The notes under the pieces are model-generated. The model searched no databases. It saw nothing but the letters and a program-made list of their open reading frames with translations, and was not told the DNA's origin. From the NCBI RefSeq assembly GCF_004006665.1, contig NZ_QOCL01000003.1:682001-746000 (forward strand): a DNA stretch of 64,000 bases, written 5' to 3'. Positions 1-64,000 of the stretch are shown here, in pieces. A program made the position numbers and the translations under genes. The DNA comes from Halobacteriovorax sp. HLS. Lineage in GTDB: Bacteria; Bdellovibrionota; Bacteriovoracia; Bacteriovoracales; Bacteriovoracaceae. Within the stretch, counting starts at the first letter, position 1. The number at the start of each line of letters is the position of its first letter.

Positions 1-1563
1 GCAGGAGATGTTGTTAAAAATACTATTAGTAAAATAACGACAAATAGAATTTCTGCAGTAGGAGTTGGGATTATCGTTACGATGCTCGTGCAAAGCTCTT
101 CAGTTACAACCGTTATGGTAGTTGGCTTTGTTAACGCAGGTCTTATGAATCTTGCCCAGGCCATAGGTGTGATCTTTGGTGCAAATATTGGAACAACTAT
201 CACAGGCTGGATCATTTCAATAAAGATTGGAAAGTACGGATTACTTCTCATCGGAATGGGTATCTTTCCGCTCTTATTTGGAAAAACGAATAAGACCAGA
301 CAAATTGGCCGCATGTTCTTTGCAATAGGTATGATCTTCTTTGGACTAAAAATCATGTCTGATTCATTTAAGCCTCTTAGGTCAATGCCTGAATTTTTAG
401 ATATGATCTCCTACTTTTCAGAGCAGAACTACGGTTCATACTTTGCTTGTATTGTAGTTGGTTGTATTTTAACAATGGTTATTCAGTCATCATCTGCAAT
501 GCTGGGAATAACAATCGCTCTAGCAAGTACTGGCGTTATACAATTTCATACAGCAGCAGCTCTAGTTCTCGGTGAAAATATCGGAACAACAATTACCGCC
601 TTATTAGCTAGTGTTGGGGCAAATATCACGGCCAAAAGAGCGGCAAGGGCCCATGCTATTTTCAATATGTTCGGTGTAATAGTCGTCTTTGCCTTCTTCC
701 CTCTTTACGTCACATTTATTGACTGGGTAGTTCCGGGAGCAAGTAACTTAACAAATGAGGCCGGTGAATATGTAAATATTGCTGTTCATATAGCTACTGG
801 TCATACAATTTTCAATGTGACTGCTACAATTTTATTCATTCCTCTATTAAATGTTCTAGCAAATGTTGTAACCAAGATAACACCAGATCATGGACAAAAA
901 GAACAGCATCACCTTGTCATGCTAGGTGATCCAAGCACAATGATTCCTGCGACTGCCCTTGCCCAAGCACAGGCCGAGATCATGAAAATGAGAGACGTCG
1001 TAGGAAGACAGTATAAACTGGCCGAGGAAATTTTCTTAAATTCAACTAGTGAAAATATGTCAGAACATATTATCAAGTGTAAGCACTACGAAGATATAAC
1101 TGATAATATGCAAAAAGAGATAACCGTGTTTATCGTAAAACTTATGGTAAGTCCTCTAAGTGAGCATGAATCAGAATTAGCAAGATCAGTTCTTAAAGAG
1201 GCCGATGAGCTTGAGAGTATCTCTGATTATATTGATAGACTTGTAAGTTACACGGAAAGAACACCTATTAAAGATATTTTAAAAGACGATGCAAAGGTAG
1301 ATTTTGAAGACTTCTTCAATAGTGTCAAATCTTACTATGACTTAGTTTCAAAACAAATCCTTTCTAATACTGTTGATAAGGCCGTCATTCAGAGAACTTC
1401 TGAAGAGTTACGACTTAGAGCGGAAGTCATAAGAACAAATCATTTAAAAAGAGTATCCTCTGGTACATATGACGCTCTTTCTGCTTTGACTTATTCAGAT
1501 ATGATTGTGGCCCTTAGAAAAATTAGAAGCCACACTCAAAATGCAGCTGAAGCACATGTCTAA
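1..1563 (+). CDS. Na+/phosphate symporter family protein (NptA/PF02690 type), 5' truncated
   Basis: The frame is open from base 1, so the gene starts upstream of the window; the first ATG inside it is not the true start. The visible 520 residues contain the second half of a Na/Pi-cotransporter membrane domain, with two copies of the hallmark QSSS motif, each followed by hydrophobic segments and a G-A/E-N-I-G-T-T-I-T signature. This is the inverted-repeat pattern of the family. The last 200 or so residues are soluble and helical and resemble the PhoU-like domain often fused to bacterial members. It probably couples Na+ to phosphate uptake at the inner membrane. Family assignment is firm; the substrate is inferred. 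Confidence 0.9.
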   Translation, partial: AGDVVKNTISKITTNRISAVGVGIIVTMLVQSSSVTTVMVVGFVNAGLMNLAQAIGVIFGANIGTTITGWIISIKIGKYGLLLIGMGIFPLLFGKTNKTRQIGRMFFAIGMIFFGLKIMSDSFKPLRSMPEFLDMISYFSEQNYGSYFACIVVGCILTMVIQSSSAMLGITIALASTGVIQFHTAAALVLGENIGTTITALLASVGANITAKRAARAHAIFNMFGVIVVFAFFPLYVTFIDWVVPGASNLTNEAGEYVNIAVHIATGHTIFNVTATILFIPLLNVLANVVTKITPDHGQKEQHHLVMLGDPSTMIPATALAQAQAEIMKMRDVVGRQYKLAEEIFLNSTSENMSEHIIKCKHYEDITDNMQKEITVFIVKLMVSPLSEHESELARSVLKEADELESISDYIDRLVSYTERTPIKDILKDDAKVDFEDFFNSVKSYYDLVSKQILSNTVDKAVIQRTSEELRLRAEVIRTNHLKRVSSGTYDALSALTYSDMIVALRKIRSHTQNAAEAHV

Positions 1564-1572
1564 ACTAATTTA

Positions 1573-1604
1573 TCCCTAAGAGAGTTAGTCCTCTTTCTTA
1601 GGGA
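1573..1604. terminator. Hairpin at the end of the symporter gene, possible terminator
   Basis: TCCCTAAGA (1573-1581) pairs with TCTTAGGGA (1596-1604). The hairpin lies just after the symporter stop and overlaps the last codons of the convergent minus-strand gene. No strong T-run follows on either strand, so termination is only a suggestion. Confidence 0.3.
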
Positions 1605-1980
1605 GTTTCGAATTTTGTTCATCTAAACCAATAGCACGAAGATCTTTGTCTAATTGTGCGTTAGCACTTTTAATTGGATCTGCTCCAAGATCTAAGGGGA
1701 CAATATTTCGTCTTTCTAGATCTTTATAGTCCTCAGCTGAACCTACTTTAGAAAAGTCATTATGAAATTCGTCACCTATTTTCCACGGCTCTATATCAAC
1801 TTGTACCTTTTGTTGCTTGCTTTTTTTCTTAGAAATAGATGGCCCAATAAAGAGGGCCACAACAGCTCCAATAACCATAAATCCTAGCAATACTCTCCTT
1901 TCGGAATGAGAATAGAAATCCGCACTCATAAAATAAAAGAGGATCAAAAATGAATAGATAGAAGCAAATACTTTGAACAT
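1585..1980 (-). CDS. Small membrane protein of unknown function
   Basis: This is a 131-residue protein I do not recognise. Two hydrophobic segments (about residues 5-21 and 31-46) are followed by a Lys-rich stretch and a polar tail, which suggests two membrane helices with a cytoplasmic C-terminal part. Its ATG overlaps the stop of the upstream gene (TAATG), so the two are translationally coupled. No catalytic motif is visible. Confidence 0.6.
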   Translation of the reverse strand: MFKVFASIYSFLILFYFMSADFYSHSERRVLLGFMVIGAVVALFIGPSISKKKSKQQKVQVDIEPWKIGDEFHNDFSKVGSAEDYKDLERRNIVPLDLGADPIKSANAQLDKDLRAIGLDEQNSKLPKKED

Positions 1981-2714
1981 TAGACTACTGGTCTTAGTTT
2001 AACTTCATCTAAAACAGAGTTAAAGTGAGTTAGGAGCTTATCTTGATCGATTGACTCTCCATAGATTAAGTACTGTGAAGGCAACAAAGTAAAATCAAAC
2101 TTCTTTACTTCATCCTTAGTTGTAGTCATAGAATTTTCATAAACAAGCTTCTTAATTTTAAATTGATAATTAAGTTGAAGATCATTTGCAGATAAGCTCA
2201 TGCTTAATTTAAAAGACGAAATAGAGCTATATTCTTTATTAGCGGGGATATTTAAAGTGTATTCTAGTGTATCTTTTTTAGACTTTATAGATTTAGTTTG
2301 AAATCTAAGAAAGTTCTCTAAAATCTCAACTATTTTAGAAAACTTCTGGGATGGTCGCACTTGTAAGATAAGATGCTGTCCTGATAATAAATCATCCTTA
2401 GGTGCACAAACTAAGTACATTCCAGTGGACTTTTCTGTAATAAGACAATTCTGATCAAGCTCAAAATCAAATTGGTTATTTTCATAATTTGTAAAAAGAA
2501 GATGACTAACAACTTCAAGGCCTTTAGGATCTGCAAGCTTTATTTTCTTTGCATTTCCTTTACATAGGAAAATGCCATAACTAGAAAGGTCAAAGTTTTC
2601 GTCAGAGTGATTTTTAACTTTGACACTTCCTTTTAAGGAATCACCTTGTGACCATTCATCACCTTCAATATCAATTGCAAATTCAAGAGGTCTGTTAAAG
2701 TATGTTGATTTCAT
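1980..2714 (-). CDS. Hypothetical protein, possibly arrestin-like beta-sandwich
   Basis: I start it at the ATG at 2714, giving 244 residues, because a good ribosome site (GGAAG) sits just upstream. A longer frame to 2816 would run through the sodB terminator and into sodB. The N-terminus has a pattern of a beta strand, then D-x-W-x-x-G-D-x-L-x-G-x-V-x-V-x-N, reminiscent of Spo0M/arrestin-type sandwich domains that bind partner proteins, but the similarity is weak. It has no signal peptide and is coupled to the small membrane protein downstream, so the two may act together. Function unknown. Confidence 0.65.
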   Translation of the reverse strand: MKSTYFNRPLEFAIDIEGDEWSQGDSLKGSVKVKNHSDENFDLSSYGIFLCKGNAKKIKLADPKGLEVVSHLLFTNYENNQFDFELDQNCLITEKSTGMYLVCAPKDDLLSGQHLILQVRPSQKFSKIVEILENFLRFQTKSIKSKKDTLEYTLNIPANKEYSSISSFKLSMSLSANDLQLNYQFKIKKLVYENSMTTTKDEVKKFDFTLLPSQYLIYGESIDQDKLLTHFNSVLDEVKLRPVV

Positions 2715-2724
2715 ATCTTCCTTC

Positions 2725-2757
2725 AAAAAAAAAGGGCCAAAGCAATTGCTTTGGCCC
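2725..2757 (-). terminator. Rho-independent terminator of sodB
   Basis: GGGCCAAAGCAA/TTGCTTTGGCCC (2734-2757) forms a perfect 12+12 inverted repeat, followed on the minus strand by nine T residues. It lies 17 bases past the sodB stop and separates sodB from the next minus-strand gene. Confidence 0.9.
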
Positions 2758-2773
2758 CGATCAAAAATAAAAC

Positions 2774-3346
2774 TTAAAGATTTGAGTTTACGAAATCCCA
2801 GTTTACAAGATTCCAAAATGCTGTGATGTAGTTAGGACGTGCATTTCTATAATCAACATAGTAAGCGTGCTCCCAAACATCAATAGTAAGAAGTGCTTTC
2901 TTACCGTGCTTCATTGGAATATCAGCATTAGCTGTGTTAAAGATCTCTAGGTTTCCACCATCTTCAACTAACCAAGTCCAACCTGAACCAAAGTTTGTTG
3001 CTGCTGCATTTGTGAAGTCTTCTTGAAATTTTTCAAAAGATCCCCATTTTGCATTGATCTTATCAGCAATTGCACCTGTCGCTGCACCACCTGCATTTGG
3101 AGCAAGACAATTCCAGTAAAAAGTGTGATTCCAAACTTGAGCTGCATTATTAAAAAGTCCACCCTCAGACTTCATAATGATATCTTCTAGAGACATTGAT
3201 TCATACTCTGTACCAGGGATTGCAGCGTTTAGCTTAGTTACGTAAGCATTGTGATGCTTTCCATAGTGAAAACTAATTGTTTCAGCTGTAATGTGTGGCT
3301 CAAGAGCATTATCTGCCCAAGGAAGTTTTGGTAATTCATGTGCCAT
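2774..3346 (-). CDS. sodB: Iron superoxide dismutase
   Basis: The 190 residues match the full length of Fe-type superoxide dismutases, which convert superoxide to peroxide and oxygen in the cytoplasm. The expected metal ligands are visible: H27, H74, D156 and H160 (in D-V-W-E-H-A-Y-Y). Q70 in the N-N-A-A-Q-V-W-N-H block is the second-sphere glutamine typical of iron rather than manganese enzymes. There is no signal peptide. AAGGAG precedes the ATG and a strong terminator follows, so it is probably monocistronic. Its promoter region is shared with the divergent XRE-cupin regulator gene, which may link the two. Confidence 0.95.
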   Translation of the reverse strand: MAHELPKLPWADNALEPHITAETISFHYGKHHNAYVTKLNAAIPGTEYESMSLEDIIMKSEGGLFNNAAQVWNHTFYWNCLAPNAGGAATGAIADKINAKWGSFEKFQEDFTNAAATNFGSGWTWLVEDGGNLEIFNTANADIPMKHGKKALLTIDVWEHAYYVDYRNARPNYITAFWNLVNWDFVNSNL

Positions 3347-3431
3347 TGTAGACTCCTTTCTTATTATCAGTTTTTATAAGTATCACTACTATAGCTTTAA
3401 ACGTGCCCAAGACCAAGCGAATCTGGTTAGA

Positions 3432-3499
3432 TTGTCCATATATTGACATTAGGTCATTATAGGGCCAAATTTATTCTCAATATTGCCCATATATCGACA
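3432..3499. promoter_or_regulatory. Paired palindromic operator between sodB and the XRE-cupin gene
   Basis: Two near-identical 17-mers, at 3432-3448 and 3483-3499, follow TTGyCCATATATyGACA and match at 15 of 17 positions. The first contains the dyad TGTC-N8-GACA. Their starts are 51 bases apart, about five helical turns. The second copy ends 11 bases before the regulator ATG and would overlap its promoter or leader. They are best explained as binding sites for the adjacent HTH protein (autoregulation), possibly also controlling sodB. Confidence 0.55.
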
Positions 3500-3510
3500 A
3501 AAGGATATTT

Positions 3511-4074
3511 ATGAAGAAGAAATTACCTGAGTTAAACTCTTCAATCTCGTATATTTCAAGAAATGTAAAAGCACTTCGTGCAAAGCGTAACTATACTCAG
3601 GCCCAACTTGCTAAGCTTGCAGGACTGCCAAGAACGACCCTTACTAATATAGAATCGGGCGAAGGGAATCCTTCCCTGTCCAATATAATTAAACTAGCAA
3701 ACTCTCTAAATGTCAGTATCGATTTACTTGTCTCGGCCCCAAGGCCCTCAACTGTACTTATAAAAGAAGATGACCTGCCAAAAGAAATTAAAGGCCCAGC
3801 ATTTATTACTAAGATACTTCCAGATACTATTAAAGATTTAGATATAGATCGAGTTAGTTTAAAGAGAAATGAAACTTTTAAAGGTACCCCTCACCTAAAT
3901 GGTACAAGAGAATATATGACGGTTATTTCAGGAGAAGTTATCGTAAGATTTAATGGAGAGAAGTATCATTTAAAGAAGAATGACCTACTAGCATTTCCAG
4001 GAGATGTTCACCACTCATATCAGAATCCACTTAGTGTGGATTCCACATATATGAGCATTATTGTTGCAGGTTAA
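3511..4074 (+). CDS. XRE-family transcriptional regulator with C-terminal cupin domain
   Basis: The 187-residue protein has an N-terminal helix-turn-helix (about residues 17-72, T-Q-A-Q-L-A-K-L-A-G-L-P-R-T-T-L) of the lambda-repressor/XRE class. A cupin sensor domain follows (about 110-187, with H-x-N-G-T-R-E-Y and P-G-D-V-H-H-S-Y). Such regulators usually bind a small ligand or metal in the cupin barrel and control a neighbouring gene or themselves. AAGGA lies before the ATG. It diverges from sodB, and two palindromic 17-mers lie between them. The ligand cannot be told from sequence. Confidence 0.88.
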   Translation: MKKKLPELNSSISYISRNVKALRAKRNYTQAQLAKLAGLPRTTLTNIESGEGNPSLSNIIKLANSLNVSIDLLVSAPRPSTVLIKEDDLPKEIKGPAFITKILPDTIKDLDIDRVSLKRNETFKGTPHLNGTREYMTVISGEVIVRFNGEKYHLKKNDLLAFPGDVHHSYQNPLSVDSTYMSIIVAG

Positions 4075-4089
4075 GAGTTGATAGAAAAA

Positions 4090-5505
4090 TTAGTGGATAT
4101 TAAATCTCTTAAGATAATTCTTCCCCTCATCATGAATAATGATACTTGCAACTCCATTCACAATATTAAAAAATTTAATTTTAGGTTTTACAAACTTTCT
4201 ATCAAAGTTAATTCTAGCCGTTTGCGCACCATTAACTAGAGATGAAACTCCGCCCTTATTAACGCTCTCTAAAGAAAGACCATTATTATCATTACTAAGA
4301 TAGTAAATATGATTATCGTCGTTGAAGAATAGCTCATTTTCAACAAATGGTCGCTGCAGAGGCTTTTTACCATTAAAGTAACTCGCAAGCTCACCACTAT
4401 TACTATCAACTAAATAAGTGTCATAGAATCTCTTATTTTCGCTCATAGAGTACTCGCTAGTTACAAAAAGAAGATCATCATTCATTGAACTCAACCTCGC
4501 AATAGACATTACATACTTATCACCACCAACAACATCAATATTTCCATCAGGGCCAGAAGTTGCATTATCAAATGCAATTGAAGGGTTTTCGCTAAGATCA
4601 AGGTCAAACTTCATAAGTTCTAATAGGTTTTCAGATTTATTATCAGACCATAAACCACTTACATAAAAACTATCTTTATGAAAAAGAACCTTACCCAGTC
4701 GATCTTTTGCATTTGCATGAAGAGGAACGCTCTGACTAGTCAAAAGCTTAGACGCTAAACCAAACTTTGAAAGATTTAGGCTATTATTTTTAACACTATG
4801 TAAATAAACTGATGCCCTATTATAAAAGGCCCTATTAAATGAACCTTTAAAGCTGGCAAAGTAAGACAAGTCTCTTACATTTGCATTGAGAACACCAATT
4901 GCATAATCACCAGTTTCAGAAGAACAAGTAGTTTTCTTAAATGGACAATTTGTTGACACAGACATTTTCTTATAAACTATGATTGAAATATGTTCATCAA
5001 GATCCATACTAATGATTGTCCAGTACTCACCATCTTTAGTTGGTAAGAAGCTATTCCCATTGAAGTGATTATCAAAAATCTGAGAGTGTGTAACTTTACC
5101 TGTTGTCAAATCAATTGACTGAACTTTAAAGATAGAGTTCCCTAGAACTAGATTATTAGTGCTATTGCTAGTATCTTGTACTATTTTTCCACCAGACATC
5201 TTTATTCTAAAGTCCTTAACGTAGCTAAATTGAAATAAGGTATTTCTTTTTTGCATATAATAACTATTCTCATCTACTTGCACTTTAGACATATCTTGAA
5301 TAAGGGATGAACTAAAAGGAATCTCATTAAGCTCAAATTCATTGGTAATTGTATGAGAATCAATAACGAGAGATGAAGGCGCTTTATAAGATGTATCAGT
5401 TGGCGCAGTCTTAGAAACCTCGGCCACAGGTTGCGACGGTGCGAAAATTTCGTTTGGACCACAGCTTGTGATAATTAAAAGTGCTATAAAAAACAAGTAT
5501 TTCAT
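4090..5505 (-). CDS. Secreted lipoprotein of unknown function
   Basis: This 471-residue protein has a clear lipoprotein signal peptide: a short basic start, a hydrophobic run and lipobox I-T-S-C, with Cys15 as the lipidated residue. The mature part has many short beta-like, Asp/Asn/Ser-rich repeats with recurring Y/F-V-x-G and D-L-D patterns that could form a beta-propeller, but I see no assignable motif. GGAG precedes the ATG. It ends only 15 bases from the convergent XRE gene, with no terminator between. Function unknown. Confidence 0.75.
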   Translation of the reverse strand: MKYLFFIALLIITSCGPNEIFAPSQPVAEVSKTAPTDTSYKAPSSLVIDSHTITNEFELNEIPFSSSLIQDMSKVQVDENSYYMQKRNTLFQFSYVKDFRIKMSGGKIVQDTSNSTNNLVLGNSIFKVQSIDLTTGKVTHSQIFDNHFNGNSFLPTKDGEYWTIISMDLDEHISIIVYKKMSVSTNCPFKKTTCSSETGDYAIGVLNANVRDLSYFASFKGSFNRAFYNRASVYLHSVKNNSLNLSKFGLASKLLTSQSVPLHANAKDRLGKVLFHKDSFYVSGLWSDNKSENLLELMKFDLDLSENPSIAFDNATSGPDGNIDVVGGDKYVMSIARLSSMNDDLLFVTSEYSMSENKRFYDTYLVDSNSGELASYFNGKKPLQRPFVENELFFNDDNHIYYLSNDNNGLSLESVNKGGVSSLVNGAQTARINFDRKFVKPKIKFFNIVNGVASIIIHDEGKNYLKRFNIH

Positions 5506-5617
5506 TGAAACTCCAATTAATGATATAAGTGGTTAGTCTGATAGTATGAGAAATACTACTAAAGTTCAACAAAAAGGAAGTTACAGGTACTCAGCACATG
5601 AGGTGTCAAAATTTATA

Positions 5618-6154
5618 TCAAATGACAGGAACTGATGGCGATTTTTTGAGAGGAACTAACTTTTTTCCAATTTTTGGAAATGAGAGAATCGTTTTACCAT
5701 CACGCGTCTTAAAACTTATTTTTGTCTCATCACAATCACTAGGAGTAGGAATACTCAACTGAATGTAGCGTTTAGTGTACTGTGAACTCTTCTTAGACTC
5801 TAAGGACCCCTTGATCATCAACTGCTTGTTTTTAACTTCGAAATTAGTTTTGCCATCATCGGCAAAAACTCCATTTATAACAAGTTCTCTACTATCATCT
5901 AGTTCTTTCCATTCATAGAGTGAACTTGAAAGATGCATCTGGTCGAGCTGTCTCAACTGATTAAAGAAATTCTTCTCAAAGAGTCTTTCGTACTCTCCAA
6001 ATTGATCATGGTCAAAATCATTAACATCATCAAGCATCTTCTCAAACATTCTTTCATATTTTTTAATCATATCTTGTGGTGAGAGCAGATCATCTTGCGC
6101 TAACAAGTTACTATTGAATAAAAAAATGACAAGAAAAATAAAGCTATACTTCAT
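5618..6154 (-). CDS. Exported protein with small-heat-shock (alpha-crystallin)-like C-terminal domain
   Basis: I start at the ATG at 6154 because GAGGGG precedes it; an upstream TTG at 6169 lacks such a site. A cleavable signal peptide (to about residue 19, ending L-L-A-Q-D-D) is followed by a charged helical region. The last 90 residues show an Hsp20-like strand pattern with L-M-I-K-G and the closing D-G-K-T-I-L-S-F-P-K motif. Cytoplasmic Hsp20 chaperones lack a signal peptide, so a periplasmic version would be unusual. The start overlaps the end of the pterin dehydratase gene, so they are probably cotranscribed. Confidence 0.6.
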   Translation of the reverse strand: MKYSFIFLVIFLFNSNLLAQDDLLSPQDMIKKYERMFEKMLDDVNDFDHDQFGEYERLFEKNFFNQLRQLDQMHLSSSLYEWKELDDSRELVINGVFADDGKTNFEVKNKQLMIKGSLESKKSSQYTKRYIQLSIPTPSDCDETKISFKTRDGKTILSFPKIGKKLVPLKKSPSVPVI

Positions 6155-6494
6155 TAAACCCCTCAACAATTTTATCTACCTTAGAGGCGAAAACAAAATC
6201 GCTTTCAACTAGTTCAGAAATCTTATGAGTCCATATTTCTACATCTAGCTTACCAAAGCCTATGGTCAGTACAGGATGATGCCACTGTTCATGTGCTAGC
6301 TGTGCGATTGCTTTTGCAATCTCCATGCTAGAATTAAAATCCTTCGTCTCAATTTCCCTTTTTAAATGAGTAAATTGATTAGAGAAATACCAACTCCCAT
6401 GAATGAGCGACTTCAATCTTTCTTTTTCATTTTTATTTAAGGGAGCAACAGTGCCACTACAAGGAATACACTGTTTATTATGTAATTCAGTCAT
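6144..6494 (-). CDS. Pterin-4a-carbinolamine dehydratase
   Basis: The 116 residues match the usual length of this family, which dehydrates 4a-hydroxytetrahydrobiopterin. The PROSITE-style signature is present: E69-x2-H72-H73-P followed by W88, H90 and D99. Bacterial members without phenylalanine hydroxylase nearby have been proposed to aid molybdopterin or folate metabolism. The position right behind the molybdenum cofactor operon fits such a role, but that is inference. The ATG lacks a Shine-Dalgarno sequence and lies just below an extended -10 box, so the mRNA may be leaderless. Confidence 0.88.
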   Translation of the reverse strand: MTELHNKQCIPCSGTVAPLNKNEKERLKSLIHGSWYFSNQFTHLKREIETKDFNSSMEIAKAIAQLAHEQWHHPVLTIGFGKLDVEIWTHKISELVESDFVFASKVDKIVEGFNEV

Positions 6495-6499
6495 AGTTC

Positions 6500-6508
6500 A
6501 TTATAGCA
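6500..6508 (-). promoter_or_regulatory. Extended -10 promoter element for a possibly leaderless pterin dehydratase mRNA
   Basis: On the minus strand the sequence reads TGC-TATAAT, a perfect extended -10 box. It ends five bases before the ATG at 6494, which places the predicted transcription start at or next to the start codon. No ribosome site is present and no good -35 at 17 bases is evident. Confidence 0.4.
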
Positions 6509-6519
6509 TAAAATGAGTT

Positions 6520-7575
6520 TTAATTTTCGTCAAGACCACCGTAAAGTGACTTACACGTATAACCCTGAGCAGTTAACTTCTTTACTAACTCTAGACTTCT
6601 CTTTCCCTTAGCACACACAAAGGTATAACTTTCCTGCTTAGATAGATCACTGACCCATTGGTCAAATTCTGAAAGTGGGTAATTTTTAAGGCCAAAATCT
6701 TTGGTTTTACACTCATCTAATTCTCTAATATCAATAATATTTGAGTTTTTACTATTTAGACTAAGAACTTCAAACTGACTAAGCTCATGATAGTTTTCAT
6801 AATCAATAGAAGTGATATGTGCATGGTCACTGCAAAGTGGGCAGTCAGAATTTTTAGACCATCTAACTCTTTGCATGTCGAGATTAAGTAAATTTATTGT
6901 ATGAGTAAATCCATTGGTTGAGCACTCGCCAATAGATGTAATAAGCTTAATAACTTCCATGGCCTGCATAGAGCCAAAAACCCCTACCACAGCACCAACG
7001 ATCCCCGACTGCTGACAATTAGAGACACAGTTATTATCAGGAGTCTTAGGCCATAAACACCGAAGACAGGCCCTTGCTTGTTTTAAACTTCTATAGTCAA
7101 AAACTTGCAATTGTCCTTCATATTGGTAAACAGAAGCTTGAACCAGTGCTTTATTTAATAGCCAACAACAGTCGTGCAAAAGAAATTTAGTAGAAAAATT
7201 GTCACAACAATCAACAACAATATCGAATTCAGCTAAAATCTCCTTGGCATTGTCTGGAGTAATCTTCTCTCGAAGAGAATCAACTCGAATGAAAGGATTT
7301 TGAGCTACAAGGGCTTCTTGTAAAACTGAAGATTTAAACTTTCCGACATCTTCACAAGTAAAGCAGACCTGTCTATTAAGATTGCTATATTCAACCTTAT
7401 CAAAGTCACAAATTGTAATCTGCCCAACTCCGCCAGCAGCAAGATAAGTTCCAACAGGATGTCCAAGCCCTCCGGCCCCTACAATAAGAACACGACTATT
7501 CTTTAAAAGGTCTTGTCCCTTATTTCCAATTTCTTTTAAATATATCTGCCTACTATAGAGCTGATCTTCAGTCAT
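6520..7575 (-). CDS. moeB: Molybdopterin-synthase adenylyltransferase MoeB with C-terminal rhodanese domain
   Basis: This enzyme adenylates the C-terminal glycine of MoaD before sulfur loading. Residues 1-245 are a ThiF/MoeB E1-like domain with G-A-G-G-L-G-H nucleotide loop, N-R-Q arginine region, D-x-x-D-N-F, and two zinc Cys pairs (C-L-R-C and C-P-L-C). The last 100 residues are a rhodanese domain with an active-site loop C-A-K-G-K-R-S, so one protein may both activate and sulfurate MoaD, as in MoeZ/MOCS3 proteins. It is the last gene of the cofactor operon, seven bases after moaE. Confidence 0.92.
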   Translation of the reverse strand: MTEDQLYSRQIYLKEIGNKGQDLLKNSRVLIVGAGGLGHPVGTYLAAGGVGQITICDFDKVEYSNLNRQVCFTCEDVGKFKSSVLQEALVAQNPFIRVDSLREKITPDNAKEILAEFDIVVDCCDNFSTKFLLHDCCWLLNKALVQASVYQYEGQLQVFDYRSLKQARACLRCLWPKTPDNNCVSNCQQSGIVGAVVGVFGSMQAMEVIKLITSIGECSTNGFTHTINLLNLDMQRVRWSKNSDCPLCSDHAHITSIDYENYHELSQFEVLSLNSKNSNIIDIRELDECKTKDFGLKNYPLSEFDQWVSDLSKQESYTFVCAKGKRSLELVKKLTAQGYTCKSLYGGLDEN

Positions 7576-7581
7576 AATAAA

Positions 7582-8049
7582 TTATGCTTCCATATGATGA
7601 TGGGAATGAGTTTCACTACCATGTGAATGTTTAGCACATTGGTGACAGGCCACCCACTCTGGCGACTTATCGATATAGTGCTCTTTTTTCCAAATAGGTA
7701 CTCTGGCCTTAACTTCATCAATAATAAATTGACAGGCCTTAAATGCTAGCTCTCGGTGACTTGTACTTACAGCAACCCAAACTGCTACATCACCAATTTG
7801 CAAATGCCCAACTCTATGAACACAGTAAGCATGATGAAAATCAAAGAGCTCCTTTGCTTCATCAATAATCTTCTGTCCTTCTTTAATCGCCATGGCTTCA
7901 TAACTTTGATACTCAAGAGAAGAGACCTTATGTCCTTCGTTATGATTTCTTACACGTCCATCAAAGAATACAATTGCTCCGGCCTTATCATCTTCAACTT
8001 TAGAAATAAGTTCATCATGAGTAATTTTTCTACTGGTCATTTCAAACAT
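7582..8049 (-). CDS. moaE: Molybdopterin synthase catalytic subunit MoaE with His/Cys-rich tail
   Basis: MoaE inserts two sulfurs carried by MoaD into cyclic pyranopterin monophosphate. The 155 residues carry the family blocks G-A-I-V-F-F-D-G-x-V-R, S-T-S-H-R and the catalytic lysine pair (K114 and K121, K-x-x-x-P-I-W-K-K-E). After the usual C-terminus there is a tail (residues 135-155) containing two Cys and seven His, including H-S-H-H-H, which is not typical of MoaE and looks metal-binding. It sits between moaD and moeB with gaps of one and seven bases. Confidence 0.95.
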   Translation of the reverse strand: MFEMTSRKITHDELISKVEDDKAGAIVFFDGRVRNHNEGHKVSSLEYQSYEAMAIKEGQKIIDEAKELFDFHHAYCVHRVGHLQIGDVAVWVAVSTSHRELAFKACQFIIDEVKARVPIWKKEHYIDKSPEWVACHQCAKHSHGSETHSHHHMEA

Positions 8050-8050
8050 T

Positions 8051-8290
8051 TTAACCTCCCGCCACTGGTGGAATTAAGGCGACTATATCAAGTTCATTAA
8101 ACTTCGCATCAAAAGAGGAATATTCTTCATTGATTGCGACTTTAAGATTTTTCTTATCTATCTGTAGCCCATAGAGATTCGTCAGCTCCTCAAAAAGTTC
8201 GTGAGTATTAGTAGAGTTAGTCTCAAGAAGCTCTTCACTCTTGCCACAGGCCTCTCTAATGGCCGCAAAGTATTTCATCTGTAATTTCAA
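8051..8290 (-). CDS. moaD: Molybdopterin synthase sulfur carrier subunit MoaD
   Basis: This is a 79-residue ubiquitin-fold protein ending in the obligatory Gly-Gly (P-P-V-A-G-G), which is thiocarboxylated and donates sulfur in molybdopterin synthesis. The length and the final motif, with D-I-V-A-L-I-P-P-V, are typical. Its start overlaps the end of the mobBA fusion gene and it is one base from moaE. Confidence 0.93.
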   Translation of the reverse strand: MKLQMKYFAAIREACGKSEELLETNSTNTHELFEELTNLYGLQIDKKNLKVAINEEYSSFDAKFNELDIVALIPPVAGG

Positions 8291-9423
8291 TTTGAATCTC
8301 CTGCAAGTTCAGATAATGCTACCTGATATTCTTTAGGGGTATTTATATTATTAAGTGATTTCTTATTTAAAGGGGTAAGTAATTCAATATGAGAGTTCAT
8401 TAAAACTTTTCTTGGACAAGGCTTACCTTGCAGAAGGTAATTTCCTAATCGAACCTTGGCCTTTGGCTCATAGATACTGCAAAGAGGTTCTGGCCATTTT
8501 CTTTCGTCGTTATGAAAACAGCTAGCAAGCCTAAAAGGGTTTCTTCTCTTTAATAGATCATTAATGGTCTGATCATTAATGAAAGGCATATCACAAGCAA
8601 CGACTAGCCATGCTACATCCGAATTAAATTCAAAGGCACTTAGTAAACCGCCAGTTGGCCCATAATCAAGAAACTTATCTTTGATCGTCTCAAAATTAAA
8701 GTCATATTCGCTTTGACTATCTCGACATGAAATATAGGTTTTTTGAAGTTTAGAGTCGAGTAACTCATAGAGGTACTCAACTTGAGATTTTCCATGATAA
8801 ACCAACTTGCCCTTATCGCTACCCATACGAGTTGATTTTCCTCCCCCAAGAACAAGTCCATACACTGGTGTATTTTCAATAATTTCTGCAAAGAAGTTTG
8901 ATAAGAAATTTAATATTCCAGATAGGTCATCCCGGTGAAAATAAGGAAGATCACCTATTTCAATAGGTCTATCATTACTTAATCCTACAACTGCAAGCAA
9001 TGACAGAGATTCATTTGAGCGATATTCTTGTAAAAGAGCTCTATCTTCATCACTGCCTGTGTAAATGAAAACTTTTCTCAGTAAGCTCAACTTATGGCCT
9101 TCAATAATAACTGTATCGCAATCAAGATATAGGTTTTTCAAAAAGAATCTATCTTCAATAGGGTTACTAATGAAGGCAAATTCTGTATCTGAGTTAATTG
9201 ATACTTGGAACGCTCCCGACTTCTTGGCAATGTAGGTGTCTTTTCCCTCTTTATCCATCTCAAAGCGATGAGCATCATGCTTAATATAGCCGACTCTCCT
9301 AGATTTTGATAATTCAGTAATCATTTTTGAGATAAGTGTAGTCTTTCCACTTCCAGAGTATCCACAAACACAAATTTCAAAAGGATGAATCAGATAGTTA
9401 TTTTTGAAAGTCACTCTTACCAC
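8287..9423 (-). CDS. MobB-MobA fusion, molybdenum cofactor guanylyltransferase
   Basis: The 378 residues join two enzymes usually encoded separately. Residues 16-165 are a MobB GTPase-like domain with P-loop G-Y-S-G-S-G-K-T-T. Residues 187-370 are a MobA nucleotidyltransferase with L-G-G-G-K-S-T-R-M-G-S-D-K-G. MobA attaches GMP to molybdopterin to give the bis-MGD form that NapA needs; MobB is an adaptor. The start is uncertain: a GTG at 9423 overlaps moaC by 26 bases, and another GTG lies three codons in. The order MobB then MobA is notable. Confidence 0.9.
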   Translation of the reverse strand: MVRVTFKNNYLIHPFEICVCGYSGSGKTTLISKMITELSKSRRVGYIKHDAHRFEMDKEGKDTYIAKKSGAFQVSINSDTEFAFISNPIEDRFFLKNLYLDCDTVIIEGHKLSLLRKVFIYTGSDEDRALLQEYRSNESLSLLAVVGLSNDRPIEIGDLPYFHRDDLSGILNFLSNFFAEIIENTPVYGLVLGGGKSTRMGSDKGKLVYHGKSQVEYLYELLDSKLQKTYISCRDSQSEYDFNFETIKDKFLDYGPTGGLLSAFEFNSDVAWLVVACDMPFINDQTINDLLKRRNPFRLASCFHNDERKWPEPLCSIYEPKAKVRLGNYLLQGKPCPRKVLMNSHIELLTPLNKKSLNNINTPKEYQVALSELAGDSN

Positions 9424-9871
9424 CTGTTTTCTTTACTAAATGACAATTTTGAATTTTCATCTCATGTCCAAAGGCCTTACACATATCATATATAGTGAGT
9501 GCAGCAATTTGCGCTCCCATAAGGGCCTCCATTTCAACTCCAGTCTTACCGGATGTTTTACAAAGACACTCAATAACCGCACACTCTCCGACTAGTTCTA
9601 TATCTACTTTAGAACCTTCAATATTAATCTGATGACAAAAAGGAATGAGTTCACTCGTTTTCTTCAGTCCCATAGTGGCGGCGATGATCGCCGTTTGAAA
9701 TACTGGTCCTTTTTTGGAAATGATATCGCCATCACAAAACTGATCACGAATAACTTTTGGAAGCCAAACTTCGCTACGAGCAACAGCAGTTCTACTTGTT
9801 ATCGTTTTGTCTGAAACATCAACCATACAAGGTTCCCCTGCTTCATTTATATGAGTAAAATGAGACATCAC
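9398..9871 (-). CDS. moaC: Cyclic pyranopterin monophosphate synthase MoaC
   Basis: The 157-residue protein has the MoaC blocks V-D-V-S-D-K, T-A-x-A-x-x-E-V, C-H-Q-I, G-V-E-M-E-A-L, Y-D-M-C-K-A and the C-terminal K-K-T-G-G-K-S. With MoaA it converts GTP to cyclic pyranopterin monophosphate. Its ATG overlaps the moaA stop by one base, so it is coupled to it. Confidence 0.96.
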   Translation of the reverse strand: MMSHFTHINEAGEPCMVDVSDKTITSRTAVARSEVWLPKVIRDQFCDGDIISKKGPVFQTAIIAATMGLKKTSELIPFCHQINIEGSKVDIELVGECAVIECLCKTSGKTGVEMEALMGAQIAALTIYDMCKAFGHEMKIQNCHLVKKTGGKSDFQK

Positions 9872-10824
9872 TATCCTCCAATTTGATTCATTGGTTGAGA
9901 GACATCATAAATTCTCTCTATTGGTTTTAAAGACATAGTCTTATGAAGAAGATCACTGATCTCATTTCTATCTTTACCTCTTAAAGAATATCCCTCATTC
10001 ATCATTAAACAAGGTCGTAAAATGGCATCAGCAGAAAGTCTAAGTCTTGAACAACCTGTACAGAAAGGTTTCGACTCAGAAGCAATAATTCCGATATTTG
10101 CACCATTACTTAGAGTGAAATTAAAAGAAGTAGAGTCAATCGGAAGAGATATTGGAGTTATACTTGAGAATTTCTTCAATCTTTCGATTATTTCATCTGC
10201 ACTTACAAACTTCTTCTCAAAGCTCTCTCTTGCTTCACCAATTCTCATCAGTTCCAAAAATCTAACTTCAATATCGTAGCGTCCAGAAAAATCAATAAAG
10301 TCTTCAATTTCTTTGTCATTAAAACCTTTCATTAAAACAGCATTAATCTTCACATTAAAACCAAGCTCCTTGGCCATAAAAATAGATTCTAAAACTTTTT
10401 CTAGGTGGGGAGATCCAGTCATCTTTTGAAAGCCCACTTTATTTAAACTGTCTAAACTAAAGTTAAGGTGCTTACAGGTAGTATTTTTAAGTTCAGGAAG
10501 TAACTTGGCCATGTGTTGACCATTTGTCGTTAGCCCGAGTTTTGAGAGGTTTAATTTATCTAAACCTCTTATAATTTCTAATAGATCAGACCTTAGAGTC
10601 GGCTCTCCACCAGTAAGACGAATTTCATCAATCCCTAGATCAACTAAGTGAGTTGCTAGAGAAATGAGCTCCTGGGAGCTAAGAAGATTTTTCTTATGCA
10701 TAAACTTAGGATCATCTGGCATACAGTAAATACATCTAAAGTTGCAAGCATCTAAAAGAGCAAGTCTTAGTTTATGTATATGACGGCCATGCTGATCTAC
10801 AAGCTTAGTTCTTGATTGTTTCAT
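9871..10824 (-). CDS. moaA: GTP 3',8-cyclase MoaA (radical SAM)
   Basis: MoaA catalyses the first step of molybdenum cofactor synthesis. C27-x3-C31-x2-C34 binds the radical-SAM cluster, and T-G-G-E-P-T is the S-adenosylmethionine contact. A second cluster site is C-T-G-C with a distal Cys (L-R-P-C). The protein ends in the diagnostic Gly-Gly, at the expected length (317 residues). It overlaps moeA upstream and moaC downstream by one base each. Confidence 0.97.
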   Translation of the reverse strand: MKQSRTKLVDQHGRHIHKLRLALLDACNFRCIYCMPDDPKFMHKKNLLSSQELISLATHLVDLGIDEIRLTGGEPTLRSDLLEIIRGLDKLNLSKLGLTTNGQHMAKLLPELKNTTCKHLNFSLDSLNKVGFQKMTGSPHLEKVLESIFMAKELGFNVKINAVLMKGFNDKEIEDFIDFSGRYDIEVRFLELMRIGEARESFEKKFVSADEIIERLKKFSSITPISLPIDSTSFNFTLSNGANIGIIASESKPFCTGCSRLRLSADAILRPCLMMNEGYSLRGKDRNEISDLLHKTMSLKPIERIYDVSQPMNQIGG

Positions 10825-12029
10825 TAGTATCTAGTCCAAGGGTGAAAGGCAAAGACCTCACCATTTAAATAAGTTTGAGCATCTTCGGGCAATTCCAAAA
10901 AGCCATCACTTGTTGCGAGACTCGCGAAATCCCCAGATCCATTTGAGCGCACAGGTGTAGCAATCAGTTGTCCAGAATTTGAGATCTCAATATCTACAGC
11001 ACTAAAGAGTGCAAAGTCTTTTTTAAAAGTAATATCAACTGCTAACTTAGCGTATAATTTCTTAGAACTTATTCCAAAAGAGCTCTCCAGTGAAGGAACA
11101 ACATACCTTCGCATACAAACTAAAGCTGAAACAGGATTACCGGGCAATCCGAAAATACATTGCCCTGCACTACCTTTTGCAAATAGAAGTGGCTTACCAG
11201 GTTTTTGCTTAATTTTATGAAAAACGACCTCTGCAGCGAGATCATTCATTACAGTATGAACAAAATCAAACTTACCCATTGAAACGCCACCTGAGAGAAT
11301 AATAATTTCATGATTATCAATAATACTCTTCAGCTTAGAGAAAACTTCAACTTCATCGTCTAAGAGATGAAACTTAGATATTTGACTACTAGGAATTCCT
11401 TGCTCATTTAGCGAGCTCTCAATTCCATATGGATTTGATTTCCATATTTGCCAAGGTTCACAAGTAAGACCTGGTTCAATAAGTTCATCTCCTGTACTTA
11501 CAATTGCAACTTTAGGAAACTTCTTAACGGCGACTTCACTAAGTCCCTGTGATGCTATTATAGCTATTTTAGGACTATTAAGGATAACTCCACTTGTAAG
11601 AAGTAATGATCCTTTTTGGTAATCGCTACCACGTCCATGAATATTGTCATTTAGAGAAAAATTCATTCCATCTTTAATCGTGACTTTACCATTTTGTAAG
11701 TCACAATTCTCATATGGAATTACACAATTACAGTTTTCAGGTAAAACTGCTCCAGTCATAACTTCTATTGCATCATCTTCAGACTCTAAACGAAGGGCCT
11801 TCATTCCGGCCTTTTGAATTCCATTTAGTTTATAACTTCGCTTTGAGTTAGATGAAAAAGATATCGCAATTCCATCCATTGCGACCCTATCAAATGGCGG
11901 CTGTTCTCTTGTTGCATAGAGGTCTTGGGCCAGAATACGGCCATGAAGCTCATTAACGGAAACCAGTTCAGTTGATAATTTAAACGCATGCTCTCTAACC
12001 ATTTGGTCAGCAGCTTTAACACTAATCAT
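10824..12029 (-). CDS. moeA: Molybdopterin molybdenumtransferase MoeA
   Basis: MoeA inserts molybdate into adenylylated molybdopterin. I start at the ATG at 12029 (401 residues) because GGAG sits the right distance upstream; the frame extends to a TTG at 12041 but without support. Visible family blocks are D-R-V-A-M-D-G-I-A, the T-G-A-V-L-P turn, S-T-G-D-E-L, L-S-G-G-V-S-M-G-K-x-D and L-P-G-N-P-V-S-A. It is the first gene of the cofactor operon, 102 bases after napB; that gap holds a hairpin that could set its expression. Confidence 0.96.
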   Translation of the reverse strand: MISVKAADQMVREHAFKLSTELVSVNELHGRILAQDLYATREQPPFDRVAMDGIAISFSSNSKRSYKLNGIQKAGMKALRLESEDDAIEVMTGAVLPENCNCVIPYENCDLQNGKVTIKDGMNFSLNDNIHGRGSDYQKGSLLLTSGVILNSPKIAIIASQGLSEVAVKKFPKVAIVSTGDELIEPGLTCEPWQIWKSNPYGIESSLNEQGIPSSQISKFHLLDDEVEVFSKLKSIIDNHEIIILSGGVSMGKFDFVHTVMNDLAAEVVFHKIKQKPGKPLLFAKGSAGQCIFGLPGNPVSALVCMRRYVVPSLESSFGISSKKLYAKLAVDITFKKDFALFSAVDIEISNSGQLIATPVRSNGSGDFASLATSDGFLELPEDAQTYLNGEVFAFHPWTRY

Positions 12030-12048
12030 ATTTCTCTCCAAGTGGGAG

Positions 12049-12070
12049 ACACATTCGTTTCCAAATGTGC
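12049..12070 (-). other. Leader hairpin upstream of moeA
   Basis: The napB-moeA gap (12030-12131) holds GCACATT pairing with AATGTGT across an eight-base loop on the minus strand. A GATACGG precedes it and CTCCC follows. I see no T-run, so it does not look like a terminator. Cofactor-sensing leaders are known upstream of moa genes in other bacteria, but I could not match this to the known molybdenum cofactor motif. Confidence 0.3.
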
Positions 12071-12131
12071 CGTATCGTCTTAAGTCCTTAGAAGTTTCCG
12101 TAGGTTTCTCAAGATAAGAAATAACTAAATT

Positions 12132-12737
12132 TTAATCGAGAGTTGAAGCTCTCTTTTTATCGTAAATAAAATCGTTGCGCTTTTGCTGAAGTTGCACATG
12201 ACATTGTGTACAATTCATCAAATTTCCATGCCTTGGCACCAACTCTTCCCTTGCCCCATTATCTATATGACAAATAGCACAGTTTTTACGATCTTGTATT
12301 CTGTGCGGAATATACGGAGGCCCGATAGGGTTCGCTCTGTCTATCTCAGGGTGAGCGAAGTACTTTTTAAAGTTACTTGGCCTAAACACGGTATCAACTG
12401 TAGCTCTTACGTGACACTGTGTACAGTTCATTTGCTCTTCATGCAGCACATTTGGCCCGTGCATCTTACCAATTTGATGACAATTCATACAACTTGTTCT
12501 GTCATTGAAGCCATCCTCAAGTCTATGCGGTATTGTTGGAGGAGCACCATCATAGAGCCTATTAAGCTGTCTTTTTTTCAGATATTCTTTTCTATCTTTA
12601 AGCTTCCTATTCTTACCACTAATTCTTATATCAGAGGCCTTAACCAATCCATCAGAGTTAGAAGCTGCCTCAGAAGTATCTTTCTTTTGGCAGCTTAGTA
12701 GTAAAAAAATAAAGAGAAACGACCATGCAATCTTCAT
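12132..12737 (-). CDS. napB: NapB-like tetraheme lipoprotein, electron donor to NapA
   Basis: I start at the ATG at 12737, two bases after the napA stop. The 201-residue product has a lipoprotein signal (lipobox L-L-S-C, Cys16). Four CxxCH heme sites follow, at C83, C105, C153 and C176. Standard NapB is a soluble diheme protein with a P-x-I-P-H block before the first heme. Here that block occurs twice (66-71 and 140-145), so the protein looks like two NapB modules in tandem, tethered to a membrane. It would pass electrons to NapA. napC is absent nearby. Confidence 0.85.
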   Translation of the reverse strand: MKIAWSFLFIFLLLSCQKKDTSEAASNSDGLVKASDIRISGKNRKLKDRKEYLKKRQLNRLYDGAPPTIPHRLEDGFNDRTSCMNCHQIGKMHGPNVLHEEQMNCTQCHVRATVDTVFRPSNFKKYFAHPEIDRANPIGPPYIPHRIQDRKNCAICHIDNGAREELVPRHGNLMNCTQCHVQLQQKRNDFIYDKKRASTLD

Positions 12738-12739
12738 GC

Positions 12740-15064
12740 TTAGGCCTTCTCTACACTTACAGCACATTTCTTATAATCTGGCTCAAATGATAAAGGACAA
12801 TAATTATCTAGAGTCACGTTATTGATCATCTTATTTTCATCAAAGAAAGGAACGAATACTGACCCTCTTTGCGGAACAGCTCTTTCGTTAATCGATGCTT
12901 TTAAAACAATGCTACCTCTTTTAGAAGTTACTCTGACGTCGTTACCATTTGAAATACCCAACTCTCTAGCATCTTCTGGGTGCAGCTCAACATAGGCTTC
13001 TGGCATTGCCTGATGAAGTTCTTTCACTCTTCTAGTCATTGTTCCAGAGTGCCAGTGCTCAAGGACACGTCCTGTACATAGCCAAAATGGAAATTTATTA
13101 GTTGGTATCTCTGCGGCAGGCTCGAATGGTCTAAACCAAATAACTGCTTTGTTATCATGTTTCTTGTTACCGTAGAATGAGTACTCTTCTCCCGCTTTAA
13201 CGTATGGATCATGTCCTTCACTATAGCGCCACCTTGTCTCTTTCTTATCAACAACAGGCCATCGCAATCCACGAGCTTCTTTAAGATGAGAATACTCAGC
13301 AAGATCTTTACCTACACCAACTGTAAACTTTCTATACTCTGAATAAAGTCCTTCTGCTTGCTCCTTATCAGATTTCCATGGAAAGAGTTTTCCATATCCC
13401 ATTCTTCTTGCCACTTCAATAATTTGCCAAGAATCAGGTCTCGCTTTACCTGGAGCTTCTACAAGCTGGTTCCATTGCTGCGTTCTTCTTTCACTATTAC
13501 CAAAGCAACCTTCTCTTTCTACCCACATCGCTGAAGGAAGTATAACGTCAGCGATTTCAGTAGTTGCTGTAGGATAGATATCAGAAACAACAATAAATGG
13601 TTTATTCTTTTTTATTCCTTCCAAAAATTTCTGTCTATCAGGAATTGTATGCATTGGATTTGTAACTTGAATCCACATTGCCGTAACATCTCCATCTTTT
13701 AACTTTCTAAACATGGCCATAGTGTGCATTGATGGTTTCTCTGGAATTGTTCCAGCTGGAACTCCCCAAATTTTTTCAGCAAATGCTCTGTGTTTAGCTT
13801 TTTTTACAATCCTTCCACCAGGAAGACCATGAGTAAGGGTACCAACTTCTCTAACAGTTCCACAGGCCGACGGCTGTCCAGTCAAAGAGAATGGACTATT
13901 ACCTGGCTGTGAAATTTTCCCTGTAAGCAAATGAATATTATAAATTATATTATTCATCCACGTTCCTCTTGAGTGTTGATTCACACCCATACACCATAGA
14001 CTCATAACTTTTTGTTTCTTATCGCCATAAATCTTGGCCAACTCTCTAATTTGAGATGCTGGAACACCAGATATTTTTGATGCGTATTCAGGAGTATACT
14101 TACTTATATAACTTTTAAATTTGTCGAAGCTGATAACTGTCCCAGTTATCTTAGGAGGTTTAACACCTTCAAGACCATGACCAATGTTAGTAGTCCCCTC
14201 TTTGAAGAGAGTGTGTTTTTTTACAAAATTCTCATTAACCCAACCATTCTTTATAATTTCATTACAAATGGCATTTCCAATTGCAAGATCTGATTGAGGC
14301 TTGAACTCAAGATACATATCAGACATCTGAGTTGTTCTAGTTCTTCTAGTTCCTAAATCAATAATCTTAACCTTTGGATTATTTCTTTTATAGTCTGTGA
14401 TTCTCGAAAATAAAACGGGGTGCATTTCCGCCATATTATTTCCCCACATAACATAATTGTCACTTGTTTCGAAATCATCATAGCAACCCATCGGCTCATC
14501 TTTACCAAATGAAGTAATGAAACCAACAACTGCTGAGGCCATACAAAGTCTTGCATTTGCTTCAAGGTTATTGGAACCCATTCCACCTTTCATAAATTTC
14601 ATAGCGGCATAACCATCTTGTAAAGTCCATTGTCCAGAACCGTACATAGCACTCTTTTTTGGACCAGCTGCTTTAAACTTCTTTGCAATAAGATCTAGTG
14701 CCTCATCCCAACTCGCAGTTTCAAACTTTCCATTTTTCTTAATAAGTGGTTTCGTTAGTCTATCTTTTGCATAGAGAACTGCAGGCAAGTGATAGCCTTT
14801 TACACATAGAAAGCCTTTATTTACTGGAGATTGCTTATCCCCTGCAACTGCAACGACCTTACCGTCTTTAACACCAACCATTGTTCCACAGCCAGTTCCA
14901 CAAAAACGACATGGGGCCTTCTCCCATTTCATTGTAGGGTCATTTAGAATATCTTCGCCATGTGTATCTGCGGCTATAAGACCTGGAAAGAAACTAATTC
15001 CGGCCATTGCAATAGCATACTTTGTTGCTATATCTTTTAAAAAATCTCTTCTTGATAAAGTCAT
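12740..15064 (-). CDS. napA: Periplasmic nitrate reductase catalytic subunit NapA
   Basis: NapA reduces nitrate to nitrite using Mo-bis-MGD and one [4Fe-4S] cluster. The 774 residues begin with a twin-arginine signal (S-R-R-D-F-L-K). The cluster ligands are C52, C55, C59 and C87, and K89 is the conserved lysine between cofactors. C174 (N-A-R-L-C-M-A-S) is the likely molybdenum ligand. AAGGAT precedes the ATG. It lies between napD and napB with gaps of 11 and 2 bases, immediately upstream of the cofactor genes it depends on; tatA for its export is encoded 8 kb away. Confidence 0.97.
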   Translation of the reverse strand: MTLSRRDFLKDIATKYAIAMAGISFFPGLIAADTHGEDILNDPTMKWEKAPCRFCGTGCGTMVGVKDGKVVAVAGDKQSPVNKGFLCVKGYHLPAVLYAKDRLTKPLIKKNGKFETASWDEALDLIAKKFKAAGPKKSAMYGSGQWTLQDGYAAMKFMKGGMGSNNLEANARLCMASAVVGFITSFGKDEPMGCYDDFETSDNYVMWGNNMAEMHPVLFSRITDYKRNNPKVKIIDLGTRRTRTTQMSDMYLEFKPQSDLAIGNAICNEIIKNGWVNENFVKKHTLFKEGTTNIGHGLEGVKPPKITGTVISFDKFKSYISKYTPEYASKISGVPASQIRELAKIYGDKKQKVMSLWCMGVNQHSRGTWMNNIIYNIHLLTGKISQPGNSPFSLTGQPSACGTVREVGTLTHGLPGGRIVKKAKHRAFAEKIWGVPAGTIPEKPSMHTMAMFRKLKDGDVTAMWIQVTNPMHTIPDRQKFLEGIKKNKPFIVVSDIYPTATTEIADVILPSAMWVEREGCFGNSERRTQQWNQLVEAPGKARPDSWQIIEVARRMGYGKLFPWKSDKEQAEGLYSEYRKFTVGVGKDLAEYSHLKEARGLRWPVVDKKETRWRYSEGHDPYVKAGEEYSFYGNKKHDNKAVIWFRPFEPAAEIPTNKFPFWLCTGRVLEHWHSGTMTRRVKELHQAMPEAYVELHPEDARELGISNGNDVRVTSKRGSIVLKASINERAVPQRGSVFVPFFDENKMINNVTLDNYCPLSFEPDYKKCAVSVEKA

Positions 15065-15075
15065 AACTATCCTTA

Positions 15076-15312
15076 TTAATCTATACAGTCTTCCATATTA
15101 GTAAAAACAACTTTGGCACTTAATACCCCAGGCCATCTCTCTAAGGCCTCAGTTAAGGCCCTATCTTCTTCTGCTCTAGCAGTATCTGTGGTTAGAATGA
15201 GGTGATTTATTCCAATTTGTTGAACTTCAATTCCTCGAACATCGATGAATGAGTTCGCAACTTCTCTTTCGGTGCCAGCACCAACTTCTAAAACAACACC
15301 AGATATAGGCAT
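15076..15312 (-). CDS. napD: NapD, chaperone for NapA
   Basis: NapD binds the Tat signal of NapA and holds back export until the cofactor is loaded. I start at the ATG at 15312 (78 residues) because GGAG lies six bases upstream, inside the first codons of a longer frame from 15324. The ferredoxin-like fold pattern with P-I-S-G-V-V-L-E-V and W-P-G-V-L-S-A-K-V-V-F matches the family. It is the first gene of the nap-mo block; an FNR-like box lies about 65 bases upstream. Confidence 0.9.
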   Translation of the reverse strand: MPISGVVLEVGAGTEREVANSFIDVRGIEVQQIGINHLILTTDTARAEEDRALTEALERWPGVLSAKVVFTNMEDCID

Positions 15313-15372
15313 ATCAGTCTCCATTTCTTACGTTTATGTGAGATATATTAATGCATTGTCATGTACTTAAAC

Positions 15373-15386
15373 ATGATACAAATCAT
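15373..15386 (-). promoter_or_regulatory. FNR-like binding site upstream of napDAB
   Basis: The sequence reads aTGAT-acaa-ATCAt, matching TTGAT-N4-ATCAA at 8 of 10 positions. It is centred 67 bases above the napD ATG, a normal distance for anaerobic activation. A second dyad, TCATGT-N6-ACATGA (15359-15376), overlaps it and could be another regulator's site. The rest of 15325-15599 holds no gene that I can see. Confidence 0.5.
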
Positions 15387-15599
15387 TCAAATTACGATTT
15401 AAATAGTAAATATACCTACAAAATGGACACAAAATAGGATTGTATTCAAAATAGAGAATAAATTAAGGTAGAGTCTAAAAACTATGTTTGGTTAAACCCA
15501 CTGCTACCATTGATATTTAGTAAAAGAGTCGTGTAATTGCGACAATTATGGTTTTTTTCCTTATTCTGTAGATATCGGCCCTATTGTTATAATTGTCAG

Positions 15600-16862
15600 A
15601 TGAAATATTTCTTATTAATTTTTCTTTTTTTTATTCCGGCCATAGGACACGCCAATAGCTTCTCCTTCACTATTGGTCCTGTTGAAATTGCTCAAGGACG
15701 CTCATCAGTTAATCTTAGAGATTTTAAGCTAAAGAAATCGAAGCACAATAAGCTTGTCAGGGCCAACTTCGTAAAAGACTCAGTTCAATGGGTCAGAGAT
15801 AAGGAGAATCTTCTTACTCCTCGTGCACGAATTGGCCTTAGATTAAAAGAGTCAGGAGATATCTTCATCAAATATGAAGGTCATAATATTATCCCAGTAT
15901 CTAAAAATGATCACCTCTACAGCGAAGTCTATGTAAATCTTTTCTATCCAAAAGATATTGAGATCTATAATGGAGCAGCACTTATTGAAAGAATCAGTAT
16001 GTTTGCCAAGAAAAAGAAAGCGACAAATTCAACGTCGACTTCTAATATAGATTATTCATGTGTACCTTTTCATTTAAATATTACTGGGCTTGATGGAGAA
16101 TACTTTAGTGTTGGTTGTCGTCTCGAAAAGACAGGTCGATTTGGCAATGAAAGACCAAGACTTGTAGTAAGTTTAGTTACTACCAATTACTTACTTGCAG
16201 ATGGATCAGACTCTCCAATAAAAGTTTTTCTCCAAGACAATTCAAAAGTATCGATTCCTCTTCTTTCTAAATCTGGATCAAGCTTAAAGGTATCTTTAAG
16301 CGCAAAACTACCTAAGAAAATCCCTCGACTTAAAACCGCTCTAGGATTTGGTCCATACTCACTTGATGCTTCAAAAACCCACTCTGCTAAGAAAGGAACC
16401 TTAGCACCATCACTAATGATTTATGGAAAGTATGACTTATATGAAAGCTCTAGCTTACGCTTTTTTGATGCCCTCGTTTACAACAAAACTTTATTCAATA
16501 ATTCAGGTATATACTTTGCTTATACACTGGCCACTGCCTTTGACTCTCGAGTTGAACTCATTCCTCTATTAGGGGCCCAAGGTCTTTCCTTTAAGTATGA
16601 CTCGTTTAATGACCTAGAGCATCAATTCATCTTTCCGCAAGGTTTCGAAGTCGTTTACAGGCATGCTTTTGGCCTAGAAAACTATACGGCATCTTATGGA
16701 ATGTTTCTTTCAACTTCTAGTAAGACTGATTACGAAAATATATGGATAAGAATGGGAAAGGGATGGTTTTTAGAGCTCAACTATATTAACTGGAAACACA
16801 ATGACTCTCGTGCAACAATGTGGGGACTGAGTGTCGGAATTCCTTTTCTCACTTTCTTTTAA
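15600..16862 (+). CDS. Probable outer-membrane or surface protein, unknown function
   Basis: I start at the ATG at 15600 (420 residues), which begins a clear signal peptide ending A-I-G-H-A-N; a frame open from 15537 would bury it. The second half has alternating aromatic beta-strand segments (Y-G-x-Y, Y-x-A-Y, W-x-E-L-N-Y-I-N-W). It ends in Phe, as expected of outer-membrane beta-barrels recognised by the Bam machinery. The N-terminal 200 residues look like a separate periplasmic or surface domain with two Cys. No known family is recognised. Its stop is two bases from the convergent lysR stop. Confidence 0.7.
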   Translation: MKYFLLIFLFFIPAIGHANSFSFTIGPVEIAQGRSSVNLRDFKLKKSKHNKLVRANFVKDSVQWVRDKENLLTPRARIGLRLKESGDIFIKYEGHNIIPVSKNDHLYSEVYVNLFYPKDIEIYNGAALIERISMFAKKKKATNSTSTSNIDYSCVPFHLNITGLDGEYFSVGCRLEKTGRFGNERPRLVVSLVTTNYLLADGSDSPIKVFLQDNSKVSIPLLSKSGSSLKVSLSAKLPKKIPRLKTALGFGPYSLDASKTHSAKKGTLAPSLMIYGKYDLYESSSLRFFDALVYNKTLFNNSGIYFAYTLATAFDSRVELIPLLGAQGLSFKYDSFNDLEHQFIFPQGFEVVYRHAFGLENYTASYGMFLSTSSKTDYENIWIRMGKGWFLELNYINWKHNDSRATMWGLSVGIPFLTFF

Positions 16863-16864
16863 AT

Positions 16865-17776
16865 CTATTGCATAAAATCTTTATAATTATCTTTGATATA
16901 ATTTCTAAGCCACAGATGTGATGATGAGTTATCTTTACTCTTGTGCCAAATCATTTGATGCCTAAAGGCCGGTATCTCAAAAGGTACATTTAAAACCTTT
17001 AACCCATAGAGCTTTGCAACTTTCTTTGCAAAGAATGTTGGTACAATAGAGAGAAAATCTCTTTGGCTTACTAACATTGGAATTGAGTTCAAATAGCTTG
17101 TTCGAATTGTTATATTACGCCTATGTCCCATTTTCTTTAATAGTTTATCTACATCACTTCCGGGTTTTTCAGTTGGAGTATAGAGTACATGCTGAGCTTC
17201 GAGGTAAGTTTTTAATGAAATATTCTTGGTATACCTTCTCGAAGAATTACTCGCTATGAGACTAAAGTGTCTCTCCCCTAGAGTTTCGATTGTAAAGTTA
17301 TTAATCATTTCCAAATTTCCAGCAAAGCTTAAATCCACTTCTGAGCTTATCATTCTCTCAAGAAACTCTTCAATAACTATACCTCTAAAAGTCATGTTTA
17401 CTTTTGGTGCATCAAGCTTTAGCGACTGCATTAAACTTGGAAACCAAGTAAATGAATCATATGACGTTCCTGATAAAGTAAAGTGCTTATCTGACTCATG
17501 AGGGCTCCACTCAGAACTCTTAAACAGAGTTTGCTCTAGATCCCTTAAATGAGACTCAACGAAGGCCGACAACTCCTTACCTTTTTCAGTCGGTGAGTAA
17601 TGCTTTCCTGTTCTTACAAATAAGTCATCTCCAAGACTCTCTCTTAGTCTCTTTAAAGCATGGCTTACAGCAGGTTGCGAAAGTCCAAGATTCACTGCTG
17701 TTTTACTCATACTATTAGTTTTATTAAAGTCATTTAGTACTACCAGTAGGTTCAAATCAAAGTTTCTTATATTCAT
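16865..17776 (-). CDS. LysR-family transcriptional regulator
   Basis: The 303 residues have the standard layout: an N-terminal winged helix-turn-helix (S-Q-P-A-V-S-H-A-L-K-R-L-R-E, about 32-45) and a periplasmic-binding-like effector domain. It diverges from a flavodoxin-fold NAD(P)H oxidoreductase gene with 81 bases between them, the classic arrangement for a LysR activator and its target. An inverted repeat lies in that gap. The effector is unknown; quinones or electrophiles are guesses based on the target. Confidence 0.93.
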   Translation of the reverse strand: MNIRNFDLNLLVVLNDFNKTNSMSKTAVNLGLSQPAVSHALKRLRESLGDDLFVRTGKHYSPTEKGKELSAFVESHLRDLEQTLFKSSEWSPHESDKHFTLSGTSYDSFTWFPSLMQSLKLDAPKVNMTFRGIVIEEFLERMISSEVDLSFAGNLEMINNFTIETLGERHFSLIASNSSRRYTKNISLKTYLEAQHVLYTPTEKPGSDVDKLLKKMGHRRNITIRTSYLNSIPMLVSQRDFLSIVPTFFAKKVAKLYGLKVLNVPFEIPAFRHQMIWHKSKDNSSSHLWLRNYIKDNYKDFMQ

Positions 17777-17792
17777 AAGTTTTATACTCCAT

Positions 17793-17812
17793 ATAAAATA
17801 TATTCATTTTAT
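17793..17812. promoter_or_regulatory. Inverted repeat in the LysR-oxidoreductase intergenic region
   Basis: ATAAAAT-N6-ATTTTAT is a perfect dyad (17793-17812) midway between the divergent lysR and oxidoreductase genes, where the LysR protein would be expected to bind. The region is very A+T-rich, which lowers the significance. Confidence 0.4.
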
Positions 17813-17857
17813 TTATATATCTTTTTACACTAAAATCAAATAGTAAAAGGAGAATAT

Positions 17858-18406
17858 ATGAATACTTTAATCATCAATGGCCATCCAGACTTAGAAAGTT
17901 TTACTTCTCAGATTGCCAATAAAATTCATCAAACAAACCTTAGCTCGTCAAAGAACTGCGAGATTATAAATCTAGCGAGTCTAGAATTTAATCCAATTTT
18001 TAAAGGTTTTTCTGACAAGACACCACTAGAGAAGGACTTGCAAGATGCTCAAAATAAAATACTTTGGGCCGATCATATTATTATAACTTCTCCAATTTGG
18101 TGGTCCACTTATCCTGCACTTCTAAAGGGATTCTTTGATAAGGTTTTACTTCCCGACTTCGCTTTTAAATATCATAAGGGCAAAGCATTACAACAAAAAC
18201 TTCTAGTCAATAAAACGGCAGATTTAATACTTCTAAGTGATGCTCCTAATTGGTATCGAGTGTTTCTGCAAAGAGACCCTGCTACAAAAATACTTAAAAG
18301 AGATATTTTAGGTTTTTGTGGAATCAAAGTAAAAAACGTTAATCGGATAGGAGAAGTTGGAAAACTAGATTCTAATGCAAGAAAGAAGATACTAAATTCT
18401 TTCTAG
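17858..18406 (+). CDS. NAD(P)H dehydrogenase (quinone), flavodoxin-like fold
   Basis: The 182-residue protein fits the KefF/MdaB/WrbA-like group that reduces quinones or electrophiles with NAD(P)H and a flavin. Visible marks are I-I-N-G-H-P near the start, I-I-T-S-P-I-W-W-S-T-Y-P-A-L-L-K-G-F-F-D-K-V (flavin-binding), and F-A-F-K-Y. AGGAG precedes the ATG. It is divergent from lysR and probably controlled by it. Its stop shares the palindrome CTAG with the stop of umuC on the other strand. Confidence 0.88.
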   Translation: MNTLIINGHPDLESFTSQIANKIHQTNLSSSKNCEIINLASLEFNPIFKGFSDKTPLEKDLQDAQNKILWADHIIITSPIWWSTYPALLKGFFDKVLLPDFAFKYHKGKALQQKLLVNKTADLILLSDAPNWYRVFLQRDPATKILKRDILGFCGIKVKNVNRIGEVGKLDSNARKKILNSF

Positions 18407-19689
18407 CTACTATATTTATCCAAATCAACCTTTAAAAGCTCGCCCCATCTTGTTGTGTAGTGGGAGCTTTTTTTCTTACATAGAGTTGTCCAAAGAGGAT
18501 CGATTCCACACGCTAAAGACTTGATAGTTCCTCTACCTTCTCTTTGATTAATCTGGTCTAATACTGACATCAGAGCGTCTGTTTTAAGGTTATCACTTCT
18601 CTCAAAAAAGCTTAACTGGCACATATCTTTTTCAACGAGAGAACTAAGAGAGACCCCTGCTTTTTTATAGATAAAGCCAGGCTTATAAATTCGATCTAAA
18701 AGTTCGTAGGATTTTCTAATCAAGAAAATTGAATCTCCAGTAGGCGCCATAAAACTCATGCTCGCCTTATTAAAGTACTGAGGAGTATCGGAAAAGGGGT
18801 TTGTCGTAAGCCATATAGTAAGCGTCCTCGTTCTACTATTTTGATTTCGCATTTTCTCACTTGCTCTTGAAATATAATTAGCAAGGGCCTCTCGCAACTC
18901 GTGCTTACAAATTACTCCGTGTCCAAAAGACTTTGACGAAATAATTTGCTCTTTCTTTTTCAATGACAACTCTAAGTCAAAGCAATTGATACCTCGTAAT
19001 TCGTCCTGAACTTGTCTACCAACTTTGGTAAGTAGCTTTAGAATCTTTCTTTCATTAGAATAGTTTTTAAAATCAAGACCTGTATAGATTCCAAGATGCT
19101 TTAACTTCTCGGCCGAACGCCTTCCAATGCCCCAAATATCATCAATAGATATTCTCCTTAATGCCTCATCGATATACTCTTCACAAGTAAGATCCAACAC
19201 TCCCTGTGCCTTGGCAGATTTTTTAGCATGATGATTGGCAACCTTAGCTAGAACTTTTGTATGGGCGATGCCTACGCTAACAGGAATGCCGATTTGCTCA
19301 AAGACTTTCGTTTTTAATACTCTACCATATTCATCTAGACCCAAGTGCTCCATTCCCGATAAATTCAAGAAGGCCTCATCGATTGAATAGATCTCCATCT
19401 CAGGACAAAGTCCTCCTAAAACATTCATAATTCTATTTGAAATATCACCATATAGAGAATAGTTAGAAGAAAAGGCAACACCCTTATGCTTTTCGAGCTT
19501 GTCCTGTAACTTGAAAAAAGGCTCCCCTCTCTTTATTCCAATATCCTTGGCCTTCTGGCACAGGGCCACGGCGCAACCATCGTTATTAGAGAGAACAACA
19601 ACTGGACGATTTTTAAGCAAGGGATTAAAAAGCCTCTCGCACGAAACATAGAAGCTATTACAATCAACAAGAGCAAATACTTTCTTCAC
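18403..19689 (-). CDS. umuC: DNA polymerase V catalytic subunit UmuC (Y-family)
   Basis: UmuC carries out error-prone synthesis across DNA damage. The 428 residues start at a GTG overlapping the umuD stop. Visible are the first catalytic Asp (A-L-V-D-C-N-S-F-Y-V-S-C-E) with the steric-gate Tyr region, and the second catalytic pair (Y-S-I-D-E-A-F-L). H-T-K-V-L-A-K follows, as does a helix-hairpin-helix region (I-W-G-I-G-R-R-S-A). Length agrees with E. coli UmuC (422). Its stop overlaps that of the convergent oxidoreductase. Confidence 0.97.
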   Translation of the reverse strand: MKKVFALVDCNSFYVSCERLFNPLLKNRPVVVLSNNDGCAVALCQKAKDIGIKRGEPFFKLQDKLEKHKGVAFSSNYSLYGDISNRIMNVLGGLCPEMEIYSIDEAFLNLSGMEHLGLDEYGRVLKTKVFEQIGIPVSVGIAHTKVLAKVANHHAKKSAKAQGVLDLTCEEYIDEALRRISIDDIWGIGRRSAEKLKHLGIYTGLDFKNYSNERKILKLLTKVGRQVQDELRGINCFDLELSLKKKEQIISSKSFGHGVICKHELREALANYISRASEKMRNQNSRTRTLTIWLTTNPFSDTPQYFNKASMSFMAPTGDSIFLIRKSYELLDRIYKPGFIYKKAGVSLSSLVEKDMCQLSFFERSDNLKTDALMSVLDQINQREGRGTIKSLACGIDPLWTTLCKKKSSHYTTRWGELLKVDLDKYSS

Positions 19690-20129
19690 AGGCTACGTCT
19701 TACTAATGAGTGAATAATATGAATAACAACACCCCATACTTCAAAACGTAGTTCATCTTTAATTACAATTGGATTGAACTTTTCATTTTCAGGAGTAAGG
19801 ATAACTTTCTCATGGTCACGAAAAAATCTTTTAATACTAAACTCTCCATCGACTATGCCAAGAATAATATCACCATTTCTAACCATGACAGAACGGTCGA
19901 TAATAAGTAGATCGCCACTAAGAATGAGAGGCTCCATACTTTGGCCCTCGGCCTTAACAAAGAATGTAGAATTTGGTCTTTGAACAAGCAGAGAGTCTAA
20001 CGAGAGTTTACCTTCTAAGTAATCATCGGCCGGACTAGGAAATCCACATGAAACATGAGTTCCAAACAACTTTGTAAACAAGGGAGTCTCTAAATCCAAA
20101 AGAGAGTAAAACCTAGGTATATCCTTCAT
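19686..20129 (-). CDS. umuD: UmuD, self-cleaving polymerase V subunit
   Basis: UmuD cuts itself with RecA help to form the active UmuD' partner of UmuC. The 147 residues preserve the cleavage site C28-G29 and the Ser/Lys catalytic pair, S64 (G-Q-S-M-E-P) and K100 (F-S-I-K-R), matching E. coli C24-G25, S60 and K97. The four-base overlap with umuC implies coupling. No Shine-Dalgarno sequence precedes the ATG, and the likely -10 box is six bases away, so the message may be leaderless. The Bdellovibrio LexA-type box TTAC-N3-GTAA is not seen upstream. Confidence 0.95.
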   Translation of the reverse strand: MKDIPRFYSLLDLETPLFTKLFGTHVSCGFPSPADDYLEGKLSLDSLLVQRPNSTFFVKAEGQSMEPLILSGDLLIIDRSVMVRNGDIILGIVDGEFSIKRFFRDHEKVILTPENEKFNPIVIKDELRFEVWGVVIHIIHSLVRRSL

Positions 20130-20135
20130 GAAATG

Positions 20136-20176
20136 AGGATATCACAAGAGGACAACTTACGCAAAACTTACGCAAA
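20136..20176 (-). promoter_or_regulatory. umuDC promoter with tandem 11-bp repeats
   Basis: ACTTACGCAAA occurs twice back to back (20155-20165 and 20166-20176), reading TTTGCGTAAGT on the gene strand. The inner copy supplies a -35 box TTGCGT (20159-20164), 17 bases from a -10-like TATCCT (20136-20141). The repeats therefore straddle RNA polymerase contacts, as a repressor site would. Confidence 0.5.
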
Positions 20177-20191
20177 CACACCCATAACCAG

Positions 20192-20503
20192 TTAATATTG
20201 CTCAATCGAATAGACTTCATAGGCAATTGTTTCATAAGGGTGAGACTGTTTCATAGCCCCAATGACTGAGCTAATAATCTCATCCTGACAAACCATTTCA
20301 AGCTTAACTTCCTGGACTGACTCTAATAGACCAACGCTTCCAATGAAGGCATCGCTCCCTTTTAAGGGACGAAACTGGCCTACACCCACAGTTTCAAAAC
20401 AGCAGCTATCATAATTTCCTATTCTTCCCGCACCTGCTTTGAACATAGATTCTTTTAATATTTCTTTATGATCGATCGGTACAAAAACAATAATTTTCTT
20501 CAT
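20192..20503 (-). CDS. NIF3/YqfO-like small protein
   Basis: I start at the ATG at 20503 (103 residues) because TAGGAG lies just above it; a longer frame to 20566 has no such site. The sequence has the compact pattern of the CutA-like insert domain of YqfO/NIF3 proteins: I-V-F-V-P, G-A-G-R-I-G-N-Y-D-x-C-x-F, F-x-P-x-x-G-S-x-A-F-I-G, E-x-K-L-E, and H-P-Y-E-T-I-A-Y-E-V-Y at the end. Stand-alone copies are widespread; their role is unproven, possibly metal or small-ligand sensing. Confidence 0.82.
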   Translation of the reverse strand: MKKIIVFVPIDHKEILKESMFKAGAGRIGNYDSCCFETVGVGQFRPLKGSDAFIGSVGLLESVQEVKLEMVCQDEIISSVIGAMKQSHPYETIAYEVYSIEQY

Positions 20504-20785
20504 AAAAGCTCCTAATAAGTAATATCTTACAGCAGGATCTATCTTTAAAACAAGGCCAGGAAACAAAAAAACAGAAACTTAGCAATGAACTAAATTCACA
20601 AGAAATTAATTTATATAGTAATAAAAACAAATGCTTACTAAAAATTAGTTAAGTGTAATCTTGTGAAATACCTAACAGTTTCTTACATTGGCCAAGTATA
20701 AGCAAAAAATATTTTACAAATCTAGACGAATTCTTAACACTAATAGAACAGGAAAAAAAATATCATGTTTTCATGGAGGAACATA

Positions 20786-21667
20786 ATGAGAAAAGGAATT
20801 CTGGCGACTCTAGTTGCTATGCTAGCATTCAGTGGACAAACAATAGCTTGTGATCAACATGGTCAAGGTGGAATTGTTGAAGAGAACTCTCTTCATATCC
20901 CAGCTGATGCAAAAAATGTTAATGGAATGACGAAAGAAGAGTTCAACTCAACAATCGACAAAGTATCTGCTATCTATGCACCAATTTTTGCTGAAAGAGG
21001 AAAAAGACTTCTAGTTGAAAGAAAGTGGGAAGACGGAACTGTTAACGCTTACGCTCAACAGACTGGTAATACTTGGAAAGTGTCAATGTTTGGTGGTCTA
21101 GCAAGACACGAAACAATCACTGTTGATGGATTTGCAACAGTAATCTGTCACGAAATTGGTCACCACATTGGTGGACAACCTAAGAAGAAGTCATGGTTTG
21201 GTTCTTCATGGGCATCAAACGAAGGTCAGTCTGATTATTTCGCAACATCTAAATGTTTAAGAAAGTTCATGGAAAATGATGATAACGCAACTATCGTTGC
21301 TAATATGGACATTCCAGAAATCGTAACTAAGACTTGTAACGAGAAATTTACTAGTGAAGCTGAAGTACTAATCTGTCAAAGAGGTGGTATGGCAGGTCTT
21401 TCACTTGGTAACCTTTTCAGAGCTCTTAGAAATTTAACTACTGAATTAAAGTTTGATACACCTGATACTTCAACTGTATCAACTACAAACCACAATCACC
21501 CAGCTCCTCAGTGTCGTCTAGATACTTACTGGAGTGGTGCAATTTGTGATAAAGATGCATATACTGACGTAAGCGATGCTGACTTCGCAGTTGGAACTTG
21601 TGCAAGAGTTGATGGTTATGATTCAGGTGTAAGACCAACTTGTTGGTTCAAACCACCGAGAAGCTAA
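20786..21667 (+). CDS. Secreted zinc metalloprotease, M48-like
   Basis: The ATG at 20786 follows a strong GGAGG and starts a Sec signal peptide ending A-C at about residue 22; an ATG at 20765 lacks this. The 293-residue protein has H122-E-x-x-H126 (C-H-E-I-G-H-H-I-G-G) and E146-x3-D150 downstream, the gluzincin arrangement in which the Glu is the third zinc ligand. The C-terminal third is Cys-rich, implying disulfides. As an exported protease in a presumed predator it may act on prey protein, which is inference. A strong terminator follows. Confidence 0.82.
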   Translation: MRKGILATLVAMLAFSGQTIACDQHGQGGIVEENSLHIPADAKNVNGMTKEEFNSTIDKVSAIYAPIFAERGKRLLVERKWEDGTVNAYAQQTGNTWKVSMFGGLARHETITVDGFATVICHEIGHHIGGQPKKKSWFGSSWASNEGQSDYFATSKCLRKFMENDDNATIVANMDIPEIVTKTCNEKFTSEAEVLICQRGGMAGLSLGNLFRALRNLTTELKFDTPDTSTVSTTNHNHPAPQCRLDTYWSGAICDKDAYTDVSDADFAVGTCARVDGYDSGVRPTCWFKPPRS

Positions 21668-21691
21668 ACGCGTGTGATATATAATATCAAA

Positions 21692-21721
21692 GAAGGCCTA
21701 CAGAAATGTAGGCCTTTTTTT
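21692..21721 (+). terminator. Rho-independent terminator of the metalloprotease gene
   Basis: AAGGCCTAC/GTAGGCCTT form a nine-pair stem with a six-base loop (21692-21715), followed by a run of T on the plus strand. Confidence 0.92.
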
Positions 21722-21850
21722 TATTAATTTTACAACTTTCATAAAATTAATATTATTTTGTCCTAAAGCAGCAACTACTAAATATAAAAAAACATTGAAT
21801 TTTGAAATCCTAAAGGTAGTATTATTCAACCCAATAATTTATGGAAATAT

Positions 21851-22702
21851 ATGACAGTTTTTAATTATAAAGAAGATCGCCTACCTGTTTTAATAATCTC
21901 AACATACTTTTTAATAGATATTCTCATTTATCTAAATGTGCAAAGCATTGGCTTTCTCGTATTTTGGTTCTTTCTAGGTATATGGCCAAAGGGAAATATA
22001 TGCTCGTGGAATCATCATCATCAGCACTGTCAGACGTTTAAGATACCACTTTTAAATAGAATTTTAGAACTTATGTACGGACTTCAGACAGGTGTATTTG
22101 GCTTTACATGGGTTCTTCACCATAACCTAGGCCATCACTTAAATTACCTTGACCAACATAAAGATGAGTCGAGATGGAAAGATCTAAAAGGCCAAACAAT
22201 GGGAAGGCTTAGATATACGGCAGAAGTATCTGTTACAAGTTACGCGAGGGCCTACAAGGTTGGTAAGAAGCATCCAAAGATTTTAAAGAAGTTCATATGG
22301 ATGGCAGCAACTACACTTACTCTAGTTACAGCTCTTACTTTCTACAGACCTATTCCTGCTCTACTCGTTTTTTGGATACCAATGATTGTATCGCTTATTT
22401 TAACGGCCGATGCAACTTACTCTCACCATACTGGTCTAGATACTCAAGACCCTGTTAAAGCAAGCCGAAATATTGTGGATTCTGTTTGGTATAATAGACT
22501 TACAGGAAACTTAGGTTATCACACTGCCCACCATATTAAATTCGGTCTTCATTGGTCTAAAACACCTATGCTGCACGAAAAGCTCAAAGCAGATATTCCA
22601 CCAGAGTGTTACGGCAAGCCAATGTTCATGTTTAGAATTCTTGATTGGATCTCTAAAGGAATAAGTACGATTAGGCCATTTGGGTTACTTAAAAAGGCCT
22701 AA
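21851..22702 (+). CDS. Fatty acid desaturase family membrane protein
   Basis: This di-iron membrane enzyme (283 residues) has the three histidine clusters of the family in hydrophobic surroundings: H-H-H-Q-H (about residue 55), H-H-N-L-G-H-H (about 90) and G-Y-H-T-A-H-H (about 225). Four or so membrane segments are visible. It probably inserts a double bond or hydroxyl into an acyl chain, but the substrate cannot be named. It stands alone between a terminator and a convergent tatA. Confidence 0.88.
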   Translation: MTVFNYKEDRLPVLIISTYFLIDILIYLNVQSIGFLVFWFFLGIWPKGNICSWNHHHQHCQTFKIPLLNRILELMYGLQTGVFGFTWVLHHNLGHHLNYLDQHKDESRWKDLKGQTMGRLRYTAEVSVTSYARAYKVGKKHPKILKKFIWMAATTLTLVTALTFYRPIPALLVFWIPMIVSLILTADATYSHHTGLDTQDPVKASRNIVDSVWYNRLTGNLGYHTAHHIKFGLHWSKTPMLHEKLKADIPPECYGKPMFMFRILDWISKGISTIRPFGLLKKA

Positions 22703-22709
22703 GAGGAAT

Positions 22710-22743
22710 TTTGATAAGGTCAGTACATTTTGACCTTATCAAA
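22710..22743. other. Long perfect hairpin between desaturase and tatA
   Basis: TTTGATAAGGTCA (22710-22722) pairs fully with TGACCTTATCAAA (22731-22743), a 13-pair stem with an eight-base loop. It lies in the 51-base gap between convergent genes, but no T-run follows on either strand. It may still stop or stabilise both transcripts. Confidence 0.5.
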
Positions 22744-22753
22744 TGAATAAAGA

Positions 22754-22921
22754 CTAGCTTAATTTATTGTCGTCATTTTTTTCAGTATCATTCAGACCTT
22801 TTTTGAAGCTATTCACTCCTTGTCCTAGGCCCTTAGCAAGCTCAGGAATCTTCTTACCACCAAATAAGAGTAAAACAGCAAGGCCTATAATAAACATCTC
22901 ACCTGTACCTAAACCAAACAT
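22754..22921 (-). CDS. tatA: Twin-arginine translocase subunit TatA
   Basis: This is a 55-residue protein with a textbook TatA layout. A short N-terminus (M-F-G-L-G-T-G-E-M) is followed by one membrane helix (about 9-20), the [10 protein letters not shown] hinge, an amphipathic helix with K-G-L-G-Q-G and a charged tail. A full AAAGGAG ribosome site lies six bases above the ATG. It sits at the tail of the HAO/NrfD gene block, which includes a Tat-dependent ferredoxin, and NapA also needs this pathway. The opposite strand is open but is only its shadow. Confidence 0.95.
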
Positions 22922-22999
22922 ATTAACTCCTTTTATAATTTATATCTTATAGATATATAACAAGTTGATACCTATAGTAAATAAACCCTATCCATAAAA

Positions 23000-24211
23000 C
23001 TAAGAATTAATTCTAAGTTGTCCAGACAAAATATCTAGGGCAGCTTTGGCCATAAGTGTGAATACTAAAGCTCCTGTGGCCCATATTCCTAGGCAAACGA
23101 AGAACTCTCCCACTGATGGAGTGTATTCAACAATAGTTCCAAGTGGTGAAGGAACAAAACCAGGTATAATAAGTCCCATTCCTTTTTCAATCCAAATCCC
23201 AACAAAACCGATAGCACATGTAGGAATAAGTACCTTATAGTTATTAGAGTGCTTTGGACTTAGGAACACATAAGTTGTCCAAACTCCAAAAGCTATCGCC
23301 GACCAGATATAAGGAACCAATAGATTATGTCCGTGAAGACCAGTAAAGAGATACTGAGCAGATGCAACGTGAGCACTGTCAGTATAGAATTCTTTAAATA
23401 CTTCACAAAAAAGAAGAAATAAATTTAGCGGATACGCAACACGTGCAATATTCTTTAATAATTCAAATACAGATTCCTTAACCTTCATATGGTCATAGTA
23501 CTTATTAATCGCAAAGAAGACGAGAATAAGAAGAGCTGGACCTCCAGCAAAGGCACTAATCAAAAAACGAGGAGCTAAAATCGCTGTGTTCCAAAATGCT
23601 CGTCCACCAAGTCCACTATATAGAAATGCGGTTACTGTATGGATAGATACGGCCCAAAAGATTGAGATAAAAACAAAGGGCTTGTAATAATTCTCAGTTG
23701 GTTTCTGATTCTTATAGTATTTATAAAGAAGATAACCAGGTATGTGCATATTAAGAACGAGGTAACCATTAAGAACTATAACATCCCATGCCAGAATAGA
23801 CTGCGGGAAATTGAGTCGTCCTATGAATGGAATAACATGCCAGAAACGATCAGGTCTGCCCATATCAACCATAATAAACATCATACACATGATAATTGCA
23901 GATAGAGCGAGAAGCTCTCCAATTATAACAACTTCTTTTACTGCCTTAACTTTAAAAACATAGGCCGGAACAACTAGAAGAACAGCAGCAGCAGCAACAC
24001 CAACCAAGAAAGTAAAGTTTGCTATATATGCACCCCAACTAACTTCATCAGATAAATTTGTCACAACGAGTCCATACTCAAGTTGTCGAATATAGAAAAA
24101 TAGACCTATTAAACAAGTAACAAATAAACTACCAATCCATATTTTAAAAATCTTGCCACCACTAAAGGCAGCTATTAACATTCGTTTCCAAAAATTTAAA
24201 TACTCAATCAT
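23000..24211 (-). CDS. NrfD/PsrC-family quinol-interacting membrane subunit
   Basis: The 403-residue protein has about ten hydrophobic helices with the family's D-M-G-R-P-D-R-F-W-H motif and H-T-V-T-A-F-L-Y-S. This matches NrfD, DsrP, HmcC and ActC proteins, which exchange electrons with membrane quinol. I start at the ATG at 24211 with AAGGGA upstream rather than the TTG at 24229. It lies ten bases after the ferredoxin gene, its usual partner. It probably feeds electrons from menaquinol to the ferredoxin and cytochromes; the direction is inferred. Confidence 0.9.
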   Translation of the reverse strand: MIEYLNFWKRMLIAAFSGGKIFKIWIGSLFVTCLIGLFFYIRQLEYGLVVTNLSDEVSWGAYIANFTFLVGVAAAAVLLVVPAYVFKVKAVKEVVIIGELLALSAIIMCMMFIMVDMGRPDRFWHVIPFIGRLNFPQSILAWDVIVLNGYLVLNMHIPGYLLYKYYKNQKPTENYYKPFVFISIFWAVSIHTVTAFLYSGLGGRAFWNTAILAPRFLISAFAGGPALLILVFFAINKYYDHMKVKESVFELLKNIARVAYPLNLFLLFCEVFKEFYTDSAHVASAQYLFTGLHGHNLLVPYIWSAIAFGVWTTYVFLSPKHSNNYKVLIPTCAIGFVGIWIEKGMGLIIPGFVPSPLGTIVEYTPSVGEFFVCLGIWATGALVFTLMAKAALDILSGQLRINS

Positions 24212-24221
24212 AACTTTCCCT

Positions 24222-25160
24222 TTAATCAAAGTAGTAGAAAAACTGAGGAAGTGTATTAAGCTCTTCTTTTAGAACAAAGACTCTCTTATTCTTAAAGATT
24301 TGATTAACTTCACTTTCAGGGTCTAAGATATTACCAAACTTACGTGCTCCTGTTGGACATGCCTCTAAACAAGCAGGATATTGTCCACTTCTTGAGCGAT
24401 GTAAACAGAAAGTACATTTTTCCATAACACCTTTTGGTCTTATTCTATTACTTAGATATGATTGCTCTGTATTAATCTTAGCTCTATCAATTGTAGGTTC
24501 TTTGAAATTAAAGTGTCTCGCTTCATACGGACAAGCTGTCTGACAGTATCTACAGCCAATACACCAATCGTAATCAACAACAACAATTCCATCTTTCTCT
24601 TTCCAAGTTGCTTCAACTGGACAAACTTTAGTACATGGAGAATTATCACAGTGATTACATTGAACAGGTAAATAGTATTTCCCATCTTTTGGAACAGATT
24701 CACCTTCATAGAATAGAGAACCTTTTTCAGGGTTCATTGTTCCAATAGGCATCTCTAAAACACGTATATAACTTCCAATCTCTTTTGGAATATTGTTTTC
24801 TTCAGCACAAGCTGTTACACATTTTCTACTTCCATTACATGTAGAGAGGTTTAGACAGTATGCATACTTAACACCATCTAGCGGTAAGTGATCACCGACA
24901 TTGACATCAACTCCATACTTGGCCTTAGTTTCTTTAGCAATTCTTTTAAATGCTTTCTCTTTTTGCTTAGGAGTGAGTTCTTTATAATGCTTTTGAAAGA
25001 ACTTCTCAAAAGAGAAAGCGTTGACACTCTTAACAGGTGCAACAGTTATTGCAGAGGTACCAAGGGCCGTAGTTATAAAAGATCTTCTCTTAATCTTTTT
25101 ATTTAAAGCATTAGTAAAAATATGCTCAATTCTATTATCACTTTTCTTGTCATCACTCAT
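24222..25160 (-). CDS. Tat-exported four-cluster ferredoxin (NrfC/DsrO-like)
   Basis: The 312 residues begin with an extended twin-arginine signal (R25-R26-S-F-I, hydrophobic run to about residue 47). Four sets of Cys ligands are visible: C-N-G-S-R-K-C-V-T-A-C, C-N-H-C-x3-P-C-x3-C-P, C-I-G-C-x2-C-x3-C-P, and C-T-F-C with C-x3-C-P. This is the periplasmic electron-transfer subunit that pairs with NrfD proteins in Nrf, Dsr and Psr complexes. The reading frame overlaps the stop region of the upstream cytochrome gene, so they are coupled. Confidence 0.92.
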   Translation of the reverse strand: MSDDKKSDNRIEHIFTNALNKKIKRRSFITTALGTSAITVAPVKSVNAFSFEKFFQKHYKELTPKQKEKAFKRIAKETKAKYGVDVNVGDHLPLDGVKYAYCLNLSTCNGSRKCVTACAEENNIPKEIGSYIRVLEMPIGTMNPEKGSLFYEGESVPKDGKYYLPVQCNHCDNSPCTKVCPVEATWKEKDGIVVVDYDWCIGCRYCQTACPYEARHFNFKEPTIDRAKINTEQSYLSNRIRPKGVMEKCTFCLHRSRSGQYPACLEACPTGARKFGNILDPESEVNQIFKNKRVFVLKEELNTLPQFFYYFD

Positions 25161-25663
25161 TAGTGACCTCCCCCATTATGCTTCTTTCCCTGCGGATGAA
25201 CTGGTCCAGGATCAGCCTTCATGAGTCTAAATTTTGGTTTGTGTGGGTTATGACAACTTGTACAAGTAGACTTATACTTTTTACCGCTCCAACTCCCTAC
25301 CATTTTCCCATGAATCCCAAGTTCCCAATCACGCTTTTTTTCACCATGACACTGGAAGCACTGGCGATAACTTTGATCAAATCCAATTTTCTCCCCAGTA
25401 TGAAGAACTAATTGATTTCGATCACCTTTATCATGGCAAGAATAACAATTCTTAATATTATCATGGTGCTTAAATTCTAATCTTTCATGTGGAGTAGCTA
25501 GAGGTAATTCATTAATCTTATCATGAGTGAAATCTCCATGACATTTCATACATGGAAAGTTCTTTATAGACAGTCCCCTACTTTCTATCTCAACAAGATC
25601 ATCAGCAATAACAACACTGGACAAGAGTACAAATGCAATAGTGATTCTCTTTATTATTTTCAT
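25160..25663 (-). CDS. Periplasmic tetraheme cytochrome c
   Basis: This 167-residue protein has a Sec signal peptide (to about residue 20) and four CxxCH sites (C-M-K-C-H, C-Y-S-C-H, C-F-Q-C-H, C-T-S-C-H). Extra histidines are spread evenly and could be sixth ligands, as in cytochrome c3-type folds. It has no N-terminal anchor helix beyond the signal, so it is not a standard NapC/NrfH. It most likely carries electrons from the NrfD-ferredoxin pair to the octaheme cytochrome. The C-terminus is Gly/His-rich. Confidence 0.88.
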   Translation of the reverse strand: MKIIKRITIAFVLLSSVVIADDLVEIESRGLSIKNFPCMKCHGDFTHDKINELPLATPHERLEFKHHDNIKNCYSCHDKGDRNQLVLHTGEKIGFDQSYRQCFQCHGEKKRDWELGIHGKMVGSWSGKKYKSTCTSCHNPHKPKFRLMKADPGPVHPQGKKHNGGGH

Positions 25664-25665
25664 TA

Positions 25666-26121
25666 TTATCCTAAGTTATGTCCCAAGACTTTTTCACGAT
25701 TAACGCCTAAAACTTTTTTGGCAAGCTCTTCCATTAACCATTCATCATAATCTTCTTGATAATGGTTCTGGGGAAACTCTACAGAATAGGCCTTTACAGA
25801 CCCCATATACTTTTGAGTTTCTTCACTGGCCATAAAGATTTCGGCCACAAACTTCTTTCCGTGTGGAAGAAGTGCTGCGTATAAGCTAACACCTGAAGTA
25901 GTGAGCCCTTGTTCCTCATCAATATTCACTGGCCCATCAATATTGATAAAAGGCCAGTGCATAAGTAGGTAGATTGCTGATATCTCTTTTGCGAATTGAG
26001 GTTTTACACCCTTGTCTTCATCGGCGAGGATAAAGCCCTTGTTTTCGGGCATATCCTTAACCGCTTGAGAGATATCAGTAATAGTAATTTGCTCATCTAA
26101 AACGAGATGTTCTTCACTCAT
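25666..26121 (-). CDS. Hypothetical cytoplasmic protein within the HAO/NrfD cluster
   Basis: This is a 151-residue acidic protein I do not recognise. It has no signal peptide, no membrane helix, no heme motif and no Cys. Its ATG overlaps the stop of the octaheme cytochrome gene (ATGA), and two bases separate it from the tetraheme cytochrome gene, so it belongs to the operon. As the only apparently cytoplasmic product among exported redox proteins, it may be an assembly or chaperone factor like NapD or TorD; that is only a guess. Confidence 0.7.
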   Translation of the reverse strand: MSEEHLVLDEQITITDISQAVKDMPENKGFILADEDKGVKPQFAKEISAIYLLMHWPFINIDGPVNIDEEQGLTTSGVSLYAALLPHGKKFVAEIFMASEETQKYMGSVKAYSVEFPQNHYQEDYDEWLMEELAKKVLGVNREKVLGHNLG

Positions 26122-27551
26122 TATTTCTCGTACCTTTTCTTAAAGTCTTCAGCATTCTTCTTTCTCTTAGCTCTTTCTTTGTCAGACATTTTACCTAAGA
26201 ACCACTTGTGATTTTCTTGATTAAGAACTTCATCAATTACTTTCTTAAGATTCTTACCATCTTTTTGAACTTTAGCATCAGAGTCTGCCATTGCTTCTTT
26301 AGCAAGTTTCTTAAGCTTAGGAATTAGCTTTGCATAGAAATGCTTTGCAACTTCATAAGTACCATGCCAGTGAGTATAGTCAGGCCCCATCATGGCCGCA
26401 CCATGACGTGCTCTTCTTCCTTCGTGGTGCCAGATCTCGAACCAAATAAAGTCTAACTCATTAGAGAACTTAACTGGGTTAAGAAGTGGTTGAGCTGCTG
26501 CCATAAGCTTTAAACCTGGCTTAGCAAATTTTTCATTATAAAGTTCAACTAAGGCATCATACTGAGTGTAGAAGTTGTCTACATAGCTACCATTGTGACA
26601 ACTGAGACAAACATTTTTCATGTTCTTTCTTCTAGTTTTCCAGTTAATATGCTGTCCAGGAAGACCTAGCTTCTTATCTGAAACTTCAGGTCTAATTGAA
26701 ACCGCTGGTCTATTATTCCATGAAATTCTTAAACCAACATCGTGAGTAACAGGCATATCTTTAGTTGCAGACATGTGACAAGTAGCACAAGTTGGTGCGG
26801 CATTGTAATCTTGCCCAGGAATCCATTTACCATTGTCCATATTCATCTTGTCTTTATTAGCGTAGTAAGCAATACCGTGCTTAGACTCTTTATAGATTTC
26901 CATTTGAGGATGATCTGGTCCCATGTGACATTTACCACAGTTTTCAGGGTTTCTGGCCTGCTCAACAGAGAACTTATGTCTTGAGTGACAAGCTGAACAT
27001 GAACCACGTGAACCATCTGGGTTTAGTCGTCCAATACCTGTATTTGGCCAAGTTGCAGGGTCAAGCTTTCCGCCTTTAAGAACCTTCACCTCAGAACCAT
27101 GACATTGCCAACAACCATTTACAGCTGCTGCAGAGTTACCTTCAGGGAATGCAGGTGTTACAAATCCACTATTACCTTCAACAACTTCAGCAAGAACATT
27201 ATCAAGAGAACCTAAGATCTTCGCAGCTTGTGCGTGATGTGACTCAGAGAACTCCTTAACTTCATGTGAGTGACATTTCGAACAGTCTTTAGGAGAAACG
27301 ATGATTGAAATACGTTCACCATGATGCATAAACTGATCTTTATCGGTCGCTTGTGCTTGGTGACATTCATAACATCCAACCTTTCCTCTAAAGTGCTTTG
27401 AAGCACCCCACATCTCAACAATAGCAGGCGATGTCTTTTGGTGACATTCCATACATTTCTTTGATTTGTTTGAAAGTTTGTCTAATTTTCCAGATGCCTG
27501 GACCTGTAGTGTGAGCAGCATCACTGCTACGAAATAGAAGATTCTTTTCAT
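26121..27551 (-). CDS. Octaheme cytochrome c, hydroxylamine-oxidoreductase (HAO) family
   Basis: The start at 27551 (476 residues) is chosen because AAGGGA is well spaced from it, unlike the ATG two codons earlier. A signal peptide (to about 20) precedes eight CxxCH sites at C33, C60, C90, C147, C185, C205, C255 and C315. After the last heme a long helical region has W-H-H-E-G-R-R-A-R-H-G-A and D-Y-T-H-W-H-G, as in HAO. NrfA is excluded because there is no CxxCK and there are eight, not five, hemes. HAO proteins without the cross-linking Tyr reduce nitrite, so with NapA nearby nitrite reduction is the likely role. Confidence 0.88.
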   Translation of the reverse strand: MKRIFYFVAVMLLTLQVQASGKLDKLSNKSKKCMECHQKTSPAIVEMWGASKHFRGKVGCYECHQAQATDKDQFMHHGERISIIVSPKDCSKCHSHEVKEFSESHHAQAAKILGSLDNVLAEVVEGNSGFVTPAFPEGNSAAAVNGCWQCHGSEVKVLKGGKLDPATWPNTGIGRLNPDGSRGSCSACHSRHKFSVEQARNPENCGKCHMGPDHPQMEIYKESKHGIAYYANKDKMNMDNGKWIPGQDYNAAPTCATCHMSATKDMPVTHDVGLRISWNNRPAVSIRPEVSDKKLGLPGQHINWKTRRKNMKNVCLSCHNGSYVDNFYTQYDALVELYNEKFAKPGLKLMAAAQPLLNPVKFSNELDFIWFEIWHHEGRRARHGAAMMGPDYTHWHGTYEVAKHFYAKLIPKLKKLAKEAMADSDAKVQKDGKNLKKVIDEVLNQENHKWFLGKMSDKERAKRKKNAEDFKKRYEK

Positions 27552-27658
27552 AAACATCCCTTTTTAAATATCTATTAAACTATTATAATTTTACTATTTT
27601 ATCGGTCCATAATAGTCTAAAAGTAATTGTCATGGAAATGTAGAAGCCATATAAATAT

Positions 27659-27672
27659 ATGATATATATCAG
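27659..27672. promoter_or_regulatory. FNR-like site between the HAO and Ccs operons
   Basis: aTGAT-atat-ATCAg matches TTGAT-N4-ATCAA at 8 of 10 positions. It lies near the centre of the 241-base divergent region (27552-27792), about 115 bases from the HAO start and 127 bases from the lipoprotein start. The surroundings are A+T-rich and no other gene is seen here. Confidence 0.42.
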
Positions 27673-27792
27673 CTAAATTTCAAAATGTTTTTCATTTCAT
27701 GATGTAGCTCATACTTTAACTGAAAATATTGGTCATAATGTCAAAATCGAAAAAAACATAGTTCAAAAATCAGAACTTTTATAGGATTTCTT

Positions 27793-28353
27793 GTGAAAAT
27801 ATTCATTTTAATAATTACTACTATCTTTACTTCATCTTGCCTTAAGGAAGATTTAAGTTATGAAGTCTATAGGAGTAAAAAAGAAATATCATCAACTACA
27901 CAAATGAGTGCCAATGCAGAAGGAATTCAAAAAGAAAATGACAGCTCTCTAAAATGGAGCGCACCACAACAGTGGAAAGAAAAAGAAACGAATAGTATAA
28001 GAATAGGAAGTTATGACCTCCCGAGCATTGGTGATAAAAAAGCGGAGCTTTCTATCATCATTCTCGCAGGTGACGGTGGTGGTATAACACCAAACCTAAA
28101 TAGATGGAGAGGTCAGATTGGACTTGAACAAAGTGACAAAAAAACAATCGAAAGCACTCTCGAGAAGATCACAGGAAAATTAGGTATTTTTCAATTCACA
28201 CAAATCACTAATCAAGATAAATCAATTCTTGCAGCTTTTATTATGAATAAGGGAAAAACTATTTACGTAAAGGCCACGGGACATAAAGATGTTCTAGATA
28301 ATCAGAGAGATCTTTTTCTCGAATTCATAAAAGGGATTTATGAAAGTAAATAA
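27793..28353 (+). CDS. Lipoprotein in cytochrome c assembly operon
   Basis: The 186-residue product starts at GTG (AGGA just upstream) with a lipoprotein signal, lipobox T-S-S-C (Cys16). The mature part has a W-S-A-P-Q-Q-W-K-E-K block and an A-G-D-G-G-G-I-T-P-N-L-N-R-W-R-G-Q block. I recall this pattern from uncharacterised lipoproteins of other Gram-negative bacteria, but no function is known to me. It overlaps the ccs1 start by 14 bases, so it is likely tied to cytochrome c assembly. Confidence 0.75.
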   Translation: MKIFILIITTIFTSSCLKEDLSYEVYRSKKEISSTTQMSANAEGIQKENDSSLKWSAPQQWKEKETNSIRIGSYDLPSIGDKKAELSIIILAGDGGGITPNLNRWRGQIGLEQSDKKTIESTLEKITGKLGIFQFTQITNQDKSILAAFIMNKGKTIYVKATGHKDVLDNQRDLFLEFIKGIYESK

Positions 28354-29452
28354 GTTTTTAAAATCTTTATCAGATACTAGGATTTTTTTCTGGGCGACAC
28401 TATGGCTAATAGTTCTTCTCTTCGTAGGGACTATTGCTCAAAAAGATATTGGTCTTTACCAAGCACAAGAAAGATATTTTTCATCATTTATTATTCTACT
28501 TGGAGGCTTTCTACCAATGCCAGGTGGTGCGATTACAATGGGTGTAATCTTTGTAGGATTATTATCAAAACTTATCTATAAAACCCCTCTGACAATCAAA
28601 AATTCAGGAATTGCCATCACTCACCTCGGTTCTTTTCTTTTACTAACTGGAGGACTTTTAACTGGTCTATTTAGTTTTGAAGGAAATATGGTAATCCCTG
28701 AAGGTCAATCTGTTAATTTTTTCAAAGACTATCATAAATTAGAAGTTGCGATTATTGATACAAGCCCAAAAGATGAAGATATCACCTATGCTTTTTCTCA
28801 AGGGTATTTAAAAAAAGGTAATAGTATTTCTATAGATGAAATTCCATTTAAAATAACTATATTAGATTACTGTAGAAATTGTAACATTCTTCCAATCACT
28901 AAAGAAGTTGACGAGAGTTTTCAAGGCTTTGCAAAGAGATTCGAACTTTCTGAAAAAGAATTAGAAATAGAAGATGGTGACAATAGAGCGGGAATGCTTA
29001 TACAAATTGACGGCTCAGATAACGACGGAAAATATTTAAATGTAGAGTACATGCCTGTCGCTCAAACAATTAAGGCAAATAATAAGATTTACAAAATAGA
29101 ACTTAGACATAAACGCTATAGACTTCCTTTTGAAATTGAGCTTATTGATTTTGATAAACAAATGTACGCAGCAACCTCTATGGCCAAGAGCTATAAGTCT
29201 GTAGTCAGATTAAAAGATGGAAAGTTAAAACAAAGAACAGTGATTCAAATGAATGAGCCTCTAAGATATAAAGGTTACACTTTTTATCAATCCTCATTCA
29301 TCGAACAGGACGGTTCACAAACAACTATACTTGCAACAGTTAAAAATATAGGAAGAATGTTTCCGTATATTTCAAGTATCATTATTTGTATAGGACTGCT
29401 CATTCACCTGCTTTTAAACTCTAAGAAACTTTTCACTAAGAGAACAGAATGA
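28340..29452 (+). CDS. Cytochrome c biogenesis protein Ccs1/ResB
   Basis: The 370-residue protein has three N-terminal membrane helices, a periplasmic domain of about 200 residues and a last helix near 340-360, the ResB/Ccs1 layout. L-R-Y-K-G-Y-T-F-Y-Q-S-S-F before the last helix is a family signature. With CcsA it forms the System II heme-delivery machine that attaches heme to CxxCH apocytochromes in the periplasm. It overlaps its neighbours on both sides and diverges from the multiheme cytochrome genes it would serve. Confidence 0.92.
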   Translation: MKVNKFLKSLSDTRIFFWATLWLIVLLFVGTIAQKDIGLYQAQERYFSSFIILLGGFLPMPGGAITMGVIFVGLLSKLIYKTPLTIKNSGIAITHLGSFLLLTGGLLTGLFSFEGNMVIPEGQSVNFFKDYHKLEVAIIDTSPKDEDITYAFSQGYLKKGNSISIDEIPFKITILDYCRNCNILPITKEVDESFQGFAKRFELSEKELEIEDGDNRAGMLIQIDGSDNDGKYLNVEYMPVAQTIKANNKIYKIELRHKRYRLPFEIELIDFDKQMYAATSMAKSYKSVVRLKDGKLKQRTVIQMNEPLRYKGYTFYQSSFIEQDGSQTTILATVKNIGRMFPYISSIIICIGLLIHLLLNSKKLFTKRTE

Positions 29453-31320
29453 AATATATAACAGCAGCTATACTTCTATTATTATCTTTCAATAGTTTTT
29501 CAAAAGTAAATCTAGCAATGGAGAGCTTTGGAAAAATACCGATTTTACATGAAGGAAGAGTTAAGCCTCTAGACACATTTGCAAGGACTAACCTTCTGAT
29601 GGTTTATGAAAAATCTAAGCTAAAAGAGCTTAGTGCTATCGAGTGGTTGGCCGAACTTATTTTTGATCCAAATGTCGCTTACAAAAGAAGAATATTCAAG
29701 ATTAGAAACTCAGATACTGTAAAGGCCCTAAGTCTTACTGCAGATAAAACTCATAATTACACTTTCATTGAAGTCTCTACTGCCATTAATAATGAAAGTA
29801 AACTTATCTCAGAAATCTCAAACATAGAAAAGAAACTGAGATCCCCTACACAACAACAAATTTTTGAACTTTATTATAAAGTTTCGACAATATTTGAAAT
29901 TTCACGTTCAGTTTCACTAATAATTCCACAGTTTAAAATCCCTTCAAAAGATTATGCTCAGAAGCTTGATCTTCCTTTTGGTACTTCATTGACTTACTTA
30001 CAAGTTTTAAAAAGAAAAGCAATTTTTGAAAAACTTGCTGGAAAAATTTATGAAAACACAAATGGATTCGCACCACAAGAACATGCGCTTTTAGCTCTTG
30101 GTCGTAGCCTAGAAGTTGTTGCATCTGATACTTACACTAAGATATTTAGAATCGTACCTCCACAAGTGGGAAATAAAATTGATAGTGAATGGCATTCTCC
30201 TTGGCAAACAGTACAAGGAGGACACGGCAATCCTTTGACAGCAAAATACTTCGAGAAGTGGGCGAAAATGTACACGGCCTATATGGCAAAAGATATTGAT
30301 GCGTTTGAAGAGTTCAGTTTATCAGTATATGAGAGCTCAAAAGAGCTTAGCAAGCAAGTCGTTAACTCTAAAAAGCTTGACTGGGAGTTTAACTACAGCA
30401 AATGGGATCTTTTTACAAAATCAGTAACATTATACATCCTGGCCTTCCTACTTCTTTGTTTTAGCTGGTTATTTTGGAAAAAGATCTTAGAAAAAGTTTC
30501 TTTCGCACTAATGAGTTTTGGCGGCGTTCTTCATGGGTTAAATCTAACTTTAAGATGTATCATAATGGATCGTCCACCTGTAACAACCCTCTATGAATCT
30601 ATCATCTTTGTTGCCTTTATATGTATCTTTGGCGCTATTTTAATAGAAAGAAAGAGAAAAGATGGACTTGGAACATTTGTTGGTACAACACTCGGAACGA
30701 TTTTACTATTTGTTAGCTTTGGTTATGAAAAAGACGGCGATAGTATGGGAATGCTGGCCGCTGTTTTAGACACTAACTTTTGGTTAGCAACTCACGTAGT
30801 AACAATCACCATTGGATACGGTTGCGCATTTGTTTCAAGCATACTTGCTCATGTCTATCTATTTCAAAAGTACATCAAATATCAAAGATCTGATGTGTCC
30901 TTTGATATTAAAGACACATTAAAGAATATGCATGGCTCTGTTCTATTTGCTCTTTTCTTTACAGTCTTAGGGACAATTTTAGGCGGTATCTGGGCAGATC
31001 AGTCATGGGGAAGGTTCTGGGGCTGGGATCCAAAAGAAAATGGAGCAATGCTTATTTGTATGTGGCTTCTTTGGGTTGTGCATGGGAACCTGACAAAGTA
31101 TTTTAAAGATATTGAATATGCATTTTTAACAGCTCTAACTAGCATTATAGTTGTACTAGCTTGGTTTGGTGTAAATCTCTTAAACGTAGGTCTTCACTCC
31201 TATGGATTCACTGAGAGTATCGCAACAAATATTGCTCTTTTTACAATTATTGAGTTAGTAGTTTGTGGTGGGATTTACGGGGTTTTAAAGTTTCAAAAAA
31301 AGGAATTAAGCGGAAATTAA
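29449..31320 (+). CDS. ccsA: Cytochrome c biogenesis protein CcsA with N-terminal periplasmic domain
   Basis: The 623 residues have a signal or first helix, a large N-terminal region of about 310 residues and a C-terminal CcsA membrane domain with about eight helices. The heme-handling WWD motif reads W-G-R-F-W-G-W-D-P-K-E-N-G-A, and conserved histidines flank it (L-H-G-L, T-H-V-V, L-H-S-Y-G). The extra N-terminal domain is common in delta- and epsilon-proteobacterial versions. It would ligate heme to HAO, NapB and the tetraheme cytochrome. Confidence 0.93.
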   Translation: MKYITAAILLLLSFNSFSKVNLAMESFGKIPILHEGRVKPLDTFARTNLLMVYEKSKLKELSAIEWLAELIFDPNVAYKRRIFKIRNSDTVKALSLTADKTHNYTFIEVSTAINNESKLISEISNIEKKLRSPTQQQIFELYYKVSTIFEISRSVSLIIPQFKIPSKDYAQKLDLPFGTSLTYLQVLKRKAIFEKLAGKIYENTNGFAPQEHALLALGRSLEVVASDTYTKIFRIVPPQVGNKIDSEWHSPWQTVQGGHGNPLTAKYFEKWAKMYTAYMAKDIDAFEEFSLSVYESSKELSKQVVNSKKLDWEFNYSKWDLFTKSVTLYILAFLLLCFSWLFWKKILEKVSFALMSFGGVLHGLNLTLRCIIMDRPPVTTLYESIIFVAFICIFGAILIERKRKDGLGTFVGTTLGTILLFVSFGYEKDGDSMGMLAAVLDTNFWLATHVVTITIGYGCAFVSSILAHVYLFQKYIKYQRSDVSFDIKDTLKNMHGSVLFALFFTVLGTILGGIWADQSWGRFWGWDPKENGAMLICMWLLWVVHGNLTKYFKDIEYAFLTALTSIIVVLAWFGVNLLNVGLHSYGFTESIATNIALFTIIELVVCGGIYGVLKFQKKELSGN

Positions 31321-31321
31321 T

Positions 31322-31882
31322 ATGAAGCAGATACTAATTATAATTACTGTCACTATTACTATATTTGGACTGGGGTATTTTTTGGACTCATCCTCTATTC
31401 CGACTCAAGTCAGTATAGAACAAGAGCATGATGAAATAATTAATACTAAAATTGCTCTTCCACAGTTTAAATTCAATGATCTTGAAGGGACTCAACAAGA
31501 TATTACAAAATTCCAGGGAAAGAAGATTATTTTAAATTTCTGGGCAACATGGTGTGGACCTTGTAAAGAAGAGTTTCCAGAGATGCTAGAAATCTTAAAA
31601 GAGGATAACAACACAGTTCTAGTAGCAATTTCTAACGATGCAAACAAAATTGAAGTTCAAAAGTTTATAAAAAAACTTAAAACAGAAGCAATTGATCTAG
31701 AGAGCGAACGCGTCTTTATTGGATTCGATCCGAATAAAGAGATTTCGTCAGAATTATTTAATGTACTAAGACTACCTGAGACATTTATTATAGATTCACA
31801 AATGAATATTATTCGTAAAGTGATAGGAAGCTATCACTGGACCAATAAAGATATGCACAAATTTATTAAAGAAATGAACTAA
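31322..31882 (+). CDS. TlpA/ResA-like thiol-disulfide oxidoreductase
   Basis: This 186-residue protein has one N-terminal membrane anchor (about 4-22) and a thioredoxin fold facing the periplasm, with active site W-A-T-W-C-G-P-C-K-E-E and a later cis-Pro region (R-L-P-E-T-F). ResA/CcmG proteins keep heme-binding cysteines reduced before heme attachment. Its place one base after ccsA supports that role here. Confidence 0.9.
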   Translation: MKQILIIITVTITIFGLGYFLDSSSIPTQVSIEQEHDEIINTKIALPQFKFNDLEGTQQDITKFQGKKIILNFWATWCGPCKEEFPEMLEILKEDNNTVLVAISNDANKIEVQKFIKKLKTEAIDLESERVFIGFDPNKEISSELFNVLRLPETFIIDSQMNIIRKVIGSYHWTNKDMHKFIKEMN

Positions 31883-31896
31883 CATACGGAGTAAAT

Positions 31897-32568
31897 ATGA
31901 AAAGAACAATTACAGCTCTCTTATTTCTATTATCATTATCAGCACTGGGATTTCCTCCAGGCTATGCAACACAGGTAGCTAAGATTAAGGACGACCCTAA
32001 GGCCCTTTTTAGCGGTACAGTACAAGAAGTTAAGATGACTAAGACCTATACTTATGTACAAGTAAAGAATAAGAACTCTTCTGCTTGGGTAGCAACCTCA
32101 CCTACTAAAGTTTTAAAAGGTGACAAGGTAGAGTTTCTCAAGGGTCAAGAGATGAAGGACTTTCATAGCAAGGCCTTAGATAGAAAATTTCCAAGCATCT
32201 ACTTTACAAGCTATATAAAGGTTCTAGATAGAAAGATTTCAGAGAAAAGTGCTGTAAAAAAAGGTTCTGTTAAGAAATCTAAACACACTATTTCTGATAT
32301 CTTTAAAAATGCTAAATCTCTAGATAAGAAAAATGTTGTTATCAGAGCTAAAGTTGTTAAGTACCTACCGGGAATAATGAAGAAAAACTGGCTTCATGTG
32401 CAAGATGGTACTGATTACGAAGGAAAGTTCGATCTTGTTATCACAACAAATGACGTCGTAAAAGAAGGACAAATTGTTGAATTGAAAGCGACAGTTGCTT
32501 TAGATAAAGACTTCGGTCACGGCTACAAATATCCTATTCTTCTTGAGAATGCTAAAGTCATAAAATAA
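31897..32568 (+). CDS. Exported protein with two OB-fold-like repeats
   Basis: This 223-residue protein has a signal peptide (to about residue 18). Two halves (about 35-115 and 145-222) each show a G-x-V-x-x-V/Y-x-x-x-x-Y/W-x-x-V-x-V/D pattern followed by a V-x-x-G-x-x-V-E stretch, like nucleic-acid-type OB folds found in periplasmic proteins. Similar proteins appear beside nitrite reductase or cytochrome assembly genes. It is the last gene of the Ccs operon before a terminator. Function unproven. Confidence 0.7.
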   Translation: MKRTITALLFLLSLSALGFPPGYATQVAKIKDDPKALFSGTVQEVKMTKTYTYVQVKNKNSSAWVATSPTKVLKGDKVEFLKGQEMKDFHSKALDRKFPSIYFTSYIKVLDRKISEKSAVKKGSVKKSKHTISDIFKNAKSLDKKNVVIRAKVVKYLPGIMKKNWLHVQDGTDYEGKFDLVITTNDVVKEGQIVELKATVALDKDFGHGYKYPILLENAKVIK

Positions 32569-32571
32569 TAA

Positions 32572-32601
32572 AAAGGCCCACTTAATGTGGGCCTTTTTTT
32601 T
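32572..32601. terminator. Bidirectional terminator after the Ccs operon
   Basis: AAGGCCCAC and GTGGGCCTT pair around a short loop, with T-runs on both strands (T9 on plus, T5 on minus). It separates the Ccs operon from the convergent L,D-transpeptidase gene. Confidence 0.92.
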
Positions 32602-32615
32602 TGCTTTATTCTTTT

Positions 32616-34010
32616 TTAATGTACCCACCATCTATAAAGACGATCACCTACACTTCTATCTCTTTGAAGTTGTGACATACATTCAGAGTAGATTCCAGCA
32701 ACTTTCTCATCCATCTTCTCTTTAGCTTTATCAAACTTCTTCTTCGCTCTCTTTAGCTTTCTTTCTCTTTGTCTCTCAGAGTCATCTTCGTCATAGTCAG
32801 GAGCATAATCTTCCCAAAGAACTTTGTAAGAATCATTATCATATGAAATGGCCTTACATTCTTTTTCTACTCTCTCTCTTTTGGCAGCTAAATGCTCAGA
32901 AGTGCTATAGTTAAAAACATCATGATAATTGTCATCAGAACTATCATATAATTTTTCAACTGGTGCTGAGTCTTCCCAGTTATTATGAACTAGTACTAAA
33001 TTATCTCTGTCTATAGTAAAATCTGGAGCTGATACACTTCCGTAATTAGCAACTCTCTTATATGGCTTATTTCTCTTAGGAAATGGATGCTCACTCTTAT
33101 CTTCAGAACTATAATTTACTGTAATCGGTAACTGTTGAGTTGGTCCAGCAGAAACTAAGTAGTATAATGACCACAAGTCTGGAGTTTGCATTCTCATACA
33201 ACCATGACTATCAAATGCTCTTATAAAATCATTCTTATCTGGGAATGGTTGTGCGTGAAAACCAATACCAGTGTAATCATTTGATGTTGATTTACCTTTT
33301 AGAATTCTGATAAATGGAAGACCTGCAAAGTATCTAGGCTTTTTTCTATTTTTAATTGTAGTCGACTTATCTAAGTAACCATCCTTAAATCTAGGTGTTA
33401 ATAATGAGAACTCGTCATTTAATACGGCTTCATCAAAACTTCCAACACCTAAAGGGAAGATCATTTTGATATTACTATAAAGATCTTTAACTATGATTTT
33501 TCTAGATTTAAGAGCAACATCAAAAGTCAGCTTTGTACTAGAAAGCTCTGTAAATTTCTTTGGTGAAACTGTGAAGTTTTTAACATCATCATTCTTGTAC
33601 TCTACAATGATATTTTTAAACGCAATATCATCTTCACTATACTTAATTAGAGCAGTCATATCTAATCTAACAACTCCGTTTTTCCATTTTGGAGTGTCGT
33701 TGAAAAAGAGATTCAGAACTTCATCAACTTTTCCTTTGTCTGAGAAGTATTCTTTCTTTCCTTTTTCTAGTTTTTCATAGATATAATCTAAACCTGGTGC
33801 AATCGTCGGTAGATGCTTAACAACATCCTCTACCCTAACTCCAATAACTTTATTTTCAGCGCTCTTAGGTAATTGTAAAGATTTCCAACCCCAATCACTT
33901 CTAGATGAAAAAATAGATGCATTTGCATCAGTTATAACTACTGATGATACTGGCCCTGCTATTGTTCCAAGAACAAGAGCAAAAGCAGCGAACCTTGTCG
34001 CTAATTTCAT
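32616..34010 (-). CDS. Exported L,D-transpeptidase (YkuD domain)
   Basis: I start at the ATG at 34010 (464 residues), which follows AGGGGGA and begins a signal peptide; the frame continues to 34073 without support. The catalytic loop S-H-G-C-M-R-M (Cys271) and an upstream H in I-G-F-H-A-Q are the YkuD-type signature, used to cross-link peptidoglycan stems or attach other amines. The last third is charged and helical. Predatory bacteria carry many such enzymes that alter their own and prey walls; that use here is inference. Two TGCGTAA boxes flank its -35. Confidence 0.9.
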   Translation of the reverse strand: MKLATRFAAFALVLGTIAGPVSSVVITDANASIFSSRSDWGWKSLQLPKSAENKVIGVRVEDVVKHLPTIAPGLDYIYEKLEKGKKEYFSDKGKVDEVLNLFFNDTPKWKNGVVRLDMTALIKYSEDDIAFKNIIVEYKNDDVKNFTVSPKKFTELSSTKLTFDVALKSRKIIVKDLYSNIKMIFPLGVGSFDEAVLNDEFSLLTPRFKDGYLDKSTTIKNRKKPRYFAGLPFIRILKGKSTSNDYTGIGFHAQPFPDKNDFIRAFDSHGCMRMQTPDLWSLYYLVSAGPTQQLPITVNYSSEDKSEHPFPKRNKPYKRVANYGSVSAPDFTIDRDNLVLVHNNWEDSAPVEKLYDSSDDNYHDVFNYSTSEHLAAKRERVEKECKAISYDNDSYKVLWEDYAPDYDEDDSERQRERKLKRAKKKFDKAKEKMDEKVAGIYSECMSQLQRDRSVGDRLYRWWVH

Positions 34011-34038
34011 AAATCCCCCTAATTGTGTGTCGCGAGGG

Positions 34039-34080
34039 ATAATGTAAAACATTACGCAACTAGTCAACAACAATTACGCA
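34039..34080 (-). promoter_or_regulatory. L,D-transpeptidase promoter with two TGCGTAA boxes
   Basis: TTGACT (34062-34067) and CATTAT (34039-34044) are 17 bases apart on the minus strand. TGCGTAA occurs at 34074-34080, above the -35, and at 34052-34058, inside the spacer, 22 bases apart. The same heptamer is repeated at 11-base spacing in the umuDC promoter. Confidence 0.45.
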
Positions 34081-34099
34081 CAGTGTAATAATTACTATC

Positions 34100-34125
34100 A
34101 AAAAAAGGGGCCCAAAAGCCCCTTT
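34100..34125 (-). terminator. Terminator of the FKBP isomerase gene
   Basis: AAAGGGGC/GCCCCTTT form an eight-pair stem with a six-base loop (34104-34125). A T-run follows on the minus strand, 32 bases after the stop. Confidence 0.9.
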
Positions 34126-34156
34126 CTATATCTTGAAATATCTTTAAGAATATTTT

Positions 34157-34882
34157 CTACTTACCGTGTCCATGCCCATGACCATCATCTGGACTGTGCG
34201 CTTCACCGGCCTGGATATCAAATAGTTCAACTTCAAATACTAAAGTTGCTCCACCAGGTATTTTTGGAGGTGCACCGTGGTCACCATAGGCCAGACCAGA
34301 AGGAATAACTAATTTAATTTTCCCACCTTTACCAACTAATTGAAGACCTTCAGTCCAACCTTTAATCACTCTATTAAGTGGGAAGCTTACTTCTTTTCCT
34401 CTATCAACAGAAGAGTCAAAAACTGTCCCATCAATTAGAGTTCCGTGATAGTGAACTTTAACCGTATCAGTTGCCTTTGGCTTAGCACCGTCTCCGGCCT
34501 TGATAATCTTATAAGCAAGACCTGATGCTGTCTTAGTTGCACCTTCGCTAGATACGAATTTTTCTAAGAACTTCTCACCTTCAACTTTTACACCTTGAGA
34601 ATGAGCTTCAACTCTTTTTTGGAATTCTTCACGAATTTTTGGCTGATAAACTTTTAGATCAACTTGCTCTTTAGTTCCTCTTGCAGCGTCTTTAAGACCT
34701 TGAGTCATTGCCATAAGTTCAGCATCGCTAAGCTTAAGATCTTTCATTCTTTGACCAAACATATAACCAACCGAGTAGAATACTTTATCGTTCTCAGCAG
34801 TTACTTTAACATCTTGTTGCTTATTACACCCTGTCATAAGGGCCGTCGCAGCAAAAACACCTACTAATAGGCTCTTCTTCAT
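34157..34882 (-). CDS. FKBP-type peptidyl-prolyl isomerase lipoprotein
   Basis: This 241-residue protein has lipobox M-T-G-C (Cys19), an N-terminal helical dimerisation domain like FkpA/Mip (about 28-125) and a C-terminal FKBP domain (V-H-Y-H-G-T-L-I-D-G-T-V-F-D-S-S, F-x-L-x-x-V-I-K-G-W-T-E-G-L, I-P-x-x-L-A-Y-G). It ends in a short His/Gly-rich tail (G-H-G-H-G-H-G-K). It would speed proline isomerisation in periplasmic protein folding. Confidence 0.95.
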   Translation of the reverse strand: MKKSLLVGVFAATALMTGCNKQQDVKVTAENDKVFYSVGYMFGQRMKDLKLSDAELMAMTQGLKDAARGTKEQVDLKVYQPKIREEFQKRVEAHSQGVKVEGEKFLEKFVSSEGATKTASGLAYKIIKAGDGAKPKATDTVKVHYHGTLIDGTVFDSSVDRGKEVSFPLNRVIKGWTEGLQLVGKGGKIKLVIPSGLAYGDHGAPPKIPGGATLVFEVELFDIQAGEAHSPDDGHGHGHGK

Positions 34883-34963
34883 GATTACTTCCTTTGTAAT
34901 ATTAAACTTCCATTTAACTTTAAATCTTTATAATTTTACACGGCCATACCGATATAATCAAGC

Positions 34964-35743
34964 TTAGTTATGCGGATAAAGGTGCCTCTTTCTAAGTTTT
35001 TCTTTATCTGACTCACTCTTGGAGTATTCATAATTGTATAATGCTCCTTCCCAATCTCCGTACATAGGGTTTGGGAGTATTATATATTTACGACCAAAGT
35101 CGCCTCGGTGCTTATCTGCAAGAATATTTCTCTCATTAGTCCCTTTCTTATGAAAGACTTCTGAGAAATCAGCTAATGTATCTCCTACTAGCATCACGAT
35201 ATCGTAATTCTTTAAAACATCTTGCCTTCTTTCTTCTTTATTTGAAGTAGTCGTTCTTAAGAATATATCCTGTCTTTTAACCGGAAAGCCTACGTCTAGC
35301 ATATTCTTGTAAGTTGCTTCTAGTCCTCTAATTTTTCTATTTGAGATATAGATTATTTTGACACCTTTTTTATGAACATAATTCAAAAAATCCACAGAGC
35401 CTGGTAAGGCCTTCGCTTGGGCCAAGTCAATCCACTTAAACCAGCTAACAGGCTCGTAAGTATGCTTATCAATGATATTTTTCGCCTGATATGGACTATT
35501 ATCTAAAAGAGTTTCATCAATATCAAAAACAATGGCCGGCTTTTTGCGATACATTCTCTTTCTTAGTACATCATCAAGGTGGTTTCTTGCACTATTAAAA
35601 GCTTGGTAAGTTAAGGCCCTGACTTCGGCAGCGTTTTGAATCCAAAGGGTTCCCTGTTCGGTGTAAAGAGCGGGATTATTATTTGAATTGGTGCTACAAC
35701 CTGTAATGATAATGGTTAATAAAAACATGTATACAAACTTCAT
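34964..35743 (-). CDS. e(P4)/class C acid phosphatase lipoprotein (HAD superfamily)
   Basis: This 259-residue lipoprotein (lipobox I-T-G-C, Cys16) has the HAD catalytic loop D-I-D-E-T-L-L-D-N-S-P-Y. The later S-N-R-K and G-D-T-L-A-D-F motifs follow the 5'-nucleotidase e(P4) family, which removes phosphate from NMN or nucleotides outside the cytoplasm so nucleosides can be taken up. In a predator it could salvage prey nucleotides. It lies nine bases after rnhA. Confidence 0.9.
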   Translation of the reverse strand: MKFVYMFLLTIIITGCSTNSNNNPALYTEQGTLWIQNAAEVRALTYQAFNSARNHLDDVLRKRMYRKKPAIVFDIDETLLDNSPYQAKNIIDKHTYEPVSWFKWIDLAQAKALPGSVDFLNYVHKKGVKIIYISNRKIRGLEATYKNMLDVGFPVKRQDIFLRTTTSNKEERRQDVLKNYDIVMLVGDTLADFSEVFHKKGTNERNILADKHRGDFGRKYIILPNPMYGDWEGALYNYEYSKSESDKEKLRKRHLYPHN

Positions 35744-35752
35744 AAACTCTCC

Positions 35753-36391
35753 TTAAAAACCACTCTCATCGAGTGCTTCATTCGCTAATTGGTCGCATAG
35801 TTCATTTTGTGGATGACCTGCGTGCCCCTTAACCCATATATATTCTATCTTGGTAAAAGACTGGGATACTTCATCTAAATCTTTCCAAAGGTCTACATTT
35901 TCAGGTGGCTTCTTATCTGCTTTTTTCCAGCCTCTAGATTTCCAAGAATGAATCCAGCTCTTCATTCCATCAACAACATATTTTGAATCAGAATAGAGAT
36001 AGATATTCAAATCTTTAAAATCTGCTCTTTCTCTAATAAGCGTCTCCATTGCGTCAACCGCACCCTTCATCTCCATTCTGTTATTTGTGGTGCGAGTCTC
36101 TACACCAGAGGCCTTAAATAAAATTTCCCCAGTAGATAGTTGACCTACACAACCCCACGAACCAGGACCTGGGTTTCCTCGACATGCCCCATCACTAAAT
36201 AAGGCCACATCAAATTCACTTTTAAGCTCAGTTGGTACGGGATATTCATCATTGCTTGAACTATGAGCACTATCTTCGTCTTCCCAATTTTCAATCTGGG
36301 ATTTTAAATAATCTATAGCTTCTAGCGCTTGATTATTATCAGGGAATTTCGTCTTTAACTTATTGAAGAAATTAATAGTCTTCTTTTTCAC
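35753..36391 (-). CDS. rnhA: Ribonuclease HI with N-terminal extension
   Basis: This enzyme cuts the RNA strand of RNA-DNA hybrids. The 212 residues carry the four catalytic acids D67 (F-S-D-G-A-C-R-G-N-P-G-P-G), E107 (N-R-M-E-M), D135 (Y-S-D-S-K-Y) and D200. The first 57 residues are an acidic extension not found in E. coli RNase HI (155 residues) and not a recognisable caulimovirus-type hybrid-binding domain. It begins at GTG. Confidence 0.93.
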   Translation of the reverse strand: MKKKTINFFNKLKTKFPDNNQALEAIDYLKSQIENWEDEDSAHSSSNDEYPVPTELKSEFDVALFSDGACRGNPGPGSWGCVGQLSTGEILFKASGVETRTTNNRMEMKGAVDAMETLIRERADFKDLNIYLYSDSKYVVDGMKSWIHSWKSRGWKKADKKPPENVDLWKDLDEVSQSFTKIEYIWVKGHAGHPQNELCDQLANEALDESGF

Positions 36392-36528
36392 TTTTAAACC
36401 TTAGATAACAATTTGGATTTATTAAAAGACAATTCTACCTTATTGATATCAACTAGCAAATATAGATTAGTTGGATTATATTACACAACGCAATACCACA
36501 ATTAGTCGATTCAAAATCTGCTCATTTC

Positions 36529-37059
36529 ATGTTAAATAGACGCTCTACTGGAGATATCTTGAAATCTAATTATACATTAAAAGTATTTAAAGAATATTTT
36601 AACTTTGCTTGTGCCCATTTTATGATTTTCAAAGATGGTTCAAGAGAACCTCTACATGGTCACAATTACCGAGTAAGCGTAAATGGACATCACGATTCAC
36701 TTAATGGAGATATGGTTATAGACTTTCTAGACTTAAAACCAATTGTTAAAAAAATCTGTGACGAGATTGACCATAAATTAATTCTACCTAGTGAATGTGC
36801 TTTACTCGAAATTAATGAAACTGAAAAGCAAATTGAAGTAAAAACTCCAGATAATAGCTTTTTTAGTTTTCCAAAAAGTGATGTTTTAGTCATTCCAATA
36901 AAAAATTCTAGTGTTGAGAGATTAGCAGGTTTTATTGCTAAAGAAATAGAGATACAATTACAAAAGCTTTTTAATTTCCAATTTGATATTTTGGAAGTAG
37001 AAGTTGAAGAATCCAAGGGGCAATCTGTAATATACCGCCTCTTTAGAGATAAGGAATAA
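36529..37059 (+). CDS. 6-pyruvoyl-tetrahydropterin synthase family, PTPS-III type
   Basis: This 176-residue COG0720 protein has zinc ligands H30, H43 and H45 (F-A-C-A-H and L-H-G-H). The catalytic Cys of QueD (C-x3-HGH) is missing. Instead E40-P-L-H43-G-H gives the E-x2-HGH signature of PTPS-III, which makes the folate intermediate 6-hydroxymethyl-dihydropterin and can replace FolB. It also carries an insertion of about 35 residues after D-H-K-L (about residues 83-118). It precedes an M14 carboxypeptidase by four bases. Confidence 0.85.
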   Translation: MLNRRSTGDILKSNYTLKVFKEYFNFACAHFMIFKDGSREPLHGHNYRVSVNGHHDSLNGDMVIDFLDLKPIVKKICDEIDHKLILPSECALLEINETEKQIEVKTPDNSFFSFPKSDVLVIPIKNSSVERLAGFIAKEIEIQLQKLFNFQFDILEVEVEESKGQSVIYRLFRDKE

Positions 37060-37063
37060 AAGA

Positions 37064-37735
37064 ATGAACTTTATTGAATTAAAGTCGGGCTCCTCGGTTG
37101 AAGGAGAAGAAATCAAGGCCTTTAAGACTGAAGGAAAGGCCAAGAGCTATGTCTACCTTATGGCCGGAACTCATGGTGATGAAGTCGAAGGTGTTTACGT
37201 AGTTGAGAAGCTGTATAAGTGGTTAATTGAGCAAAGTGATATTGAGCTTGATATGGTTGTAATCCCGATCCTCAATCCTGATGGATACAGAAATGCAACG
37301 AGAGTTAACGCTAATGGTGTAGACTTAAATAGAAACTATGATAGTGGGACATGGTCTAGTGAAGCACGTGAAGCAAAGTATTACCCTGGAAAAGCACCTT
37401 TAAGTGAGCCGGAAAATATTTTTCTGATTAGTTTATTCGAGAAGTTTCCTCCAAGAATAATTTTAAGTTTTCATTCATGGAAACCAATGATTAATTATAA
37501 TGGTGACTGTAAAGAAGTTGCAGAATTTATAGCAAAGTACAATAACTATATAACTTGTGACGATATCGAAGGACATCCAACACCTGGTTCACTTGGAGAT
37601 CTAGGCCCTAAGAAATATAACAGTCCTGTTATTACTTTTGAATGTCCAGTTCTAAGTGATGAAAAAGGTCTTAAGGCCATCTGGCAAGAGAGTGAAGAAG
37701 GCTTAAAAGAATTATTTAAAACAGATCTTCTATAA
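37064..37735 (+). CDS. M14-family zinc carboxypeptidase (MpaA-like)
   Basis: This 223-residue protein has the M14 zinc site (G-T-H-G-D-E, then S-F-H-S-W), the substrate block N-P-D-G-Y-x-N-x-T-R-x-N-x-x-G-V-D-L-N-R-N-Y, and a late catalytic Glu (I-T-F-E-C-P). The small size and lack of a signal peptide resemble MpaA, which trims gamma-D-Glu-diaminopimelate bonds in recycled murein peptides in the cytoplasm. Such an enzyme could process host wall fragments, by inference. Confidence 0.88.
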   Translation: MNFIELKSGSSVEGEEIKAFKTEGKAKSYVYLMAGTHGDEVEGVYVVEKLYKWLIEQSDIELDMVVIPILNPDGYRNATRVNANGVDLNRNYDSGTWSSEAREAKYYPGKAPLSEPENIFLISLFEKFPPRIILSFHSWKPMINYNGDCKEVAEFIAKYNNYITCDDIEGHPTPGSLGDLGPKKYNSPVITFECPVLSDEKGLKAIWQESEEGLKELFKTDLL

Positions 37736-37740
37736 AAAGT

Positions 37741-37764
37741 TTTCCCCTCTTACTAGAGGGGAAA
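37741..37764. terminator. Terminator between the M14 gene and the alcohol dehydrogenase gene
   Basis: TTTCCCCTC/GAGGGGAAA is a nine-pair stem with a six-base loop. On the minus strand AAAACTTTTT follows. It lies in the 37-base gap between the convergent genes. Confidence 0.75.
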
Positions 37765-37772
37765 TATCTTAA

Positions 37773-38813
37773 TTACAGCGAACTCATATCAACAACAAAT
37801 CTATATCTAACATCTGACTTTATTATTCTTTCAAATGCAGTATTAATCTCGTCCATCTTAATCATTTCAACATCACTAACAATATCGTGTTCAGCGCAAA
37901 AATCTAGCATCTCTTGGGTTTCTTTTATTCCACCAATTAATGAGCCAGCAATTCTCTTTCTACCAAAAATTAATGGTCCACCATTTACTGGATCAACAGG
38001 CTCAATCGCGCCAACTATAACCATCGTTGCATCTCTTTTAAGAAGGCCAACATAAGGGTTAACGTCATGTCTCACTGGTATAGTATTTAAAAGGAAATCA
38101 AAACTATTAGAGCTTTCTTTCATGGAAGCTTCATCAGTAGACAATAGAACTTCATGAGCTCCTAATCTCTTCGCATCATCACCTTTTGACTTCGAACGAG
38201 TGATCATGACAACCTCTGCTCCCATGGCGACTGCAAACTTAATTCCCATATGTCCAAGTCCGCCAAGCCCAATAACACCAACTCTATCACCTTTCTTAAT
38301 TCCCCAATGCTTTAAAGGGGAATAAGTAGTGATCCCAGCACATAGAAGTGGTGCCACAGCTTTAGTATCCAACTTTTCTGAAACCTTTAAGACGAACGCT
38401 TTATCTACGATAATACTTTGAGAGTAACCTCCATAAGTTTGTCCTCCAAGAACGACATCTTTTGAGCCGTACGTTAGTGTTGCTCCAGTTTCACAATATT
38501 GTTCAAGCCCTTCTGCGCATGACGAGCATGTTTGACAAGAATCAACCATACAGCCCACACCAACGAGATCACCAACACTAAATTGCTTAACATCACTACC
38601 GATCGCTGTTACGCGACCTACTATTTCATGGCCAGGAACGACGGGATAAACTGCTGGTCCCCACTCACTTCTAGCGGAGTGGATATCGCTGTGACAAACT
38701 CCACAGTATTCAATCTTTATTGCTACATCACTCGCAAGCAATTCTCTTCTGTCTATTTCAAGAGGAGCTAGGTTTTCGGTTGCTGAAGGAGCGGCATAAG
38801 CTAAAGTTTTCAT
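37773..38813 (-). CDS. Zinc-dependent alcohol dehydrogenase (YahK/cinnamyl type)
   Basis: This 346-residue medium-chain dehydrogenase has the catalytic zinc site (C-G-V-C-H-S-D, G-H-E-I-V-G-R-V), the structural zinc Cys cluster (C-Q-T-C-S-S-C-A-E-G-L-E-Q-Y-C) and a Rossmann G-L-G-G-L-G-H-M-G motif. It most resembles NADP-dependent aldehyde reductases of the YahK/YjgB type. It is monocistronic behind a terminator. The substrate is unknown. Confidence 0.93.
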   Translation of the reverse strand: MKTLAYAAPSATENLAPLEIDRRELLASDVAIKIEYCGVCHSDIHSARSEWGPAVYPVVPGHEIVGRVTAIGSDVKQFSVGDLVGVGCMVDSCQTCSSCAEGLEQYCETGATLTYGSKDVVLGGQTYGGYSQSIIVDKAFVLKVSEKLDTKAVAPLLCAGITTYSPLKHWGIKKGDRVGVIGLGGLGHMGIKFAVAMGAEVVMITRSKSKGDDAKRLGAHEVLLSTDEASMKESSNSFDFLLNTIPVRHDVNPYVGLLKRDATMVIVGAIEPVDPVNGGPLIFGRKRIAGSLIGGIKETQEMLDFCAEHDIVSDVEMIKMDEINTAFERIIKSDVRYRFVVDMSSL

Positions 38814-38942
38814 ATTTTCCTTTTGGTTAAAATTATCATTATAAAGGTAGCCGACTACAAAATGTAAAACAATAATATTGAGCTGAATTCTTATATGTCT
38901 AATGAATTGATGCTAAGTGATTGATTTCTTATCAAGGCCACT

Positions 38943-38970
38943 TTGACACTGTTTCTGCTGGCACTAGTAT
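38943..38970 (+). promoter_or_regulatory. Promoter candidate for the barrel-protease operon
   Basis: TTGACA (38943-38948) and TAGTAT (38965-38970) are 16 bases apart, about 40 bases above the start at 39012. The -35 is a perfect consensus match and the -10 matches at four of six. The rest of 38814-39011 shows nothing else. Confidence 0.4.
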
Positions 38971-39011
38971 TGCACTAAATTACTCAAATACTAGTTAGCA
39001 AGGAAGTGTTA

Positions 39012-39860
39012 ATGAAGAGAATTACCTCTACACTATTGATTTTATTATTATCTCAGATGGCAGCGGCTGAACAAGAAGCGTCATCAAATACAACAAGTGT
39101 TGAAAAAGTAGACACAAATGGCACTAAGCTTAGTCCCAGATTGTCCCTATCTTCAACTCTTGTAAGTAATAGAAGAGATATTAATAAAGACCCAGATGCT
39201 GTCTTCTATAATTCAACAAACTTTGGTTTATCGCTAAAGTCGAACAAAACTTATAGATGGGCCTTTGGTGTTGGCTTCAATAAGAATCTGACTGGTGAAA
39301 GAAAATTAGATTGGGGTGATGGTTCAGTTTCTGTTTCAAGAGGTCTTGCAAGACCAAATGAGTTTTGGAATATTTCAGGGAAAGTTTCAACAATTATCCC
39401 ACTTGCGAAATCGACAAAAGCATATTCTGAGCTTAATGGATTAATTGGTATTCAGCCTGTAGTTTCTTGGGATGCTTCACAAGTTGGAGCAAAAGGTCTT
39501 TCATTGGCCTATATTCCAAAGTTCACTACATACTTCTATGAGCATGAGACAAATGTTTATGGTTCTTCAAATAACCAATTTAAAACGAACCACACACTAT
39601 CTGTAGATTATAGCTTTACTGACAAATTATCAGCTAACTTTACAAGCATTTATATTAGATCTTGGACTCATAAGGGACAAAGAAGTGACAGCTTTGCCTT
39701 TGATCAAAGTGTTACATATAGCCTAAGCTCAAAATTTTGGACTTCCGTAGGACATAGTATCGGTGGTTCAGCAATTGGTCCTAATGGACAGAGTAATAAT
39801 ATCCAGTTCTATGATGAAAATCTTAGTACTTGGTACTTGAGTGCAGGATTAACGTTTTAA
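39012..39860 (+). CDS. Probable outer-membrane beta-barrel protein
   Basis: The ATG at 39012 follows AGGAAG; the GTG at 39006 does not. The 282 residues start with a Sec signal (M-A-A-A-E). Alternating strands rich in Y, W, F, S and T follow (G-L-S-L-K-S-N-K-T-Y-R-W-A-F-G-V-G-F), ending in L-S-A-G-L-T-F with a terminal Phe recognised by Bam. No family name can be given. It lies 56 bases before the giant metalloprotease gene and may secrete or anchor it. Confidence 0.75.
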   Translation: MKRITSTLLILLLSQMAAAEQEASSNTTSVEKVDTNGTKLSPRLSLSSTLVSNRRDINKDPDAVFYNSTNFGLSLKSNKTYRWAFGVGFNKNLTGERKLDWGDGSVSVSRGLARPNEFWNISGKVSTIIPLAKSTKAYSELNGLIGIQPVVSWDASQVGAKGLSLAYIPKFTTYFYEHETNVYGSSNNQFKTNHTLSVDYSFTDKLSANFTSIYIRSWTHKGQRSDSFAFDQSVTYSLSSKFWTSVGHSIGGSAIGPNGQSNNIQFYDENLSTWYLSAGLTF

Positions 39861-39916
39861 AAAATAATTTAAATATAAAGAAGAAAAAGAAAAGAAAAAA
39901 TCGAAAGGAGAAATCG

Positions 39917-42900
39917 ATGAAAAACAAGAAAAACTTACTACTTAACCTAACTTTAGCAGCGGTGCTATCAGCGTCATGTGCTAAAGAACTACCAGATGAT
40001 CCAACTGATCACGTAAAGGATAATGTATATCCTGCAAGTCTATTCGATCAATCTGTAGTCGTTACAGTTGAGGGAGAAGAAAATGGTATTCTAGCCGTTG
40101 AAGCCGATGAGGAAATTCAAGGTGTATGGGCGCTGAATGCTAAGAAATATAGAAAGGTAGTAAATGTCGAAGGTGACGAACTCCTAAAAAGGTTTTTCAA
40201 AAATGTTGAACTTGAGTCTTCAACTCCTGGAGAAAAAATCAAGATTAACTTCAACCTAACAAAAGGTCACTTAGTTGCTTTTGTTGACAAGTCACATGCA
40301 AGCTCTACTTCTCCACACCTTCAAGAGCTTTCGGCAGGTGAAGAAAAAGGAACTCCTGTATTCCAATACTCAATTGGTTCTTGGGGTATTCTTGAAAAAG
40401 TAACAAACTCACTTGGTGAAGAAACAAGAACTGTTACTATTAAAGAAACTATAAGATCACAGGCCACTCACGTTTCAATCAACTCACTTGATTCAAACTT
40501 AGAATATGCCGGTATTAGAGGCCTATCAAAAGAAGAGCAAAAAGAGATTTTCTTAAAAGACTCTCTTCAAGCAAAATACTTTACAGTTAAAGATATCAAA
40601 GCGATTTCTCCAAAGCACAATATCTTTAACTCAGAAAAGTTTAAAAGCTTTACAGATGCGACTCTTTTAAAATCATTTTTAAATAGTGAAACTATTTTCT
40701 TCCACACAGCAATCAATAAAAAAGACCTTGATAAAGAAGAGCTTAGAAAGCTTAAGCAAGGACTACATAATACAGTACTAAAGGCCTGTACTCAAAAGGA
40801 CTTAGAGTTACTTAAGTTTGAAGGAAACCTAGAAGACTGTGTAACAAAGGCAGTATTATCTAAGTCACTTACATTAAAGACTCAAAAAAGAGACCAGGAA
40901 GCAGATACAAAGGAAAAGCTTGCTACTATCTCTTTAGAGGATGCTCTTGAAGATGCAAAAGTTCTTTTAGTTAAGATGAGTCAAGACGATGAGTTAAAAG
41001 AATACTCACTTGTAGACCTTAAAGAAGAATTCACAAATTTTGACGGAAAAACTCTACTTAAAGTAAGTGAACTTGAAAAGAAAGAATACTTCTATCGTAA
41101 GGTTCTTATCGATGCGCCAAACACTTTTGAAGTTACATTTGCTGGTACTGCAACTGACGTAACATTAGTTAAAATTTCGTTTGAAGAAGACAAAATGTCT
41201 ATCAAAAGAGCAAGATCTATTCTTGGAAAAGATGGTGAAACTGAAGTTGATGAAGAAGCACTACTTTCTTTCCCAGTTAAGTACTATAGACTTGTAAATG
41301 AAATAAATGGAAGAAGACTAGTTTCTCCAAAGCATATTGAAGCAACTCATACAGAAGAAGGCGCTATCGCTGCTGTAGACTTCTCTAACAACATGGAAAT
41401 CAATGATCTAAACTCAGTTCTAGATTCTGATCTTGCTGCATGTTTTGTAGGAACAACTGAAACAGAGATCAATGACCTATTCGCAGGAAAAAGATCTGGT
41501 AAGCACATGATCAACTTCACTCTTGATACTTCAAGAGGAGTAAATACTCACAGATGTGGTGGTGAATCAGACGCAGGAGCTCAAGCAAACTTGAAATTCA
41601 AAGAAAGAGTTTCAATGATGGAGTATAAGAAAGACCGTGCAGAAACAACAGATCTAAATATTCCTTTTGACGCTCAAAAGAAATTAGGTTTTGGATTCTT
41701 CACAGGAATGAAAGTTACTGGACAAGGTTACTCTCAAGATACTGACTCGGAAAAGTCAAATACTTATCTTCCAAGTAGATTTGATATTAAAAACTGTAAG
41801 CAAGTTGAGTACGTACTAACTGGTATCCCATTAAAGGATGGTGGTAAGAATAATGGTACAACAGACCTAAGAAATAGACTTATCACTTCTACGCATAAAG
41901 TGATTAACGATCTAAATGAAGGTTTCTACAAAGCATTAAAAGGAACGGCACTTGATAGAGCAAACTGTACTACAGATGGTTCTAACAAGCCTGTACTAAC
42001 TCTATCAATCGAAAGAGACGCTAATATTTCTGGAAACAAAGTAAAAGTTTGTAAAGACTATGAAACGAACGGAAATAAAGCAGGTTGTGAGAAGATCGTT
42101 CTACCTGTTGTAGAAAGAGCTGTCATGGGTGACCTTGATAAGAACTATGTTTACTATATGCAAAAGGCAACTTCATACCCAATCTTGGGACTTGGTGGAG
42201 CACATAAAAACCCTCTTACTGGAGAAGTTATTTCAGCATCTGTTTATCAGTATGGTGGAAATATGAAAAACGGTATTGAGTGGATGATTGAGTCTTACAA
42301 TGCATTAAAGAAATGGCAAAAGCTGACTGAAGAGACTAGACAAGTCATCGCGCAACAAGCAACTGAAGCTGATGTTGCTGAAGCTAACGCTGAAATTGCA
42401 GATGTAGAGCCATCTACAAGTACTGCAGCAGAGACACACGCTAGTGCTTCAGAAAGTGCTGAGAGATTAATCAATAGAATTAATACAGAAAGAACTCTTA
42501 ATAGAACTGCTTCTATTAACTTAAGAGACAGAAGAATTCTTGATTTTAAAGACAGAATTGCTCCAGCTGGTGAAGTAAAATTATCTGAAAAGTACAAGTC
42601 TCTTCTAGAAAAAAGAACTGCAAACAATATTAATCTTTATAAGCAAGCAATGCTTATGCAAGATATTATGAATGCGAAAAATACTCCAGAAGAAATCAAC
42701 AAGGTTCTTCTTAAGCACGAAAACCCAATTGCTCACGCTAAGCACGAGATGATTGAGTCTTTAAGCTGGAAAACTGTTAACGGTAAAAAAGTTAAAAAAG
42801 ATATCTGTCTTCACACAAGAGATGCATCAATTGTATCAAGTGTAATTAGCAAGCTTCACGATGACTACAATATCGATAAAATCTCAAAGTCTGCAAATGG

Positions 42901-45421
42901 ATTTAACAAGATTCTTATCGATACTTGGAGACCAACTCTTGCTCATGAAATTGGACATAATATCGGTCTTAGACATAACTTTATCGCTTCGTATGATAAG
43001 TATAACCATAAGTTCAATGCTGCTGATACTTCTAAGAGAAGATACTCATCAGTTATGGATTATATGCTTGATGATCATGTAACTTACGACGGTCTTGGGC
43101 CATATGATGTACACGCAATCAGAGCAGGATATGCTGGTTTACTAGAACTTAACCCAACAAGTCCAATTGCTGCTGCTGCAAAAGTAGAAGTAGATGGAAA
43201 GAAATTTGTTAAGATCAATGATATCAAGAAAATTCTAGGTCTTGATGTATGGAAAAATCTTGATACTAAAGACGTAAAGAAAATTGGAATCAAGAAATAT
43301 GAATTCTGTTCAGACTTAGAGGCATCTGTTGGAAGCACTCCTATGTGTGCAAGACACGACTGGGGAACTTCACCAGAAGAAATCGTTGACCATGTAATCA
43401 TGTCAATGGAAGGAACATATGCTATTTCTAATATTGCAGGAGATAGTAAAACTTTCTCAAGAAGCCGTGGAGGAGCTGCTGCTCACTACTTCGGAAAGCT
43501 AAGATCAATGAACGAAGAGTTCTTATTCCAAAGAATTCACAATCAACCAATGTTCTTTGACTACGCAATGTTAAATGAAGAAGACCTAAGTAAGTTTGAT
43601 GATGAAACAAGAGCATTTATCGAAAGAGATAAGAGCTTCATCAGTGCTATCTTTAAGTCATTTGAGTACTTAGAATCTAAAGTTAGACAACCAGGTGTTA
43701 CTACAGTAACAAATGATGCAAGTTCACTACAGAGATTTGTACCATTTGTTAGACTTGAAGATGAATTAAATGCAGAAGGTCTTCCTACTGGTAACAAAGT
43801 ACAAGTTACAAAGCTGATTGAAACTAAGGCCATCGAAAGTATTAACTTTGATAATGAAGGAGTTATCTCAAATGACTCTGCGACTTCTTGGTACACAGAT
43901 TCAAGAAGAAAGGTTAAAGGAAGTGATATTGAGCGTGTATATGCACTACTATTCTTAACTGAGAAAGGTTCTAACTCATACAAGCACTCTTATAATAGTC
44001 TGGAATTTCCATACTACTTATTAAGTGACAGCTTAACTGAGAGAATTCAAAAGCTACAGTCAGAAATCTTAACTGATTCATTGACTCCAGCTGCTCTTAT
44101 CGACGGAAAAGTAACTGAGTTAGATGCACCATTTACAACAAGAACAACTGATTTCTTAAGACAGTATGCTGCAATCACTAGTGCACTATATATGAATGTA
44201 GATGATCTTGGCCTTGAGAACCCAGGAAGAAGCTTTAGAGTTCTTTCTACAAGAGATGTAAATCAAGTTGGTCAAATTGGACTTCAAGAAATTGCCGGAG
44301 AGAAGATTTACTTCCCTTCTGCTGATGATGCTAATACTGCAAAAGAGATCTTAGTCAATGCAGTGGCCCTTAAGCACTTAATTGACTCAGGTGTTGAAGA
44401 AGGAATTAAGCAAGTTGTTTCTCTTAACCAAAACAAAGGGAAAGAGACTCTTTATGCGACTTCTGAAGTTGGTACGGTAAAAGAGATTAACAGTGTGATC
44501 GTTGGTAACCCTAACTTTGCAGGATTCTACAATACAGCAAAAGAAGAGCAGCTAGCACAAATTGCACAAATTAAAGCACAGATTCTTGCTATGATAGGAA
44601 AGAGTGAAGTTGTTGAGCAACCAGCGACTGCTGAAACTGAAGAAGAAGTTTCAGAAGAAACAGAAGTTGTGGCAAGTGCTGAGACAGAAGAAACAACTGA
44701 AGAAGTTTCTTATGACAAAGCAGCTCTTGAGCAATTAAAAGGTCAGTACAACCTATTTACAATCATTGCTATCAACAAAGCTTTAATGACAAGTGAAGGT
44801 ACAATCGCTGAAAGATTAGAAAGAGCGCAAGAAGAGTTTGTAGCTCCATATACTAAGACACATGAGGCCCTATTTGACTTTGAAATGGAGTTAGCACAAG
44901 TAACTGTTCCAGTTCCAGCACCAGTGCCAGGAATGCCTCCAGTGAATGCTCCTCTTAATATGGAGTATGTAAATGGTAAGCTTCAGTTGTTTGACTTTGT
45001 TAAAGCAATTGCAACAGATAAGCTAGAGCGTCCATTTGTACCAGTGAGCCAAATTGGTGATACAGAAGCTCAATTAAGAGCAGAGATTATGGCCGTAATT
45101 AAAAGAGAATGTGTTGAAGGATGTGATCCTCAACAAGCTCAAGCAAAAGCACTTACTCAACAAATGGTAAATGGTTTTGAAAAAGTAAAAGGAATCTTAA
45201 CAACAATTGCGAAGGCCAACCCTATTGATGCGGCGATCTTTGCAAATGCAGATTCAGAAATTGAAGTAACTAATCCGAACGTTAGAGCACATATCTCAAG
45301 CGTTACACCAAACTCGAAGCTTAGTTTAAATACTGGCGTATCGATTGGTAGTACTTACAAAGAGCTTGTAAATAATGCTAAGTTCTTAGAGCAGCTATAC
45401 TTCATGCAAACAAATAATTAA
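39917..45421 (+). CDS. Giant lipoprotein zinc metalloprotease (metzincin-like)
   Basis: The start at 39917 follows AAAGGAG and begins a lipoprotein signal (lipobox S-A-S-C); longer frames upstream lack support. The 1834-residue protein has one zinc site, H1010-E-I-G-H1014-N-I-G-L-R-H1020, the HExxHxxGxxH pattern of metzincins. About 25 residues later S-V-M-D-Y is a Met-turn. This resembles DUF5117/DUF4953-type proteases. A Glu-rich low-complexity stretch lies near residues 1570-1595. It is likely to be surface or periplasmic and to degrade large proteins during predation. Confidence 0.85.
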   Translation: MKNKKNLLLNLTLAAVLSASCAKELPDDPTDHVKDNVYPASLFDQSVVVTVEGEENGILAVEADEEIQGVWALNAKKYRKVVNVEGDELLKRFFKNVELESSTPGEKIKINFNLTKGHLVAFVDKSHASSTSPHLQELSAGEEKGTPVFQYSIGSWGILEKVTNSLGEETRTVTIKETIRSQATHVSINSLDSNLEYAGIRGLSKEEQKEIFLKDSLQAKYFTVKDIKAISPKHNIFNSEKFKSFTDATLLKSFLNSETIFFHTAINKKDLDKEELRKLKQGLHNTVLKACTQKDLELLKFEGNLEDCVTKAVLSKSLTLKTQKRDQEADTKEKLATISLEDALEDAKVLLVKMSQDDELKEYSLVDLKEEFTNFDGKTLLKVSELEKKEYFYRKVLIDAPNTFEVTFAGTATDVTLVKISFEEDKMSIKRARSILGKDGETEVDEEALLSFPVKYYRLVNEINGRRLVSPKHIEATHTEEGAIAAVDFSNNMEINDLNSVLDSDLAACFVGTTETEINDLFAGKRSGKHMINFTLDTSRGVNTHRCGGESDAGAQANLKFKERVSMMEYKKDRAETTDLNIPFDAQKKLGFGFFTGMKVTGQGYSQDTDSEKSNTYLPSRFDIKNCKQVEYVLTGIPLKDGGKNNGTTDLRNRLITSTHKVINDLNEGFYKALKGTALDRANCTTDGSNKPVLTLSIERDANISGNKVKVCKDYETNGNKAGCEKIVLPVVERAVMGDLDKNYVYYMQKATSYPILGLGGAHKNPLTGEVISASVYQYGGNMKNGIEWMIESYNALKKWQKLTEETRQVIAQQATEADVAEANAEIADVEPSTSTAAETHASASESAERLINRINTERTLNRTASINLRDRRILDFKDRIAPAGEVKLSEKYKSLLEKRTANNINLYKQAMLMQDIMNAKNTPEEINKVLLKHENPIAHAKHEMIESLSWKTVNGKKVKKDICLHTRDASIVSSVISKLHDDYNIDKISKSANGFNKILIDTWRPTLAHEIGHNIGLRHNFIASYDKYNHKFNAADTSKRRYSSVMDYMLDDHVTYDGLGPYDVHAIRAGYAGLLELNPTSPIAAAAKVEVDGKKFVKINDIKKILGLDVWKNLDTKDVKKIGIKKYEFCSDLEASVGSTPMCARHDWGTSPEEIVDHVIMSMEGTYAISNIAGDSKTFSRSRGGAAAHYFGKLRSMNEEFLFQRIHNQPMFFDYAMLNEEDLSKFDDETRAFIERDKSFISAIFKSFEYLESKVRQPGVTTVTNDASSLQRFVPFVRLEDELNAEGLPTGNKVQVTKLIETKAIESINFDNEGVISNDSATSWYTDSRRKVKGSDIERVYALLFLTEKGSNSYKHSYNSLEFPYYLLSDSLTERIQKLQSEILTDSLTPAALIDGKVTELDAPFTTRTTDFLRQYAAITSALYMNVDDLGLENPGRSFRVLSTRDVNQVGQIGLQEIAGEKIYFPSADDANTAKEILVNAVALKHLIDSGVEEGIKQVVSLNQNKGKETLYATSEVGTVKEINSVIVGNPNFAGFYNTAKEEQLAQIAQIKAQILAMIGKSEVVEQPATAETEEEVSEETEVVASAETEETTEEVSYDKAALEQLKGQYNLFTIIAINKALMTSEGTIAERLERAQEEFVAPYTKTHEALFDFEMELAQVTVPVPAPVPGMPPVNAPLNMEYVNGKLQLFDFVKAIATDKLERPFVPVSQIGDTEAQLRAEIMAVIKRECVEGCDPQQAQAKALTQQMVNGFEKVKGILTTIAKANPIDAAIFANADSEIEVTNPNVRAHISSVTPNSKLSLNTGVSIGSTYKELVNNAKFLEQLYFMQTNN

Positions 45422-45438
45422 ACACGCTTTAATGAATG

Positions 45439-45462
45439 GGCCTCCTTCGGGAGGCCTTTTTT
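45439..45462 (+). terminator. Terminator of the metalloprotease operon
   Basis: GGCCTCC-TTCG-GGAGGCC forms a seven-pair stem capped by a stable UUCG tetraloop, followed by TTTTTT, 17 bases after the stop codon. Confidence 0.93.
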
Positions 45463-45500
45463 GTGCCCATAATTCTCGTCAATTTTTATCATTTATAGGA

Positions 45501-45525
45501 AGAGTTTTCTTCCCGAGAAAACTCT
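45501..45525. other. Perfect hairpin upstream of the DksA-like gene
   Basis: AGAGTTTTCT-TCCCG-AGAAAACTCT has a ten-pair stem and a five-base loop. It lies in the 180-base gap before the dksA homologue, with no T-run. It could be a protein or RNA regulatory site. No gene is seen between 45463 and 45647. Confidence 0.45.
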
Positions 45526-45647
45526 AAACATCTAATATTATTGTTTTAATAAACTCTCCAGAATTTATTCATCTTTTGGTGTTAATATTGTTCATCTTAA
45601 AGCCGTTACTATGCTTGTTAATCATGGCCCATGAATGGGAGGAATAA

Positions 45648-46028
45648 ATGAAGAACGAATACTTTAGTGAAGAATTCTTAGATGACCAAAGAGCTATGCT
45701 ACTAAAATTAAAAAGTGACATACTAAATCATATGAGAACACATGAAATTGAAGATATTAGTCCAGATCCAGATCAAGTGGTCGAAGAAGTAGATAAGAGC
45801 CAGGTCTATACCTCTCAGCGCATGAGTATGGAGCTAAGAGAGAGAGAGCTAAAAAGGCTCCATGAGATAGATGAAGCACTCTACAAGCTCGAAGAAGGCC
45901 AATATGGGCTCTGTGAAGAAACAGGAGAACCTATTGGTGAGAAGAGACTACAAAAAATACCTTGGGTTAGACTTTCAATAGAGGCCCAAGAGGACTATGA
46001 ACGAAATAGGAACACTTTAGCTGCCTAA
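45648..46028 (+). CDS. DksA/TraR-family RNA polymerase regulator without zinc finger
   Basis: The 126-residue protein has the coiled-coil-plus-globular DksA layout, with the K-L-E-E-G-Q-Y-G-L-C-E-E-T-G-E-P-I-G block. Of the four zinc Cys only one remains; the others are replaced (C-E-E-T and S-I-E-A-Q). It would act at the RNA polymerase secondary channel, likely with ppGpp, but without needing zinc, like Pseudomonas DksA2. GGGAGG lies before the ATG. Confidence 0.88.
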   Translation: MKNEYFSEEFLDDQRAMLLKLKSDILNHMRTHEIEDISPDPDQVVEEVDKSQVYTSQRMSMELRERELKRLHEIDEALYKLEEGQYGLCEETGEPIGEKRLQKIPWVRLSIEAQEDYERNRNTLAA

Positions 46029-46052
46029 GGTGATTCTCTATCCTGGTATAAA

Positions 46053-46081
46053 AAAAGGCCTCGCTTAGTGCGAGGCCTTTT
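46053..46081. terminator. Bidirectional terminator between dksA-like and ferredoxin genes
   Basis: AAAAGGCCTCGC/GCGAGGCCTTTT is a 12-pair stem around a five-base loop. A T-run follows on minus; plus has four T. It lies between the two convergent genes. Confidence 0.92.
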
Positions 46082-46103
46082 CTATTTGAAAGTAAAATTT
46101 TAA

Positions 46104-46943
46104 TTATGCTTTTGCGAACTTGATAACTTCAACTGGACAAGCATCAGCTGCTTCTTCAACCAATAATCCGTTATCTAAAGGAGCACCTGGTCTGATAATA
46201 CAAGTATCGTCAGTAACTTCGAAAACTTCTGGAAAGATAGCTTCACAAGCATCACAGACAATACACCCATCTTCAATCCATACTTTTGAAACAGCAAAGT
46301 TCTCTTTAGCAGCTTCACCACTACCACCAGCTCCAGCAAACTCTCCAGCAAACTCCGGATTAGAAGAAATTTTTAACGCTTTATTTGAAACAGGAAGTGC
46401 ATCAGCAATAAAGCTTCTCTTAGGGTTAGTGAAAACTGGTTTTGGATAATTTAATGCATTTTCTTCATTGAAAGTCTCAGCTAAAACAGTTGCACTTTTA
46501 TAAAGATCTAAGAACTTTTGACCTTTAAACATAAAGTGATGTGCAATACCTTCCTTAGAAGACATAACCTCAACTTCAACAGATGCATTAGCAATTCCCT
46601 CAGCATTCATTAAGTTCTTGAGATCTTCACCAAAGTCTAGGTCTCTTGCGAATGTTGAAGTCGCAGTATCATATGATCTTGTTAAGTCTACTTGAGTCGG
46701 ACTTCCAAAAGGGTTAAATAGTCTAATTCTGATATTGTCGAATTTCGCTGGCTCACGTGAGCTATTCCACTTAAATGAAAATGCAAATCCTGACTCACCA
46801 TTAGCAGTCTTTAAAATTGAAAGCTTCGGTCTCGCAAAAAGAAAATGTAGACCACCAGAAAGTAAACTTACTACACCAATAGTTACTACTAGTCCTACGC
46901 CAGCAAGAAGAGCAATCCCCATAGCAATGAAGGTTGTATTCAC
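46104..46943 (-). CDS. Membrane-anchored protein with C-terminal ferredoxin domain
   Basis: This 279-residue protein starts at GTG with GGGAG upstream. It has one N-terminal helix (about 5-32), a region of about 180 residues of unknown fold, and a ferredoxin domain (about 222-279). The [4Fe-4S] ligands are C-I-V-C-D-A-C and a late A-C-P-V-E-V. The fold resembles single-cluster ferredoxins of the Fer4_13 type. It may pass electrons at the inner-membrane face. I do not know a homologue with this layout. Confidence 0.8.
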   Translation of the reverse strand: MNTTFIAMGIALLAGVGLVVTIGVVSLLSGGLHFLFARPKLSILKTANGESGFAFSFKWNSSREPAKFDNIRIRLFNPFGSPTQVDLTRSYDTATSTFARDLDFGEDLKNLMNAEGIANASVEVEVMSSKEGIAHHFMFKGQKFLDLYKSATVLAETFNEENALNYPKPVFTNPKRSFIADALPVSNKALKISSNPEFAGEFAGAGGSGEAAKENFAVSKVWIEDGCIVCDACEAIFPEVFEVTDDTCIIRPGAPLDNGLLVEEAADACPVEVIKFAKA

Positions 46944-47067
46944 TAAAATCTCCCTATATCAGTACATCTTGTTCATTAGAACAATTTCATTAATCAGTAT
47001 TTACCTTATAATATAAACACTTTATGAGGGTTAGCCAACCAGTTTTAGAAATCTTGGCAGAGTTTTT

Positions 47068-48003
47068 TTACACAAGCTTAACAGAAAGACCAACTCTAAC
47101 CCTCAAGAGTTCGTCCTCAACCTCACATAGCCCTAGTAGCTTGTCATTGTGGTAAACCCAATAAAGACCATTGGTCTTTTCTTTGCGTAGCACCATTCCA
47201 TTGGTGAATTTGACCCCTTCATCTAAATCTAGAGATATTTTGTCAAAATCTAGAAAATCATCAATGGATGTAGACTTTTCAAATATTTCAAACTCAGTAT
47301 CCCTTAATGGCCAGTTATCTTTATTTAATGCATTTTCACATCGAGCGGGACCAATTGAGGAGCGAACTAGCTCTTTGAGAGTTCCTCTAGTACCAAGTTT
47401 TTGGGCAATATCGTCAAAGAGTACTCGAATATATGTTCCAGAACTGGCCGTAACTTCGAAGCGAACAATATTATCTACGACACTGAGCAATTTAATATTA
47501 TAAATTTCACGCTCAACTGGAGGCTTCTCAATAATGACCCCTTCACGGGCCCATTCATATAGTGACTTGCCCTCATGCTTAGTTGCTGAAAAAGCAGCAG
47601 GGCTTTGCATATACTTACCTTTAAACGAGCTAATAATAGAGCCTAACTCTTCTTGAGAGTAAGTCCTAACTTCGTGGTGAACTACTTGTTCTTGATCACC
47701 AGTAAAGTCCCCTGTTGGTGATTCAACACCAAGAACACCAGTAGCGATATATGTCTTAGGATAGTGAGCATGAACATAATCATTGAACCTTGGCCCAAGA
47801 CCAATGGCTATTAATAGAACCCCTTCAGCGAAAGGATCAAGGGTTCCAAAATGACCTATTTTCCCAAATCCTTTTGGAAGATGATATTTAAAGTGCCTTA
47901 CTACATCAGAGCTTGTCATTCCTACAGGCTTGTAGACATTAAAAACTAAAGGGCCAAATAAAGGCCCCTCGTTATACTTATTTCTATTTCGAGATCGACT
48001 CAC
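47068..48003 (-). CDS. truB: tRNA pseudouridine(55) synthase TruB
   Basis: TruB makes pseudouridine 55 in the T-loop of most tRNAs. The catalytic Asp56 sits in H-F-G-T-L-D-P-F-A-E-G, and Y-K-P-x-G-M-T-S-S and G-T-Y-I-R are also seen. Length (311) is normal. The GTG start overlaps the rbfA stop (GTGA), as in most rimP-nusA-infB-rbfA-truB operons. Confidence 0.96.
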   Translation of the reverse strand: MSRSRNRNKYNEGPLFGPLVFNVYKPVGMTSSDVVRHFKYHLPKGFGKIGHFGTLDPFAEGVLLIAIGLGPRFNDYVHAHYPKTYIATGVLGVESPTGDFTGDQEQVVHHEVRTYSQEELGSIISSFKGKYMQSPAAFSATKHEGKSLYEWAREGVIIEKPPVEREIYNIKLLSVVDNIVRFEVTASSGTYIRVLFDDIAQKLGTRGTLKELVRSSIGPARCENALNKDNWPLRDTEFEIFEKSTSIDDFLDFDKISLDLDEGVKFTNGMVLRKEKTNGLYWVYHNDKLLGLCEVEDELLRVRVGLSVKLV

Positions 48004-48353
48004 GAAATCCCCTTACCTTCTTCACTTTCTTGCTTTAGAAGATCATCAATCTTCTTTTCATCTTCAAACTGAGAGTCGTAAATAAAAGTAACAGTTGGGG
48101 TATGTCTCATTTTTAGAAATTTAGACAAATAAGTTCTAAGCTTTCCAGATAAACCATCCATCGCCTTTTTTATATCCCCTCTTTTAGTAGGATCAAAAGT
48201 ATCCCAATAAAGGGTCGCATGAGAGTTATCATCAGAGAGCTCTACACGAGAAAAACTAACAAAAGTTAATCTCGTATCAGAAACTTCGCTTCTAATAAAA
48301 GTATTAGAAGCGTTTAATATTTTTTCTAGAAGAATACTTTTCTTAGAAGACAA
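48000..48353 (-). CDS. rbfA: Ribosome-binding factor A RbfA
   Basis: This 117-residue KH-like protein aids late 30S maturation. The family pattern of S-D-x-R-L-T-F-V-S, A-T-L-Y-W and a C-terminal R-x-T-P-x-V-T-F-x-Y-D is visible. It begins at TTG with AGGAG six bases upstream, three bases past the infB stop. TTG may limit its output. Confidence 0.92.
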   Translation of the reverse strand: MSSKKSILLEKILNASNTFIRSEVSDTRLTFVSFSRVELSDDNSHATLYWDTFDPTKRGDIKKAMDGLSGKLRTYLSKFLKMRHTPTVTFIYDSQFEDEKKIDDLLKQESEEGKGIS

Positions 48354-48356
48354 GCT

Positions 48357-51137
48357 CTACTCCTGCATCTCAGACATAGCTTCTTGGGCCTCAAGAGCCG
48401 CTAGCTCTTTTGCTTCAGCAGCAATCTTCTCTTCTTTAGCTACATCTTCAAGAGTTCTCTTCTTCTCAACCAGCATATATGCTTCGAATTGATCATTAAC
48501 TCTAACATCAGTAAAGTCTTCAAGTCCGATACCACACTCAAAACCATTTTTAACTTCTTTAACATCATCTTTAAATCTCTTAAGAGACGACATTTTCCCA
48601 TCAAACATGATCTTACCGTTTCTAAGTAAGCGGATATTACATCCAACTTTAATCTTACCGTCAATTACTGAAGAACCAGCAATTAAACCAATCTTAGGAA
48701 CAGAGAATGTATCCTTAACTTCAGCTCTACCGATGAACTCTTCGATTGTGTCAGGATCAAGCATCCCTTCAATAGCAAGAGTAACATCATTTATTAATTC
48801 ATAGATGATCGAGTAAGTTTTAATATCAAGATTCTTCTCTTCAGCAAGTCTTCTTGCAGTAGTATTTGGTCTCATATTAAATCCTAAGATGAAAGCCCCT
48901 GAAGAATCGGCCAGCATTACATCATTATCATTAATAGCTCCAACTCCACCGGCGATAACTTTAACTTCAACTTCCGTATTAGAAAGTGCAAGTACGGCCT
49001 GCTTAATTGCTTCAAATGATCCTTGAACATCTGATCTTATAATTAAGTTCAATTGCTTAGTCTCGCTACCTTCAACAGCGGCCGTAGCAAAGAAGTCCTC
49101 AAGAGAAACTTTTGCTTTAGGCTTTTCAGCAAGCTTCTTTCTCTCAATTGCTCTGTTTTCGCATATCTTCTTAGCTTCTCTTTCATTTTTTACGACATCT
49201 AACTGATCACCTGGACTAGGTGCTTTAGCCAGACCTAGAACCTGAACAGGAGTCGATGGACCAGCAGAGTTAAGCTGATTACCAAGATGATCTGTTAGAC
49301 TTCTAGCTCTACCAAAAGTTTCTCCAACAACAATTGAATCACCTTTTTTAAGAGTACCTTTTTGAATAAGCATTGTAGCAACTGGTCCACGACCTTGCTC
49401 AATCTTAGATTCTATACAAACACCTTCAGCGCCACCTTCATCACTTGCTCTTAGCTCCAACATTTCTGTTTGAAGGGCAATCGACTCAAGTAGATTATCA
49501 ACACCGTCACCATTTAATGCAGAAATAGGTACGAATTGAGTTTCCCCTCCCCATTCTTCAGGGTTAATCCCAAGCTCAGCGAGCTCTGACTTAATCCTAT
49601 CTACATTAATTCCTTCTTTATCCATCTTGTTTACTGCAACAATCATAGGTCTATCAGCATTTTGACAATACTTAACAGATTCACGAGTTTGAGGCATTAC
49701 ACCATCATCAGCAGCTACTACTAGAACAACTAAGTCAGTAATATCAGCTCCACGCTGTCTCATAGAAGCAAAAGCAGCGTGACCAGGAGTATCTAGGAAA
49801 GTTAAAGTCGAATCTTTAACATCTACCGAATAAGCTCCAATATGTTGAGTAATACCACCAGCTTCACCAGCAGCAACTTTCTCATTTCTAATATAATCAA
49901 GAAGAGTCGTTTTACCATGATCAACGTGACCCATTATTGTAATAATTGGATTACGAGTAGGAAGTTTACTTAATTCTTCTTCCGATAGGCTTTCTTTTCC
50001 AATTACTTTATCTTCATCAAATGAATCATCCTCAACTTTATAGTCATATAAAGCTGCAATCTCATTAGCTAATTGAAGACCAATATAGTCTCCAGACTTA
50101 ACAAGTAAGTTCATTTCAAGACAACCATCGATCATATCTTTCAATTTAACTTTAAGCTTTCTTGCCAGTGTGTCAGAGGTTGCAAAGCCATGAATCTTAA
50201 CAACACGCTTCGCTTCTTTTACTTCAGTTATTTCTGTACTTTTAGAAGGTCCTGAATAAGTTCTCTTTCTCTTAACTTGAGTGTAGAGAGGACGACCAAC
50301 GCCACCAACTCCATAGCTCTTAAGTTCAAGGTCGGCCTTTTCTTTTACAAGGGCCTGTGCTTTATTAATAGTCGATTTCTTTCCAGACATCATAGAAGCG
50401 AGTGCCCCCATTCTTCCTTTAGAAACTTTCTTTTCTTCTTCAGTCTCCCCTGCCGCACCAGATTCTTCTTTCTTTGCAGGTGGGATATAAACTGGAGTGA
50501 AGCGATGTGGCTTATCACCAGTAGACTCATCTTTCTTTGCCTTACTCGGAGCTGAAGCAGGCTTTTCTTCGGCCTTCTTAGCTGCTGGTCTCGAAACAAC
50601 TCTTAAACCAAAAGAAGAATCATCTTCAGCAGGTTTTTCAGTCTTCGCTTCAACGCTTGTCTCGTCGGCTTCAGAAGTAGGTGTCTCAACAGCTTCTTTC
50701 GAGCCGCTTGCCTCTACTGTATCCTTTACTTGCGAAACTGATTCTTCAGGAGCAGCAACGGCTTCAACAATTTGCTCTTCAACTTTTGGCTCTTCTTTAA
50801 CCGTATCATCTGCTTTCTTTCTAACAACAGTCTTGCGTCTAACCACAGTCTTTTTCTTAGTAGCATCATCAGTTCCAGCTTCATCACCAGCAGATTTAGC
50901 AGCAACTTTCTTCGTTGCTTTCTTTGTAGAAGCTTTCTTTCTAACGACCTTCTTCTTAGTAGAAACATCTTTCTTCTCAGAAGTAGCAGCATAGTCTGCT
51001 CTAATACTTGCAACCTCATCATCAGATAAAGCTGTCATGTGGTTACGAACGGCAAGACCCTTATTCTTTAGTTCTTCAACTAAATCAAGAGGACCTTTGT
51101 TCAATTCTTTTGCCAATTCAAAGATTTTCATAGGCAT
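48357..51137 (-). CDS. infB: Translation initiation factor IF-2
   Basis: The 926-residue GTPase places initiator tRNA on the 30S subunit. It has an N-terminal IF2_N domain, then a long low-complexity Lys/Glu/Ala/Ser-rich linker (about 55-300). The G domain contains G-H-V-D-H-G-K-T-T (about 404), D-T-P-G-H and N-K-M-D. The C-terminal domains II to IV are complete. GGGAG precedes two possible ATGs (51137 or 51131); I keep the first. Gaps to nusA and rbfA are 22 and 3 bases. Confidence 0.97.
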   Translation of the reverse strand: MPMKIFELAKELNKGPLDLVEELKNKGLAVRNHMTALSDDEVASIRADYAATSEKKDVSTKKKVVRKKASTKKATKKVAAKSAGDEAGTDDATKKKTVVRRKTVVRKKADDTVKEEPKVEEQIVEAVAAPEESVSQVKDTVEASGSKEAVETPTSEADETSVEAKTEKPAEDDSSFGLRVVSRPAAKKAEEKPASAPSKAKKDESTGDKPHRFTPVYIPPAKKEESGAAGETEEEKKVSKGRMGALASMMSGKKSTINKAQALVKEKADLELKSYGVGGVGRPLYTQVKRKRTYSGPSKSTEITEVKEAKRVVKIHGFATSDTLARKLKVKLKDMIDGCLEMNLLVKSGDYIGLQLANEIAALYDYKVEDDSFDEDKVIGKESLSEEELSKLPTRNPIITIMGHVDHGKTTLLDYIRNEKVAAGEAGGITQHIGAYSVDVKDSTLTFLDTPGHAAFASMRQRGADITDLVVLVVAADDGVMPQTRESVKYCQNADRPMIVAVNKMDKEGINVDRIKSELAELGINPEEWGGETQFVPISALNGDGVDNLLESIALQTEMLELRASDEGGAEGVCIESKIEQGRGPVATMLIQKGTLKKGDSIVVGETFGRARSLTDHLGNQLNSAGPSTPVQVLGLAKAPSPGDQLDVVKNEREAKKICENRAIERKKLAEKPKAKVSLEDFFATAAVEGSETKQLNLIIRSDVQGSFEAIKQAVLALSNTEVEVKVIAGGVGAINDNDVMLADSSGAFILGFNMRPNTTARRLAEEKNLDIKTYSIIYELINDVTLAIEGMLDPDTIEEFIGRAEVKDTFSVPKIGLIAGSSVIDGKIKVGCNIRLLRNGKIMFDGKMSSLKRFKDDVKEVKNGFECGIGLEDFTDVRVNDQFEAYMLVEKKRTLEDVAKEEKIAAEAKELAALEAQEAMSEMQE

Positions 51138-51159
51138 TATATGGACTCCCTATCCTTAT

Positions 51160-52563
51160 CTACTTCAGCTTAAAAGCTGCAAGTTCTTCTCTTAGTCTTC
51201 TTTCAGCATCAGAGAATTTATCTTGAGAATCATCATCTGATTCATTCTTATTTATTAATCCGTGATAAGCAGGAACTGCAGATGCAGATACAAGCTCTTC
51301 TTCATCTTCAGCCTGAAGCTGAATTTCACCACCACTGATAGCTTCAGTAGTCGCAGAAATCATCTCATTAGCCTGCTCTTCAGTGATTTCTAGAAGATCA
51401 ACAAGTTGCTCAGCATCAGCTGCCGCAACATCACCAACGGCCATGAATCCACTTTGAACAAGTACTTGTGCATACGTATCCGTAATAGAAGGTACTTGTA
51501 GAAGATTCTCAACAGATTTTTGAATTTTCTCTTGAAGCTTAGATTTAGAGATAATATTAATTTTATATCCGCTTAGCATCGCCGCTAATCTAACGTTCTG
51601 ACCTCTTCTACCAATTGCAAGAGATAATTGATCTTCCTCAACAACAACATCCATTGTGTGATCTTCGTGATCAATTTGAATATTAGTAATTTCAGATGGC
51701 GCTAAAGCCGCTCTCGCAAATGTATCAACATCATCAGACCACTTTACGATATCTATTTTTTCACCCTGAAGTTCATTTACAACGTTTTGAACTCTAGATC
51801 CTTTCATACCAACACAAGCACCTACAGGATCAATATCCTTATCCACTGAAATAACAGCGATCTTTGCTCTTTGACCTGGCTCACGTGCTGCAGATTTAAT
51901 CTCAATAGTTCCATCTTGAATCTCAGGAACTTCAATTTCAAATAACTTTACAAGAAACAAAGGAGTCGTTCTAGATAGACGAATCTCAGGACCTCTATTA
52001 GTCATAACAACTTCAGTCAAGAAAGCTTGAATTCTATCACCTGGCTTGAAGTTTTCCCCAGGAATAACTTCTCTTCTAGATAGAACAGCGTCCGCCTTTC
52101 CAAGATCTACAACAATATTTCCTCTTTCATATCTTCTAGCGATACCAGTAATTAATTCGCCTTCTTTATGCTTATATTCAGCAAATAGAATCTCTCTTTC
52201 AGCGTCTCTTACTTTTTGAAAAATAATTTGTCTTGCAGTTTGAACATCAACTCTTGAGAAGTTTGGATTCTCAATCTTGATACCAATTTGATCACCAATT
52301 TCAACATCTTCATCTAACTCTTGAGCGTCAGCTAAAGTAATTTCAACAATTGTATCTCTTACTTCATCAACAACATTCTTATATTGAAAAATCTCAATAT
52401 CATCATCACCGTCGTTATAACGAGTTTCATATTCACCTTGTAGTCCAAACTTCTTTCTAGCCGTAACTAAAAATGCCTGCTCAACAGCTTTAATAACGAT
52501 ATCTTTTTCGATACCTCTTTCCTTTCCAAGGGTCTCTATAACTCTTCCAAGTTCAGAAAACAT
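51160..52563 (-). CDS. nusA: Transcription termination/antitermination factor NusA
   Basis: NusA binds RNA polymerase and pauses or shields transcription. I start at 52563 (467 residues), M-F-S-E-L-G-R-V-I-E, because AAGGAAGG is properly spaced there; a longer frame to 52599 overlaps rimP. Domains in order are NTD (1-125), S1 (135-200), KH1 and KH2 (G-R-R-G-Q-N-V-R-L) to about 345, then one helix-hairpin-helix unit. The duplicated C-terminal acidic repeats of E. coli NusA (495 residues) are shorter here. Confidence 0.96.
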   Translation of the reverse strand: MFSELGRVIETLGKERGIEKDIVIKAVEQAFLVTARKKFGLQGEYETRYNDGDDDIEIFQYKNVVDEVRDTIVEITLADAQELDEDVEIGDQIGIKIENPNFSRVDVQTARQIIFQKVRDAEREILFAEYKHKEGELITGIARRYERGNIVVDLGKADAVLSRREVIPGENFKPGDRIQAFLTEVVMTNRGPEIRLSRTTPLFLVKLFEIEVPEIQDGTIEIKSAAREPGQRAKIAVISVDKDIDPVGACVGMKGSRVQNVVNELQGEKIDIVKWSDDVDTFARAALAPSEITNIQIDHEDHTMDVVVEEDQLSLAIGRRGQNVRLAAMLSGYKINIISKSKLQEKIQKSVENLLQVPSITDTYAQVLVQSGFMAVGDVAAADAEQLVDLLEITEEQANEMISATTEAISGGEIQLQAEDEEELVSASAVPAYHGLINKNESDDDSQDKFSDAERRLREELAAFKLK

Positions 52564-52582
52564 ATTCATCCTTCCTTTTGCT

Positions 52583-53104
52583 CTATTCTTGTAAATCAAG
52601 AGCAGGTTCTAAATTCGCTTTTTTAATATCTTCGTAATTAAGTTCAATTTTATAATCTAAAGACTCAATAGTAATTCCTACTTCACTAGCAAGTAATAGC
52701 TTACCAACAATCTTTCTCTCACCCTGTAGCTTCTTAGGCAGACCAGGGTAATTCTCCAGAGTCAAACGCTTCTTAGTCGCAACAAGAATTTCTTTATCTA
52801 GAGACATCTGAAAATGGTCAACAGTATTAAGGTGTCTAAACATACCCGGAGAAGAAACCTCTAAGACTAATTCATTTGGCATCCAATCGGCCTGCTCAAC
52901 AATCGGAGTCATCGCCTTATCAACTTTCGAACAGTCCTCTATTAGAGCAGTACCTGTTTCAGGATTAAGAATAAAAATTCTCAACACGAAAGAGCCTTTT
53001 ATGTATTCAAGGTCGTAGACTTCATAGCCTAACTCTGTACATAACGGAGCACATACTTCGTAAAACTTCTTTTCAATCCCAACTCGTTCTTCTTTTAAAA
53101 CCAT
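52583..53104 (-). CDS. rimP: Ribosome maturation factor RimP
   Basis: The 173 residues show the RimP pattern: G-Y-E-V-Y-D-L-E-Y near the start, a V-L-R-I-F-I block, D-C-S-K-V-D-K-A, L-E-V-S-S-P-G-M-F-R and a small SH3-like C-terminus. It helps assemble the 30S head. It is the first gene of the nusA-infB operon and the next gene's start lies close to its end. Confidence 0.94.
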   Translation of the reverse strand: MVLKEERVGIEKKFYEVCAPLCTELGYEVYDLEYIKGSFVLRIFILNPETGTALIEDCSKVDKAMTPIVEQADWMPNELVLEVSSPGMFRHLNTVDHFQMSLDKEILVATKKRLTLENYPGLPKKLQGERKIVGKLLLASEVGITIESLDYKIELNYEDIKKANLEPALDLQE

Positions 53105-53123
53105 TTTTTCTACTCTAAATAAT

Positions 53124-53148
53124 AAAAAAGGGAAGATTAAATCTTCCC
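53124..53148 (-). terminator. Terminator downstream of rimI
   Basis: GGGAAGAT-TAA-ATCTTCCC (53130-53148) is an eight-pair stem followed by a T-run on minus. It lies between the rimI stop and rimP. An ACTCG...CGAGT dyad lies nearby at about 53170-53192. Confidence 0.85.
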
Positions 53149-53257
53149 TAGTTTCATTTTAAAAATTTGAAACTCGATAATCAAACGAGTACCTGAAGTA
53201 ATCATTTGTTATCTCAATCTATTAATATCAGGATTTCAATTATTTGGCAACTTTACT

Positions 53258-53704
53258 TTAAATAAAAGACTTTTCCATGATATGGGCAGCTGCACCATTT
53301 GAGTAGAAGCTCTTTTGCTTATGAATAAGCTTAAATCCATCCTTAATGTAAAGTGCACTGGCGGCTTCATTACCTTCCTCAACCTCAAGAACGCAACGGT
53401 CTAGACCCATTGCTAGCAATCGATCACAACAATAACCAAGCAAATGAGACGCAACGCCTCCTCGTCTTAACTCAGGACCAACAATAATTTTCAATAAATG
53501 GGCATAGCGATCTTCAGAAAAGAGTTGAAACAACGCAAAGCATCCAACCTCATCATCATAAAATAAATGAAAATAGTTGAAATCAGTTAGGCCGTCCCAT
53601 TTTCTTTCAGTCCATGGAAAAGGAAAGTAATCACGATCAAGTGCTACAATTTTTTTAAATTTACTAGAACATATAGCTTGTAAGCTGGAATCAAAAAAAA
53701 TCAT
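53258..53704 (-). CDS. RimI-like N-acetyltransferase (GNAT)
   Basis: This 148-residue GNAT protein has the acetyl-CoA loop motif V-G-P-E-L-R-R-G-G-V-A-S-H-L, a Pro-rich start (P-F-P-W-T-E-R-K-W, as in RimI), and E-V-E-E-G-N-E-A-A-S-A-L-Y-x-x-x-G-F. RimI acetylates the N-terminus of ribosomal protein S18. The match is good but other Nat-like targets are possible. Its start overlaps the upstream gene's stop. Confidence 0.82.
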   Translation of the reverse strand: MIFFDSSLQAICSSKFKKIVALDRDYFPFPWTERKWDGLTDFNYFHLFYDDEVGCFALFQLFSEDRYAHLLKIIVGPELRRGGVASHLLGYCCDRLLAMGLDRCVLEVEEGNEAASALYIKDGFKLIHKQKSFYSNGAAAHIMEKSFI

Positions 53705-54267
53705 TGGAAATAAACTTGTCCACGCAGCTTTCGGTCAATACCAGAATAAAATATGCGCAATTTCTCGAGAAGATTCTCATCAATAGTAAAAGAATCTCTA
53801 TTTCTTATAAACCTATCCCTTAAATGAAACTCTGATTTGATCATTAACTTCATGGTATTAGATAATTTTGTCGACTTATTGCATTTGCTAAAACCGATAG
53901 AGTTTAAATTATCTTGCGAGACATTTATAGATATGGGTACAGAATAGAGAAGCATTTTATGAAGTATCATTAACTTCTCTAATTGCTCCTGTCTTCTTCC
54001 AAGAGCACTATAGTCCGGCAAGAAAGAGTTAAACTCTTCATATTCACGTTTTGAGATTTTCAAACTGGTTAAGAGAAGACTTTTTTGGTCTAAGCATCTA
54101 AAGACAGATAAATCTTTTAGAGATTCATTTATATCGCTAAGATAGTAGACCTGCTCTTCTATCTTAAATATCGCCATATCTTTTGATTTGTCAGTTGTAG
54201 ATAAAATAGTTGAGGCCAGAACACTGGCCTCAAAAAAGATAAAAATAATTATCAGTAGATACTTCAT
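53701..54267 (-). CDS. Exported protein of unknown function
   Basis: This 188-residue protein has a signal peptide (I-F-F-E-A-S-V-L-A-S, cut near residue 18) and no recognisable domain. The mature part is mostly helical with basic patches (R-x-R-D-R-F-I-R-N-R-D-S). Its stop overlaps the rimI start. It is nine bases downstream of the TPR regulator gene and probably cotranscribed. Confidence 0.65.
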   Translation of the reverse strand: MKYLLIIIFIFFEASVLASTILSTTDKSKDMAIFKIEEQVYYLSDINESLKDLSVFRCLDQKSLLLTSLKISKREYEEFNSFLPDYSALGRRQEQLEKLMILHKMLLYSVPISINVSQDNLNSIGFSKCNKSTKLSNTMKLMIKSEFHLRDRFIRNRDSFTIDENLLEKLRIFYSGIDRKLRGQVYFQ

Positions 54268-54275
54268 AGATCTAA

Positions 54276-55547
54276 CTATACAGGAGAACTCAACTCAACG
54301 TTAGCGATAGTTTTATCATCAACGTTTTTTGTCTCCATATGGAATCTAATTTTTGTAAGAGGGTTAAATGTATATCCATCCTTACCTCTGATGATATACT
54401 TTCTCTTTTCACCCTTAACATTCTTAGGTTCTATCAGTTTTCTAAGTCTAGAAACACTTGTGTAGATCAATTTATCGTGAATAAGTGGATTATACTCATC
54501 TTTCCAAATTGATTTAGCCAGTTGTTCTTTATCATAGTAAGAGCCAGAATTCTTAGCTAATAAGAACAAGATCTCAAGTAATACAAATCTATGTTTAAAA
54601 TCAATTGTTCCTAAGTTTCTCTCTTTAACTTTTCTGTTGTTACGATCTAAATAGAGATCAACACTCGAGTCGTTAACCTCTTCTATCTCAGAAGAAAGAA
54701 GGTTTGAAAGTCTCTTAAAGACAGTCGGATCAATGGACTCATTAGCTAAATTGAAATACTCAAGGGCCTTATCAAAGTCCCCCATATTCTTATAAACATT
54801 ACCTTTACCAAGAAGAATGTAACCAAATAGGTTCCAACACTTCTTACTTTGCAATGTCTGATTCGCAAGTTTGAAAAACTTAAGAGAATTATCAAAGTCT
54901 TCTAGTTCAAGATAAACCTTAGCAGAGAATAAGAACATTGCTCCACTTAGATAGTCTTTCTTTAATATGGCCATTAACTGATTTAGTTGCCCTAGATAAT
55001 CTAGCGCACCTTCATAATTCTTTCTAACGTAACAATTATTAGCTAAGGCAAGAAGAGTTTTAGCAAGAATATCAGGCTCATTTTCTTCTTTTGATTTTTT
55101 ATAGGCCAATTGGAAGTTATCAAACGCTTCTTGAAAGTTTCCACCATAGTTCTTTACAATTCCAACATTATAAAAATATTCAGAATTTAAAGAACCTAGA
55201 ACTTGAGTTAAGTCATCAACCAGCTCTTCAGCAAGTGAAATATATTTAGTGGCCTTTTCATCTTCTAATTTTTCAGAAGATATTCTAATTAAAAAGCCTA
55301 AAATTTTAAAAATAGAGAATGTATCACGTGGTCTTTCAGCGCAATTAAGTGACTTAATGAAGTTTTCTTCAGCTGCCTCTAAATCAGATTTATCGTAATG
55401 AAGCTTACCAAGTTGATAAAAGGAACGACCTATTTCTCTTTTAGATAAAGATTCTTCATTTGGAATAAAGTCTTCATTAAAATTGTAGAAAGCAATAGAT
55501 GTTTCCGCTTCAGCGATTCGACCCATTTCCAAATTTTCATTCATCAT
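54276..55547 (-). CDS. TPR protein with C-terminal winged-helix DNA-binding domain
   Basis: This 423-residue protein has about seven tetratricopeptide-like helices (A-L-E-Y-F-N-L-A, Y-x-x-A-L-x-Y) over residues 30-290. A winged helix like that of OmpR/PhoB follows at about 310-395 (F-V-L-L-E-I-L-F-L-L-A, T-S-V-S-R-L-R-K-L-I-E-P, I-R-G-K-D-G-Y-T-F). There is no phospho-receiver, so activity may be set by protein partners through the repeats. This architecture is common in Bacteriovorax relatives, and the targets are unknown. Confidence 0.85.
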   Translation of the reverse strand: MMNENLEMGRIAEAETSIAFYNFNEDFIPNEESLSKREIGRSFYQLGKLHYDKSDLEAAEENFIKSLNCAERPRDTFSIFKILGFLIRISSEKLEDEKATKYISLAEELVDDLTQVLGSLNSEYFYNVGIVKNYGGNFQEAFDNFQLAYKKSKEENEPDILAKTLLALANNCYVRKNYEGALDYLGQLNQLMAILKKDYLSGAMFLFSAKVYLELEDFDNSLKFFKLANQTLQSKKCWNLFGYILLGKGNVYKNMGDFDKALEYFNLANESIDPTVFKRLSNLLSSEIEEVNDSSVDLYLDRNNRKVKERNLGTIDFKHRFVLLEILFLLAKNSGSYYDKEQLAKSIWKDEYNPLIHDKLIYTSVSRLRKLIEPKNVKGEKRKYIIRGKDGYTFNPLTKIRFHMETKNVDDKTIANVELSSPV

Positions 55548-55774
55548 AATTCGTCCCCTAAGGTAGTATGAAAAACCGCTATTAAATAGCTCACCTATTC
55601 AAGCACTTATAAAATAGGTCTGCAAGTTGATATCATAAAATAGCGCCACAAGTCAAAAAAACATATAGAGATTGTAATTTTTCTAATTCTAACTCATTGA
55701 TTAATGGAATCTACGTTGATAAAGTGTGAAATTATTATAATAAGATAACTAACGTAATTTCGGAGCTTTATTCC

Positions 55775-57529
55775 ATGGCCAATTTCAAACTCGATACAAT
55801 AAGACACTCAAGCGCACATTTAATGGCCCAGGCCATATCGAGAGTCTTTCCAAATACCCATATTCAGTTTGGTATTGGTCCAGTTATTGAGCATGGGTTC
55901 TACTATGATATAGATATGGATCATCGCCTAGTTGAGGAAGATCTAGAGAAAATTGAAAAAGAAATGGCAAAGATCATCTCAGAAGGGCTAGAGATTGAAA
56001 GAAAGGTTATGTCTAGACAAGAAGCCTTAGATTTCTTCGAAAGCAAAAATGATGCTCTTAAGATAGATCTAATATCTAGCTTACCAGAAGATGAAGAAAT
56101 AAGCTGCTATCAGCAAGGTGAGTTTATCGACCTTTGCCGAGGGCCACACGTTGAGAACACAAAGCAAATCCCACAACACTTCAAACTCTTAAGTATTGCT
56201 GGAGCTTATTGGCGTGGTGATGAAAAGAATAAAATGCTTCAAAGAGTTTATGCAGCTTGTTTTGCAGATAGAAAAGAGCTTAAAAAGCATTTAACTTATC
56301 TTGAAGAGGCCAAGAAAAGAGACCATAGAAAACTTGGTAAAGAGCTAGAGCTTTTTCACTTTAACTCAGTAGCTCCAGCCTCTCCATTCTTTATGCCAAA
56401 GGGAGCCTTTGTTTATAATAAGCTAATTGAATTTATGCGCGAAATTTATAGAATTTATGATTATCAAGAAGTCATAACGCCGCAAATTCTAGACTCCGAA
56501 CTATGGCACACTTCAGGTCACTACGAACATTATAAAGACAATATGTACTTCTCAAATATCGATGAAAGAGAGTACGCAGTTAAACCTATGAACTGTCCTT
56601 GTCACATGCTCATGTTCAAACACTATAAGTATTCTTATAGAGATTTACCAATGAGATATGCTGACTTTGGAAGACTTCATCGCTATGAAAAAGCAGGGGC
56701 CGTTACGGGATTAACTAGAGTAAGAACTTTTTGCCAAGATGATGCACATATCTTTATAGATATGGAGAGAATTCAAGGCGAAATTTCAATGCTTATGGAT
56801 ATGTTCTTTACTTGTTATGAGCACTTCGGATTTACTGGAATAAAAGTAAACCTATCAACAAGACCTGAGAAGAAATCTGGTGATGATGCTACTTGGGATA
56901 AGGCAGAATCAGCTCTAGAAGAAGCCCTTAAAAAAAGTGGTCATAAATACTTTATAAAAGAAGGTGATGGTGCTTTCTACGGACCAAAGATTGATGTTGA
57001 AATAAGTGATGCAATTGGTAGATATTATCAACTTGGAACAATTCAGCTAGATTTCCAACTTCCAGAGAGATTTGGGCTAACGTACACAAATACTGAAGGT
57101 AATGAAGAAAAACCTGTTGTCATCCACCGTGCCCTACTCGGTTCATTAGAGAGATTCTTCGGAGTATACCTAGAGCACGTTGCCGGAGTATTTCCTTTTT
57201 GGCTCGCGCCAGAACAAGCGATAATCGTACCGGTTAACAATGATGCTCATCTAGAGTTTGCACAACAACTTCAAAGAGATCTATTCAACAAAGGTCTAAG
57301 AATTAAGATCGATGATAGAAATGAGTCAATGGGCTACAAGACGAGACAGATTCAACAATCTAAAGCACCTTATATGTTAGTAATTGGTGATAGAGAAATG
57401 GAGTCAAACTCAGTAAATATTAGAAAATATGGTGAAAAGAAGTCCGAATCTATGTCTATTGAAAAATTGACTGAACACTTCGTTGAGTTGAATAATCAAT
57501 TCATGCCTGAAAAGTTGAGATCAAAATAG
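55775..57529 (+). CDS. thrS: Threonyl-tRNA synthetase lacking the TGS domain
   Basis: The 584-residue class II synthetase has the editing domain (H11-S-S-A-H15 and C-R-G-P-H), motif 2 (F-G-x-x-H-R-Y-E-x-x-G), the zinc Cys (M-N-C-P-C-H) and the anticodon domain at the end. The usual N-terminal TGS domain (about 60 residues in E. coli, 642 total) is missing; the ATG starts right at the editing domain. The gap to the upstream divergent gene (55548-55774) holds no TGS-like frame. It shares a base with the ddl start. Confidence 0.95.
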   Translation: MANFKLDTIRHSSAHLMAQAISRVFPNTHIQFGIGPVIEHGFYYDIDMDHRLVEEDLEKIEKEMAKIISEGLEIERKVMSRQEALDFFESKNDALKIDLISSLPEDEEISCYQQGEFIDLCRGPHVENTKQIPQHFKLLSIAGAYWRGDEKNKMLQRVYAACFADRKELKKHLTYLEEAKKRDHRKLGKELELFHFNSVAPASPFFMPKGAFVYNKLIEFMREIYRIYDYQEVITPQILDSELWHTSGHYEHYKDNMYFSNIDEREYAVKPMNCPCHMLMFKHYKYSYRDLPMRYADFGRLHRYEKAGAVTGLTRVRTFCQDDAHIFIDMERIQGEISMLMDMFFTCYEHFGFTGIKVNLSTRPEKKSGDDATWDKAESALEEALKKSGHKYFIKEGDGAFYGPKIDVEISDAIGRYYQLGTIQLDFQLPERFGLTYTNTEGNEEKPVVIHRALLGSLERFFGVYLEHVAGVFPFWLAPEQAIIVPVNNDAHLEFAQQLQRDLFNKGLRIKIDDRNESMGYKTRQIQQSKAPYMLVIGDREMESNSVNIRKYGEKKSESMSIEKLTEHFVELNNQFMPEKLRSK

Positions 57530-58518
57530 TGAAGAATATTCTCTTACTATGTGGTGGTGGTGGAAGCGAGCACGAAATCTCGCTTCTTTCTGCTAAATAT
57601 ATTTTTGATACGTTAGCAACTTGTGACGATTATAAAGTATTCAAAGTAGAGATTCTTCGAAATGGAGATAGGATCGATCAAGACGGTTATCTTTGTGAAC
57701 TTAGAAAGGCCGGTGAAATTTTTTATCCACACAGTGAAGAAATTCACAAACTAGACTTCGCCATTCCATGCATTCATGGACCACCTGGTGAAAATGGCAT
57801 CATTCAGTCTATTTTTGAACTAATGGGTCTTCCCTATCTTGGTGTCGGACCTGAAGCGAGCCAGATTTGCTTCAATAAAGTTTCAACTAAATTATGGCTA
57901 GATGCTCTTCAAATTCCAAATACTGAGTATATTTTTCTTGGTGAATTCAACGAAGTCAATAAACATAGAGCACAAGTCTTTTTCGATCAACATAAAGACA
58001 TCTACATAAAAGCAGCAAGTCAAGGTTCATCCGTAGGCTGCTATCATGTCAATAAAGAAGAGTACTTAGAAAAATCCTTAACAGAAGCGTTTAAATTCTC
58101 TGATTTTGTCCTCATTGAAAAAACTCAAAAGGCCAGAGAATTAGAAATTTCAGTTTACGAATATGAAGGGCAAATTCATGCTTCACTACCTGGTGAGATA
58201 ATATGTCCTGATGGGTTTTATACTTTTGAACAAAAGTATTCAAAAGAAAGTAAAACTCACACAGATATAGTGGCCAAGAATATTCCCCAAAAAATTTCTG
58301 ACGAAATGAAAGATATGGCCATAAAAGCATTTAGAGGTCTTAAACTTAAACACTTATCTAGAGTTGACTTCTTTTTAACTGACGATGGGAAAGTATTTAT
58401 AAACGAGATCAATACATTCCCAGGAATGACTCCGATTTCAATGTTTCCAAAAATGATGGAAAACAATGGTCACAAATTTAAAACGTACTTAAATAATATA
58501 ATTCAATCTTCGACATAG
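57529..58518 (+). CDS. ddl: D-alanine--D-alanine ligase
   Basis: This 329-residue ATP-grasp enzyme joins two D-Ala for peptidoglycan. Marks are G-G-G-G-S-E-H-E-I-S, H-G-P-P-G-E-N-G-I-I-Q, the K-A-A-S-Q-G-S-S-V-G loop, R-E-L-E-I-S-V-Y and F-I-N-E-I-N-T-F-P-G-M-T. It begins at a GTG sharing the last base of the thrS stop. It leads into the aminotransferase operon after 11 bases. Confidence 0.95.
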   Translation: MKNILLLCGGGGSEHEISLLSAKYIFDTLATCDDYKVFKVEILRNGDRIDQDGYLCELRKAGEIFYPHSEEIHKLDFAIPCIHGPPGENGIIQSIFELMGLPYLGVGPEASQICFNKVSTKLWLDALQIPNTEYIFLGEFNEVNKHRAQVFFDQHKDIYIKAASQGSSVGCYHVNKEEYLEKSLTEAFKFSDFVLIEKTQKARELEISVYEYEGQIHASLPGEIICPDGFYTFEQKYSKESKTHTDIVAKNIPQKISDEMKDMAIKAFRGLKLKHLSRVDFFLTDDGKVFINEINTFPGMTPISMFPKMMENNGHKFKTYLNNIIQSST

Positions 58519-58529
58519 ACGAGGCGACA

Positions 58530-61500
58530 ATGAAATTAGAACTCATAAACAAATCAAGCGAAACTCACTCAAAAGAAATTCTTCAAAGCTATTACAAAAA
58601 CAATCTCATACCACCTGAAAAGAAAAACTACTTAACTAACCTAGAATCTTCAACTGGACCATTCTTGGCGATAGAAGGTTCAAATGGCACAACTCAATAT
58701 ATGATGGACGCCGCTTCACAAATCGCAACATTAGGACTTGGTTTTTCTCCTAGTGTTTTCTTTGGAACGGCCCACTACTTAGAAACCTGGTTAAATAACA
58801 AAGATGGTAAAGAATTTAAGAGCATTCGTGCTGCGTTTGAATCTTTCTTAAAAAGAAAATCAGGATTCAAAAATTTAGATTTAACTATTTGCAACTCTGG
58901 AGCTGAAGCAAATGAAATAGCACTTGGTTACTGTTACCGTTCAAGACATAACTTAGGCGCCAACAAGGTGCTTGCCTTCGAAGGAAGTTTTCATGGGAGG
59001 ATGATGGTAACACTCTCTAGTACATGGAATAAGACCAAGAGAATTCCATTTGAGTGGCCAGAGCATGAAACTATTTACTGTCCATTTCCAGGCCTTGACA
59101 CAGATGAAATCCTTGTTCCTTCTCCTGATGGATGGCAAGAGTTCTGGGAAAACTCAAGCTCTAATGAACTTGAAGTACCTGTCCATTGGTTACAAGATCC
59201 ACAGGTAGCAAAGGAAGTTGCCTCACTATTAAGCGTAAAAGAACAACTTAGAACTAATAAAATATTTGCAATTATTGTTGAGCCTATGCAGTGTGAAGGT
59301 GGAGATTGCTATGCAAGCGGTAGATTCAACGAGGCATTAATATCGCTTGCTCATAGCTATCATGTGAAAGTTGTTCACGATGAAGTCCAAACAGGTTTCC
59401 ACCTAGGAAAGGAGTTCTTCTGGCATCGTGAATTAAATATGAAAAACTCTAAATCAGAGTTATTATCGCCAGACTACGTAGTTTGCGCAAAAAAAGCACA
59501 AGTAGGACTAGTTCTTTCCCATGAAAATATATGGGGAAGAAATAAGTATGAAGAATTTCAAGTTGCCTCAGTTGTGAGAGGATACCTCCACGCGATTGCA
59601 CTTGATCAATCTCAAGACAAAATTGTTGAACTAGAAAATACAGCTAGGACGGAACTTGAAAAGCTCGTTAAGAAATTTCCAGAAAAAATAACAAGACCAA
59701 GAGCGAATGGAATGGCTTTTGCTTTTGAAGTTCCTAGCGCACAAGACTCACTAGAGTTTATTTCTAAAAGATTCGATCATGGCCTTTTATACTATCCTGC
59801 CGGAGAAAAAACACTTCGTTTCAGATTAAATACTAGCTTCACAAAAGAAGATATTAAATTTCTTTTTGAACGAATTGAAGTAATGGCAAAGAGTATTTTC
59901 AATAATGAACAAGAGACATTTGTAACTCATATTGAAACTAAATCTAGAGATTCTGAAATAATTTATGAGTGGCAAAAGCTTCTTACAAAGCTTAAGTTAA
60001 ATGCACTAAAGAAGAGTGATTTAAAAAGCTCTGAGAATCTAGACTCTATTCTAAAACTATTTAGCAAATCTTGTGACAAAGAATTATTTATAATTGATAG
60101 CTCAAATTTTGAAGACTGGCGTACACAGATAGAACAGATTCAAAAAGATATCTACGAGCCAACTCGACAGACTGATATAGGTGTTTTCGAAAAAAGTGCT
60201 CAACATAAGAACTCAGTTGCGATTGGTGTGAAGGAAGATGACAAACTACTAGCTATTGCCTTTAGCTCGCCCCTAGCAATCAATCCACTAGAAAGAGGTG
60301 TAAGAAAAGATCCATATATTGATAATGATAATGTTCTCTACATGATCGACTCAACTGTTACCGAAGCGTTACAAGGTAGAGGCCTTGGAAGAGTTTTAAA
60401 GTACGCTCTTACCGCTATCGCGATGACTAAGGAAACTCAAAGGATACATGGAAGAAACCGTGACCGCATGGCCGCAAGTATGTTAAATATCAACTTATCC
60501 CTCGGCGCATATGAACTGATGTATATGAAAGAGGATTACCCTGATTTTGAAGAATACAGAGATGTTTTCTACTATACATCTACTACGAAATGGAAAGAGC
60601 TGCCACTAAATCTAAGTAATGCTATACAATCACCTCTTTGTTCGAGTGACTTAACAGATTCATATATTGAGGAGCAGCTATCATTTCTCGTTAACAAAGT
60701 ATGTCTATCTAACTTTGTTTCCCAGAGATTTTTAGATCAGTTAAGATCACTTACATCTTTGCTGCCAAAGACTATGCAGCATGCATATACGACTTCAGGT
60801 CAGTCTGAATGTGTAGATAAAGTGGCCAAAACAATTTGGTATTGTGCTGAAAACAAAGACAATCATATGATAACTTTTGCGGATCATTTTTTTGGAAATG
60901 GAAGCTTTTTAGCTAGATCTTTGAGCTATCAAAAGGATAAGTTCTTTAATGTTTCTCATTTAGCAAATCCAACAGAAGACACTATTCAGGACGTTCTTGA
61001 CGAAGTCGAAGAGAAGCTAAAGCAAGGAGCAAAAGGTGGTGTTTGGATTGAGCCAATTCAACAAAAGACAATGAAGAGAACTCCAAGAGAATTTCTAAAA
61101 AAACTAAAAGTATTATGCGAAAAATATAAAACTAAACTTATATATAATGAAACAGCATCTGCATGCTATCGCTATGATAACTCAAACTTCTTTACTTCAA
61201 ACATCGAAGAGCTTGCTCCTAATGCAGCAATATGTTTTCTAGGTGGCCAAGCAGGTCTTTGCTTTACTAACAAAGATATCTTCATAGATAAGCCTCTAAT
61301 GCTAATTAGTACTTGGGATGGTGATGAATTCTCTCTATCGAACTTCAATTATGCTACAGGCTTAATTAATAGTGATCTTGAAAATTTCACACAAGTGAAA
61401 ATAGATTTTACAAATAAGTTAACAGAAATTCTTTCTTCATATGATATTGAAGAAATGGAACTAGAAAATGGCGTTGGATACTTTATAGGTAATATTTCAA

Positions 61501-61598
61501 AATCTTTACAAAAGTTTTTTAAAAAGTCCAAAGAGCGATATATTGTGTGTCCTAGCTATGGGCAAATGAAGAAATTTCTAACTGAGACCGTCTCATGA
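58530..61598 (+). CDS. Fusion: class III aminotransferase, GNAT acetyltransferase, degenerate aminotransferase
   Basis: This single 1022-residue frame has three parts. Residues 1-460 are a class III PLP aminotransferase (N-S-G-A-E-A-N-E 122-129, D284-E-V-Q-T-G, PLP Lys near K321/K322). Residues 500-690 are a GNAT acetyltransferase (Q-G-R-G-L-G-R, 615-621). Residues 700-1022 follow the same aminotransferase plan (T-S-G-Q-S-E, E841-P-I-Q, N872-E-T-A-S-A) but have Asp replaced by N872 and the PLP Lys by G905-G-Q907, so this part is probably inactive. Moving and then acetylating an amino group is a plausible logic. Substrate unknown. Confidence 0.85.
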   Translation: MKLELINKSSETHSKEILQSYYKNNLIPPEKKNYLTNLESSTGPFLAIEGSNGTTQYMMDAASQIATLGLGFSPSVFFGTAHYLETWLNNKDGKEFKSIRAAFESFLKRKSGFKNLDLTICNSGAEANEIALGYCYRSRHNLGANKVLAFEGSFHGRMMVTLSSTWNKTKRIPFEWPEHETIYCPFPGLDTDEILVPSPDGWQEFWENSSSNELEVPVHWLQDPQVAKEVASLLSVKEQLRTNKIFAIIVEPMQCEGGDCYASGRFNEALISLAHSYHVKVVHDEVQTGFHLGKEFFWHRELNMKNSKSELLSPDYVVCAKKAQVGLVLSHENIWGRNKYEEFQVASVVRGYLHAIALDQSQDKIVELENTARTELEKLVKKFPEKITRPRANGMAFAFEVPSAQDSLEFISKRFDHGLLYYPAGEKTLRFRLNTSFTKEDIKFLFERIEVMAKSIFNNEQETFVTHIETKSRDSEIIYEWQKLLTKLKLNALKKSDLKSSENLDSILKLFSKSCDKELFIIDSSNFEDWRTQIEQIQKDIYEPTRQTDIGVFEKSAQHKNSVAIGVKEDDKLLAIAFSSPLAINPLERGVRKDPYIDNDNVLYMIDSTVTEALQGRGLGRVLKYALTAIAMTKETQRIHGRNRDRMAASMLNINLSLGAYELMYMKEDYPDFEEYRDVFYYTSTTKWKELPLNLSNAIQSPLCSSDLTDSYIEEQLSFLVNKVCLSNFVSQRFLDQLRSLTSLLPKTMQHAYTTSGQSECVDKVAKTIWYCAENKDNHMITFADHFFGNGSFLARSLSYQKDKFFNVSHLANPTEDTIQDVLDEVEEKLKQGAKGGVWIEPIQQKTMKRTPREFLKKLKVLCEKYKTKLIYNETASACYRYDNSNFFTSNIEELAPNAAICFLGGQAGLCFTNKDIFIDKPLMLISTWDGDEFSLSNFNYATGLINSDLENFTQVKIDFTNKLTEILSSYDIEEMELENGVGYFIGNISKSLQKFFKKSKERYIVCPSYGQMKKFLTETVS

Positions 61599-62692
61599 TT
61601 GACTACAACTTCCCTATCATAAGCTATGACCCTAAAGATTCTTATTATCAATGGGGTTTTAAGCATGGTAAGGCCTTTAGTGAGGGAATTAAAGAGCTCG
61701 TTACGATTAGACGAAAGTTAATGCTTAAAAGAAATCCGTCTTTAGAGGAGCATATCTCAGAACTTGCACAGGAACAGTTTACTGTGACTAAAGAGTTCGA
61801 TATTAACCTATCGAGTGAACTTGAAGGAATAGCAGATGGCGCTGAACTCTCTCTAGAAGATATCGTTATTTTGAATAACTATACTGACTTTAGAGATATC
61901 CACCTTCCTGAAGAAGGCTGCTCAACAATACAAGTACAAAATGATGAATCTCTCTTAAGCGGTCAAACATGGGATATGCATCGCTCAGCAAAGAGATTTC
62001 TATGTCTAATAGAAGTACCAAAAACTAAAAGCAATCCAGAAACTCTAGTCCTTTCTCTTGTAGGTTGTACAGGGCTCATGGCAATCAATTCTGAGCAGTG
62101 CTTCGTTGGTGTTAATAATATAAACACCCTTAATGCAAGAGTAGGACTTATTTGGCCAAACTTAGTTAGAAAGCTAATGATGAACAATTCTATTGAAGGG
62201 ATGCGTGACACATTAACCAGTGCTCCTGTCACCTCAGGTCATAACTATCTAATAAGTACCACTAAAGGAAGCGAACACTGGGAAATCACCCCCAATAACA
62301 AAGACCTTGTAGCAAAGCTAGATGAGAACCAAAAAGGATTTAGTTTTCATACCAATCATTGTTTAGGAGAGAATGTTCACCTAGAAGAAGACAAGAATAA
62401 TGTAAGTAAGACTACGCATAAGCGTTATGAAATTTTGGATCACTCTGTAAAAGAGCTTCAGAGTTTTGACGATATGAAGTCACTACTTCAGTCTCATGAA
62501 CAATACCCCGTCTCTATATGCACACATCTTGAAACAGGTGCCGATGATCCATCAGCAACATGTGGAGGTGGTATTGTAAACATGAAAGACGGAAAAGTAG
62601 TATTCTGGAGAGGATGTCCAGAGTATGACCAAAACTATATTGAATATTCATATCAATTTGACTTAGCGACTAAGTCCTTTAAAAGAGTTTAA
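61595..62692 (+). CDS. C45/acyl-CoA:6-aminopenicillanic-acid acyltransferase-like Ntn hydrolase
   Basis: This 365-residue protein overlaps the previous stop by four bases. C109 in E-E-G-C-S-T-I is the likely N-terminal nucleophile after self-cleavage, as in the penicillin acyltransferase/C45 family. Later blocks include G-Q-T-W-D-M-H (as in G-x-N-x-D), G-L-M-A-I-N and T-N-H-C-L. Such enzymes form or break amide bonds with acyl groups. There is no signal peptide. With aminotransferases on either side it may trim or acylate their amino product. Confidence 0.8.
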   Translation: MIDYNFPIISYDPKDSYYQWGFKHGKAFSEGIKELVTIRRKLMLKRNPSLEEHISELAQEQFTVTKEFDINLSSELEGIADGAELSLEDIVILNNYTDFRDIHLPEEGCSTIQVQNDESLLSGQTWDMHRSAKRFLCLIEVPKTKSNPETLVLSLVGCTGLMAINSEQCFVGVNNINTLNARVGLIWPNLVRKLMMNNSIEGMRDTLTSAPVTSGHNYLISTTKGSEHWEITPNNKDLVAKLDENQKGFSFHTNHCLGENVHLEEDKNNVSKTTHKRYEILDHSVKELQSFDDMKSLLQSHEQYPVSICTHLETGADDPSATCGGGIVNMKDGKVVFWRGCPEYDQNYIEYSYQFDLATKSFKRV

Positions 62693-62693
62693 A

Positions 62694-63884
62694 GTGAAAG
62701 AAATTCCTTTTTATGTAACCTGGACTAACCAAACAGGAGCATTAACTTTAGATATCGCCTCGGCCAAAGGCCCTCACTATATTACAAGAAATGGGAAAAA
62801 AATTTTAGACCTAAGTTCAACAAGCTATCAAGCAGCTTTTGGTCATTCTGATAAAGAAATAATCAAAGCGATCACAGACCAACTAAAAGTCCTTCCAATT
62901 GCATCCCCTAAGTTGGTATTTGATTTAAAGCAAAAAGTTACCCAAAAACTGTTACAACTCTTAAAGTTAAAAGGGAAAATTTTCTACACTGTTTCTGGAG
63001 CAGAATCTGTCGAGAACGCGATAAAGATTTCACGACAATTTAGTGGAAAAAAATACATTCTAGCAAGAAAGAACTCTTATCATGGAGCTAGCCTTGGCGC
63101 CTTAAGTTTAACAGGTGATTGGAGAGCTAAAGATCATTTAACATTAAGTAAGTGGACTAAGAGAATACCTGAACCTAAGAATGATCCACACGCAGTTGAA
63201 TTTGAAAAGCTTATCAAAAAAGTAGGTGCTCATAATATTGCAGCAATTTGCTTGGAAACCGTGACCGGAGGCAATGGCGTAATAGTAGCTCCTAAAACCT
63301 GGTGGAAGGCCGTAGCAAGATTTAAAAAAGAGTATGGAATTCTAATAATTCTTGATGAAGTTGTCTGTGGTTTTGGAAGACTGGGTACTGCTTTTGGATT
63401 CCAACAATTTCCTATCAAACCAGATATTGTCTGTATGGCAAAAATAATAACAGGTGGGTACATACCATTTGGAGCCGTTTGGACAAATAGTAAAATTGCG
63501 AAGTTTTATGATAAACAGATTCTAAGCTGTGGACTAACTAGTTATGCACACCCACTGGGTCTCGCTGCGATGAATATTGTCATCGATAAAATTCAATCAC
63601 CTGAGCATAATAGAAGATTTTCTTTACTTCATGATGAATTAGAGACATGGTCTTCAATTTTCTCTAATCTTGACCAAGTTAAAGAAGTTCGTCACATAGG
63701 ACTTTTGATGGCAATAGAGTTAAAGACTCCCATTCCAACAAAGTCATTCCTGGATAAATCTATTCTATTGGCCAGTGTTGGAAATAATTTAATTATTGCT
63801 CCAAATTACGTAACGAAAAGTTCACAACTTAAAAAAGCATTAACAGCAGTTAAAGAAGTTATAGAAGGTAAAAATGACAAGTAA
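62694..63884 (+). CDS. Class III pyridoxal-phosphate aminotransferase
   Basis: This 396-residue protein has the full class III signature: S-G-A-E-S-V-E-N-A (phosphate site), Y-H-G-A-S, L-D-E-V-V-C-G-F-G-R-L-G, and C-M-A-K-I-I-T-G-G-Y PLP Lys. T-S-Y-A-H-P-L-G follows. It is a likely omega-amino acid or diamine aminotransferase, of unknown substrate. The GTG start is one base past the acyltransferase stop. It overlaps the CoA-transferase gene by 11 bases. Confidence 0.93.
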   Translation: MKEIPFYVTWTNQTGALTLDIASAKGPHYITRNGKKILDLSSTSYQAAFGHSDKEIIKAITDQLKVLPIASPKLVFDLKQKVTQKLLQLLKLKGKIFYTVSGAESVENAIKISRQFSGKKYILARKNSYHGASLGALSLTGDWRAKDHLTLSKWTKRIPEPKNDPHAVEFEKLIKKVGAHNIAAICLETVTGGNGVIVAPKTWWKAVARFKKEYGILIILDEVVCGFGRLGTAFGFQQFPIKPDIVCMAKIITGGYIPFGAVWTNSKIAKFYDKQILSCGLTSYAHPLGLAAMNIVIDKIQSPEHNRRFSLLHDELETWSSIFSNLDQVKEVRHIGLLMAIELKTPIPTKSFLDKSILLASVGNNLIIAPNYVTKSSQLKKALTAVKEVIEGKNDK

Positions 63885-64000
63885 AGTTTATAAAGACGCT
63901 ATGAGTGCATGTGCGGATATATCGTCTGGTTCTAGTATAATGAGTGGAGGTTTCGGCCTATGTGGTATTGCTGAAAATTGTATCGATGCACTTTCTAAAA
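63874..64000 (+). CDS. CoA-transferase subunit A (partial)
   Basis: The ATG at 63874 opens a frame that runs off the window. The 42 visible residues include I-M-S-G-G-F-G-L-C-G-I-A-E-N, the start of the alpha subunit of 3-oxoacid/acetoacetate CoA-transferases. Its overlap with the aminotransferase gene suggests the pathway makes or uses a short acyl-CoA. The exact substrate cannot be told. Confidence 0.8.
   Translation, partial: MTSKVYKDAMSACADISSGSSIMSGGFGLCGIAENCIDALSK

Follow-up and report, generated by a model that had tools for sequence, protein, structure and literature searches.

We found that a single gene of the window (the whole 64,000-nucleotide stretch of the Halobacteriovorax sp. 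HLS genome that was analysed) encodes, in order along one chain, a class III aminotransferase (D1), a GNAT acetyltransferase domain and another copy of the class III aminotransferase fold (D3), from which the PLP lysine is missing. From the residues that each aminotransferase half has kept and lost, we strongly infer that the protein is a one-chain pseudo-dimer in which D3 is the permanent partner half and only one active site is formed. The gene belongs to an operon whose likely role, judging by its gene content, is acetyl-dependent catabolism of beta-lysine. Taken jointly, the one-site pseudo-dimer, the separate GNAT activity and the beta-lysine operon form a reading that we regard as reasonably probable.

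Integrity and distribution of the three-part fusion

The gene occupies 58530-61598 on the forward strand as one uninterrupted open reading frame of 1022 amino acids, with its ATG at 58530 and a stop codon that ends at 61598. The original prediction, which described the three-part architecture, also raised the possibility that the fusion was an artefact of assembly. We found the same frame unbroken in the whole host genome (99.98% complete) and in relatives at 42-65% identity, and because it is intact in both, we conclude that the fusion is not an assembly artefact; its unbroken state in the family relatives and in named genomes rules this out as well. Nor is there any appreciable probability that assembly or gene calling joined adjacent genes, as frame and length are identical in dozens of independent genomes from two phyla.

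A survey of taxa, suggested along with the original prediction, placed the fusion in both Bdellovibrionota and Myxococcota. Of 37 genomes in the window's family, 19 carry it, as do two further genomes from another family of the same phylum. A scan of named genomes identified it in Bacteriovorax, Halobacteriovorax and other Bdellovibrionota, in Myxococcota including Nannocystis exedens DSM 71, N. poenicansa and Enhygromyxa salina, and in two contigs binned as Pirellulales. A search of viral contigs yielded no relatives of the fusion.

Profile and fold evidence for D1, the GNAT domain and D3, given for each below, bears out the predicted architecture, and the profiles of D1 and D3 match each other in a profile-profile comparison (E = 8e-18). 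A full-length AlphaFold2 model (pLDDT 93.5, pTM 0.94) joins all three parts in a single confident assembly. A pTM of 0.94 implies that the parts are held in a fixed mutual arrangement in the predicted structure, within which the D1-D3 interface itself is one that we infer. The chains listed by VIA-align for the full-length model were all D1-like and are uninformative on that interface.

D1 and D3 have lost opposite parts of the active site

To compare the two halves, we used an alignment of 57 full-length sequences, consisting of the window protein and 56 sequences from the named-genome scan with identities to it down to 25%, and took lysine 6-aminotransferase (LAT) of M. tuberculosis as the reference for active-site numbering. 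D1 (residues ~1-462; 58530-59915, +) has a complete cis active site according to Pfam, NCBIfam and PDB searches. Its residues 32-450 match Pfam Aminotran_3 with E = 1.1e-40 (140.1 bits against a cut-off of 30.5). R157, E256, D284, Q287, K321 and R430 of D1 correspond to LAT R170, E243, D271, Q274, K300 and R422, and each is present in all 57 sequences; K321 (codon 59490-59492, +) is the predicted PLP lysine. The profile score above cut-off, together with the invariance of K321 and D284, places D1 among the class III aminotransferases. Structure comparison matched its fold to AcOAT and LAT (Z ~40), and its nearest relatives by both sequence and fold are LAT (Rv3290c, PDB 2cin) and GABA aminotransferase (PDB 1ohv), with which it has all cis active-site residues in common. 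By TIGR03251, D1 is not an L-lysine 6-transaminase (102.9 bits against an equivalog cut-off of 520.8).

One element of these enzymes is absent from D1. None of the 57 sequences has a T-W pair between K321 and R350, and hhalign against LAT revealed a deletion in D1 at the S329-T330 loop. V348 of D1 pairs with T928 of D3 in an ungapped reading, which was ruled out since hhalign shows the loop to be deleted in D1.

D3 (residues ~695-1022; 60612-61595, +) has the class III aminotransferase fold: 23 of 27 relatives match Pfam Aminotran_3 in this part (best 9e-12), and D3 modelled alone has LAT as its top fold match (Z = 29.3, 317 of 321 residues, rmsd 2.9). It has neither the PLP lysine nor the pyridine-N-binding Asp of an active class III enzyme. 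The column of K321 is L904 in D3 (codon 61239-61241, +); when the alignment was checked at this position, we found G, L, M, A, P, F, T, Y, V or C across the 57 sequences and Lys in none. D284 corresponds to N873, in a column whose commonest residues are N, V, S, I, C and H, mostly Asn or Val. The original prediction had described D3 as having lost the PLP lysine, with G-G-Q in its place, and the DE pair. The lysine is indeed absent, but the Gln of that motif, which D1 has too (Q324), is not what replaced it; of the pair, the Asp is gone but the Glu is retained (E874; Glu in 53 of the 57 sequences, Asp in 4).

No invariant stretch of D3 is longer than the loop S927-T-W-D-G-D932 (61308-61325, +), which reads S-T-W-(D/E)-G-D in all 57 sequences, with S, T, W, G and D invariant. 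It is homologous to the S329-T330 loop of LAT by hhalign, in which S927 and T928 fall on LAT S329 and T330; LAT N328 is not retained (I926 in D3). The loop of pig GABA-AT, which reads N-T-W-L-G-D, is close to it. Each active site of LAT borrows Asn328, Ser329 and Thr330 from the second subunit, and the PLP phosphate is bound by Thr330 (PMC9780415). The site of E. coli YgjG is built alike, with Thr332 in trans (PMC4244111).

The two halves are therefore degenerate in complementary ways in all 57 sequences: D1 has the cis residues and no S-T-W loop, and D3 has the loop and no lysine. A dead half that retains the trans residues, beside a live half that has lost its own, is what an obligate pseudo-dimer would look like in sequence. 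Because D1 and D3 have lost opposite active-site parts across these relatives, we read D3 as a partner half, the role that the original prediction put first. D1 would hold PLP and all of the cis catalytic residues, and the catalytically dead D3 would lend it the phosphate-binding Ser-Thr loop that is normally supplied by the second subunit of a homodimer. The result would be a class III homodimer turned into a single polypeptide, each copy of which would have one active site.

It is also conceivable that D1 pairs with D1 of another chain and that D3 has a regulatory or scaffolding role, binding a ligand or the GNAT domain. E760, D763, K764 and Q907 of D3 (the last at the position of D1 Q324) are likewise invariant and could mark a pocket, and the D1-D3 interface of the pseudo-dimer is a putative one. 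Every site of a D1-D1 dimer, however, would be without a trans Ser-Thr loop, and the most strictly kept stretch of D3 is this very loop. Such a pocket would also be incomplete in L037, L038, L093 and L095, the only copies in which D3 is truncated ~20 residues past the loop; most Myxococcota copies run ~100 residues beyond it. We found nothing in favour of the regulatory pocket that the original prediction had offered as its second option, and we consider a regulatory or scaffold role quite unlikely.

The acetyltransferase domain

The middle domain (residues ~500-690; 60027-60599, +) was recognised as GNAT by matches of relatives to Pfam Acetyltransf_1 and by PDB profile hits, which are mainly to GNAT acetyltransferases. 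On its own, the window's domain matches weakly, just below the cut-off (E = 0.0013; 19.5 bits against 20.7), while the middle domain of 17 of 27 relatives matches Acetyltransf_1 (best 1e-8). Placed between D1 and D3 in the pseudo-dimer, it would provide a separate acetyl-CoA-dependent activity and make the whole protein bifunctional. The searches do not support an assignment as an ortholog of AblB/YodP (TIGR03827), as there was no NCBIfam hit at E <= 1 and hhalign gave a probability of 13%. A true AblB, scoring over the cut-off, coexists with the fusion in six genomes (G001, G003, G004, G008, G013 and G033), and genomes that have both may use beta-lysine for an osmolyte as well as for catabolism.

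A conserved operon downstream of the fusion

The fusion is followed in tight succession by genes for a hydrolase, a second aminotransferase and two CoA-transferase subunits, and the whole or part of this set is found in both Bdellovibrionota and Myxococcota. The first (61595-62692, +) encodes a C45-family autoproteolytic acyltransferase/hydrolase, with 153.2 bits to NF040521 (cut-off 85) and the nucleophile Cys in 56 of 56 sequences; it adjoins the fusion in both phyla. The second (62694-63884, +) encodes a separate class III aminotransferase that profile searches identify as PRK06062-like and that we propose to be the 3-amino transaminase. Subunit A of a 3-oxoacid CoA-transferase begins at 63874 (+) and runs through 64000 to the equivalent of position 64566, past the end of the window, and subunit B follows up to 65195; their profile matches are both over cut-off (TIGR02429, 237.9 bits; TIGR02428, 251.6 bits).

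Other genes join this set in some contigs. A KamA-family radical SAM gene lies within the operon in L076, L124 and L079, and in L079 a thiolase follows. In L091, an aldehyde dehydrogenase gene lies 3' of the fusion.

Several local variants were also observed. In L076 and L124, both binned as Pirellulales, and in L079, the operon is accompanied by a KamA that shares 64-68% identity with Bacteriovoracales KamA, which would reflect horizontal transfer or mis-binning of these contigs. CoA-transferase subunits A and B form one 466-aa protein adjoining the fusion in L091 (14637-16037, +). In G042 (L038, 3182-4883, -), the usual subunits are replaced by a CoA-transferase pair that looks glutaconate-type on reading its sequence and directly precedes the fusion.

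Upstream of the fusion, in the same-strand run, is a D-Ala-D-Ala ligase gene (57529-58518, +; NF002527, 370.5 bits against a cut-off of 310), which we judge to be housekeeping and outside the module. This gene and that for threonyl-tRNA synthetase were rejected as module members, as it is only in the window's lineage, and not in Myxococcota, that they adjoin the fusion. The threonyl-tRNA synthetase (55775-57529, +; 584 aa) has SAD, catalytic and anticodon-binding domains and no detected N-terminal TGS domain by Pfam. Divergent from thrS is a gene (54276-55547, -) for a TPR-repeat protein with a C-terminal Trans_reg_C DNA-binding domain, a possible regulator; its place beside thrS is conserved in relatives.

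Co-occurrence with KamA and exclusion of Kdd

KamA orthologs (at least 63% identity) were found in 22 of the 37 family genomes, comprising every one of the 19 fusion genomes and 3 of the 18 others (Fisher p = 8.7e-8, uncorrected for shared ancestry). The three KamA-positive genomes without the fusion, G014, G022 and G028, all have Kdd of the classical lysine fermentation (KamA, KamDE with KamB/KamC, Kdd), while no fusion genome among the 37 has Kdd. Because KamA is shared while the fusion and Kdd exclude each other in these genomes, two alternative downstream routes seem to serve one beta-lysine-forming KamA. At the KamA locus of G028 (L056, 7156-13526), genes for Kdd, KamB-like, KamC-like and IlvC-like reductoisomerase proteins lie beside KamA, with the KamB and KamC matches well below their cut-offs.

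Outside the family, a close KamA ortholog (49-68% identity) is present in 16 of 20 sampled fusion genomes and absent in the other four, all of which are MAGs; KamA is absent from G056. KamA of the window's genome is ~325 kb from the fusion. The partner KamA scores below the lysine 2,3-aminomutase equivalog TIGR03820 (279.3 against 525.4 bits), which is still its best KamA subfamily, and it conserves both of the Asp residues that we take to be lysine-binding.

A proposed pathway of beta-lysine catabolism

The original prediction named no pathway; the gene neighbourhood suggests beta-lysine catabolism. The order of steps is modelled on the beta-lysine routes of Pseudomonas and of Bacillus (yod/kamA). 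KamA would convert lysine to beta-lysine, and the GNAT domain would acetylate the terminal amine of beta-lysine. The separate aminotransferase would then yield the 3-keto acid, which the CoA transferase and a thiolase would convert to acetyl-CoA and 4-acetamidobutyryl-CoA. The C45 enzyme would remove the acetyl group to give 4-aminobutyrate (GABA), and D1 would turn GABA into succinic semialdehyde.

We propose the GABA step for D1 on the grounds of its LAT/GABA-AT residue set, the aldehyde dehydrogenase in L091 and the class III content of the genome. Four class III aminotransferase loci were found in the window's genome, namely D1, the operon enzyme and two others that we assign to HemL and to an enzyme encoded next to AstA; apart from D1, none stands out as a GABA transaminase. 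The two aminotransferases could have their tasks exchanged, with the pseudo-dimer as described and D1 as the 3-amino (beta) transaminase while the separate enzyme uses GABA, or the substrate of D1 could be a different omega-amino acid, for example lysine. LAT and GABA-AT, the nearest enzymes to D1, share the same active-site residue set, and the separate enzyme falls in PRK06062, a family with no NCBIfam name beyond "hypothetical protein." The R157/E256/R430 pattern of D1 is that of enzymes acting on omega-amino acids, however, and an aldehyde dehydrogenase after the fusion suits a semialdehyde product, so that we see an exchange or another substrate as rather unlikely.

The module might also be biosynthetic and make, for instance, a secreted compound or an osmolyte of the acetylated beta-amino-acid type. 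KamA and an acetyltransferase are the recipe for the osmolyte N6-acetyl-beta-lysine (AblA/AblB), and AblB occurs in several of the same genomes. The transaminases, the CoA-transferase subunits, the thiolase in L079 and the C45 hydrolase would make no sense for that product, though, and the fusion stands in for Kdd, and Kdd for the fusion, downstream of the same KamA. A biosynthetic role is very unlikely in our estimation, and we favour the catabolic one.

Comparison with known systems and implications

LAT and GABA aminotransferase are homodimers with two identical sites, whereas the fusion is one chain with one half dead and a GNAT domain between the halves. The pairing of live and dead halves is already known among fold-type I enzymes: in the glycine decarboxylase P-protein and in LCB1/LCB2 of serine palmitoyltransferase, a degenerate half without the PLP lysine completes one site. 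These enzymes differ from the fusion in that they are not class III, have no GNAT domain and catalyse different reactions. What appears to be new here is the class III version with an acetyltransferase between the halves, a design that we did not find in the literature searched; that search, covering few subscription journals, returned no paper on the three-part fusion.

The Bacillus yodTSRQP-kamA operon encodes KamA, an acetyltransferase, a class III aminotransferase, two CoA-transferase subunits and an amide hydrolase. In contrast, the acetyltransferase here is fused with the pseudo-dimer and is not recognisably YodP/AblB, and the hydrolase is of the C45 rather than the YodQ type. Classical lysine fermentation in G014, G022 and G028 starts from the same KamA ortholog.

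Although sequence data contain many dead enzyme halves, the purpose for which they are retained is rarely visible. The opposite losses in all 57 sequences give a prediction that can be addressed by mutation, that K321 and T928 act in one site. More tentatively, and with somewhat less confidence than an even chance, the fusion may represent a new aminotransferase class in predatory bacteria of two phyla, an obligate pseudo-dimer with one chain and one site. Acetylation and transamination of a beta-lysine pathway would then take place on a single rigid particle, which might pass substrate or CoA from one domain to another. If the proposed pathway is true, these bacteria, which live by digesting the protein of other cells, would have a distinct enzyme set for a lysine catabolic route whose annotation is poor beyond Bacillus and clostridia.
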